Origin: Candidatus Dormiibacterota bacterium
GTDB taxonomy: Bacteria; Chloroflexota; Dormibacteria; Aeolococcales; Bog-877
Direction of reading: 5' to 3'
NCBI GenBank assembly: GCA_027306885.1
Contig: DAHUYV010000075.1
Coordinates: 1-38,415 of the forward strand
Length of the DNA: 38,415 nucleotides
Shown here piece by piece: positions 1-38,415 of the stretch (position 1 is its first letter; the number at the start of each line of letters is the position of its first letter). The translations under genes and the position numbers were made by a program. The notes under the pieces were generated by a model. The model saw only the letters and a program-made list of their open reading frames with translations, did no database searches and was not told the origin of the DNA.

Positions 1-1
1 G

Positions 2-103
2 GGGATCGGCGAAGCCATCGCGGTCGGAGCCGAATGGGTGTTCAGGATGGGTGCGGGCCAGCGCGACGGTGGGGCCGGTGATCCGATTGTGGTTCCGAAG
101 TGA
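2..103 (+). CDS. Possible C-terminal end of an upstream gene (partial)
   Basis: One plus-strand frame is open from the window edge to a TGA at 101-103 and would encode about 33 residues ending IVVPK. Third codon positions are mostly G or C, as in real genes here, but the piece is too short to identify. It could be a chance open frame. The following 104-261 holds no gene I can support. Confidence 0.3.
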   Translation, partial: GIGEAIAVGAEWVFRMGAGQRDGGAGDPIVVPK

Positions 104-251
104 TGGCTTGCAACGCCGCGGGTGAGCACGAGTTCGGGGCCCAGCACCGGCCCGGCCGGGCCCGCGCCCTGCCGGCGGGCGGCCGTGCGTCGGAGCCAAC
201 CCCGCCCCGCTCCGGAGCGACTTGCCGGGTGCGGGCGGGAAGGAGCCGGAG

Positions 252-257
252 TAACAT
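252..257 (+). promoter_or_regulatory. Possible -10 element before the nfeD-like gene
   Basis: TAACAT matches the -10 consensus at four of six positions. It would place the transcription start at about 264, just before the ATG at 268, giving an almost leaderless message. No convincing -35 hexamer is present at the normal distance, so this rests on position and on analogy with the parA and lepB promoters. Confidence 0.25.
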
Positions 258-267
258 CGGAGTGGCC

Positions 268-1056
268 ATGCGGCGAGCGGTGGTCGCGTCGGCGATCTGC
301 GGGGCGGGAGCCCTCTGGTTCCTGGCCCGAACTCCGGCGCTGGCGGCCAGCTCTTCGCCGGCTCGGGGCCATCTCCTGCCCAGCCAGCTGAACTTCCTCG
401 CTGACCCGACGCTGGCCTTCGGACTTCTCCTTGTGGCGCTCTTGGGGATCGGTCTCGAACTGATGCACCCCGGCGCCACGGTGCCCGGCACCGTGGGTCT
501 GTTGGCGTCGGCGCTGGCGGTGGCCGCTCTCCTGGACCTCCCACTGAACCTGTTCGGGCTGGTCCTGGTCGCTGCGGCGGTTGGGCTGTTCGTCCTGGAC
601 ATAACCGCCACCAGCCACGGGGTCCTCAGCGTCGCGGGCATCGCCGCCGCGGTGGCGGGCGGCTGGCTCCTCTTCCGCGCTCCCGGCGTGGATCCCGTGG
701 CCCTCGTCGCGATGCCGGTCGCTCTCGGTGTGATCTGGCTGTGGCTCAGCGCCAAGGCGCTCGAGGTGCGGCGCCGCTCGTACCCCGCCCTTCCGCAGGA
801 GCTGCTCGGGCTGGAGGCGAAGGTGATGCAGTCTGCCGGCGACAAGGCGGTGGTGCGGGTGGAGGGGGAGCTGTGGAGCGTTGTCGATCGGGACGGGCAC
901 CAGCTTCCCGAGGGGTCCGTGGTGGAGATCCTGGCCCAGGATGGGTTGACCCTGATCGTACGCAGGGTACTTGCACCACAGGCGTCGATTGAGAATGCTG
1001 CCCCCGAACGGGGCGCCGCACCCGGCGCCGCTTCGGAGGCTTGGAGGAAGAGATGA
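268..1056 (+). CDS. NfeD-like membrane protein (short form)
   Basis: This is an NfeD-family membrane protein of about 262 residues. NfeD proteins partner with SPFH proteins such as slipin in the membrane. The N-terminus is a signal-peptide-like segment ([14 protein letters not shown] onward). Several hydrophobic spans follow, with the typical NfeD phrase [15 protein letters not shown] near residue 66. A C-terminal OB-fold-like region (residues about 175-245) follows a basic stretch. The N-terminal ClpP-like protease domain of long NfeD proteins is absent. I chose the ATG at 268 because it begins the signal-like segment; a GTG at 262 is an alternative, and the longer frame reaching back to 100 looks non-coding. 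The stop overlaps the slipin start (ATGA), so the pair is almost certainly co-translated. Confidence 0.82.
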
Positions 1057-1916
1057 GCGGACCCATTGCGGCGCTGGTGATCGTGTTGGTGGTGGTGGCC
1101 TTCTTCCTGCTCCTCGCGTTTGCCACGGGCTTCCGGGTCATCAACGAGTACGAGCGGGGGGTGGTCCTGCGGCTGGGCCGCCTGATCGACGTGAAGGGGC
1201 CGGGGCCGCGGCTGATCATCCCCTTCGGGATCGACCGGATGATCAAGGTTGATCTCCGGACGGTCGTCCACGAGGTTCCCGCCCAGGACGTGATCACCAG
1301 CGACAACGTGACCGTTCGGGTCACCGCCGTCGTGTTCTTCCGAGTGGTGGATGCCCGCGACTCGTTCGTGAAGGTGCGCGACTACATGGGGACGATCTCA
1401 AAGACGGCGCAGACGACCCTCCGGTCGATCCTGGGCCAGTCCACCCTCGACGAGCTTCTCAGCCGCCGCGACAAGGTGAACGCCGAGTTGCAGGCGGTCA
1501 TCGATGAGCAGACCGAGCCGTGGGGAGTGAAGGTGACAGCGGTGGAGGTCAAGGACGTCGACCTTCCCCAGTCGATGCAGCGCGCGATGGCCCTTCAAGC
1601 GGAGGCCGAGAGGGAGAAGCGCGCCAAGGTCATCCGGGCCCAGGGTGAGTTGCAGGCAGCCCAGACCCTGGCCGACGCCGCCTCCGTGATCAACTCGCAG
1701 CCGGCGACGCTTCAGCTTCGCTACCTGCAGACCCTCTCGGAGATCGGAGCCGCCCAGAACACCACCGTCGTCTTCCCGCTGCCGATCGACCTCCTTGAGC
1801 CGTTTTTCCAGAAGCGCCAAGCGGCTGCCTCAGAGAACGGCCATCGCACCGTCGCCGTGCCGGTGGAGGAGGTGGCGAACGTCGGTGGGGTAGGCGATCC
1901 CGACTCGGCCATCTGA
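1053..1916 (+). CDS. Slipin / SPFH (stomatin-like) membrane protein
   Basis: This is a slipin of about 287 residues, an SPFH/band-7 scaffold protein that forms membrane-anchored oligomers. It has one N-terminal membrane span (about residues 4-25). The SPFH core begins at [17 protein letters not shown] and contains the slipin phrase [14 protein letters not shown]. An Ala/Glu-rich helical region ([20 protein letters not shown]) typical of the family follows. A GGAGG at 1043-1047 lies 5 bases before the ATG at 1053, which decides the start over an in-frame TTG at 1041. It overlaps the nfeD-like stop by 4 bases, the standard NfeD-slipin arrangement. The C-terminus is shorter and more variable than in eukaryotic stomatins. 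The exact physiological role is unknown. Confidence 0.92.
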
Positions 1917-1923
1917 GTTCAAA

Positions 1924-1953
1924 GCTGGGGGAAGGGGCGCCCCTTCCCCCAGC
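1924..1953 (+). terminator. 30-bp perfect palindrome, probable terminator after slipin
   Basis: A perfect 30-base inverted repeat with no loop bases (centre 1938/1939) starts 8 bases after the slipin stop. As RNA it would form a strong G/C-rich hairpin. No T-run follows, so it is a terminator-like or mRNA-end-protecting structure rather than a classical intrinsic terminator. Nothing else recognisable lies between it and parS at 2085. Confidence 0.6.
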
Positions 1954-2084
1954 GCCCTGGCCCCATCCGGGTTGGAGGCCGGGGACGCGGTGGCTCGGGC
2001 GCGGGGCTGGATCGCTCCCTAGAGACCGTGGAGTTCTGTTCCTCGCTCCTTCCGCTCGGCCCCGAGCAGGCCTGGCACGACGAG

Positions 2085-2100
2085 CGTTTCACGTGAAACA
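2085..2100. promoter_or_regulatory. parS: parS centromere site
   Basis: The 16-mer matches the widely conserved bacterial parS consensus TGTTTCACGTGAAACA at 15 of 16 positions; only the first base differs (C for T). The inner 14 bases are a perfect palindrome. parS is the ParB loading site for chromosome segregation. It lies immediately upstream of parA, about 7.8 kb from dnaA, as expected for an origin-proximal site. It covers the predicted -35 position of the parA promoter. Confidence 0.95.
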
Positions 2101-2116
2101 GGCCCAGACCTATACT
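2088..2116 (+). promoter_or_regulatory. Leaderless parA promoter overlapping parS
   Basis: A -35-like TTCACG (2088-2093, inside parS), a 17-base spacer and a good -10 TATACT (2111-2116) are present. Seven bases beyond the last T of the -10 is the A of the parA ATG at 2123, so the transcript should begin at the start codon. There is no Shine-Dalgarno sequence. ParB on parS would cover the -35 and could repress its own operon; this is inferred from the overlap. Confidence 0.65.
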
Positions 2117-2122
2117 GCCCCC

Positions 2123-2905
2123 ATGTCCCGTCCCCGCATCATCACCGTGTGCAACCAGAAGGGCGGGGTCGGCAAGACGACGACCGCCATCAACCTGGGC
2201 GCCGCCCTCGCCGAGCGGGGGATGAAGGTTCTCCTGGTGGACAGCGACCCCCAGGCCAACGCCACCTCCGGGCTGGGCGTCGACCCCAAGCAGCTGTCCG
2301 CCTCGATCTACGACGTGATCGTGCTGGGACGGCCACTTCGGGAGGTGGCGCTGCCGCTCGCCGGGCTCCCCGGACTCACCCTGGTGCCGGCGACGGTCGA
2401 ACTCGCGGGGGCCGAATTGGAGCTCGCCGAGCTACCCCTCCGCGAGTCTCGCCTCCGGTTGGCACTGGACGGGCTGGCGGAGTTCGACTACGTGCTCGTG
2501 GACACGCCCCCTTCCCTCGGTCTCCTGACGGTGAACTGCCTGGTGGCCGCGGACCGGATGTTGATCCCCCTGCAGTGCGAGTACTTCGCGCTCGAGGGCC
2601 TCTCGCTTCTCACCAGGACCCAGGCGCTGGTCCGCCAGTCCCTGAATCCGGGCCTCAGCCTGGCCGGGATCGTCCTCACCCTGTTCGACCCCCGAACCGT
2701 CCTCAGCGCCCAGGTTGTGGCCGAGGTCCGCCGACAGTTCGGCGATCAGGCCTTCGAGACGGTGATCTCACGATCGGTCCGCCTGTCTGAGGCTCCCAGC
2801 CACGGCCTGCCCATCACCCAGTACGAGCCCAACGGGCGGGGAGCCGCCGCCTATCGGGCTCTCGCCGAGGAGCTGGTGCTCCGCACCTCCCCGGTGGCCG
2901 CATGA
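2123..2905 (+). CDS. parA: Chromosome-partitioning ATPase ParA/Soj
   Basis: ParA is the ATPase that binds DNA non-specifically and moves ParB-parS complexes to segregate the new origins. The 260-residue protein has the deviant Walker A box KGGVGKTT near residue 13 (signature Lys13, P-loop Lys18). It also has the A' region LLVDSDPQANATSG and the Walker B-like YVLVDTPPSLG. The ATG at 2123 is chosen because it gives the standard N-terminus and coincides with the predicted transcription start; an in-frame GTG at 2093 lies inside parS. parB follows with a 4-base ATGA overlap. The operon runs toward dnaA, opposite to the neighbouring ndk-rpmH block. Confidence 0.97.
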   Translation: MSRPRIITVCNQKGGVGKTTTAINLGAALAERGMKVLLVDSDPQANATSGLGVDPKQLSASIYDVIVLGRPLREVALPLAGLPGLTLVPATVELAGAELELAELPLRESRLRLALDGLAEFDYVLVDTPPSLGLLTVNCLVAADRMLIPLQCEYFALEGLSLLTRTQALVRQSLNPGLSLAGIVLTLFDPRTVLSAQVVAEVRRQFGDQAFETVISRSVRLSEAPSHGLPITQYEPNGRGAAAYRALAEELVLRTSPVAA

Positions 2906-3777
2906 CCAAGCGACGCGGGCTCGGCCGCGGGCTGGAGCAGCTGATCCCCCCCGGCGCTCCGTCCCTCGAAGGACCCGAGGGGGGCGCGCCGACGAGGGAG
3001 ATCCTGATCTCCGAGATCGCGCCCAATCCCCTCCAGCCTCGGACCCACTTCGACCCCTCGGAGCTGGAAGCGCTGGCGCAGTCGATTCGTGAGTACGGCG
3101 TGCTCCAGCCGCTGGTGGTCGAGCGCGACGGGATCGCCTTCCGCCTGGTGGCGGGGGAGCGCCGCCTGCGGGCGTCCCAGCTGGCCGGCTTGGCGACGGT
3201 CCCGGTGGTGGTCCGGCCGGTGGGCCCCGAGCGGGCCCGCCTGGAGATGGCCCTGGTCGAGAACCTTCAGCGCAGCGACATCTCCCCTCTGGATGAGGCT
3301 CGAGCCTTCACCCGCCTCTGCGACGAGTTCGGCCTCACCCAGGACGGGGTGGCGCGCCAGTTGGGCAGGAGCCGCTCCGGGGTGGCCAACACCATGCGGC
3401 TGCTCTCGGCCACGCCCGAGGTCCAGCGGGCGCTGGAGCAGGACCAGATCTCCGCGGCGCACGCCCGGGCGCTGCTGGCGGTCGCCGACCCGGCCCTGCA
3501 GGCCAAGACGCTCCTCCACGTCGTGGCGCGGCACCTGTCGGTGCGGGAGACCGAGCGGCTGGTCGCCCGGCTCGCCAACCGCCGCCAGCAGGCCGGCCGG
3601 CCGGAGCGTCCGGTGGCTGGTCCCGAGATCAAGGCCCTCGAGACGGCGCTGGCCCGCCGACTCAGCACCAGGGTGCGGATCACCCCCGGGGCCCGAGGGC
3701 GGGGCCGGGTCGTGATCGAGTACTTCTCCACCGACGAGCTGAACGGGATCTGCGAGACCCTCGGGGTAGAGCTGTAG
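2902..3777 (+). CDS. parB: Chromosome-partitioning protein ParB/Spo0J
   Basis: ParB is a CTP-dependent DNA clamp that loads at parS and spreads. The 291-residue protein begins with the typical basic tail (KRRGLGRGL) that contacts ParA. It has the CTP-binding GERRLR motif at residues 85-90 and the ENLQRSD box at 120-126. A helix-turn-helix for parS recognition spans about 140-170 (GLTQDGVARQLGRSRSGVAN). A short C-terminal dimerisation domain ends the protein. Its start overlaps the parA stop (ATGA). The cognate parS lies at 2085-2100, within the promoter of its own operon. Confidence 0.97.
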   Translation: MTKRRGLGRGLEQLIPPGAPSLEGPEGGAPTREILISEIAPNPLQPRTHFDPSELEALAQSIREYGVLQPLVVERDGIAFRLVAGERRLRASQLAGLATVPVVVRPVGPERARLEMALVENLQRSDISPLDEARAFTRLCDEFGLTQDGVARQLGRSRSGVANTMRLLSATPEVQRALEQDQISAAHARALLAVADPALQAKTLLHVVARHLSVRETERLVARLANRRQQAGRPERPVAGPEIKALETALARRLSTRVRITPGARGRGRVVIEYFSTDELNGICETLGVEL

Positions 3778-3802
3778 CCTAGTCTACGAATTCACCGCCG
3801 CC

Positions 3803-3808
3803 TATACT
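3803..3808 (+). promoter_or_regulatory. -10 element of a leaderless lepB promoter
   Basis: TATACT sits exactly 6 bases before the lepB GTG at 3815, the same spacing as before parA. The 12 bases CCTATACTGCCC (3801-3812) are identical to those before parA (2109-2120). No good -35 hexamer is visible at 16-18 bases. A leaderless transcript starting at the GTG is predicted. Confidence 0.55.
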
Positions 3809-3814
3809 GCCCGG

Positions 3815-4582
3815 GTGCCCCAGGACCCTCCCATCGCGCCGCCGCAGGAGGGGGCCGGCTCAACGGAGCGGGGGCGGACGGGGTCCCTGATCCGGGACCT
3901 GTTCGAGGTGGTGGCCCTGGCGGTCGTCATCTACCTCCTGATCGCCTTCGCGGTGCAGCCGGTGCATGTGGAGGGGACCAGCATGTACCCCGGGCTGCAC
4001 AACAACGATCTGCTCCTGACCGAGAAGGTCTCGCTGTACTTCAACGGGCCGTCCCGGGGCCAGGTGGTGATCATCAGCCCGCCGATCGCCTCGCCCAACG
4101 ACTTCATCAAGCGGGTGGTCGGCCTGCCCGGCGAGTGGGTCCGCATCGCCCCGGACAGCCGGGGCGTGGGCCACGTCTACATCTCCGCCACCCGGCCCAC
4201 ATCGCCCACCGGCGGGGTGGAGCTCCGCGAGCCCTACATCAACGGGGTCTGGACGCAGGAGGTGCTCTGCTGCACCAATCAGGGAATCGCCTCGCCGGTG
4301 CTCCCGTCCACCGGGCGCTGGGCCCAGATCCCCGCCCAGGACTACTTCGTGATGGGGGACAACCGCAACCTCTCCGAGGACTCCCGCACCTTCGGCTGGG
4401 AGCCCCGGAAGGGGATCCAGGCAGTCGCCATCTTCCGGTTCTGGCCGCCGGCCCGACTCGGCCCGATCCCCGCCCAGACCCCAACCCTGGCCGCGCTCGC
4501 CGCCGTCGGGATGGTGGCGCCGGCGGGGATCGGACGCCGCCTCAGGGGTAGATCCAGGCGGAACCCGCCCGCTCCCAGCTGA
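3815..4582 (+). CDS. lepB: Signal peptidase I
   Basis: Type I signal peptidase cleaves signal peptides from exported proteins at the outer face of the membrane. The 255-residue protein has a short Pro-rich cytoplasmic head and a membrane span at about residues 30-48. The Ser motif EGTSMYPGL carries the nucleophile Ser56, and [12 protein letters not shown] carries the general-base Lys99. Box E is [15 protein letters not shown] (180-194). An insertion with a Cys-Cys pair lies between the Lys and box E. A second hydrophobic stretch near the C-terminus (about 224-240) may be another span. The GTG start is decided by the -10 six bases upstream. Its 3' end overlaps the convergent ndk gene by 41 bases. 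Confidence 0.94.
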
Positions 4583-4991
4583 CCAGCTCCTCGGGCCCGA
4601 AGAACAGCGCGATCTCCTCGTCGGCCCGGGCGGGACTGTCCGACCCGTGGACCACGTTCTGGCCGATGTCGACGCCAAGGTCTCCTCGGATGGTGCCGGG
4701 GGCAGCCAGCGCCGGGTTGGTCGGGCCCATCATGGAGCGCACGAGGCTGACCACGTTCGGCCCCTCCCACACCATGGCGACCACCGGGGACGAGGAGATG
4801 AAGTCGATCACCGCCTCGAAGAAGGGCCGCTCCCGATGCTCGGCGTAGTGGCGCTCGGCCAGGCCGCGCTCCACCACCATGAGCTTGAGGCCCACCAGGT
4901 GAAGGCCCCGGCGCTCGAAACGGCCCACCACCTCTCCGACCATCCCGCGCTGGACCCCGTCCGGCTTGATCAGGACTAGCGTTCGCTCCAA
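4542..4991 (-). CDS. ndk: Nucleoside-diphosphate kinase
   Basis: Ndk transfers the terminal phosphate from one nucleoside triphosphate to another diphosphate and balances NTP/dNTP pools. The 149-residue protein shows the family start [15 protein letters not shown], the phrase [20 protein letters not shown], and the active-site histidine in [16 protein letters not shown]. The length is normal. The start is the TTG at 4991, which has GGGAGG seven bases upstream; an in-frame TTG at 5006 would place the ribosome site inside the gene. Its end overlaps lepB tail-to-tail by 41 bases, so antisense interaction between the transcripts is possible. Confidence 0.96.
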
Positions 4992-5028
4992 GGCACAGCC
5001 TCCCAACTTCTCGGGGTTGCCCCCGCTC

Positions 5029-6330
5029 TCATCCCCAAATGGCTCCCTCCAGCTCCTGGCGAGCCCGCATCGGCCCCACGGCGGCGAGCCGCCAGCCCGA
5101 AACCTCCGGTCCGAGGCTGGCCGCCAGAGCGGCCACCTCCTCCCGGCTCACCGCGCGCACCCGCTCCACCACCTCGTCCGGGGCCAGCAGCTCGCCCATG
5201 AGAAGCTCCTGATGGCCGAGAAACTCGCTGAGGCCCCCGGCGCTCTCCGTCTGCAGCGCCAGTCGCCCCTCGATCTGCGCCTTGGCCCGCTCCAACTCAT
5301 CCTCGGGGACCCCCTCCTCGGCGATCTTGCGGAGCTCGGCCACCGCCGCCCTCACCGCGGTCGGCCCCTGCTCGGGGCGGGTGGCCAGGTAGATGGCGAA
5401 GGCGCCGCTGTCCCGGTGCCGGGCGGTGAAGGAGTGAACGTCGTAGGCGAGGGCCTGGCGCTCGCGCAGCTCGAGGAACAGCCGGCTGCTCATGCCCTCG
5501 CCGAGGACGGCGTTCAGCAGATCCAGAGCCCAGCGATCGGGCGCCAGGTACGAGGAGCAGCGGGTCCCCAGCAGCAGGTGCAGCTGCTCGCCCCGGCGGG
5601 CGAGCAGCCTTGTGCCCCGGCCCGCCTCCAGAGGCGCTGGAGGACCGCCGTCGTCCAGCCGACCCTCGGGTGCGCTGAGCCCCAGAGCGGGCTCCAGGCG
5701 GCGCTCCACCAGCCGCAGCGCCGGTTGTGGGCGGAAGGCGCCCGCCACCACCACGACCAGGTTGTCGGCCCGGTAGTGGGCGGCCCGGTAGCGGCTCAGG
5801 TGTTCGGCCCCGATGCGGCCGAGGGACCGCTTGGTCCCGGCGGGGTCGCGGGCCAACGGATGCTGCCCCCAGAGCTCCTCGTCGAAGGCCATCTGGACCA
5901 GGTCCCCCGGCTGGTCCAGGTAGCCCTTCAGCTCCTCGGCGACGACCAGCCGCTCCCTCTCCACCTCTTCCGGGTCGATCCGCGGCGCCAGGGTGATCTC
6001 GGTGAGCACATCGAGGGCGGTCTCAAGGTGGCGGGAGGCCACCCGGGCCCAGAAGACGGTCATCTCCTTCTCGGTGCTGGCGTTCAGCACCCCGCCCAGC
6101 CCCTCGATCGCACTGGAGACCGCCCGGCTGTCCGGATACCGCGCGGTTCCCTTGAAGACGATGTGCTCGAGGAAGTGGGAGATGCCCGCCAGGTTGGAGG
6201 GCTCCCAGCGCGAGCCGACGCCGAAGAGGAGCGAGACCGACACCGAGCTCCGGCCCGGCAGCGGGGCGAGGATCACCCGGGCGCCGCTGCGAAGGGTCAC
6301 CGACTGCCAGGCGGAGCGGAGCTGCGGCAT
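5029..6330 (-). CDS. M16-family zinc peptidase (PqqL/processing-peptidase type)
   Basis: This is a 433-residue insulinase-family (M16) metallopeptidase. The inverted zinc motif HxxEH is present as HFLEH (His52, Glu55, His56). A further conserved Glu at residue 132 lies 76 residues after His56 within [10 protein letters not shown], as the family requires. The second, inactive homologous half follows (about 230-433) and includes the phrase [19 protein letters not shown]. The ATG at 6330 starts one base after the lipoprotein stop, and GGAG is 10 bases upstream. Single-chain homologues of this size often sit near signal or lipoprotein genes; the substrate is unknown. No signal peptide is visible, so it is probably cytoplasmic. 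Confidence 0.93.
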
Positions 6331-6331
6331 C

Positions 6332-6970
6332 TCAGCCGCGCTCCAGGCGCCGCTGCTGGATCCGCGCCAGCTGGAGCGCGTACTGCACATCCATCGTGGC
6401 GGCGGTGCCCTCGGCCTGGATCACCGCCACGGCGTTGGCCTGGCGCCAGGCGATGATGAAGGAGTCATAGGCGACCCCGTTCAGCGGCTTCTGCAGGACG
6501 TAGCCCAGCACCGCCTGGCCCAGGGTGCCGGTGGAGATCGGGGTCGCCCCCGAGCCAACCAGCTGCCGTCCGAGGAGCTTCAGTCCCTGCCCCGCCCCCG
6601 ACGCGTCGCGGTACAGCGAGACCGAGCTCTCGATCACCACCGGGCCCACCGCCTCGACGGGGCTGGCGGCCCTCGTGAAGTCGCGCTCGAACCCAGTCTC
6701 CCGCCCGGCGCGATCGAGCGCCTGCAGCTGGGCCGAGTCGCCGGCGGCCAGCCGGCGATTGCTGTAGTAGCCGGAGTGCGGGGAGTTGGCCTCGACCTCG
6801 AACCCGGGGAAGGGGATCTGCTCCACGGTGAGGGGCAGGTCTTGAACCGGCCCCTTCACCTGGGTCGGCGACGACCCGCATCCGGCCAGCAGACCCCCGG
6901 TCCAGCAGCTCACCAGCGCCGCCAGGGCGGCGGCGCGGAGGGGGAGGGCAGCGCGAGCTGTCAGTTCCAC
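6332..6970 (-). CDS. Hypothetical lipoprotein
   Basis: This 212-residue protein is predicted to be exported and lipidated. It has a basic N-terminus, a hydrophobic stretch and the lipobox LLAGC at about residues 28-32. I do not recognise the mature domain. It contains several Ser/Thr-rich beta-type stretches and ends in a basic tail (RIQQRRLERG). The GTG at 6970 overlaps the khpB stop by 10 bases; upstream sequence in this frame lies entirely inside khpB and looks non-coding. The M16 peptidase begins immediately after it, so the two may be functionally linked at the cell surface, but that is inferred only from adjacency. Confidence 0.75.
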   Translation of the reverse strand: MELTARAALPLRAAALAALVSCWTGGLLAGCGSSPTQVKGPVQDLPLTVEQIPFPGFEVEANSPHSGYYSNRRLAAGDSAQLQALDRAGRETGFERDFTRAASPVEAVGPVVIESSVSLYRDASGAGQGLKLLGRQLVGSGATPISTGTLGQAVLGYVLQKPLNGVAYDSFIIAWRQANAVAVIQAEGTAATMDVQYALQLARIQQRRLERG

Positions 6971-7647
6971 CCACCCCCGGGTCGCTCGGCTGGGCCGGGC
7001 TGCGCCGGGCGCACCACCACGTGGCGCTCCTCGTCCACCCCCGCGCTCTCGGTCGTCACCGCCGGGTGGCCGGCCAACGCCAGGTGCACGGCCCGCCGCT
7101 CGTAGGGGGGCATCGGGCTGAGGCTCTGGGGACGCCCGGTGCGCGCCACCACCTCGGCGACCCGGGTGGCGATCTGGCTCACCGCCCGCTCCCGGCGCTC
7201 TCGGTAATGGGCCACGTCCACGATCACCCGGGCCCTCCCGGGCTCGCCCCCCAGCATGAGATTGAGGACGGTCTGGAGCGCCCGGAGCGACTCTCCCCGC
7301 CAACCGATGAGGATCCCCAGGTCATCACCCTCGACCTCAAGGAGGGCGGTGGGGGTCCCGAGGTCGCCGTCGGAAGCCCGGGCCAGCGAGGCCTCGACGG
7401 TGGCCTCGACCCCCATTAGGCGGAGGAGCAGCTCCAGGTGCTCCCGGGCCTGCCGGGCATCCGGGGGGAGGGGGAAGACCCGGACCCGAGCCTGGGCGCC
7501 GGTCAGGCGCTCTCCGGCGATCACCGGTGCTCCGGCGCTGACGATCTCCACCGAGGCGTCCTCCGGTGCCAGCCCGGCCTCGCTCAGCGCTCGCTGGACC
7601 GCATCCTCCACCGTGAGGCCGCTGGCCTCATGAAAGGTAGAGCTCAT
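6961..7647 (-). CDS. khpB: RNA-binding protein KhpB/Jag
   Basis: KhpB (Jag, EloR) is an RNA-binding protein linked to cell elongation and division, usually beside yidC. The 228-residue protein has an N-terminal Jag_N domain (about 1-52). A type-II KH domain (about 75-148) carries the GxxG loop as GWRG at 115-118. A C-terminal R3H-type domain (about 150-213) contains YERRAVHLAL and the HPAVTTESAG segment. A Pro/Gly-rich tail ends it. The ATG overlaps the yidC stop as ATGA, showing translational coupling with the membrane insertase gene. Confidence 0.95.
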   Translation of the reverse strand: MSSTFHEASGLTVEDAVQRALSEAGLAPEDASVEIVSAGAPVIAGERLTGAQARVRVFPLPPDARQAREHLELLLRLMGVEATVEASLARASDGDLGTPTALLEVEGDDLGILIGWRGESLRALQTVLNLMLGGEPGRARVIVDVAHYRERRERAVSQIATRVAEVVARTGRPQSLSPMPPYERRAVHLALAGHPAVTTESAGVDEERHVVVRPAQPGPAERPGGGWN

Positions 7648-8720
7648 CGACGGCCCACGCGGCGTCCCGGGCGGGCCGGACGGCTGCCGCGAACCGCGGG
7701 GCCGGACGACCTCCGGCTCGGGCTGGCATCTCCGGGGGTGGGGGCGCTCGGCTTGCCCGGCCGCCGCGCCGCCCCGCCGGCGCCGCCCGGGCCGTCCTTG
7801 CTCGACGAACCCCCCGGGCTCTTGCCGCCCGGCAGCTCCCCGAACTCAGCCGCCAGCTTCGCCCGAGGGGAGTTGGCCGGGTACCACCCCGCCCCCGGCA
7901 CCCAGGCCGGCATCTTCAGCCCGCCCCAGCCCATCATCGTGAACACCTGGATGACCATGATCAGGCTCTGGGTAATCCAGTACAGCCCGATGCCCTGAAA
8001 GAAGTTCAGCGCGAAGAAGGCGATCATCACCGGCATGAGGTAGGTGGTCTGCGACATCACCCGGTACATCTGCCGCTCGGAGTCGCTCATGTCGGGGCGG
8101 GCCGGCTGCATCATCATCTTCGACTGCATGTAGGTCAGGATCCCCGCCAGGATCGGGACGATCAGCAGCAGCGGGTGGGCGACGATCCCGCCCTTCACCT
8201 TGAGGGCCACGTCGTTGAGGTTGTTGATCCAGAGGAAGCTCGCCGCCTGGCCGTGGAGCCCCTTGGACAGCTTCTCGATCACCAGGTAGAGCGCGTAGAT
8301 GAACGGCATCTGGATGAGGAGGGGCAGGCATCCGGAGAGCTGGCTGAAGGGGCTGAGCCCGTGGCGGCGATAGAGCGCCATGGTCTCCTCGTTGAGCCGC
8401 TGGCGGTCCTTGCGGTACTTCTGCTGGAGCTCCTTCAGCTCCGGGCCGAGCCGCCGCTGGTCGGCCTGGATCTTCCACTGGGTGGAGATCTGCCAGCGGA
8501 AGAGCGGGAAGAGGGCCCCGCGGATGATCAAGGTGAGGGCGATGATCGCCAGGCCGAAGGCGCCGATGGCGTCGGTGGGCCCGAAGGCGCGGAAGGCGTT
8601 GTCCAGCAGGTAGAGGATGAAGCCCACCGGGGTCAGCAGAACGTAGAAGAGGACCGCCAGGATGGGGTTGGCGGGGGGCGGGGACATGGGGTTGATCAAC
8701 CCCACCACCTCAGGTCCCAT
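7644..8720 (-). CDS. yidC: Membrane protein insertase YidC/Oxa1
   Basis: YidC inserts and folds membrane proteins. This 358-residue form is the Oxa1/Gram-positive type, lacking the large periplasmic domain of proteobacterial YidC. Hydrophobic spans are visible at about residues 18-42, 52-74, 134-153, 187-205 and 232-268. The conserved positively charged residue in the first core helix is present in LIIRGALFPL. The last ~75 residues form a long basic Gly/Pro/Ser-rich tail, which may contact the ribosome. The ATG at 8720 has GAGGAG seven bases upstream and overlaps yidD by 11 bases. Confidence 0.96.
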   Translation of the reverse strand: MGPEVVGLINPMSPPPANPILAVLFYVLLTPVGFILYLLDNAFRAFGPTDAIGAFGLAIIALTLIIRGALFPLFRWQISTQWKIQADQRRLGPELKELQQKYRKDRQRLNEETMALYRRHGLSPFSQLSGCLPLLIQMPFIYALYLVIEKLSKGLHGQAASFLWINNLNDVALKVKGGIVAHPLLLIVPILAGILTYMQSKMMMQPARPDMSDSERQMYRVMSQTTYLMPVMIAFFALNFFQGIGLYWITQSLIMVIQVFTMMGWGGLKMPAWVPGAGWYPANSPRAKLAAEFGELPGGKSPGGSSSKDGPGGAGGAARRPGKPSAPTPGDASPSRRSSGPAVRGSRPARPGRRVGRR

Positions 8721-8955
8721 GGGGCAGCTCCTCGGCGGGGAGGGGGACGGGATCGTAGCCGCCGGCGTGGAAGGGGTTGCAGCGCAGGATGCGCTTGCCG
8801 CCCATCAGCCAGCCCCGCCCGAAGCCGTACAGCTGGATCGCCTCATAGGTGTAGTGGGAGCAGGTCGGCTCGTACCGGCACCCGCCGACCAGGCCCAACA
8901 GCGGACTGAGGGACACCTGATAGAAGCTGATCAGCCAGAGCGAGACTTTCTTCAA
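8710..8955 (-). CDS. yidD: Membrane protein insertion efficiency factor YidD
   Basis: YidD is a small (81-residue) membrane-associated protein that assists YidC-dependent insertion. The conserved core is visible: FYQVSLSPLLG, CRYEPTCSHYTYEAI and GGKRILRCNPFHAGGYDPVP. The three conserved cysteines are present. The start is a TTG overlapping the rnpA stop as TTGA, with GGAG four bases upstream. Confidence 0.95.
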   Translation of the reverse strand: MKKVSLWLISFYQVSLSPLLGLVGGCRYEPTCSHYTYEAIQLYGFGRGWLMGGKRILRCNPFHAGGYDPVPLPAEELPHGT

Positions 8956-9281
8956 AGCGCTCCGGCCCGCGCCAGAACCCGGTCCAGCGCCGCCGCCAGC
9001 TCCGCGTACGGGGCTCGGGCGGCCGTCGGGCTGGGGATGATCACCACGTCGAAGGGTTTCAGGGCCGAGATTCGGGCCCGGGCCGCCGCCCTCAGCCGCC
9101 GGCGCAGCAGATTGCGGGTCACCGCCCCTCCCAGGCGGCGCGAGACGGCCATCCCCACCCGGGGTGAGCCGTCGGACCGAGGTCGAACCTGCACTCGCAG
9201 GAGGGGGTCCCCGGCACCTCTCCGCTCCGCCCGCACAGCCTGGTAGTCGGCGGTTCTGCGGAGCCGGTAGCGCCTCTTCAC
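8952..9281 (-). CDS. rnpA: Ribonuclease P protein component
   Basis: RnpA is the protein subunit of RNase P, which matures tRNA 5' ends. The 109-residue protein begins [16 protein letters not shown]. It has the RNR-like core as [23 protein letters not shown] and ends in the usual [12 protein letters not shown] segment. The start is a GTG at 9281 overlapping the rpmH stop as GTGA. The frame remains open far upstream, but that part covers rpmH and the intergenic region and is not coding. Confidence 0.96.
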
Positions 9282-9424
9282 CGCACCGGTGCGGGAGTCA
9301 GGCGCCAGCGTCCCTTGAGGCGCCGCCGCTTGAGCACGCGGACACCCCCGGGGGAGGACATCCGGGCGCGAAACCCGTGCACCTTCCTCCGATAGCGCTT
9401 CTTGGGTTGATAGGTTCGCTTGAT
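9278..9424 (-). CDS. rpmH: Ribosomal protein bL34 with an apparent ATC start
   Basis: bL34 is a small basic protein of the large ribosomal subunit. The 48-residue product reads [20 protein letters not shown] from residue 2, then a basic tail ending TPAPVR; family residues are unmistakable. The codon at the expected initiator position (9424-9422) is ATC. GAGGAG lies exactly 7 bases upstream. Between the in-frame upstream TGA and this codon there is no ATG, GTG, TTG or CTG. Initiation at ATC is therefore the simplest reading unless the base is a sequencing error. The stop overlaps rnpA as GTGA. Confidence 0.93.
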
Positions 9425-9504
9425 GACCGATCTCCTCTGCCGCCGGGGGCTGCACGGCGGCGCCTCGGCGCACTTCGCCCATTCTCAGGGCGCGGACGGG
9501 GTGA

Positions 9505-9510
9505 AGGATA
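9505..9510 (-). promoter_or_regulatory. Possible -10 element for the rpmH operon
   Basis: Read on the minus strand this is TATCCT, matching the -10 consensus at four of six positions. It would start transcription near 9498, about 74 bases before rpmH. No acceptable -35 is visible at 17 bases, so confidence is low. Confidence 0.3.
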
Positions 9511-9738
9511 CCAGAGCCCGGCGCCAGCCACCTCCCGCTCGAGGGCTGTTGATCTGAGCGCCGGGCGGTTTGCGCCAGCGCCGCCGCGGGCGGCCGCGGC
9601 GACTCCGGCCGCGGGATGGAGCGCGGCCCCTCGTTGGGTCCTCTCGCCCTGCCGAGTTGACGCCGCCTCCGAGTCCTTGTCCGCCCCCCGTCGGGCGCGC
9701 CCGGCGCCGGCCATTCCCCCCCCGGGGAGGCGCCACCT

Positions 9739-9767
9739 TTGCACCCGCCCCGCCCCGGTGGTACCAT
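9739..9767 (+). promoter_or_regulatory. Possible dnaA promoter
   Basis: TTGCAC (9739-9744), a 17-base spacer and TACCAT (9762-9767) form a weak sigma-70-like promoter. It predicts a start near 9774 and a leader of about 140 bases containing the degenerate DnaA-box cluster. That arrangement would allow DnaA autoregulation, but this is inference. Confidence 0.35.
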
Positions 9768-9823
9768 CGGCCAGCGCCTACGGGGGTGGGCCGGACCCGG
9801 GTCCAAGCTTTCTGATCACGCAG

Positions 9824-9877
9824 GGTGGATCTACCCCTCTGGTGGATTTTCCACTCCTGTGCAGAAGGTGTGAATTG
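9824..9877. promoter_or_regulatory. Cluster of degenerate DnaA-box-like 9-mers
   Basis: Compared with TTATCCACA and its complement, TTTTCCACT (9847-9855) matches 7 of 9 and TGTGCAGAA (9859-9867) matches 7 of 9 on the opposite strand. GGTGGATCT (9824-9832) and GGTGGATTT (9841-9849) are weaker. The spacing and alternating orientation resemble DnaA-box clusters before dnaA in other bacteria. None is a perfect box. Confidence 0.4.
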
Positions 9878-9915
9878 CTCGGTCTCCTCTCGCCCTTTCC
9901 CTCGCCGGGGAACTG

Positions 9916-11280
9916 GTGTTGAGCATCTCTCCCGACCAGCTGTGGACGGCGGCCCAGGAGGAGCTTCGTTTCCAGGTCAGCCGTCCCGGCTATGAGGCGT
10001 GGCTGAAGAACGCCCGGCTGCTCCACTTCGATGAGGGGGGCTCTCGGGCGGTGATCGGCGTCCCCACCCCCCTCGCCCGCGACTGGGTCAGCGACCGGTA
10101 TGGCGCGGTGATCCGCGAGACCCTCTCCGCCATCCTCAACCAGGACGTGAACGTGGAGTTCGCGGTGCAGTCCTCGGGCGGGGCCGACGGCCCGGCCTCC
10201 GGCCAGCTGCCCGAGGCCCCGCGGGAGCTCGGCCCCGACGGAGCCGGCGACACGGTGCCCGGCCTCAACCCTCGATACACGTTCTCCACCTTCGTGGTGG
10301 GCAACACCTCCCTTCTCGCCCATGCCGCCTGCCGCGCGGTGGCCGACTCCCCGAGCCGGGCCTACAACCCGCTCTTCCTCTACGGCGGGGTGGGCCTGGG
10401 CAAGACCCACCTGATGCACGCGGTGGGGCACGCGGTGTGGCAGAGCCACCGCCAGCGGGTGGCCTACGTCACTTCCGAGAGCTTCATGAACCAGATGATC
10501 ACCTCGATCCAGGAGAACCGGACCGCGGAGTTCCGCACCCGGTACCGCACCGTGGACGTGCTCCTGGTGGACGACATCCAGTTCCTCGCCGGCAAGGATC
10601 GGACCCAGGAGGAGTTCTTCCACACCTTCAACGCGCTCCAGGAGGTCAATCGCCAGATCGTTATCACCTCCGACCGCCCGCCCCGCGAGATCCCCACTCT
10701 CGAGGAGCGACTTCGCACCCGCTTCGAGGGCGGCCTGATGGTGGACATCCAACCCCCCGACTTCGAGACCCGGCTGGCCATCCTGCGGAGCAAGCTCAGC
10801 CCGTCGCAGGGGTGGCTGAGCGAGGAGGTCCTCTCCTTCATCGCCCACCACATCAAGAAGAACATCCGGGAGCTGGAGGGAGCGCTCACCAGGGTCCTGG
10901 CACACGCCTCGATCACCGGGCGAGGCAGCCCTGACCTGGACGAGGTGGCGGAGATTCTCCGCGACATCATCCCCACCGCCGATGCCCGCCCCCTCTCGGT
11001 CGACGCGGTCCAGGCGGTGGTGGCCGACTACTACGGCATCTCGGTCGTGGAGATGACCAGCAAACGCCGGGACAAGCACATCGTCTTTCCCCGCCAGATC
11101 GCCATGTACCTGATCCGGGAGGAGATCGCGATGAGCCTGCCGGCGATCGGCCAGGCGTTTGGCGGCCGGGACCACACCACAGTCCTCCACTCCTACGAGA
11201 AGATCTCCAACGACGCCAAGGAGGACCCCAAGGTTCTCGAGGACCTGGCCCGCCTTCGTGAACTGCTGCGGGGAGCCTGA
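9916..11280 (+). CDS. dnaA: Chromosomal replication initiator DnaA
   Basis: DnaA binds DnaA boxes, opens the origin and loads the helicase. The 454-residue protein has an N-terminal interaction domain (about 1-80) with the usual W10. A Pro/Gly linker follows, then an AAA+ domain with Walker [10 protein letters not shown] (Lys163) and Walker B LLVDDIQF (Asp219-Asp220). The C-terminal DNA-binding domain carries the signature [15 protein letters not shown] from residue 416. The GTG at 9916 gives a family-like N-terminus, and a TTG directly after it is an alternative; no strong ribosome site is seen. The gene lies divergent from rpmH and ahead of dnaN, the classical origin order. Confidence 0.98.
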
Positions 11281-11545
11281 TGCTCTCAACACAGCTTTTC
11301 CAGATCCCCTGGGGAGCGCCTGCCCCCGCCTGGGGACATACCGGACCAGGGGCTAAGCGGTGGGAAACCACCTCTCCGGGGGCCTACTTGTCCACCGTCT
11401 TTGCACAGGAGTTCCGACTTCCAAAAAGGGGTCTTTCCCCAGCGTCAACTCCCCTACTATGGCTACGTTTCCAAATCTCGTCTCTAGCTGCGGGTCTGGG
11501 CTGTGGAGACCGCCCGCGCGCCCTGGCTTCAAGGAGGACTCAAAG
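11281..11545. other. oriC: Candidate oriC: dnaA-dnaN spacer
   Basis: This 265-base spacer is less GC-rich than the surrounding genes, especially about 11396-11480. It contains a near-consensus DnaA box TTGTCCACC at 11388-11396 (8 of 9 against TTGTCCACA). Weaker boxes are TTTTCCAGA at 11296-11304 and TGTGGAGAC at 11502-11510 (7 of 9 each). Several A/T-rich short runs could serve as an unwinding element. Location between dnaA and dnaN is typical of oriC in many bacteria. A frame is open through this spacer but has no protein-like content. Confidence 0.55.
11388..11396 (+). promoter_or_regulatory. Near-consensus DnaA box
   Basis: TTGTCCACC differs from the TTGTCCACA box only at the last base. 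It is the best DnaA-box match I found in the dnaA flanks and lies in the dnaA-dnaN spacer. Confidence 0.5.
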
Positions 11546-12679
11546 GTGAAGTGCACGATCTCGCCCCAGCAGCTGGGGGCAGGTCTGTCGGCGGTGACCC
11601 GGGCGATCTCCAGCCGCAACACCCTGCCCATACTCAGCAATGTTCTGGTGCAGGCGAGGGAGGGCGCGATTGAGCTCACCGCCACCAACATCGACCTGAC
11701 CATTCGGCACACCCTGGCGGCCGAGGTGCAACAGCCGGGCAGCATCACGGTCCCGGCTCGGATCCTCTCCGAGTTCGTCAGCTCCCTGCCCGAGGCGCCA
11801 CTGAACTGGGAGCTGGACCAGGTCCACCAGACGGTACGCCTGCAGAGCGGCCGGTTCGACGCCCACATCCGCGGCGTTGACGCCGCCGAGTTTTCCCCGC
11901 TCCCCGACGTGGCTGACGGGGTGCAGGTGGAGCTGGACCCGCAGACCCTGCTCGGCGCGATCGAGCAGACCGTGATCGCCGCCAGCGGCGACGAGGGGCG
12001 CCCGGTGTACACCGGGGTTCTGGCGGAGATGGGGGGCAGCGAGATCACCCTGGTGGCGACCGATGGACACCGGTTGGCGGTGCGGCGGCTGCTGGTGGCC
12101 GAGGGGAGCGCCGGGGTCGGTGATCACCTCTCGGTGATCATCCCGGCGAGAGCGCTGGCGGAGCTCGCTCGGCTTCTCAAGCCGGTCCTCTCCAGCCCTG
12201 GAGCCGTGACCCTCTCGGTCGGCGGATCGAGAGCCCAGGTGCGCTTCGACCTCCCCGGCTACTCCCTCACCAGCCGCCTCATCGATGGCGTGTACCCGAA
12301 CTACGAGAAGGTGATCCCCCAGGGGGCCCAGACCACGGTCCGGGCCTCCACGGACGAGCTTCGCCGGACCACCAGGGTCGTCTCGCTGTTCGCCCGGGAC
12401 GCCGCCAACGTCCTCAAGATCCGCTGCGAGAGCTCGCAGCTGGTGCTGTCCGCCAACACCAACGAGGTGGGGGACAACGTGGCCTCTGTGGATGCCAGCA
12501 TCGAGGGCGAGAACATGGGGATCGCCTTCAACGCCCGGTACGTCAGCGACGTCCTCGGCCTTTTGGACTGCCCCGAGGTGGAGCTGATCCTGAACGGGCC
12601 GCTGGCTCCGGGGATGGTGAGGGCGGCCGGAGAGGACACCTACCGCTACGTGATCATGCCCGTCCGGGTGGCGATCTAG
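11546..12679 (+). CDS. dnaN: DNA polymerase III beta sliding clamp
   Basis: DnaN forms the dimeric ring that tethers the replicative polymerase and other DNA enzymes. The 377-residue protein shows the usual three clamp domains. These begin KCTISPQQLGAGLSAVTRAI and include the family phrases RNTLPILSNVLV, ATDGHRLAVRR and IDGVYPNYEKVIP; the C-terminus YRYVIMPVRV is the usual ending. The start is the GTG at 11546, which has AAGGAGG at 11531-11537, 8 bases upstream. The frame extends back to 11360 but that part covers the origin-like spacer. recF follows after a 17-base gap. Confidence 0.97.
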   Translation: MKCTISPQQLGAGLSAVTRAISSRNTLPILSNVLVQAREGAIELTATNIDLTIRHTLAAEVQQPGSITVPARILSEFVSSLPEAPLNWELDQVHQTVRLQSGRFDAHIRGVDAAEFSPLPDVADGVQVELDPQTLLGAIEQTVIAASGDEGRPVYTGVLAEMGGSEITLVATDGHRLAVRRLLVAEGSAGVGDHLSVIIPARALAELARLLKPVLSSPGAVTLSVGGSRAQVRFDLPGYSLTSRLIDGVYPNYEKVIPQGAQTTVRASTDELRRTTRVVSLFARDAANVLKIRCESSQLVLSANTNEVGDNVASVDASIEGENMGIAFNARYVSDVLGLLDCPEVELILNGPLAPGMVRAAGEDTYRYVIMPVRVAI

Positions 12680-12696
12680 GGGCGCCCAGCCCCAAC

Positions 12697-13836
12697 GTGC
12701 GGATCTTGGAGCTGCGGCTGCTCAACTTCCGGTCCTACCCGGAAGCTGCCGTCCGGCTGCTGCCCGGGGCCAACCTCCTTGTCGGACCCAACGGGGCGGG
12801 GAAGACCAGCCTGCTGGAGGGCCTCTCCACGCTGGCGCTGACCAGGGCGCCGCGAGGGGGGGTGACCACCGACCTGGTCGCCTGGGGCAGCCAGGAGATG
12901 GGGGTGTCGGCGACTGTCCAGGCGGGCGGGGAGGAGGGCAGGGAGATGGTCCTGGAGTTGCGCTGGAGATTCCAGCCCCCCTCCAGGAGATGGGTGCGCA
13001 CCCTGCGCGTGGATGGCAATCCCCAGCCGGTGGCCCGGTACCTCGGCCGGCTGCGGGTGGTCTCCTTCTGGCCAGAGGACCTCCTCATCGTGAAGGCGGG
13101 ACCCGAGCCGCGACGGCGGATGCTGGACGTGGTGCTCTGCCAGCTGTTCCCCGCGTACGCCATCTCGCTGAGCCGCCTGCGCCGGGCCCTGGAGCAGCGC
13201 AACTCGGTCCTTCGGGCGGTCCGGGATGGCGCGGCCAAAGACCAGGAGCTGGAACCGTGGACCGGCCCCCTGGTCGAGGCGGCGGCGGCGATCATGGAAG
13301 CGCGGGAGGGGTACCTGGAGGAGGCAACGCCGCTGGCGGCGGCGGCGGCCCTCAGGATCGGCGAGCCCACCCCGCTGTCGCTGGTGTACAAGCCGGGGAT
13401 CGACGACCCCGAGGGCGGAAGTTGGGCAGAGAGGATGACCCGGGCGCTGGACCGCTCCCGGGCCGAGGAGGTGGCCCGGGCCCAGACGGTGGTCGGCCCG
13501 CACCGAGACGACTTCGAGATCTGCCTTGGGGGCCGTGCGGCCCGACAGTTCGCCTCGCAGGGCCAGCAGCGAACCGCGGTGCTGGCCCTGAAGGCCGCGG
13601 AGGTGGCCCAGCACCTCAGCCACGGGGGGGAGGCCCCGGTCCTGCTGCTGGACGACGTCCTCTCCGAGCTGGACCTCTCCCACCGAGCCGGCCTGGTGCA
13701 GGAACTGGCGGGGGGGATGGGGGTGGAGCAGTCCCTGGTGACCGCCACCGAGGACCACGGCCTGGGTGAGGTGGTCCGGCTGTCGCAGGTGTTGGAGGTG
13801 CGCCGGGGGCGGGTCGCGCCGAGAGGCGGGGGCTGA
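12697..13836 (+). CDS. recF: DNA replication and repair protein RecF
   Basis: RecF is an SMC-like ATPase that helps load RecA at gaps during recombinational repair. The 379-residue protein has Walker A GPNGAGKTS (Lys36) after the family start LRLLNFRSYPEA. The ABC-type signature region is FASQGQQRTAVLALK and Walker B is LLLDDVLSELD. The GTG at 12697 gives the standard N-terminus. The DUF721 gene starts one base after its stop. Confidence 0.96.
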   Translation: MRILELRLLNFRSYPEAAVRLLPGANLLVGPNGAGKTSLLEGLSTLALTRAPRGGVTTDLVAWGSQEMGVSATVQAGGEEGREMVLELRWRFQPPSRRWVRTLRVDGNPQPVARYLGRLRVVSFWPEDLLIVKAGPEPRRRMLDVVLCQLFPAYAISLSRLRRALEQRNSVLRAVRDGAAKDQELEPWTGPLVEAAAAIMEAREGYLEEATPLAAAAALRIGEPTPLSLVYKPGIDDPEGGSWAERMTRALDRSRAEEVARAQTVVGPHRDDFEICLGGRAARQFASQGQQRTAVLALKAAEVAQHLSHGGEAPVLLLDDVLSELDLSHRAGLVQELAGGMGVEQSLVTATEDHGLGEVVRLSQVLEVRRGRVAPRGGG

Positions 13837-13837
13837 G

Positions 13838-14122
13838 GTGGAGGGGATAGGGGAGATCCTTCCAAGGGTGGTGCGGAAGCTGGGGTTTCAGCGCCAGGTC
13901 CGGCTGGCCCGAGCCCAGGCCGCCTTCCAGGACGCCTGCGGCGAGTACCTGCGTCCTCACGTGAGGGTTACCTCCCTGGAGGGAGGGACCCTGGTCGTGG
14001 CCTGCGCCCACCCCGCCATCGCCCACCAGCTGCAGATGGAGTCGGTGGCCCTTCTGGCGGCGGTGAACTCCAAGGTGGGCTCCCCGCCGGTGCGGCGGCT
14101 GCGCTTCCAGGTGGAAAGCTGA
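13838..14122 (+). CDS. DUF721 (DciA-like) protein
   Basis: This 94-residue basic protein fits the DUF721 family. DciA, a member, helps load the replicative helicase in bacteria lacking DnaC/DnaI. The position directly after recF is a common place for DUF721 genes. The family-like features are the start (IGEILPRVVRKLGFQ), a central beta-rich segment (LEGGTLVVACAHPAIAHQLQM) and a basic C-terminus. The GTG at 13838 is one base after the recF stop. No GyrB gene follows, unlike many origins. It converges on the next gene with a 4-base gap. Confidence 0.8.
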   Translation: MEGIGEILPRVVRKLGFQRQVRLARAQAAFQDACGEYLRPHVRVTSLEGGTLVVACAHPAIAHQLQMESVALLAAVNSKVGSPPVRRLRFQVES

Positions 14123-14126
14123 CGGG

Positions 14127-15254
14127 TCAGAGCCTCCGCAGGATGGCGGCGGCCACGCGCTGGGCGGCGAGGGGGGAGGCGCTCTGGAGGGAGCGCTCCT
14201 GGAGCGAGCGCAGCCCCGCCTCCTGGTCCCGGAGCAGGGAGGGGATCAGCTCTGCCAAGGCGCCCGGGGCACGGGCGTCCACTGCGACCCCCGCGCGGGT
14301 CGCCCACTCCAAGTTGGCCTGCTCCTGGCCCGGCAGGGCGGAGGTGAGGATCAGCGCCATCCCGGCCGCGGCTCCCTCGGCCAGAGCGCTCGGGCCCGCC
14401 TTGCCGAGGTAGGCGTCGGCCGCCAGAAGCCAGTCCGTGGGATCGTTGAGGAAGGGGAGGGCGATGAGGGGAATCCTCCAGCGCCGGGCCCGCGCCCAGC
14501 GCAGCAGCAGCAGGTTGCGCCCGCTGAAGAGGACCACCTGGATCCTCGGACCGACCTCGTCCAACTCCTCCAGGAGGTGGCGGACGTTGCCGGCGCCCTC
14601 GGCCCCGCCGGAGACGAGGAGACAGGGGAGGTCCGGGTCGAGGCCTAGCCGGGCGCGGATCGCGGCTCGCTCCGCCGGGGAGATGGGCTTGAGGCGGGGG
14701 TCGACCGGGAGGCCCGTCGTCTCCACCAGGGACGGGTCCACCCCCTGCCGGACGCAGGAGAGGGTGGCGGCCTCGGAGGGGCTGAGGAGGGGGATGCCCC
14801 TTGGCGACAGCCAGCCGGGGTGCACCCGGGTGAGGTCGGTGATCACGGTCAGCATCGCCGCCGAGGTCTCGCGCGCCGCCCGGAGCGCCGCCGGGCCCAG
14901 GAGGGGGTGGAGGTTGACCACGACCCGGGGCTGGCGGCGGCGGGTGGTCCGGGCCATCGGCACCTGCACTCCGGAGAGCAGGAACAGCTCCAGGGAGCGC
15001 CGGGCCACCGGCAGCGAGAAGGACCAGAACAGCGCCCCCCAGAGGGCCGGGGCCCACCGGACCACCGGCCCGTACCCTCCCAGCAGCAGCCGAGCCTGGG
15101 GGAGGGCGCCGACCCGGAGCGGATCGTCGATCGCCACCTTGAGGGCGGGCCCTCCGGACTCCCTCAGGGCCGCACGCACGGCCTCGGCGACCCGGCGGTG
15201 CCCACCACCGGTGCTGGTGACCCAGAGCTGGACGTCGGCGGCGGCTTCGGACAA
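14127..15254 (-). CDS. MGDG-synthase/MurG-like glycosyltransferase (GT28 type)
   Basis: This 375-residue GT-B fold protein resembles the family of monogalactosyldiacylglycerol synthases and processive diacylglycerol glucosyltransferases. The N-terminal motif STGGGHRRVAEAVRAAL is characteristic, with His followed by Arg. The C-terminal donor-binding half contains VSGGAEGAGNV, GKAGPSALAEGAAAGMALILT and LPGQEQANLEWATRAGVAV. It would add a sugar to a membrane lipid, but acceptor and sugar are unknown. The start is a TTG at 15254 with AAGGAAG upstream. It is divergent from the FemAB-like gene and converges on the DUF721 gene. Confidence 0.85.
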   Translation of the reverse strand: MSEAAADVQLWVTSTGGGHRRVAEAVRAALRESGGPALKVAIDDPLRVGALPQARLLLGGYGPVVRWAPALWGALFWSFSLPVARRSLELFLLSGVQVPMARTTRRRQPRVVVNLHPLLGPAALRAARETSAAMLTVITDLTRVHPGWLSPRGIPLLSPSEAATLSCVRQGVDPSLVETTGLPVDPRLKPISPAERAAIRARLGLDPDLPCLLVSGGAEGAGNVRHLLEELDEVGPRIQVVLFSGRNLLLLRWARARRWRIPLIALPFLNDPTDWLLAADAYLGKAGPSALAEGAAAGMALILTSALPGQEQANLEWATRAGVAVDARAPGALAELIPSLLRDQEAGLRSLQERSLQSASPLAAQRVAAAILRRL

Positions 15255-15427
15255 GGGGCTTCCTTACCTGCTTGGGTGGAAATTCGCTCTCGATGGTAGA
15301 GTGGAGAGCAGGACATGGCGGGAAGGACCCGTGTCCCTGTGCCAATCATCCGGGGTGTACCAGAATCGGGGCCTCATGTACCGCGCCCACCGGGGTGTCC
15401 TCTGAGCTGAAGGTCACGGGCACGGAG

Positions 15428-16438
15428 ATGACCGTCCGGGTGGTGGACACCGTTGCCGGCCTGGGGCGGCTCCGAACCGTCTGGCGCCAGCTGGAGTCCG
15501 CCCAGCCAGCGATCAACCCGTTCCTCAGCTGGGAGTGGCAGGAGAGCTGGTGGGAGGTCTTCCAGGACTCCTACCAACCGCGGGTCCTGCTCATCTTCTC
15601 CGGCGAGGATCCGGTGGCGGTGGTCCCGCTCTGCGTGCCCCGGGGGGAGCCCCGGCACCTCCTCTTCGCCGGGGGCGAGGACCTCTCCGACCAGCTCGGG
15701 TTCCTCGCCCAGCCGGGGAGGGAAGGCGAGGTTGCCGCCGAGGTCCTGAGGTGGGCCGCGGCCATCGGGGCCGAGCTGCTGGACCTGCAGTTCCTCCGCG
15801 ACTGGGGAGCGGAGCTGCCCGCCCTGGAGAGGGCGGCCGACGACCTGGGGCTGTCCCACAGCTCGGCCCCCCAGGAGGTGAGCCCGGCGCTGGAGCTCCC
15901 CGCGGACTTCGAGGCCTACCTCACCCTGCGCCTCGGCAAGAAGGACCGGCACGAGCTGCGCCGCAAGCTGCGCCGCCTGGACCACGAGAGGCCGGGCTGG
16001 ACGCTCCGCGGCCCGGCGGAGTTGGGTCTGGAGCCGGCGCTCGACCGGTTCCTCTGGCTGCTTCGGGCCAGCCGGCCGGACAAGGCCGACTTCCTAACGC
16101 CCAAGGTGGAACGGTTCTTCCGCCTTGTGGCCGGCCGGCTCGAGGAGCGCGGATGGCTCCGCCTGGCGCTGCTGGAGGCCGGGGGAGAGCTGGTCGCCGG
16201 GACCTTCGGCTTCTGCACCGGCGGGGTCTGGTACCTGTACAACTCGGGATACGACCCGGCTGAGGCCCATCTGTCCCCGGGGCTGCTCTGCGTCGCCGAG
16301 GGGCTGCGGGGGGCGATCGCCGCCGGCTGCACCCAGGCCGACCTGCTGCGCGGCAACGAGCCCTACAAGTACCGCCTCGGGGCCCAGGACCAGTTCCTGG
16401 TCCGGCTCCGGGTGGAGATGACCGGGGGCTCACTTTGA
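15428..16438 (+). CDS. FemAB/CelD-like GNAT acyltransferase
   Basis: This roughly 336-residue protein resembles BioF2/CelD-type GNAT proteins (Acetyltransf_6). These occur in exopolysaccharide and cell-envelope clusters. Visible family features are the N-terminal phrase NPFLSWEWQESWWEVF, the central YLTLRLGKKDRHELRRKLRRL, and the C-terminal GGVWYLYNSGYDP followed by LLRGNEPYKYRLG. The start is uncertain: ATG 15428 is chosen, and GTG 15395 is possible. The stop overlaps the following glycosyltransferase start as TTGA, so the two are co-translated. The donor and acceptor are not known. Confidence 0.75.
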   Translation: MTVRVVDTVAGLGRLRTVWRQLESAQPAINPFLSWEWQESWWEVFQDSYQPRVLLIFSGEDPVAVVPLCVPRGEPRHLLFAGGEDLSDQLGFLAQPGREGEVAAEVLRWAAAIGAELLDLQFLRDWGAELPALERAADDLGLSHSSAPQEVSPALELPADFEAYLTLRLGKKDRHELRRKLRRLDHERPGWTLRGPAELGLEPALDRFLWLLRASRPDKADFLTPKVERFFRLVAGRLEERGWLRLALLEAGGELVAGTFGFCTGGVWYLYNSGYDPAEAHLSPGLLCVAEGLRGAIAAGCTQADLLRGNEPYKYRLGAQDQFLVRLRVEMTGGSL

Positions 16439-17709
16439 CCGCCCCCCATTCGGCGGGGGGGGAGCCGACCATCGCCTTCATCTCCCTGCACGCCTCCCCC
16501 CTGGCGCGCCTTGGCAACCGCGAGAACGGCGGCCTGAACGTGTACGTCCGGGCGGTCTGCGAGGAGCTGGGGGCGAGGGGGGTCCACACCGACGTCTTTG
16601 TCCGCAAGAGCGACCCGGACCAACCGGACGAGCAGGCGATGGGACCGCGCAGCCGGGTCATCGCCGTGGAGGCCGGCCCGCCGCGCCCGCTCGCCAAGCA
16701 CCAGCTCCCGCTCACCCGCCAGGAGTACCTGGAAGCGGTGCGGCGCTACACCCGGGGGGCGCGGCGCCGGTACATCGCGGTCCACAGCCACTACTGGCTG
16801 AGCGGGGAGGCGGGAGCGGCGCTCGCGGCGGACCTCGAGCTCCCCTGGCTGCACACCGCCCACACGCTGGCGGCGGTAAAGGGCGAGGCTGGGTTCGATG
16901 GCGACGGCCCCGAGCGGCTGCTGGCCGAGCGGCGCACCGTGGCCGCCGGCGCCCGGCTGGTGGTGAACACCGGCGGCGAGGCCCACGCCCTCCACCACCA
17001 CTACGGGGCGCGGCCCGGCCAGTGCGTGGTGGCCCCGCCGGGGGTCGACCTGGTCCGCTTCCAGCCCCGGAACGCCGAGCGGCTGCGCCGCCGGATGGGG
17101 CTGGACGGCTCCAAGGTGATCCTCTTCGCCGGTCGGCTGGAGCCGCTCAAGGGTCCGGACACGCTCCTCGACGCCTTCTCGGTGCTGAAGGGGCACCCCC
17201 AGCTCGGCGGCCGGACCAAGCTGCTGTTCGTCGGGGAGCTGAGCAGCGAGGGCGAGAGGGTGGGCCAGCGCCGGGAGATGCTGCAGCGGACCGAGGGGCT
17301 GGGGCTCACCGACGACGTGGCCTTTCTCGGGGCCCAGCCCCAGGAGCGGCTCGCCCTCCTGTACTGCCTGGCGGACCTGGTGGTGGTCCCGTCCCACACC
17401 GAGTCCTTCGGTCTGGTCGCGCTGGAGGCCCAGGCCTGCGGCACCCCGGTCGTGGCCTCGGCCGTGGGCGGGCTGCGCGAGGTGGTCGCCGACGGGCGGA
17501 CCGGGCATCTGGTGGACGGCCGGGATCCCCAGCAGTACGCGGCGGCGATGGCGAGAGTGCTCACCGCCGACCGGGCCGCCAACCGGGCGATGCGGCAGGC
17601 GGCTCGGCGCCGGGCCGAGCGCTTCACCTGGGAGCGCACCGTCGACGTCCTCCTGCCCGAGTACGGCCTGGCCCCGGCCTGGGCGGCGGTCGCCGGGCGC
17701 CAGGGCTGA
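16435..17709 (+). CDS. GT4-family glycosyltransferase (MshA/sucrose-phosphate-synthase-like)
   Basis: This 424-residue GT-B enzyme belongs to glycosyltransferase family 4. The N-terminus ISLHASPLARLGNRENGGLN carries the nucleotide-sugar loop typical of the MshA/sucrose-synthase group. The C-terminal EX7E motif is ESFGLVALEAQACGTPVV (Glu323, Glu331). LFAGRLEPLKGPDTLLDA is the donor-binding entry. MshA itself starts mycothiol synthesis, but no other mycothiol gene is in the window, so the substrate is open. The TTG start overlaps the FemAB-like stop. The gene converges on menA with a 4-base gap at a shared palindrome. Confidence 0.88.
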   Translation: MTAPHSAGGEPTIAFISLHASPLARLGNRENGGLNVYVRAVCEELGARGVHTDVFVRKSDPDQPDEQAMGPRSRVIAVEAGPPRPLAKHQLPLTRQEYLEAVRRYTRGARRRYIAVHSHYWLSGEAGAALAADLELPWLHTAHTLAAVKGEAGFDGDGPERLLAERRTVAAGARLVVNTGGEAHALHHHYGARPGQCVVAPPGVDLVRFQPRNAERLRRRMGLDGSKVILFAGRLEPLKGPDTLLDAFSVLKGHPQLGGRTKLLFVGELSSEGERVGQRREMLQRTEGLGLTDDVAFLGAQPQERLALLYCLADLVVVPSHTESFGLVALEAQACGTPVVASAVGGLREVVADGRTGHLVDGRDPQQYAAAMARVLTADRAANRAMRQAARRRAERFTWERTVDVLLPEYGLAPAWAAVAGRQG

Positions 17710-17720
17710 GCGCTCAGCCC
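17703..17720. terminator. Shared palindrome at convergent gene ends
   Basis: An 18-base perfect palindrome contains the TGA stop of the GT4 gene (17707-17709) and the stop of the menA-like gene on the other strand (17714-17716). It could act as a bidirectional terminator hairpin. No T-run follows on either side. Symmetry is partly forced because both stops are TGA. Confidence 0.4.
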
Positions 17721-18655
17721 ATCCAGAGCCCGACGGCGAGCAGGGTGCAGGCGAGGAGGAGCAGCCCCGCGGTCTGCTTCAGCCCCCGGATGAGGTCCTC
17801 GGGACGGCCCGAGCCGGAGTTGCGCACCGGCCCCTCCAGCAGCGGGACCGACACCCAGACCAGCAGCACCTCGGCCCGGGCCAGCGCCGGGATCGCCAGG
17901 ATGAGCGGCACCGCCATGGCGAGGCCCAGCAGCCCGAGGTAGAGGCGGCGGGCCCGGGCCCGGCCGAGCTGCACCGCCAGGGTCCGCTTTCCGGCCGCCC
18001 GGTCGGTGTCGATGTCCCGGATGTTGTTGATCAGCAGCACCGCCGCGGCCAGGGCGCCGGGGAGGATGGCTGCGAACGGCGCGGCCAGCGGCACCCTCCC
18101 GCTCTCCACGAACACGGTGCCGCAGGTGGCCACCTCCCCGAAGAAGAGGAAGACCGCCAGCTCGCCGTAGCCGCGGTAGCCATACGGGAAGGGCCCGCCG
18201 GTGTACCCGGCGGCGGCGAGGATGCAGACCGCGCCGGCGGGGATGAGCCACCAGGAGGAGATGGAGGCCAGCCAGATCCCGAGGGCCGCGGCGAGCGAGA
18301 AGGAGGCCGTCGCCGCCAGGAGGACCGAGCGGGGCGAGACCACCCCGGAGCCGGACGCCCGCTGGGGCCCCACCCGGCTGGCGTCGTCCGCCCCGCGCCG
18401 GTGGTCGGAGTAGTCGTTGGCGTAGTTCACCCCGAACTGAAGGGCCACCGCCACCCCCAGCGCCCCGAGGCTCGGCGCCAGCCCCGACCGGCCCAGGCGG
18501 GCCGCCAGTCCGATGCCCACCAGCACCGGCGCCACCGACGCCGCGAGCGTGGCGGGCCGGCTCGCGTGCCACCACACCACCCGGGCGGCGGGCGGCCCGG
18601 GGGCCAGGGTGCCCGGCTCCCCCGTCCCCGACCCAGCGGCCCCGGACCGGCTCAA
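17714..18655 (-). CDS. menA: MenA-like 1,4-dihydroxy-2-naphthoate polyprenyltransferase (UbiA family)
   Basis: MenA prenylates dihydroxynaphthoate in menaquinone synthesis at the membrane. The 313-residue protein has about eight hydrophobic spans. The first Asp-rich motif is NYANDYSDHRRGAD (Asn80, Asp81, Asp84), and the second is NNIRDIDTDRAAGKR. The phrase YTGGPFPYGYRGYGE is typical of MenA rather than other UbiA enzymes. The start is a TTG overlapping the upstream lipoprotein stop as TTGA. No other menaquinone gene is in the window. Confidence 0.9.
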   Translation of the reverse strand: MSRSGAAGSGTGEPGTLAPGPPAARVVWWHASRPATLAASVAPVLVGIGLAARLGRSGLAPSLGALGVAVALQFGVNYANDYSDHRRGADDASRVGPQRASGSGVVSPRSVLLAATASFSLAAALGIWLASISSWWLIPAGAVCILAAAGYTGGPFPYGYRGYGELAVFLFFGEVATCGTVFVESGRVPLAAPFAAILPGALAAAVLLINNIRDIDTDRAAGKRTLAVQLGRARARRLYLGLLGLAMAVPLILAIPALARAEVLLVWVSVPLLEGPVRNSGSGRPEDLIRGLKQTAGLLLLACTLLAVGLWMG

Positions 18656-20376
18656 CCCCCCTCCCCGATGAAGACCGGCGGCCCCGCGTCGAGCGGGGTC
18701 GCCGGCCCGAAGCTGGTGAGCGCCGTGACCGAGGTGGCGCTGGTGTTGGCGAGGAAGAGCTGCAGGTAGCCGCCCGCCCGCCGAGTGAACGCCAGCTGGC
18801 GGCCCGCCGGCGCGACCGCGAAATCCTGCGGGTAGGAGCCGTCCACGGGCCCCACCAGCGGGGATATCGCCCCTCCCGTCACCGCCAGCGAGGCGAGCTC
18901 ACCCGACGGCTCGCGGATCAGGAGGGTGGAGGAGTTGAGGAAGGCCAGGGGGATCCCCCCCTGGTGGGTGAGCTCGGTGAACGGCGTCGCGCCCGCGCTC
19001 GGGCTGTACAGCCAGACCGCGGGCGCCGTGCCGCTGCCGACGGAGAAGGCGAGGGCGTCGCCCTGCGGGCTCCACACCGGGGACCCCGAAGCCGCCGTCA
19101 CCGTCGAGGTCGGGGACAGGTAGGTGACCGCGCTGAGCGACGGGCTGAGCAGGGCGATCCGGGCGGGGGAGCCGGTGGTCCCGGCGACCGCCGCCAGCAC
19201 CTCCCCGTCGGACCTCCATCCCACCGGACCGCCGAGCGTCGCCGAGGCCGACAGGGTGACCGTCTGGTTGGTGGCGAGGGTGTAGACGCGCAGCGACCCC
19301 TGGGCGAGGAAGGCCAGCTCCTGGCTGTTGGGAGACCAGGCCACCAGGGTGCTGCCGGTGCTCCCCAGCACCGAGGCGGTCTTGCCGGTGGAGAGATCCA
19401 AGACCTTGAGCGAGTGACCGCCGGCCAGCTCGGTTGCCAGGTACTGGCCGTTCGGCGAGCCCGCCGCCAGGCTGTAGCTCTGCCCGGCCGGCGCGGTGGC
19501 CAGCAGGCGAAGGCCGGCCGGATCCCCCGTCTGCTCGGGGGTGGCGCTGGCGAATACCGAGGTGTAGCCACCCGTGGTCGGCCCCGCCGGGAACTCGAGG
19601 CCGGGCACCGAACCCCGGGGGGAGACGGCGAACTTGAACCGGGCGGCCGCCTGAAGGTGGTTGCCGTCCACGTCCAGCGCCGCCCGGGTGACCGAGACGG
19701 TGTAGGTGGTCCCGGGCAGGAGGGGGCGCGCCGGCTCGATGAGGAAGCGGCCCGGCACGGTGGGGTTGGCCGCGATCTGGTATCCGCCGGGCGGCGCCGG
19801 CGTCATGGTCACGGCTGCGGCCACCGCCTTGAGCTCCATCGCCCGATCGAAGTTGAGCGCCGGGGCCTGGTCGGGGCCGAGCGTCCCTCCGGAGGCGGGG
19901 AAGGTGGAGGAGAGCGAGGGGCCCCCCTCGGTCGAGAATCCCCAGGAGTGGGCCAGCGAGTTGACCACCCCGGACGCGGAGCGGATGCCACCGGCGACGT
20001 CGACGCGATAGGTGGTGACCACGGCGAGGGGATGTGCCGGGTGGAACAGCTTCATCACCCGGCTGCCGTCGCTCCATCTGAAGTAGCAGCCGGTGGGCCG
20101 CCCGATCGCGGCCAGGTGGATGTCGCAACCCGGGGGAGGCTTGCCGCGGCGGCTGCGAATCGTGAGGCGGCTCTCCACCGACCCGTGGTTCATCGGCACG
20201 CTGAAGGTGATGGTGAAGACGATGTTGGTGGGGGTGCCTCCCTGGCTGGGCGCCGGCTTCACCGCGGTGATCTGCGGCGGGGCGACCGGGCCGCAGGCGG
20301 AGAGGACCGGGCCGAGGGCAACCGCCGCCGCGAGCGGCACCAGGAGAGCCCACCAGCGAGGTGGCGCAGCGGTCAG
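18652..20376 (-). CDS. Lipoprotein with Ig-like domains and a beta-propeller
   Basis: This is an exported lipoprotein of about 574 residues. The N-terminus is a good signal peptide with lipobox VLSAC. Two SbsA-like Ig domains follow (beginning at about residues 35 and 150). A propeller of PD40/WD40-like repeats fills the C-terminal half; repeats include SLAAGSPNGQYLATEL, LVAWSPNSQELAFLA and PVWSPQGDALAFSV. The likely start is a CTG at 20376 overlapping the preceding stop as CTGA, with GGAG five bases upstream. A GTG at 20457 would add 27 residues inside the DUF4388 gene. The function is unknown; the menA-like gene is coupled downstream. Confidence 0.8.
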   Translation of the reverse strand: MTAAPPRWWALLVPLAAAVALGPVLSACGPVAPPQITAVKPAPSQGGTPTNIVFTITFSVPMNHGSVESRLTIRSRRGKPPPGCDIHLAAIGRPTGCYFRWSDGSRVMKLFHPAHPLAVVTTYRVDVAGGIRSASGVVNSLAHSWGFSTEGGPSLSSTFPASGGTLGPDQAPALNFDRAMELKAVAAAVTMTPAPPGGYQIAANPTVPGRFLIEPARPLLPGTTYTVSVTRAALDVDGNHLQAAARFKFAVSPRGSVPGLEFPAGPTTGGYTSVFASATPEQTGDPAGLRLLATAPAGQSYSLAAGSPNGQYLATELAGGHSLKVLDLSTGKTASVLGSTGSTLVAWSPNSQELAFLAQGSLRVYTLATNQTVTLSASATLGGPVGWRSDGEVLAAVAGTTGSPARIALLSPSLSAVTYLSPTSTVTAASGSPVWSPQGDALAFSVGSGTAPAVWLYSPSAGATPFTELTHQGGIPLAFLNSSTLLIREPSGELASLAVTGGAISPLVGPVDGSYPQDFAVAPAGRQLAFTRRAGGYLQLFLANTSATSVTALTSFGPATPLDAGPPVFIGEGG

Positions 20377-21623
20377 CCGATCTCCGCCAAATCGATGCTC
20401 GGGGTCGCCTGCCCGGGGGAGGCCACCACGTCGATCCGGGCCTCCCGCTCCGCGCACGCCGCGGCCGCCACCTGCGGTCCCTCCGAGAGCTCGGCGGCCG
20501 AGCTGCTGTAGCTGCCGCGGGGGGTTCCCTCGCCGAGGAGCGCCACCGCCACCTGGTCGCCGTGGCTGACGAGGATCCCACCGCTGATCCGCTGCTCGGC
20601 GATGTACTCGATCAGCGCCTCGAAGTCCAGGATCCGCGCCGGCAGGTTGACGAAGACGGTGGTGGCGACGATCAGCGGCGCCACCGCGGCCACCAGGTCA
20701 GCGGGGAGTTCGATCGCGTCGATCAGCCCCTGGCCCCGGCCCACCTGCGCCACCAGCTCCTGGATGGCCGGCTTGCCCCGCCGGTAGTTGCCGTCGCTGC
20801 GCTGCTGCCCCTGCAGCACCTCGCCCTCGCGGAAGAGGATGTCGCCGCGGCGCTGCCGATCGGTCTCGCCCAGCACCGCCACATATCCGGAGAACCCGTC
20901 CTGGCTGAGGGTCTTGAGGAGCATCGGGAAGTTGACGAAGGAGGCCTTCAAGCCGGCGTGCAGCGCCGGCCCGCTGGGCATCGGCACCAGCACCGAGAGC
21001 TGGGCCCGGGTGGCCCCCGCCGGCGGCTTGGGGGCCGGGGTCAGGGTCGGCGCCGACGGCGGACGCGGGACCGCTCGAGCCGGGGCCTGGGGGGCGGCGG
21101 GGCGGGCCGCCGCCGGGGCAGGGGCAGGGGCCGGGGCCGACGGACGGGCGGCCGGGACGTACTGCGCCGGCGGCGGGGGCGCCCGGAAGGGCTGGATGTC
21201 AGCCACCTCCTCATCCCCATCGGCGCCGCCGCCCGCCCAGCTGTCCGTCGCCGGGGACACCGGGCTCGCCACCAGTCCGGGCGAGCCGGCAAGCATCTCC
21301 ACGGTCGCCGACCGGACCGGGCTGGCGCCGCGCTCCCACTGCCGGAGCAGGTCGTCGGTGGAGCTGTTGATGGTCTCCTCCGGAGGCAGCTTGGCCCTTG
21401 GGTTGAAGTTGTAGGTGCCGGTGGTCCAGGTGAGCGCCGACATCACCGCGTCCTCGCCCTCCCCCCCATCGCCGGTGGCGTGGAAAAGGTGGCCGAAGAG
21501 GAAGTGAAGCGCGCACGCGCGGCTCCCGCTCTCCAGAGTGAGGGTCCCGGTTGCCCGGTCCTGCTGCATCGTCTGGAGCAGTTCGGCCACCGTGGCCGGC
21601 CCTATGCTGCCCTGGTTCTGCAA
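20373..21623 (-). CDS. DUF4388-domain protein
   Basis: This is a roughly 416-residue cytoplasmic protein. The N-terminal domain fits DUF4388 (PATVAELLQTMQQDRATGTLTL and ALHFLFGHLFHATGDGGEGE). DUF4388 is found in signalling-type proteins of several phyla, function unclear. A Pro/Ala-rich linker (about residues 150-210) leads to a second alpha/beta region, whose start ASFVNFPMLLKTLSQDGFSGYVAV resembles another DUF4388-like repeat. The TTG at 21623 is chosen because GAGGAG lies upstream and it begins the domain; an in-frame GTG at 21695 precedes the predicted transcription start. A lipoprotein gene and menA follow as a coupled set. Confidence 0.7.
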   Translation of the reverse strand: MQNQGSIGPATVAELLQTMQQDRATGTLTLESGSRACALHFLFGHLFHATGDGGEGEDAVMSALTWTTGTYNFNPRAKLPPEETINSSTDDLLRQWERGASPVRSATVEMLAGSPGLVASPVSPATDSWAGGGADGDEEVADIQPFRAPPPPAQYVPAARPSAPAPAPAPAAARPAAPQAPARAVPRPPSAPTLTPAPKPPAGATRAQLSVLVPMPSGPALHAGLKASFVNFPMLLKTLSQDGFSGYVAVLGETDRQRRGDILFREGEVLQGQQRSDGNYRRGKPAIQELVAQVGRGQGLIDAIELPADLVAAVAPLIVATTVFVNLPARILDFEALIEYIAEQRISGGILVSHGDQVAVALLGEGTPRGSYSSSAAELSEGPQVAAAACAEREARIDVVASPGQATPSIDLAEIG

Positions 21624-21643
21624 GTTGTGGAAAGTCTCCTCAC

Positions 21644-21678
21644 GGTCTGCAACGGCAGACCGACCCTCCCCGGTCGGT
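21644..21678 (-). promoter_or_regulatory. Two overlapping hairpins in the DUF4388 5' leader
   Basis: On the minus strand the leader carries a 7-bp hairpin with a 6-base loop (21659-21678), then a second 7-bp hairpin with a 4-base loop (21644-21661). They share three bases, so both cannot be complete at once. The second ends just before GAGGAG, the ribosome site of the gene. A switch in translation is conceivable but not proven. Confidence 0.45.
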
Positions 21679-21685
21679 CGGCGCG

Positions 21686-21691
21686 ATACTA
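21686..21691 (-). promoter_or_regulatory. -10 element for the DUF4388 operon
   Basis: Read on the minus strand this is TAGTAT, five of six bases matching TATAAT. It predicts a start near 21679, exactly at the foot of the first leader hairpin. No -35 is obvious. Confidence 0.45.
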
Positions 21692-21750
21692 GCACAGGCG
21701 GGCCGCACTTCCGGGTTGGCCCCTCGGCTCGAAGGACGGCCCCTGCCAGA

Positions 21751-22761
21751 ATGGTCCGCCTGATGTCAGACCCCCCAGCCGCCCGGGAATGGGACCGGAT
21801 GCTGCTCTCGGCCCCGGTGCCCAGCCTGCTCCAGACTCACGGCTGGGGAGAGGTCCAGGCCGGTGCGGGCTGGAGGGTGCACCGGCTGCTGGTTGAGCTC
21901 GGGTCGGGGCAGCTGCCGGTCACCGCACTGGTCGGGCCCCGGGGCTTCCCCGGCGCCACCCGGGTGTACGTCCCAAGAGGGCCCGCCTGCCTGCCCGCGG
22001 ACGGGGAGGCCTTTGCGGCGGTGACCCGCTCCCTCGTCCAGCTGGGTCGGCGGCAGCGTGCGCTGGCGATCGAGGTGGAGCCGCCCTGGCCGGCGGAGGA
22101 AGTGCCCGTGGGCCACCCCCTGCGCGCCTGGGCCACGATCCCCGCCCGCCAGCCGCTGGCCTCGGTGGTCGTCGACCTGCGTCCGCCCCCGGAGGTGATC
22201 CTGGCCTCGTTCCATCCCAAGACCAGGTACAACGTGCGCCTCGCCGAGCGGCGGGGGACGGCGGTCCGGCAGGGCAGCGCCGAGGAGCTGTCGCAGTGCC
22301 TGCGGGCCACCGAGGGGCGGCAGGGAATCAACCTGCCCTCGCGGCAGCACCTGGAGCTGGTGCTGGAGAACCTCGGGCGGTCGGCCGCGGTGATGGTCGC
22401 CGAGGTGGAGGGCGAGGTGGCCGCCGGGATCCTGGTGGCGCGCTGTGGCGGGGAGCTCGTGTACCTATATGGAGGCGGCACCGGCCGGCACCGGGAGGCG
22501 ATGCCCAGCTACCTGCTGCATTGGCGCGCGATGATTGAGGCACGCGAGGAGGGCTGCACCGACTATGACCTGTGGGGGATCCCCGAGGATGACCGTCCCG
22601 ACCACCCGTGGCATGGGCTCGCCCAGTTCAAGCGAGGCTTCAACGGGCGGCGGGTCCGCTACCTCGGCTGTCGGCGGCTGCCACTGGTCCCAGGAGGCGG
22701 CGGCGTCTTGACCGCCGCCGAGAGGGCGCGCCGCTTGGCTCGGCGCTGGAGCCGGGGGTGA
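21751..22761 (+). CDS. FemAB-like peptidyl/aminoacyl transferase
   Basis: This is a 336-residue protein of the FemAB/lipid II:glycine transferase type, a double-GNAT fold that adds amino acids to peptidoglycan precursors. Characteristic phrases are SLLQTHGWGEVQ near the N-terminus, FHPKTRYNVRLAERRG in the middle, and the C-terminal LVYLYGGGTGRHREAMPSYLLHWRAM and YDLWGIPEDD. FKRGFNGRRVRYLG near the end is also typical. ATG 21751 is used; ATG 21763 is equally plausible. The stop overlaps the next gene as GTGA. The gene is divergent from the DUF4388 operon. Confidence 0.87.
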   Translation: MVRLMSDPPAAREWDRMLLSAPVPSLLQTHGWGEVQAGAGWRVHRLLVELGSGQLPVTALVGPRGFPGATRVYVPRGPACLPADGEAFAAVTRSLVQLGRRQRALAIEVEPPWPAEEVPVGHPLRAWATIPARQPLASVVVDLRPPPEVILASFHPKTRYNVRLAERRGTAVRQGSAEELSQCLRATEGRQGINLPSRQHLELVLENLGRSAAVMVAEVEGEVAAGILVARCGGELVYLYGGGTGRHREAMPSYLLHWRAMIEAREEGCTDYDLWGIPEDDRPDHPWHGLAQFKRGFNGRRVRYLGCRRLPLVPGGGGVLTAAERARRLARRWSRG

Positions 22762-23396
22762 ACGCCAAGGGCCCGCAGCCGGCCGATGAGGACGCCTACT
22801 ACTTCCCGGTGTACGAGGAGTTGGCGTCAGACCTCCTGGAGGGGCTGGAGCGGGCGGGATTGGTGGTCGAGGACATCAACCACGAGGTCGAGCCCAGCTC
22901 CGGGGACCGGACGTTCCATTGCAGCGTCCACCCGGAGGCGGCCGAGTTCCCACCGCGCTACCAGGCCTCCATCCACTTTCACTGGGACGCCCTCCTCACC
23001 TACCTCAGCACCTACGGGCCGGGCAGTGAGTGCGACCTGTATCACGAGCCCGGGGAGCCGTGCAGCCATCGGGAGGGGCGGCCGCACCCGGGAGTAGACG
23101 TGGTGGTGGAGTACGACCTCGGGGACGGGGGGTATCAGCTCGCCGAGTTGGGCGAGGTGTCGGCGTGGTTCGCCACCGTCGAGGACTTGCTGTCCCGGGT
23201 GCTGCCCGACCAGGACGCCCGGGTGGTCCACCTCCACCTCGGCTTCAGGGAGGGGGCGACCTGGGTCGAGAAGTTCACCGCCGAGCAGAGCTGGTACCTC
23301 GACCTCAGTGAGCCTCAGGACCTGGAACCGATCTGCTCCATGGTGGCCGCCACCCTCCGCGCCACCCCGGCGCTGGCCGACCGCCTCCCGCTCTGA
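22758..23396 (+). CDS. Uncharacterised acidic protein coupled to the FemAB-like gene
   Basis: This 212-residue protein is strongly acidic (many Asp and Glu) and I do not recognise its family. It has no signal peptide or membrane span. It contains His/Trp-rich patches (ASIHFHWDALLTYL, HLHLGFREGATWVEKF) and ends in a short helical tail. The GTG start overlaps the FemAB-like stop by 4 bases, so the two are co-translated and may act together. Its stop is one base from the convergent folK stop. It could be a partner protein or regulator; no function is assigned. Confidence 0.75.
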   Translation: MNAKGPQPADEDAYYFPVYEELASDLLEGLERAGLVVEDINHEVEPSSGDRTFHCSVHPEAAEFPPRYQASIHFHWDALLTYLSTYGPGSECDLYHEPGEPCSHREGRPHPGVDVVVEYDLGDGGYQLAELGEVSAWFATVEDLLSRVLPDQDARVVHLHLGFREGATWVEKFTAEQSWYLDLSEPQDLEPICSMVAATLRATPALADRLPL

Positions 23397-23397
23397 C

Positions 23398-23889
23398 TCA
23401 GGGCCACCACTCCGGCGGGAGCCGCGCTCGGGCCAGCTCGGCCACTGTCGGCCCGCCGGGCAGGGGGCGCCACAGGGGAACCAGGCGGGAGGCGCCGGAG
23501 AGAAGGTAGGGCCGGGTCCCGAGGGCGGGGTGGGGCAGGACCAGGCGAGAGTCCGAGCTGACCACGCCCTCCACCAGGACCACGTCCACGTCCAGCTCCC
23601 TCGGGCCCTTGGGCACCCAGCGGCGCCGTGGCCCCTCGCACCGCTGGGCCGCCTCCAGCCACCCTCCATCCTCGATCGCCGCCTCCACCAGGAGCAGCTG
23701 GTTCAGGAAGTCAGGCTGGGGGGGGGCGTCGACGGGGCGGGTGTTCCAGCGCTCGGTCGCGGCCCGGACCATGACCCCGACCTCGGCCAGCCGGGTGAGC
23801 GCCAGATCCAGGTGGTGCTCCCGCGGCGGGAGGTTGGAGCCGAGCGCCAGGACCGCTCGGTGGGTGTCCCCAGGGGCCATCACGCTCAA
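23398..23889 (-). CDS. folK: 2-amino-4-hydroxy-6-hydroxymethyldihydropteridine pyrophosphokinase
   Basis: FolK transfers pyrophosphate from ATP to hydroxymethyl-dihydropterin, the step before FolP in folate synthesis. The 163-residue protein shows the family motifs ALGSNLPPREHHLDLAL, WNTRPVDAPPQPDFLNQ, RRWVPKGPRELDVDVVLV and LPHPALGTRPYLL. Length is normal. The start may be the TTG at 23889 overlapping the folP stop as TTGA, the GTG at 23883 or the ATG at 23880; a GGAGG lies upstream. No folB gene sits between folP and folK. Confidence 0.95.
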   Translation of the reverse strand: MSVMAPGDTHRAVLALGSNLPPREHHLDLALTRLAEVGVMVRAATERWNTRPVDAPPQPDFLNQLLLVEAAIEDGGWLEAAQRCEGPRRRWVPKGPRELDVDVVLVEGVVSSDSRLVLPHPALGTRPYLLSGASRLVPLWRPLPGGPTVAELARARLPPEWWP

Positions 23890-24962
23890 CCCGCCTCCGC
23901 GGCCCGCAACCGGTCGACCACCCGAACCACGTCGCTGATCTCCGCCACGTCATGGACCCGGACGATGTGGGCTCCGGCGGTGGCCGCCCAGGCGACGGTG
24001 GCGGCGGTCCCCCACAGCCGGTCCTCCACCGGCCGGTTGCCGAGAAGCCACCCGACCATCGACTTGCGCGAGGTGCCCACCAGGAGGGGGGCTCCCAGCA
24101 GGGTCAGAAGGCGCAGCCGGCTGAGAGCCGTAAGACTCTGCTCGGGTGTCTTCCCGAAGCCGATCCCGGGGTCCAGGACGACCTGGGAACGGGCTATCCC
24201 GGCCTTCTCGGCCACGGCCAGCGACTCCCCCAGCCCAAGGGCCAGCTCCCGGCCCAGATCCCGGTAGGCCACTCCCTCCTGGTTGTGCATGCAGATCACC
24301 GCGGCTCCGCGCGCCCTGACCACCCCGGCCATCCCCGGGTCGCCCCGCAAACCCCAGATGTCGTTGACGCCCACGGCCCCCGCCTCCAGGGCGGCTATGG
24401 CCACCGGCGCCTTCACCGTGTCGACGAACACCGGGACGTCCAGCTCGCCGGCGATCGCCCGTACCGCCGGGACCACCCGGGCCAGCTCCTCCTCCAGCGA
24501 GACCGGCTGGTGACCCGGCCGACTGCTCTCCCCACCCAGGTCCAGGCCGTCGGCCCCGGCCGCCACGAGGGCCCGGGCGCGCTCCAGGGCGGCGGCGGGA
24601 GACGCTCCGACCCCGTCGCCGCTGAACGAGTCCGGGGTGACGTTGACCACTCCGAGGATGAGGGTCCGCCGTCCGAACACCCAGCGGTGGGAACCGAGGC
24701 GCAGGGGCGGTGGGGGGCGGAGCAGGGCCGCCGCCGCTCGGCGCAGCTCCACCCCTCCCGGAGCCGAGCCCCGAGCGCGGCCGAGGAGGGCCAGCTCCGC
24801 GGCCAGGCCGGTCACCCGGATGCGGTCGCCGACGACCTCGATCTTGGGCGGCCCCGGGGGGGCCGGCCAGCTCCCCCGGCCGGCCCCCCCCTCCACCTCC
24901 ACGGTGGCCCAGGGTCCCTCCGGGGAGCTGCCGGTGGCCAGGGGAATCAGGTACGCGGACAC
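23886..24962 (-). CDS. folP: Dihydropteroate synthase with an N-terminal extension
   Basis: FolP joins p-aminobenzoate to the pterin diphosphate made through FolK. The 358-residue protein contains the TIM-barrel signatures LILGVVNVTPDSFSGDG, LDLGGESSRPGHQPV, GVNDIWGLRGDP, VVLDPGIGFGKTPEQS and GTSRKSMVGWLLG. Standard enzymes begin near FGRRTLILG, so about 100 residues are extra at the N-terminus. The extension starts VSAYLIPLATG and is partly Pro/Gly-rich. The GTG at 24962 is chosen; a CACACT element lies 6 bases upstream. A GTG at 25049 is also open. The gene is divergent from the GntR regulator. Confidence 0.93.
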   Translation of the reverse strand: MSAYLIPLATGSSPEGPWATVEVEGGAGRGSWPAPPGPPKIEVVGDRIRVTGLAAELALLGRARGSAPGGVELRRAAAALLRPPPPLRLGSHRWVFGRRTLILGVVNVTPDSFSGDGVGASPAAALERARALVAAGADGLDLGGESSRPGHQPVSLEEELARVVPAVRAIAGELDVPVFVDTVKAPVAIAALEAGAVGVNDIWGLRGDPGMAGVVRARGAAVICMHNQEGVAYRDLGRELALGLGESLAVAEKAGIARSQVVLDPGIGFGKTPEQSLTALSRLRLLTLLGAPLLVGTSRKSMVGWLLGNRPVEDRLWGTAATVAWAATAGAHIVRVHDVAEISDVVRVVDRLRAAEAG

Positions 24963-25020
24963 CGGGAAAGTGTGCCGCCAAAGCGCCGGCCGTGGGCCCG
25001 CCACGGCCAAGACGCACCTC

Positions 25021-25050
25021 GAGACACTGGGGCTGGGCCGCTGATACACT
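25021..25050 (+). promoter_or_regulatory. Promoter of the GntR-type regulator gene
   Basis: GAGACA (25021-25026, four of six -35 bases), an 18-base spacer and TACACT (25045-25050) predict a start near 25057, leaving an 11-base leader with no ribosome site before the ATG at 25068. The same region faces folP on the other strand. Confidence 0.45.
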
Positions 25051-25061
25051 GGCCGGCACCG

Positions 25062-25078
25062 TGAGATATGTCATCTGA
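25062..25078. promoter_or_regulatory. Possible GntR operator at the regulator start codon
   Basis: TGAGAT and ATCTGA form an inverted repeat (five of six bases pair) around ATGTC, overlapping the ATG of the GntR-type gene and its predicted transcription start. It is a possible autorepression site. It does not match the standard FadR-type operator, so this is weak. Confidence 0.25.
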
Positions 25079-25772
25079 GTCCCTGTCGGATACTGTGTAC
25101 GCGGACCTGCGCGGCAGGATCACCAAGCTGGAGATTCCGCCGGGGAGCAGCTTCACCGAGGCGCAGATCGCGGCCGAGCTCGGCCTCAGCAAGACCCCGG
25201 TGCGGGAGGCGCTGATGAGGCTCCGCCACGAGGGCTTTGTCGCAATGGACCCCAGCGCGGGGTACCGGGCCTCCGAGGTGACCATCCGCGACACCCGGGA
25301 GCTCTTCGCCTTGCGGGTCCTTCTGGAGGGAGAGGCGGCCGGATTGGCGGCCACCCAGGCGGTCCGCCTGGCCGACCTGCGAACCCTGGAAGACCTCTGT
25401 GCCAGCACCTACTCGCCCAGCGACACCACCAGCGTCGACCGCTTCCTGGAGGCCAACACCCGCTTCCACCTGATGGTGGGGCAGGCGGCGGGCAACCAGA
25501 GGTTGACCCACATCCTCGAGATCATGTTGGTGCAGATGGAACGGCTCTTCAGGATCGGACTGCTGCTGAGCTCCCGGGCCGAGGAGATCGTGCACGAGCA
25601 TCGGGATCTGCTCGAGGCGATCCTGGCCGGGGATGCCGACCTGGCTCGGCGCGTCGCCGTCGCCCAGGTCAGGTCGTCGCAGCGAATGGTGCTCGACGCG
25701 CTCGTCTCCAGCGACGAGGTGACGATGATGCCGATCACCCTGCCCCACCCGGAGGCCGAGTCCCGTGTCTGA
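25068..25772 (+). CDS. GntR-family regulator, FadR/FCD type
   Basis: This 234-residue protein has an N-terminal winged helix (about 8-75), with the recognition segment TEAQIAAELGLSKTPVREALMRLRHEGFV. The all-helical FCD ligand-binding domain follows (about 85-225). The FCD-type motif residues are seen in TRFHLMVGQAAGN and HEHRDLLEAILAGDADLA, including the His residues that often bind a metal. FCD regulators usually sense organic acids and control the adjacent operon. Its stop lies 8 bases beyond the start of the SufS-like gene, so the two are co-transcribed. Confidence 0.92.
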   Translation: MSSESLSDTVYADLRGRITKLEIPPGSSFTEAQIAAELGLSKTPVREALMRLRHEGFVAMDPSAGYRASEVTIRDTRELFALRVLLEGEAAGLAATQAVRLADLRTLEDLCASTYSPSDTTSVDRFLEANTRFHLMVGQAAGNQRLTHILEIMLVQMERLFRIGLLLSSRAEEIVHEHRDLLEAILAGDADLARRVAVAQVRSSQRMVLDALVSSDEVTMMPITLPHPEAESRV

Positions 25773-27171
25773 GAGGGTGGAGCGGCGGGCGGGAGGCGCC
25801 CCGGCGCTGGTGGGCTCGGAGATGGACGTTCCGCTGCTGACCGGGGGCTCCCGGCGGTATGTGAACCTCGACTACGCCGCCAGCACCCCGGCGCTGGTCG
25901 CCGTGGCGGACGCCGTCGACCGCTTCCTTCCCTACTACAGCAGCGTGCACCGGGGAGCGGGCTTCAAGTCGCAGGTCTCCACAGCCGCCTACGAGGGGGC
26001 CCGCGAGCGGGTGGCGGAGTTCTTCGGAGGCCGCCCCGGCGACGTGGTCGTCTTCACCCGCAACACCACCGACGCGGTCAACCTGCTGGCGGCGAGCCTT
26101 CCCCGCTCGACCTCGGTGGTGACCTTCTGCTCCGAGCATCACGCCGATCTCCTGCCGTGGCGGCGGGAGGGCTTGCGCCTGTCGTGCCTCCCGGTGCCCG
26201 GAGATGCGGCCGAGGCGGTACGGGCCCTCACCGCCGCCCTTTCCGGCTCGGAGACGGTCGACCTGGTCGCGGTCACCGGCGCCTCCAACGTAACCGGCGA
26301 GGTCTGGCCGGTGGCGGAACTTGCCCGGGTGGCGCACCACTTCGGAGCCCGCCTCCTGGTGGACGCAGCCCAGATCGCCCCTCACATGGCGGTGAGCATC
26401 GCCGAGCTGGACGCGGACTACCTGGTGGCCTCCGGGCACAAGATGTACGCCCCCTTCGGTGTTGGGCTCCTGCTCGGTCGGGCCGATTGGCTGGCCCGGG
26501 GCGAGCCCTTCCTGCGGGGCGGTGGGGCGGTCGACTTCGTGACCGACACGACCGTCCAGTGGTCCTCGGTCCCCGCTCGCCAGGAGGCCGGGTCGCCGAA
26601 CGTGGTCGGCGCCGTGGCCCTGGCGGCGGCCGTCAGCGAGCTGGGTTCATACGGGATGGACCGGGTCTGGGCCGAGGAGCAGGAGCTGGCGTCGTACGCC
26701 CGCGACGCCCTGGCGGGGATGCCCGGGGTCACCCTGTACTCACTCTGGCCGGACGCCACCGTCCGGACCGGCGTGATGTCCTTCAACGTCGACCGGTCCG
26801 AGCACAGCCTGGTGGCCGCGGCGCTGAGCGCCGAGTACGGGATCGGAGTCCGCCACGGCTGCTTCTGCGCCCACCCGCTGATGATCCACCTGCTCTCGGT
26901 CGAAGCCAAGGACGTGGAGCAGGTGCGGCGGCGGCTGGCGGCGGGCGACCACGCCGGCGTCCCCGGCGCGGTGCGACTCAGCCTCGGCCTTGGGTCCACC
27001 CGCGACGAGGTCGACTACTTCCTGGAGTCCCTTGAGCGGCTGGTCCGGCGCGGGCCCGCCCTCGGGTACTCGGTGGACCCGGCCAGCGGTGACTACGTCC
27101 CGGATTCCGACCCGAGGGGCGCTCTGGGGGTCGCCCGAGAGCTGGTCTCGGCGACGGGCGCTACACGCTAG
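25765..27171 (+). CDS. Class V aminotransferase / cysteine desulfurase-like PLP enzyme
   Basis: This is a 468-residue PLP enzyme of the class V family, closest in look to SufS/CsdA-type desulfurases. It shows NLDYAASTPAL near residue 32, EHHADLLPW at about 118-126, and the PLP lysine in SGHKMYAPFGVG (Lys226). RHGCFCAHPL (Cys366, Cys368) places Cys368 at the position of the desulfurase catalytic cysteine. A C-terminal extension of about 50 residues follows the core. No SufU, SufE or other Fe-S gene is nearby. The GTG start lies inside the GntR gene, indicating a two-gene unit; its role may be in a catabolic or sulfur-related pathway rather than Fe-S assembly. Confidence 0.87.
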   Translation: MSERVERRAGGAPALVGSEMDVPLLTGGSRRYVNLDYAASTPALVAVADAVDRFLPYYSSVHRGAGFKSQVSTAAYEGARERVAEFFGGRPGDVVVFTRNTTDAVNLLAASLPRSTSVVTFCSEHHADLLPWRREGLRLSCLPVPGDAAEAVRALTAALSGSETVDLVAVTGASNVTGEVWPVAELARVAHHFGARLLVDAAQIAPHMAVSIAELDADYLVASGHKMYAPFGVGLLLGRADWLARGEPFLRGGGAVDFVTDTTVQWSSVPARQEAGSPNVVGAVALAAAVSELGSYGMDRVWAEEQELASYARDALAGMPGVTLYSLWPDATVRTGVMSFNVDRSEHSLVAAALSAEYGIGVRHGCFCAHPLMIHLLSVEAKDVEQVRRRLAAGDHAGVPGAVRLSLGLGSTRDEVDYFLESLERLVRRGPALGYSVDPASGDYVPDSDPRGALGVARELVSATGATR

Positions 27172-27204
27172 TGGGGGGGCCAACCCTGACGCTGCGGCGC
27201 CCGG

Positions 27205-27222
27205 CCCCGGTGCGCCCCGGGG
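27205..27222 (+). terminator. Weak hairpin after the SufS-like gene
   Basis: A 6-bp CCCCGG/CCGGGG stem with a 6-base loop lies 34 bases after the stop, in a very GC-rich spacer. It may terminate the GntR-SufS unit. There is no T-run. The rest of the 27172-27411 spacer shows no gene I can support. Confidence 0.3.
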
Positions 27223-27411
27223 AGGCGGGGGGCTCCCGACCGGGTCCGAGCCGCCGTGAAGCGCGCCCCGAAAGCCCGATGATGGCGAGTGCTCGGGTCC
27301 GGTCCACCCCGCCAGGCCGCGGCCGCCCGCAGCTCGACCGGAACTCGCGTGCGCCGCTCCCCGCGGCTGTCACCCGGGACCGACGCCAACTTGCCAAAGG
27401 AGGGCTTGACA

Positions 27412-28134
27412 TTGTCTGATGTGGGTTCGTACACGGAGGAGGAGATCCTCAGCCTGGCGCAGGGCCAGTACGACGCCCCGAGCGAGCCCCGGCCCCTCGA
27501 CCCCGGCCGCACGGCGCTGGTCGTCGTCGACATGATCGATGAGTTCGTCAAGCCCAGCTGGTCTCCCTACTGGATCCCCGAGGCCACTCGGCAGGCGCCC
27601 CGGATCCGGGAGGTCGTCGACGCCTTCCACGCCGAGCGCGCGCTGGTGATCTACCTCGCCTACGAGACGGACCTCGGCGGCGAGAACTTTCCCCGGACCC
27701 TGCAGGCGGTGCCGATCGGGCGCGGCGCCGAGGAGTTCGAGGAGGAGCTCTTCCAGTCGGTCGCCTTCTCCGAACCGCTGGTGCCAGGGCCGCTGGACCT
27801 CCTGGTTCTCAAGCACACCTACTCCGGCTTCCAGGGCACCCCGCTGCTGACGATCCTGCGCAACCGGGAGATCACCGACCTGGTGATCACCGGGACGATG
27901 ACCAACTACTGCTGCGGGGCCACCGCCCGCGAGGCGTTCTGGCACGGCTTCACCGTCACCTTCGCCTCCGACCTCAACTCCACCGACGACCCGGAGCTGC
28001 ACCGGGCGGAGCTGCGCACGCTCCGCCGCGGCTTCGCCCGGGTCGCCACCGGAGCGGAGATCCTTTTGGGGCTGCAGGAGGGCGCCACCCGGCGCGGCCG
28101 GCAGGGTGGGGCCGCCATCGGGGGCCCGGCTTGA
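27412..28134 (+). CDS. Isochorismatase-family (cysteine) hydrolase
   Basis: This 240-residue protein belongs to the isochorismatase-like hydrolases, which include many amidases and N-carbamoyl hydrolases. The triad is visible as Asp40 in VVVDMIDEF, Lys134 in LKHTYSGFQGTPL and Cys167 in TNYCCGATAREAFWHG. The cysteine means it is likely an amidase or related hydrolase rather than true isochorismatase; substrate is unknown. The TTG start is set by AAAGGAGG at 27396-27403. Its stop overlaps the AMP-ligase start as TTGA, so the two are coupled. Confidence 0.9.
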   Translation: MSDVGSYTEEEILSLAQGQYDAPSEPRPLDPGRTALVVVDMIDEFVKPSWSPYWIPEATRQAPRIREVVDAFHAERALVIYLAYETDLGGENFPRTLQAVPIGRGAEEFEEELFQSVAFSEPLVPGPLDLLVLKHTYSGFQGTPLLTILRNREITDLVITGTMTNYCCGATAREAFWHGFTVTFASDLNSTDDPELHRAELRTLRRGFARVATGAEILLGLQEGATRRGRQGGAAIGGPA

Positions 28135-29648
28135 CGCAGATCGGCCACCTGGGCCACCTGATCGCCGACGCGGTGACGCTCCACCCGGAGCGGGTTGCCC
28201 TGATCCAGGACGACGTCCAGATCACCTACGCGGAGCTGGAGGCGCGGGCCTGCCGGGCCGCCGGCGCGCTGCAGCGGGCCGGCCTTCGGCCCGGCGACCG
28301 TGTCGGCCTGCTCTGGTCCAACGAGTACCACTACGTCGAGGCGCTTCTCGGCGCGCTCCGAACCGGGGCGGTGGTGGTGCCGATGAACTCCAAGCTCGGC
28401 GCGGAGAGCCTCGCCCACGTCATCTCGGACTCGGGGATGCGCATGATCGCCGCCGAACCGGCGATGAGCTCGCGGGCCCGGCAGATGCTCGCCGCGGTCG
28501 TCGACCGCCCGACGGTGCTCACCCACGAGGAGTGGGCGGACGCCCCCGCGCGGTTCGACGAGGTCCCGTCCACCCCCGACGACGTCTGCTTCCAGCCCTA
28601 CACCTCGGGCTCCACCGGCAAGCCCAAGGGGGTCCTCCTCACCCACCGCGGGCAGATCTGGTGCGCCGACACGGTGAGCAAGTGGAAGCTCCTCGACGAG
28701 ACCGACCGGGCCATCGTCTCCGCCCCGCTGTACCACAAGAACGCCGGGGTCACGCTGAAAATCTGCCTCATCACCGGCGCCTCCCTCGTGATCCTGCGGC
28801 AGTTCGATCCGGCGGTCACCCTGGAGGTTGCCGCCCGCCACCGGTGCACCTTCTTCGGCGGCGTGCCGGTGATGCTGAGGGCGATCCTGGAGGAGGCCCG
28901 CACCATGCCCCGGCTCGACCTCGGGTCGCTCCGGTTCGCCACCGTCGGGTCCGCCGATGTTCCCGAGGAGTTGATCGCCGGCTTCGAAGAGCGGTTCGGG
29001 ATCCCCCTGCTGAACGGCTACGGGCTGACCGAGGGCGGCCCCGACGTGTTCATCGAGCCCCGATTCGGGATCCGCAAACCGGGGAGCCTCGGACCGCCGC
29101 TTCCCGGCTGCGAGGTGCGGCTGGCCGACCTGGATGACCCGTCCCAGGACGCCCCTCCCGGGGTGGTTGGCGAGCTCTGGGTGCGCAATCCCGGCCTCAC
29201 AGTTGGCTACAACAATCTTCCCCTGCTGACCGAACAGCGGCTCCAGGGCGGCTGGCTGGTCACCGGGGACCTCATGACCCGGGACGCCGACAACTACTAC
29301 TCGTACGTCAGCCGACGGGACGACATGATCAACGTCGGCGGCGAGAACGTCTACCCCCGGGAGGTGGAGGCCACGATCCTGGCCCACCCCGCCGTCCTGG
29401 ACTGCGCGGTCGTGGCGCTGCCCCACCCCACCAAGGGCGAGGCCCCGGCGGCGGCGGTGGTCCTGCGCCCGGGGCTGTCTATCTCCGAGGAGGACCTCAA
29501 GTCCTGGTGCCTGGAGCACGCGGCCGCCTACGCCCACCCGCGGCGGGTCCTGCTGTTGCCGGACCTGCCGGTGGGCAGCACGGGCAAGGTCGATCGGAGT
29601 TCGGTGCGCAAGTTGATGTTGGAGAACGCTCCGTTGGCGCCGCAATGA
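28131..29648 (+). CDS. Acyl-CoA synthetase / AMP-dependent ligase
   Basis: This 505-residue class I adenylate-forming enzyme activates a carboxylic acid with ATP, usually to an acyl-CoA. The P-loop is YTSGSTGKPKG (157-167). Other motifs are GYGLTEGGPDVF, GWLVTGDLM, and SRRDDMINVGGENVYPREVE. The catalytic lysine is Lys486 in GSTGKVDRS. The substrate acid cannot be read from the sequence. The TTG start overlaps the hydrolase stop. A lipoprotein binding-protein gene follows after 36 bases with its own ribosome site. Confidence 0.95.
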   Translation: MTQIGHLGHLIADAVTLHPERVALIQDDVQITYAELEARACRAAGALQRAGLRPGDRVGLLWSNEYHYVEALLGALRTGAVVVPMNSKLGAESLAHVISDSGMRMIAAEPAMSSRARQMLAAVVDRPTVLTHEEWADAPARFDEVPSTPDDVCFQPYTSGSTGKPKGVLLTHRGQIWCADTVSKWKLLDETDRAIVSAPLYHKNAGVTLKICLITGASLVILRQFDPAVTLEVAARHRCTFFGGVPVMLRAILEEARTMPRLDLGSLRFATVGSADVPEELIAGFEERFGIPLLNGYGLTEGGPDVFIEPRFGIRKPGSLGPPLPGCEVRLADLDDPSQDAPPGVVGELWVRNPGLTVGYNNLPLLTEQRLQGGWLVTGDLMTRDADNYYSYVSRRDDMINVGGENVYPREVEATILAHPAVLDCAVVALPHPTKGEAPAAAVVLRPGLSISEEDLKSWCLEHAAAYAHPRRVLLLPDLPVGSTGKVDRSSVRKLMLENAPLAPQ

Positions 29649-29684
29649 CGCGGACCGGAGCCGGGCGGTGGAGGAGGTAGGGCA

Positions 29685-31505
29685 GTGATCGGAATCGCGC
29701 GTCTGCGACGGATCTCTTCGGGCCAGCGGTTGCTGGCGCTGGCCGGGGCGGCGGTGTTCCTCGGAGTGCCCCTGGCGGGGTGCGGCGCCAGCGCCCCGAC
29801 GAGCCCGAAGGCGGCAACGGTGACCTTCGCCCTCCCCCCGGACTCGACCTCGACCTACATCTTTCCCCTGCAGAGCCTGACCGACGCCGGACCCGTGGAC
29901 GACAACCAGTTCCAGATGCTGATGTACCGTCCTCTGTACTGGTTCGGCCTCAACGGTCGCGCCGTGTTCAACCCGGCGCTGAGCCTGGCCGCCGCCCCCG
30001 TGTTTTCCAACGGCGGCCGCACCGTGACCATCAACCTCAAGAACTGGCAGTGGTCCACGGGCCACCCGATCACCAGCCGCGATGTGGAGTTCTGGATCAA
30101 CGAGCTGATCGCGGAGAAGGACAACTGGTATGGATATGTGCCCGGCGCCTTTCCCGACAACCTGGTCTCGGAGAGCTACCCCACCGCCCGGCAGGTGGTC
30201 CTGACCTTCAACCAAACCTACGGGCAGCAGTGGCTGCTGTACAACGAGCTGAGCCAGATCACTCCGCTTCCTCAGTACGCCTGGGACAAGACGGCGGCCA
30301 GCTCCCCGGTCGGCAACTACGACCAGACCGCCAGCGGAGCCGCGGCGGTCTACACCTACCTCAACGGGCAGTCCAAGGACCTCCTCAGCTACGCCACCAA
30401 CCCCCTCTGGCAGGTGGTCGACGGGCCGTTCCGCCTCCAGACCTACAACGCGGCCAACGCCTACACCGTCCTGGTCCCCAACCGCAACTACTCGGGGACG
30501 CCCAAGGCGACCATCGGCCGTCTGGTGGAGCAGCCCTTCACCAGCTACGCGTCGGAGCTGAACGGGCTGCGCAGCGGCGCCATCGACTACGGCTACCTCC
30601 CGCCGACCGAGGTGAACAACAGCTCGTACTTCAAGGCCCACGGCTACACCGTCGCCTCGTGGCCGCTCTGGGGCATCGCCTACGCGGTGTACAACTTCAC
30701 CAACCCGACCGTGGGGCCGATCTTCAGCCAGCTCTACTTCCGCCAGGCCCTCCAGAAGATGGTCGACCAAGCCCAGTACATCAAGCAGTTCTGGGGCGGG
30801 TACGCCGTGCCCACCTACGGCCCGGTCCCTCTGTCACCCGTCACCCCCTACCTGACCAAGTACGAGAGCAGCAACCCCTACCCCTACGACCCGACCGCCG
30901 CCCGAGCGCTCCTCAGCAGCAACGGGTGGGCGAAGGACAGCAGCGGCGTGCTGTCCTGCCTGCATCCCGGCACCGGGCCGGGCGAGTGCGGGGCGGGCAT
31001 CGCCCAGGGGCAGCAGGCCAGCTTCACCATCCTCTACACCTCGGGGAATGACGCCTACTCCAACCAGATGGCCGCCTTCCAATCGGTCCTGGCCCAGGCG
31101 GGCATTCAGCTCACCCTGAAGCAGGCCCCCTTCGGCGACGTGGAGGCCGCGGCCTTCGGGTGCTCCAGCGGCACACCGTGCACCTGGGACATGGCCTGGT
31201 GGGCGGGATGGTCGTGGGACCCGGACTACCTGCCGACCGCCGGGGAGATCTTCCACACCGGGGCCGGCGGCAACGCGGGGGGCTACAGCAACAGCGAGGC
31301 CGACCAGCTGATCACCGCCGAGCACACCCAGACCGGCAACCAGCCGATCGAGGCGGCCGAGAACTTCTTCGCCAAGAACCTGCCGGTCCTGTACCTGCCC
31401 CAGTTCTCCAACCAGATCTCGGTGGTCAAGAACACCCTGCACGGCTGGCAGCCCCAGGACCCGGTCGGGAACATCTATCCGCAGAACTGGACCGTGAGCG
31501 GCTAG
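29685..31505 (+). CDS. ABC-transporter substrate-binding lipoprotein, family 5
   Basis: This 606-residue exported lipoprotein binds oligopeptides or similar compounds for an ABC importer. It has a basic N-terminus, a hydrophobic segment and the lipobox LAGC at about residues 30-33. Family 5 features are MYRPLYWFGLNG, the NWQWSTGHPITSRDVEFWI phrase, and WSWDPDYLPTAGEIFHTG near the C-terminus. GAGGAGG at 29671-29677 sits 7 bases before the GTG start. No permease or ATPase gene is in the window, so it may pair with a transporter elsewhere. A strong hairpin follows it. Confidence 0.94.
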   Translation: MIGIARLRRISSGQRLLALAGAAVFLGVPLAGCGASAPTSPKAATVTFALPPDSTSTYIFPLQSLTDAGPVDDNQFQMLMYRPLYWFGLNGRAVFNPALSLAAAPVFSNGGRTVTINLKNWQWSTGHPITSRDVEFWINELIAEKDNWYGYVPGAFPDNLVSESYPTARQVVLTFNQTYGQQWLLYNELSQITPLPQYAWDKTAASSPVGNYDQTASGAAAVYTYLNGQSKDLLSYATNPLWQVVDGPFRLQTYNAANAYTVLVPNRNYSGTPKATIGRLVEQPFTSYASELNGLRSGAIDYGYLPPTEVNNSSYFKAHGYTVASWPLWGIAYAVYNFTNPTVGPIFSQLYFRQALQKMVDQAQYIKQFWGGYAVPTYGPVPLSPVTPYLTKYESSNPYPYDPTAARALLSSNGWAKDSSGVLSCLHPGTGPGECGAGIAQGQQASFTILYTSGNDAYSNQMAAFQSVLAQAGIQLTLKQAPFGDVEAAAFGCSSGTPCTWDMAWWAGWSWDPDYLPTAGEIFHTGAGGNAGGYSNSEADQLITAEHTQTGNQPIEAAENFFAKNLPVLYLPQFSNQISVVKNTLHGWQPQDPVGNIYPQNWTVSG

Positions 31506-31518
31506 TGGCCGCGATTCG

Positions 31519-31548
31519 CCCTCCGGCCGGGTGCGCCCGGCCGGAGGG
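31519..31548 (+). terminator. Strong hairpin after the binding-protein gene
   Basis: A perfect 13-bp G/C-rich stem with a 4-base loop (TGCG) starts 14 bases after the stop. No T-run follows. It probably ends or protects the binding-protein message; transcription of the glyoxalase-like gene may restart or read through. Confidence 0.65.
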
Positions 31549-31568
31549 GCGCCCCCGGCGGTGCCGCT

Positions 31569-32216
31569 GTGGCCTCTGACGTGCCGATCGACCATCTGAT
31601 CCTCGCCGTGCCCGAGCTCCCCCCCGGCGTGGAGGCGGTGGCCGAGCTGCTGGGCGCGCGCCCCACCGGCGGGGGGCGCCATGTAGGGCGGGGGACCGCC
31701 AACGCCCTGCTCCGGGTGGGCGGCTCGGAGTACCTGGAGGTCCTCGGCCCGGACCCCGAGGCGAACGGCCCCGCGCCGGCCTGGCTCAGCCCGGGGCGCC
31801 TCGGGAGGGGCCGGCTGGTGGGTTGGGCCGTTCGGTCCTCAGACCTCGACCGGGACGTGGCCCGCTTGCGGAGCGGAGGTTGGGACCCGGGGCCGATCGA
31901 GGCGATGAGCCGGGAGAGCCCGGACGGCCTGCTGAGCTGGAGGCTCACCCCCCTCAACCTGGAGGAGGGCGCGTCGGCGCTCCCCTTCCTCATCGACTGG
32001 GGCAGCTCCCGGCACCCCACCAGCGGGCTGGACCGGAGATCCCAACTCACTGCGCTCGAGCTCATCCACCCCGAGCCGGCCCGGATCGAGACGGTCCTCC
32101 GCCTCCTCGAGCTGGACCTCCCGGTGAGCGCCGGGGCGGCCCCCGCGCTCCGTGCCTGGTTCCAGACGCCGAGCGGCCCCGTGGCCCTCGACACCCTCCC
32201 GCCGGGGCCGCTCTGA
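31569..32216 (+). CDS. Glyoxalase-like domain protein
   Basis: This 215-residue protein resembles the Glyoxalase_3 family, a variant of the vicinal-oxygen-chelate fold. The N-terminus has the metal-site histidine in PIDHLILAVPEL, and YLEVLGPDPE supplies a Glu-containing strand. The C-terminal half contains ALELIHPEPARIETVL, typical of this family. A GTG at 31581 is an alternative start. No strong ribosome site was seen. Its stop overlaps the MDR gene as TGATG. The reaction is unknown. Confidence 0.72.
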   Translation: MASDVPIDHLILAVPELPPGVEAVAELLGARPTGGGRHVGRGTANALLRVGGSEYLEVLGPDPEANGPAPAWLSPGRLGRGRLVGWAVRSSDLDRDVARLRSGGWDPGPIEAMSRESPDGLLSWRLTPLNLEEGASALPFLIDWGSSRHPTSGLDRRSQLTALELIHPEPARIETVLRLLELDLPVSAGAAPALRAWFQTPSGPVALDTLPPGPL

Positions 32217-33220
32217 TGCCAGAGCAGATGCAGGCGGCGGTGATCGAGCGACACGGGGGACCCGAGACCATGGTCTACCGGACCATCGAGCGCCCCCAGC
32301 CCGGGCCCGGCGAGGTGCGCCTCCGGGTCCGGTACTGCGGCCTCAACGCCCTCGACTTCTTCGTCCGGCGCGGGGTGCCCGGCATCGAGGTGGAGCTGCC
32401 CCACATCTCCGGCGGGGACGTCGTGGGGTGGGTGGAGCGGTTGGGCCCGGGAGTCGAAGAGGCGCACCTGGGGGCCCTCTGCCTGGTCGACCCGCTGATC
32501 GACCGGGCGGCCCTCGGAGAGGATCGCCGGGGCGGCCTGGCGGAGTACGTGGTGGTCCCGGTCGAGAACCTCATCTTGCTTCCTGACAGCCCGGTCGCGC
32601 CCGAGCAGTACGCGGCGTTGCCGATCGCCTACGGCACCGCCCACCGGATGCTCTTCAGCCGGTGCCGCCTCGCCGAGGGGGAGACCCTCGTGGTGCTGGG
32701 GGCGGCCGGGGGGGTGGGCGTCGCCTGCGTCCAACTGGGGCGCCGGGCCGGGGCCCGGGTCATCGCCTGCTCGTCCTCGGCGGCCAAGTTGCAACGGCTG
32801 CGGGAGCTCGGTGCCGACATCCTGGTCGACACCTCGGTCTCCGACTTCAGCTCCGCCGTGTGGAGGGCCACCGACCGGGTGGGGGCCGACGTGGTGGTGG
32901 ACTACATCGGCCACGACACCCTGCAACAGTCCATCCGCGCCACCCGCCTCGGCGGGCGGGTGGCCACCTGCGGCGCCAGCAGCGGAAGCGAAGCCACCAT
33001 CGACCTCCGCTACGTCTGGGGCCGGGAGATCTCGCTGCTGGGGTCGGACGGCTGGCGGCGGCAGGACCTCGACCAACTCGTCGCGCTCGTCGCCGCCGGC
33101 GAGCTGGCTCCCGCGATCGACTCCGTCCTGCCCCTGGAGCGGGCCGGCGAGGCGGTCGAACTGGTGGAGGAGCGCCGCTGCCTCGGGAAGGTGATCGTGG
33201 AGGTCCCCCTTGCCGACTGA
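32216..33220 (+). CDS. Quinone-oxidoreductase-like MDR dehydrogenase lacking zinc ligands
   Basis: This 334-residue MDR-fold protein binds NAD(P)H through VLGAAGGVGVACVQLG. It shows the family entry YCGLNALDFFVRRG. The GHE motif that supplies zinc ligands in alcohol dehydrogenases is GGD in PHISGGDVVG, and the Cys-rich structural zinc loop is absent. It therefore resembles zinc-independent quinone oxidoreductases or enoyl reductases. The substrate is unknown. Start ATG 32216 overlaps the previous stop, and the thioesterase gene starts 11 bases before its end. Confidence 0.88.
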   Translation: MPEQMQAAVIERHGGPETMVYRTIERPQPGPGEVRLRVRYCGLNALDFFVRRGVPGIEVELPHISGGDVVGWVERLGPGVEEAHLGALCLVDPLIDRAALGEDRRGGLAEYVVVPVENLILLPDSPVAPEQYAALPIAYGTAHRMLFSRCRLAEGETLVVLGAAGGVGVACVQLGRRAGARVIACSSSAAKLQRLRELGADILVDTSVSDFSSAVWRATDRVGADVVVDYIGHDTLQQSIRATRLGGRVATCGASSGSEATIDLRYVWGREISLLGSDGWRRQDLDQLVALVAAGELAPAIDSVLPLERAGEAVELVEERRCLGKVIVEVPLAD

Positions 33221-33644
33221 GCAGACCCTCGGCGCACTGCAGGCGCTCTGCGACGCCCACCGGCTCCACCGCGACCTCCGCCTCGTCCTCGGGGAGGGCG
33301 GGCGCGCCCTCTCGGCGGTGGTGCCGGAGATGTGGCTCGAGGCCGACGAGGACGACGCGGTCCACGGGGGGATCCTCGCCACCGTCATCGACGTGGCCGC
33401 GGTCTTCGCCCTCATCGCGGCGACGGGTCACGACTGGTCGACCGTCGACCTGCGCCTGGACTACCTGCGCCCGGTCCGGACCAGGGCGCTGTCGGTGACC
33501 TCGGAGCCGCTGCACGTGGGGCGCTCGCTGGCCCGGGTGCAGAGCCGGCTGCTCGATGAGACCGGCGCCCTCTCGGTGGTGGGCAGTGGGGCCTTCAGAC
33601 GCGGGCCACAGCTGGACCTCGGGGGCGCCGAGGACGACCGATGA
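33210..33644 (+). CDS. PaaI-type hotdog thioesterase
   Basis: This 144-residue protein has the PaaI-like hotdog fold, which hydrolyses acyl-CoA thioesters. The active-site helix reads VHGGILATVIDVAAVFA, with Asp61 as the likely catalytic residue, and YLRPVRTRALSVTSEPLHVGRS is the typical substrate-pocket strand. TTG 33210 has GGAGG six bases upstream. It overlaps both neighbours: the MDR gene by 11 bases and the next gene as ATGA. Confidence 0.9.
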   Translation: MPTEQTLGALQALCDAHRLHRDLRLVLGEGGRALSAVVPEMWLEADEDDAVHGGILATVIDVAAVFALIAATGHDWSTVDLRLDYLRPVRTRALSVTSEPLHVGRSLARVQSRLLDETGALSVVGSGAFRRGPQLDLGGAEDDR

Positions 33645-34909
33645 AACTGGAGATAACGCCCGAGGTGGGACTGATCGACGACGACGTCCGAGTTGCCGTC
33701 CACGGGGGGAGCCCCGGGGCGCCGGTGCGGCTGAGGGGCCATCGGACCGACCGGGCGGGCTCCGAGTGGAGAAGCTGGGCGGACTTCAACCTCGACGCCG
33801 AGGGCCGCCTGGACCTCGCCCGGGCCGAACCGCTGGCCGGCACCTACCGCGGCCGGCACGCCGCCGGGCTGTTCTGGTCGATGCGGACCGAGGGCCCCTC
33901 GCCGGCCCGGGAGGAGACGCTCGCCGACCAGGTGGCCGATCTCCGCTTTGAGATCACCCTGGAGGTCGATGGCCGCGCCGTGGACTCCCGGGAGGTGCTC
34001 CTCAGGTGGGCCGGGCCGGGAGTGGCGAGGGAGGCCGTGGCGCGGGACGGGGTGATCGCATCGCTCTGGGTGCCGGCCGGGTCTCCCCCCTTCCGTCCGG
34101 TCCTGTCGTTCGGCGGGTCCGACGGCGCGGTTCACGAGGAGACGGGCGCACTCCTGGCCTCGCGGGGCTTCCTCACCATGGCGCTGCCCTACTTCCGATA
34201 CCCGGGGCTGCCCCCGGAGCTCGTCGACATCCCTCTCGAGTACTTCGAGCGGGCGCTGAACATGCTGCTCGACGATCCGCGGGCGGCGCGCCCGGGCGGG
34301 GTTGGGGTGGTGGGCCGCTCTCGAGGGGGCGAGCTCGCCCTCCTGCTGGGGGCGACGTTCCCCACCGTCGACGCGGTGGTGGCGTACGTGCCCAGCGGGA
34401 TAGTCCACTCCGGGATCACCTCTGGAGGCCCGTCCTGGCAGTCCGACGTCCCCTCCTGGACCCGCGCCGGAGCCCCGGTGCCGTACCTGGGCCACGTCCC
34501 CCAGGGGTCGCCGGCCTCCGAGCTTCCTCCACCGGTCCGGCTCACCCCCCTCTACTGCGCCGACCTCGCCGACTGGGGCTCGGCCCAGGCGGCGGCGATC
34601 CCGCTGGAGCGATCGGCGGCCCGCCTCCTCCTCATCTCGGGAATGGATGACGCGATGTGGCCCTCGAGCCTGTTCTCCGAGCTGGCGATGGCGCGGCTGC
34701 ACGCCTTCGGCTATCCCCGGCCCCACCGCCACCTGGCGTTTCCCGAGGCCGGCCACCGCTTCAACTTCCCCAACCTGCCGGCCACGACCACCGCGTCCAT
34801 CCACCCTGCGGACGGCCAGATGTACGAGTACGGCGGAACCCCCGAGGGCAACACCAGAGCCGGGCTGGAGGCTCATCGGGCCGCCCTCGCCTGGCTGCGC
34901 GGGGAGTAG
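33641..34909 (+). CDS. BAAT/acyl-CoA thioesterase-like alpha/beta hydrolase
   Basis: This 422-residue protein has the two-part layout of acyl-CoA thioesterase/BAAT proteins: an N-terminal beta-sandwich (about 1-130) and a C-terminal alpha/beta hydrolase domain. The nucleophile elbow is GRSRGGE with Ser227. The acid is in SGMDDAMWPSS (Asp336 or Asp337), and the base is His372 in AGHRFNFP. Ser rather than Cys suggests thioesterase or esterase activity over amino-acid conjugation. It is coupled to the hotdog thioesterase by ATGA. Confidence 0.9.
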   Translation: MKLEITPEVGLIDDDVRVAVHGGSPGAPVRLRGHRTDRAGSEWRSWADFNLDAEGRLDLARAEPLAGTYRGRHAAGLFWSMRTEGPSPAREETLADQVADLRFEITLEVDGRAVDSREVLLRWAGPGVAREAVARDGVIASLWVPAGSPPFRPVLSFGGSDGAVHEETGALLASRGFLTMALPYFRYPGLPPELVDIPLEYFERALNMLLDDPRAARPGGVGVVGRSRGGELALLLGATFPTVDAVVAYVPSGIVHSGITSGGPSWQSDVPSWTRAGAPVPYLGHVPQGSPASELPPPVRLTPLYCADLADWGSAQAAAIPLERSAARLLLISGMDDAMWPSSLFSELAMARLHAFGYPRPHRHLAFPEAGHRFNFPNLPATTTASIHPADGQMYEYGGTPEGNTRAGLEAHRAALAWLRGE

Positions 34910-34912
34910 CGG

Positions 34913-34931
34913 CCGCCCGGGGAGCGGGCGG
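34913..34931 (+). terminator. Hairpin after the BAAT-like gene
   Basis: A 7-bp all-G/C stem with a 5-base loop lies immediately after the stop codon at 34909. No T-run follows. It may end the metabolic cluster before the next promoter. Confidence 0.4.
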
Positions 34932-34934
34932 GCC

Positions 34935-34963
34935 CCGACCGCGGCCCCAGAGGCCCTTAGAAT
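34935..34963 (+). promoter_or_regulatory. Promoter of the EF-G-like gene
   Basis: CCGACC (three of six -35 bases), a 17-base spacer and TAGAAT (five of six -10 bases, 34958-34963) predict a start near 34970, three bases before the ATG. The message would be almost leaderless. Confidence 0.5.
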
Positions 34964-34972
34964 CTACGGCGC

Positions 34973-37018
34973 ATGGCTGAGGAAGTGGAGCGGCCCATGC
35001 TCAACCTGGCGATCCTGGGCCACAGTCACGACGGCAAGACCACCCTCGCGGAGGCGCTCCTCTTCGCCTCCGGCGCCATCCCCAGGATGGGCTCCACCGA
35101 CCAGGGAACCACCGCGCTCGACTTCGAGCCGGAGGAGCAGCGCCGGCACATCTCGGTGCAGGTGGGGATGGCCACCCTGAACTGGCGGGGCCGCCGCGTC
35201 ACCCTGCTGGACACCCCGGGCTTCCAGGACTACGCCGGTGAGGTGCTGGAGGCGCTGGCGGTGGCCGACGCCGCCGTGGTCACGGTGAGCGCCAGTTCGG
35301 CCGGGCATCTGGCGGTGGGGACCGAGACCGCCTGGCGGCAGCTGGAGGGCCGGGGGCTGCCGCGGATCCTGGTCATGACCAAGCTGGACAAGGAGCACGC
35401 CGACTTCAAGGGCACCCTTGCCACCCTGGAGCAGCGGCTCAGCCCGCGACCGGTGGCGGTGCAGCTGCCGATCGGCGACGAGCACTCCTTCAAAGGGGCG
35501 GTGGACCTCATCACCGGCCGGGCGCTGATCTTCGACGAGCGCGGGGGGCAACGGGAGGAGGACTCTCCCGCGGAGCTGTCGGGCGAGGTCGCTCGGCTTC
35601 GCCAGCAGCTGGTGGAAGCGGTCTGCGAGACTGACGACGGGCTGCTGGAGCGGTACCTGGAGGGGGAGGAGCCGGCGCCGGAGCAGCTGCGCTCGGCGCT
35701 GCGCCGGGCGACCGCGGAGGCCAAGCTCGCCCCCCTCCTGGTCGCTGCCCCGGCGCGGGCGCTGGGAGCCGGTGCCATCCTCGACCACCTCGGCGACTGC
35801 GTCGCCGGGGAGTCGGAGGGGGATCCCGAGGGGGCCCCGGTGCTCTTCGTCTTCAAGACGATGGCCGACCCCTTCGGACGGGTCACCTACTTCAAGGTGG
35901 TGCGCGGGACGCTGGGGGCCGACGCTCACCTGGTCAACTGTGGCAACGGGCAGGAGGAGCGGATCGCCCGGCCGCTCCGGCCCAAGGGGAAGGCGCTGGA
36001 GCCCCAGGAGAAGCTGGTCGCCGGAGAGCTGGGGGCGGCCACCAAGCTCCTGCACACCAACACCGGCGACACCCTCGGCGCCAAGGGGACCGAGGCGCTG
36101 GCTCCGATCGAGTTCCCCGACCCCTCCTACACCATGGCGATCCGCCCCAAGAGCAAGGGCGACGAGGAGAAGATCCACTCCGGCCTGGCGCACATGCTGG
36201 AGGAGGACCGGACCCTGCGGCTGGAGCGCGAGCCGGCGACCAAGGAGACCCTGCTGCACGGCCTCGGGGACGTGCACCTGGAGGTGACCCTGGAGAAGCT
36301 GCGCCGCAAGTACCAGGTCGACGCCGTGCTGGCCACCCCCAAGGTCCCCTACCAGGAGACGGTGCGGGGGACGGCGCGCCAGCAGCACCGCTACAAGAAG
36401 CAGTCCGGCGGCGCCGGCCTCTACGGGGACTGCACCCTGGAGGTGGAGCCGCTGACCCGCGGGAGTGGGTTCGTCTTCGAGGACAAGATCTTCGGCGGTT
36501 CGATCCCCCAGCAGTTCCGCCCGTCGGTGGAGAAGGGGGTCCAGCAGACCCTGGGGGAGGGTGTGCTGGCCGGCTTCCCGCTGGTCGACCTGAAGGTGAG
36601 GCTGGTGGACGGCTCCACCCACCCCGTCGACGGCAAGGACATCGCCTTCCAACTGGCTGGGGCGATGGCGATGCGGGAGGCGGCGGAGAAGGCCGGCCTC
36701 TACCTCCTCGAGCCGGTGATGGACGTGGAGGTGGTGGTCCCCGAGGAGACGATGGGGGAGGTGATCGGCCACCTGAACTCTCGCCGGGGGCGCATCGGCG
36801 GGATGCTCCCGGCCGGCGACGGGGTGGAGCGGGTCTCGGCCCAGGTGCCGCTGGCGGAGATGTACCACTTCCCGATCGAGCTGCGGGCGATGACCCAGGG
36901 CCGCGGCCGCTACCGGATGACCTTCAGCCACTACGAGGAGGTGCCGGCCCCGGTGGCGCAGCCGATCGTGGAGGCCCATCGGGCCGCGGCGCACCAGAAG
37001 GAGGCCGCGGCCTCCTGA
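34973..37018 (+). CDS. Elongation-factor-G-like GTPase (EF-G2 type)
   Basis: This is a 681-residue protein with the full EF-G domain order. The GTPase has P-loop GHSHDGKTT (16-24), switch II DTPGF (80-84) and TKLD (136-139) in the place of NKxD. Domain II, then EF-G III-V follow (HGLGDVHLEVTLEKLRRKY, LVDGSTHPVDGKDIAFQLAG, EVVVPEETMGEVIGHLNSRRG). DTPGF lacks the catalytic His of DTPGH, and the guanine-specificity Asn is Thr. This fits the EF-G2 family, whose role is unclear, rather than the essential translational FusA. The neighbours do not reveal its role. Confidence 0.93.
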   Translation: MAEEVERPMLNLAILGHSHDGKTTLAEALLFASGAIPRMGSTDQGTTALDFEPEEQRRHISVQVGMATLNWRGRRVTLLDTPGFQDYAGEVLEALAVADAAVVTVSASSAGHLAVGTETAWRQLEGRGLPRILVMTKLDKEHADFKGTLATLEQRLSPRPVAVQLPIGDEHSFKGAVDLITGRALIFDERGGQREEDSPAELSGEVARLRQQLVEAVCETDDGLLERYLEGEEPAPEQLRSALRRATAEAKLAPLLVAAPARALGAGAILDHLGDCVAGESEGDPEGAPVLFVFKTMADPFGRVTYFKVVRGTLGADAHLVNCGNGQEERIARPLRPKGKALEPQEKLVAGELGAATKLLHTNTGDTLGAKGTEALAPIEFPDPSYTMAIRPKSKGDEEKIHSGLAHMLEEDRTLRLEREPATKETLLHGLGDVHLEVTLEKLRRKYQVDAVLATPKVPYQETVRGTARQQHRYKKQSGGAGLYGDCTLEVEPLTRGSGFVFEDKIFGGSIPQQFRPSVEKGVQQTLGEGVLAGFPLVDLKVRLVDGSTHPVDGKDIAFQLAGAMAMREAAEKAGLYLLEPVMDVEVVVPEETMGEVIGHLNSRRGRIGGMLPAGDGVERVSAQVPLAEMYHFPIELRAMTQGRGRYRMTFSHYEEVPAPVAQPIVEAHRAAAHQKEAAAS

Positions 37019-37044
37019 CCCATTCCGTGAGGGATGGGTATAGT
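37015..37044 (+). promoter_or_regulatory. Promoter of the pirin gene
   Basis: CTGACC (37015-37020, four of six), an 18-base spacer and TATAGT (37039-37044, five of six) form a good promoter. Its -10 lies inside the first codons of a longer open frame at 37034, showing that the real start is the downstream ATG at 37082. Confidence 0.55.
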
Positions 37045-37081
37045 TGTGTGTGCAACAACCGGCGTACCCCTGGAGTTGACC

Positions 37082-38050
37082 ATGCCCGCCATCAGCGCCG
37101 ACCCGATCACCCTGCCCCGCCTGCCCGAGGCCCTCGGCCGGGACCGCCCGGTGGTCTCGGTGACCACCGCCCCATCCGGACTGGAGGGCGAGGGCTTCCC
37201 GGTCCGCCGGGCGTTCGCCGGGGTCGCTCAGAGCCAGCTCGACCCGTTCGTGCACATGGACCAGATGGGGGAGGTCGAGTACCAGCCCGGAGAGCCCAAG
37301 GGGACCCCCTGGCACCCGCACCGGGGCTTCGAGACCGTCACCTACATGATCGACGGCACCTTCCAGCACCAGGACTCCAACGGCGGCGGTGGGGTGATCA
37401 CCAACGGCGACACCCAGTGGATGACCGCCGGCGCCGGGATCCTTCACATCGAGACCCCACCGGAGCGGCTGGTGGCCAGCGGGGGGCTGTTCCACGGCAT
37501 CCAGCTCTGGGTGAACCTCCCGAGCCGCCTCAAGTGGAGCCCTCCTCGGTACCAGGACATCCGGGGCGGCCAGGTCCGCCTTCTGGGGTCCAGCGACGGG
37601 GCCTCCCTGCTGCGGCTCATCGCCGGGGAGCTCGCCGGCCAGAGCGGCCCCGGGGTCACCCACACCCCGATCGCGATGGTGCACGCCACCATCACCCCGG
37701 GCTCGGTCCTCCACCTGCCCTGGCGTTCCGACTTCAACGCCCTCGCCTACGTGCTGGCGGGCAGCGGGGTGGCCGGCTCCGCCCACCCGATCCGCACCGG
37801 CCAGCTCGCCGTCTTCGGGTCGGGTGACCGGGTGACGCTGGCGGCGGACCTTCAGCAGGAGAGCCGCACCCCGACCCTGGAGGTGCTGGTCCTGGGCGGC
37901 CTGCCCATCGGGGAGCCGGTGGCGTGGTACGGCCCCTTCGTCATGAACACCGAGGCGGAGCTCCGCCAGGCGTTCGCCGACTACCGTGCCGGCCGGTTGG
38001 GCACCGTCCCCGCCGCCCACCTCGACCTCGGGACGCCGATCGCCCCCTAG
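37082..38050 (+). CDS. Pirin-family cupin protein
   Basis: Pirins are two-cupin metal proteins, some with quercetinase activity. The 322-residue protein has the metal ligands His78 and His80 in HPHRGFETVTYM, and His122 and Glu124 in AGAGILHIE; the spacing matches the family. The C-terminal cupin follows and ends normally. The ATG at 37082 has GGAG six bases upstream. The upstream in-frame ATG at 37034 overlaps the promoter -10 and is rejected. Role is unknown. Confidence 0.93.
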   Translation: MPAISADPITLPRLPEALGRDRPVVSVTTAPSGLEGEGFPVRRAFAGVAQSQLDPFVHMDQMGEVEYQPGEPKGTPWHPHRGFETVTYMIDGTFQHQDSNGGGGVITNGDTQWMTAGAGILHIETPPERLVASGGLFHGIQLWVNLPSRLKWSPPRYQDIRGGQVRLLGSSDGASLLRLIAGELAGQSGPGVTHTPIAMVHATITPGSVLHLPWRSDFNALAYVLAGSGVAGSAHPIRTGQLAVFGSGDRVTLAADLQQESRTPTLEVLVLGGLPIGEPVAWYGPFVMNTEAELRQAFADYRAGRLGTVPAAHLDLGTPIAP

Positions 38051-38153
38051 GGGTGCGTCGCTCCAACCGCGTCATGGGTTGCGCTGCGCGTACGCCGGCT
38101 CGTCATCGGCGATAACCAGCGCCGAGCGGGCGATCTGCTCGGCGCCTTGGGAA

Positions 38154-38159
38154 TACCCT
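38154..38159 (+). promoter_or_regulatory. -10 element before the P-loop kinase gene
   Basis: TACCCT (four of six) lies 5 bases before ATG 38165, again giving an essentially leaderless message. The 38051-38153 stretch before it shows no gene I can support. Confidence 0.35.
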
Positions 38160-38164
38160 GCGCA

Positions 38165-38415
38165 ATGAACGGGGCGTCTCGGATGATCGGCCACCGCGTC
38201 CTCGTCGACGGGATGATGGGGTCCGGGAAGAGCACCTTCGCCCGTGCGCTCGCGGCGAGGACTGGTTTGCCGGTGATTCACCTCGATGTCCACTACTGGA
38301 ATCCGGGCTGGGTGCGACCGTCGGACGACGAGTGGCGAGAACGGCAACACGCGCTGCTCGCTGGCGAGGCTTGGATCATCGACGGCAACTACGACGAGAC
38401 CCTCGCCCTCCGGCT
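38165..38415 (+). CDS. P-loop kinase (adenylate-kinase/FlaR-like), partial
   Basis: The gene is cut by the window end after about 83 residues. It has the P-loop MMGSGKSTFARALAARTGLP, followed by HLDVHYWNPGW and the WIIDGNYDET segment. This layout is typical of small adenylate-kinase-like proteins often annotated as topology-modulation (FlaR) proteins. The start is supported by a -10 element 5 bases upstream. The substrate is unknown. Confidence 0.82.
   Translation, partial: MNGASRMIGHRVLVDGMMGSGKSTFARALAARTGLPVIHLDVHYWNPGWVRPSDDEWRERQHALLAGEAWIIDGNYDETLALR

Follow-up and report, generated by a model that had tools for sequence, protein, structure and literature searches.

Published accounts of the EFG II paralogues of elongation factor G (EF-G) describe mixed behaviour. 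For the EF-G-2 of Thermus thermophilus, GTP hydrolysis and activity in poly(Phe) synthesis are reported (PMC3150367), and a second source assigns it a ribosome-dependent GTPase with low poly(Phe) synthesis activity (PMC3832671); without ribosomes, the first source credits it with higher intrinsic GTPase whereas the second describes little GTPase, and a figure legend of PMC3150367 describes its structure, 1wdt, as holding GTP. The EF-G2 of Mycobacterium smegmatis is reported in PMC3150367 to bind guanine nucleotides and to be without ribosome-dependent GTPase, and Bacteroides EF-G2 is said to enable GTP-independent translation (PMC10294740, citing Han 2022) and to be induced under carbon limitation (PMC6989115). 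With respect to the monovalent cation of the active site, PMC4342817, which names just the two cation positions and gives no numbers, describes EFGII as having Gly at the P-loop position and a poorly conserved switch I residue.

The contribution of the switch II histidine has been examined in E. coli EF-G, where the H91A replacement is reported to leave intrinsic hydrolysis and GTP affinity about unchanged, to make ribosome-stimulated hydrolysis 7-fold slower and to lower the rate of Pi release from 28 per second to 0.32 per second; with H91Q, GTP hydrolysis matches the wild type and Pi release is slowed (PMC4532990), so that not every replacement of the histidine slows hydrolysis. Among the matches listed in the open-access literature, no title states a loss of this histidine in EF-G paralogues, or concerns EF-G in Chloroflexota, and the main text of PMC3150367 holds no word beginning 'tyr', 'his87' or 'catalytic'.

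The window analysed here is a stretch of 38,415 nucleotides from a Candidatus Dormiibacterota bacterium (class Dormibacteria, phylum Chloroflexota; the NCBI taxonomy places the class Candidatus Dormibacteria in Candidatus Dormiibacterota), in which positions 34973-37018 encode an EFG II-type EF-G paralogue that exists beside a canonical EF-G; the gene is genuine, but as an EFG II paralogue it is ordinary, and its active-site variant is found at the level of the class. Residues were counted in four groups of sequences, consisting of 75 EFG II proteins of the same class (one from each of 75 genomes, out of 110 class genomes that were searched), 38 EFG II proteins from the rest of the phylum, 26 canonical EF-Gs and 38 EFG II proteins of Bacilli. 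The features of the locus are these:

33641..34909, + strand: upstream neighbour, acyl-CoA thioester hydrolase/BAAT-like (Pfam), context only
34973..37018, + strand: EFG II (EF-G2) gene, ATG start, 681 aa (Pfam, NCBIfam, tree, AlphaFold model)
35018..35044, + strand: P-loop, G16-T24, GHSHDGKTT, with the class-specific His19-Asp20 (canonical AHIDAGKT against GHSHDGKT here)
35144..35158, + strand: switch I / G2 motif, R58-V62, RHISV (canonical RGITI)
35210..35224, + strand: switch II / G3 motif, D80-F84, DTPGF in the context LLDTPGFQDY, with Phe84 (35222-35224) in place of the catalytic His
35378..35389, + strand: G4 motif, T136-D139, TKLD in the context VMTKLDKEH; the same in 1wdt and 9k0z
35747..35752, + strand: G5 motif, A259-P260 (AP here; canonical copies mostly S or A, then A or S)
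36401..36421, + strand: domain IV loop I, Q477-L483, QSGGAGL, with the kept translocation residues Q477, G479 and G480
36620..36640, + strand: domain IV tip, H550 (T. thermophilus H573) and VDGKD
37034..38050, + strand: downstream neighbour, pirin-like (Pfam), starting 15 bases past the EFG II stop codon, context only

The two unusual motifs that a preliminary description of this DNA had read, DTPGF in switch II and TKLD in G4, were confirmed as Phe84 and Thr136 of the 681-aa open reading frame. Its statement that the EF-G domains are present also held, in that the Pfam models GTP_EFTU, EFG_III, EFG_IV and EFG_C pass their cut-offs in the normal EF-G order, with two domain II models narrowly below theirs (28.6 vs 30.3 bits and 26.1 vs 27 bits). 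An AlphaFold model of the protein (30 sequences) has a mean pLDDT of 89.9, and its Foldseek matches are solved EF-Gs, among which T. thermophilus EF-G-2 (1wdt) has the third-ranking E-value. On the minus strand, a 1018-aa open frame (34964-38020) that runs antisense to the EFG II and pirin genes is presumably a by-product of high G+C.

Membership of the EFG II subfamily is carried by a maximum-likelihood tree of 96 protein rows including LepA, made by a quick method with SH-aLRT support, in which the 26 canonical EF-Gs are set apart by one branch (support 90) and the 69 EFG II rows by another (97); the 21 rows from the class form one clade inside EFG II (100). Seven loci had been relabelled after inspection of their motifs (L121 to EFG II; L130, L132, L135, L136, L137 and L140 to canonical), which would be circular by motifs alone, and the tree placed all seven on the same sides. 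At the marker positions of Tables 1 and 2 of PMC3150367, which list 13 although the abstract says twelve, 11 of 13 match, the misses being V250 to Leu and L264 to Ile. Thus the tree support of 97 and the markers bear out the preliminary assignment to an EF-G2-type paralogue. In EFG II, RGITI characteristically gives way to a motif whose Mg2+ position is Ser; here the motif is RHISV, with Ser61 in all 75 class sequences. The other EF-G that always accompanies EFG II, mostly EFG I, is present as fusA on another contig. The NKxD motif, reported in PMC3150367 to be conserved in the subfamily, is replaced by TKLD, which was not counted against membership because 1wdt, that paper's own reference structure for the subfamily, has TKLD; NKxD is moreover common to GTPases and does not discriminate EFG II. 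Among the NCBIfam models, the two named 'elongation factor G' that are of PRK12740 type pass their cut-offs (NF009381, 777.9 bits against 583; NF009379, 520.6 against 513), and NF009377 (EF-G-like protein EF-G2; 554 against 890) and NF058620 (EFG2_Bacteroid; 476 against 1000) fail theirs. The canonical model TIGR00484 also fails (554.7 bits against 659.4), and the gene has DTPGF and lies outside a str operon context.

The presence of a canonical fusA elsewhere had been proposed as a test, and such a gene was found. A search of the genome for EF-G domain III led to three places, namely the EFG II gene, a LepA and a canonical EF-G of 704 aa on contig C123 that has DTPGH and NKMD; Pfam matches around the latter (S12, S7, EF-Tu, L3, L4) correspond to a str operon arrangement, in which fusA is flanked by S7 and EF-Tu. 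Of the 110 class genomes, 84 contain at least two strong EF-G matches, with fragments counted. Three class genomes (G112, G070 and G143) have two EFG II-like matches each in addition to a canonical-like one, possibly reflecting a second copy, a strain mixture or contamination. As to the immediate neighbourhood, among 76 loci searched, whose flanks mostly extend about 1.5 kb and thus carry little information on function, the thioesterase-like upstream gene was found at this locus alone, and the pirin-like gene at 15 (12 loci of the same family and three named records, some of the matches partial at contig ends).

The residue at position 84 is Phe in 75/75 of the class sequences, His in 26/26 canonical EF-Gs, and in the other EFG II proteins of the phylum Tyr in 32, Asp in 3, Phe in 2 and Ala in 1 (n=38), with no His. 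The Bacilli group was chosen by Asn or Ser at this position from the 61 of 80 listed loci with at least 600 aa that had been found by a domain IV pattern (the remaining 23 being 22 Phe and one unreliable Asp), which makes a switch II count within this group circular; a repeat count made without that choice covered all of the at least 118 proteins with the pattern, mostly of Bacilli and the class studied here according to their record titles, and gave Asn 43, Phe 36, Ser 8 and His 0 for the 87 in which switch II was readable, 31 being unreadable by motif and the set as a whole giving no frequency. In all eight Bacilli genomes checked, such an EFG II is accompanied by a canonical EF-G that has DTPGH. 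Switch II reads DxPGN or DxPGS, and the domain IV tip Q[ST]GG[SA]GF, in EFG II from uncultured relatives of Acholeplasmatales, Anaeroplasmataceae and Erysipelotrichaceae (L269-L276; Bacilli among L144-L221). Absence of the switch II His is thus the rule in the EFG II proteins sampled, a family trait and no peculiarity of a single gene, and an exceptional standing of the protein on account of Phe84 and Thr136 was not supported.

Other positions of the active site, in the P-loop, switch I and G5, have changed as well, departures that the preliminary description leaves unmentioned. His19 is found in 75/75 class sequences and in 0/38 of the other EFG II proteins of the phylum, 0/37 of the Bacilli EFG II proteins with a letter there and 0/26 canonical EF-Gs; the class P-loop GHSH[DE]GKT, with mostly Asp20 and Glu20 in 3, occurs in none of the other groups. 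Positions 18, 19 and 84 are I, D and H in 26/26 canonical EF-Gs, 0/75 class sequences and 0/38 other EFG II proteins of the phylum; in the class, where Ser, His and Phe stand in their place, none of the three keeps the canonical residue in any sequence. In switch I, G59 is present in all 26 canonical sequences, in 6/38 of the other EFG II proteins of the phylum and in 0/75 of the class, where Lys, Ser, His and other residues stand instead, and Ile60 is kept here and in 65/75 class sequences.

Of the two residues whose conservation was to be checked, F84 is fixed in the class sample and T136 varies. The first G4 residue in the class is Asn in 56, Thr in 18 and Gly in 1 of 75, with the Asn thus replaced in 19/75 class sequences and also in 7/38 of the other EFG II proteins of the phylum; Thr occurs in 16 of 17 sequences of the same family, and in three separate places of the tree (this family, L050 of family f2, and family f12). 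TKLD is compatible with guanine binding, given that 1wdt is described as holding GTP and the M. smegmatis protein is reported to bind guanine nucleotides; the proposal that TKLD abolishes guanine binding was accordingly rejected, and Thr136 is taken as a neutral G4 variant.

In domain IV, the residues associated with translocation are retained. Wherever a sequence of the four groups has a letter at the position, Q477, G479, G480 and H550 are invariant, as are G21, K22, T23, D80, P82 and G83, which serve nucleotide binding; the four domain IV residues align to Q500, G502, G503 and H573 of T. thermophilus EF-G; both loop I glycines are kept in 75/75 class sequences. Q500 and H573 are presumably the equivalents of E. 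coli Q507 and H583. The two E. coli residues are described as tip residues contacting the tRNA-mRNA complex (PMC9307594). An early suggestion that Leu483 stands where the glutamine for reading-frame maintenance (Q507 in E. coli) has been lost was withdrawn, as Q507 corresponds to Q500 and to Gln477 here, which is kept; Leu483 aligns instead to T. thermophilus Q506, where 3 of the 26 canonical EF-Gs have Met. Within the class, the domain IV loops of families f1-f3 are GG[AS]GL and VDGKD, in contrast to GGHGQ and VDSSE. In family f4, HGQ is retained and is combined with VDSN or VDSS, and a further two sequences of the class take an intermediate form (A, Q, G, K).

The EFG II gene evolves faster than the canonical factor and is under purifying selection in the genus. 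Its identity to six classmates is 0.49-0.55, compared with 0.69-0.76 for the canonical EF-Gs of the same genomes, and its dN/dS lies between 0.17 and 0.21 in comparisons with six congeners and between 0.21 and 0.39 with eight other members of the family, a comparison from which the L047 row (0.99) was dropped as an apparent wrong-frame artefact and L045 was left out. All six congeners with a match have an open frame, a seventh (G105) showing the canonical match alone, and the two nearest relatives among the named records examined are at 86% identity to the protein described here. Because Phe84 is present in 75/75 class sequences and dN/dS is 0.17-0.21, chance or decay as the origin of the variant is disfavoured.

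From these residue patterns and by analogy with described EF-Gs, the gene would encode a GTP-binding auxiliary translocase in which ribosome-triggered hydrolysis is weak or absent, a reading given a probability of roughly 0.55. The residues that hold GTP and Mg2+ are retained (G21, K22, T23, S61, D80, G83, K137 and D139), as are the equivalents of the T. thermophilus domain IV residues that contact tRNA and mRNA during translocation. Four positions with a part in triggering hydrolysis in canonical EF-G and EF-Tu are replaced, namely wing one of the hydrophobic gate, where I has become S18, the two monovalent-cation positions, where D has become H19 and G has become H59, and switch II, where F84 has taken the place of His. 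From EF-Tu work, the two gate wings are taken here to be positions 18 and 60, and retention of the second wing, I60, is a counterpoint to a loss of hydrolysis. Such a protein may bind GTP, enter the A site and let the ribosome translocate, while the ribosome would trigger hydrolysis and phosphate release slowly or never, with slow turnover as the consequence; a factor of this kind would be of use to cells that grow slowly or are short of energy, a setting reported for Bacteroides EF-G2. The altered GTP hydrolysis first suggested from the missing His is therefore plausible as such, but His loss alone does not mean loss of activity, as the T. thermophilus protein with Tyr is reported to be active.

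That same protein provides the case for a less probable alternative, namely an EFG II factor with ordinary ribosome-dependent GTPase in which the changes are tolerated, serving as a second and somewhat slower translocase. T. thermophilus EF-G-2, with Tyr and TKLD, is reported to be a GTPase on ribosomes with some poly(Phe) activity (PMC3150367, PMC3832671) and ranks high among the structural matches of the model; since it lacks the His and yet is GTPase-active, sequence alone cannot separate weak from near-normal hydrolysis. However, Phe, unlike Tyr, has no hydroxyl for contact with water, replacements extend to the cation positions and to one wing of the gate, and ribosome-dependent GTPase is reported to be lacking in the M. 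smegmatis EF-G2, whose motifs are DTPGY and TKLD.

More doubtful still is a factor restricted to recycling, which would join RRF in splitting ribosomes as the EF-G2 of mitochondria and that of Borrelia do. A second EF-G beside the canonical one would fit such a role, and loop I changes are reported to matter little for ribosome disassembly, but in each of the named factors a single loop I glycine is described as remaining of the pair (PMC8203779), and the presence of both glycines throughout the class makes a recycling-only role less likely. An equally improbable extension of the preferred reading would make the class proteins GTP-clamped translocases with a rebuilt active site, in which the His19-Asp20 dyad lies at the site of the Asp that binds a monovalent cation in EF-Tu and EF-G, and could stand in for the lost switch II His by neutralising charge or directing the water. 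A strict link between the dyad and Phe84 is weakened because Phe84 occurs with Gly19 in two sequences of family f15, and strict Phe84-His19 coupling was rejected on this second occurrence. The two sequences (L131 and L139) represent a separate appearance of DxPGF in EFG II and have loop II VDSK and tip GGAGQ.

Tet-type EF-G-like factors act on drug-bound ribosomes, and the ribosome-rescue role raised at the outset belongs with them as a very improbable reading of rescue or protection. The NCBIfam model tet_protect does score 276 bits, but this is far under its cut-off of 775 while two 'elongation factor G' models are passed, Pfam shows no added domain, and the neighbours tested are thioesterase-like and pirin-like; the Tet-type role was rejected on the family scores, and nothing among family scores, domains or tested neighbours supports rescue. 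A decaying, functionless duplicate, for which the faster evolution might speak, is highly improbable given the dN/dS values, the open frame in the six congeners and the two or more strong EF-G matches in most class genomes.

A general statement, made in the introduction of PMC4532990, holds that the switch II His is present in all translational GTPases. EFG II, a paralogue common among bacteria, departs from it in 113/113 proteins counted in this phylum (Tyr, Phe, Asp, Ala), as well as in the Bacilli EFG II proteins found by pattern (Asn or Ser). With domain IV contacts kept, EFG II proteins form a natural series in which the dependence of translocation on ribosome-triggered hydrolysis can be studied.

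Among solved members of this series, T. thermophilus EF-G-2 (1wdt, 2dy1) resembles the protein described here in its five domains, 39% identity (Foldseek alignment), TKLD and lack of a switch II His, and differs in having DAPGY with Tyr84 and the P-loop GHAGSGKTT. The M. smegmatis EF-G2 (9k0z, the protein on the ribosome, and 9k10) likewise has TKLD and an aromatic residue in place of His, but the residue is Tyr (DTPGY) and the chain has 709 aa. The B. thetaiotaomicron EF-G2 (8dmf, 7uvp), which probably belongs to EFG II judging from the G2 pattern given for Bacteroidetes in PMC3150367, is also a second EF-G besides the canonical one without the switch II His, but has Ser in switch II (DCPGS), NQLD as G4 and YGYSV as G2; the chain in 7uvp and 8dmf bears the molecule name tetracycline resistance protein TetQ while the title of 8dmf says EF-G2, a naming trap for annotation. 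With the EFG II subfamily as a whole (Margus, Remm and Tenson 2011) the protein shares the clade, 11 of 13 markers, the xxxSx form of the G2 motif and a canonical EF-G alongside. It differs from EFG II elsewhere in the phylum, where position 19 is Gly (35/38), position 20 mostly Ala and the switch II residue commonly Tyr (32/38), and with His19-Asp20 and Phe at these places the gene adds a Phe lineage and a distinctive P-loop to the EFG II series.
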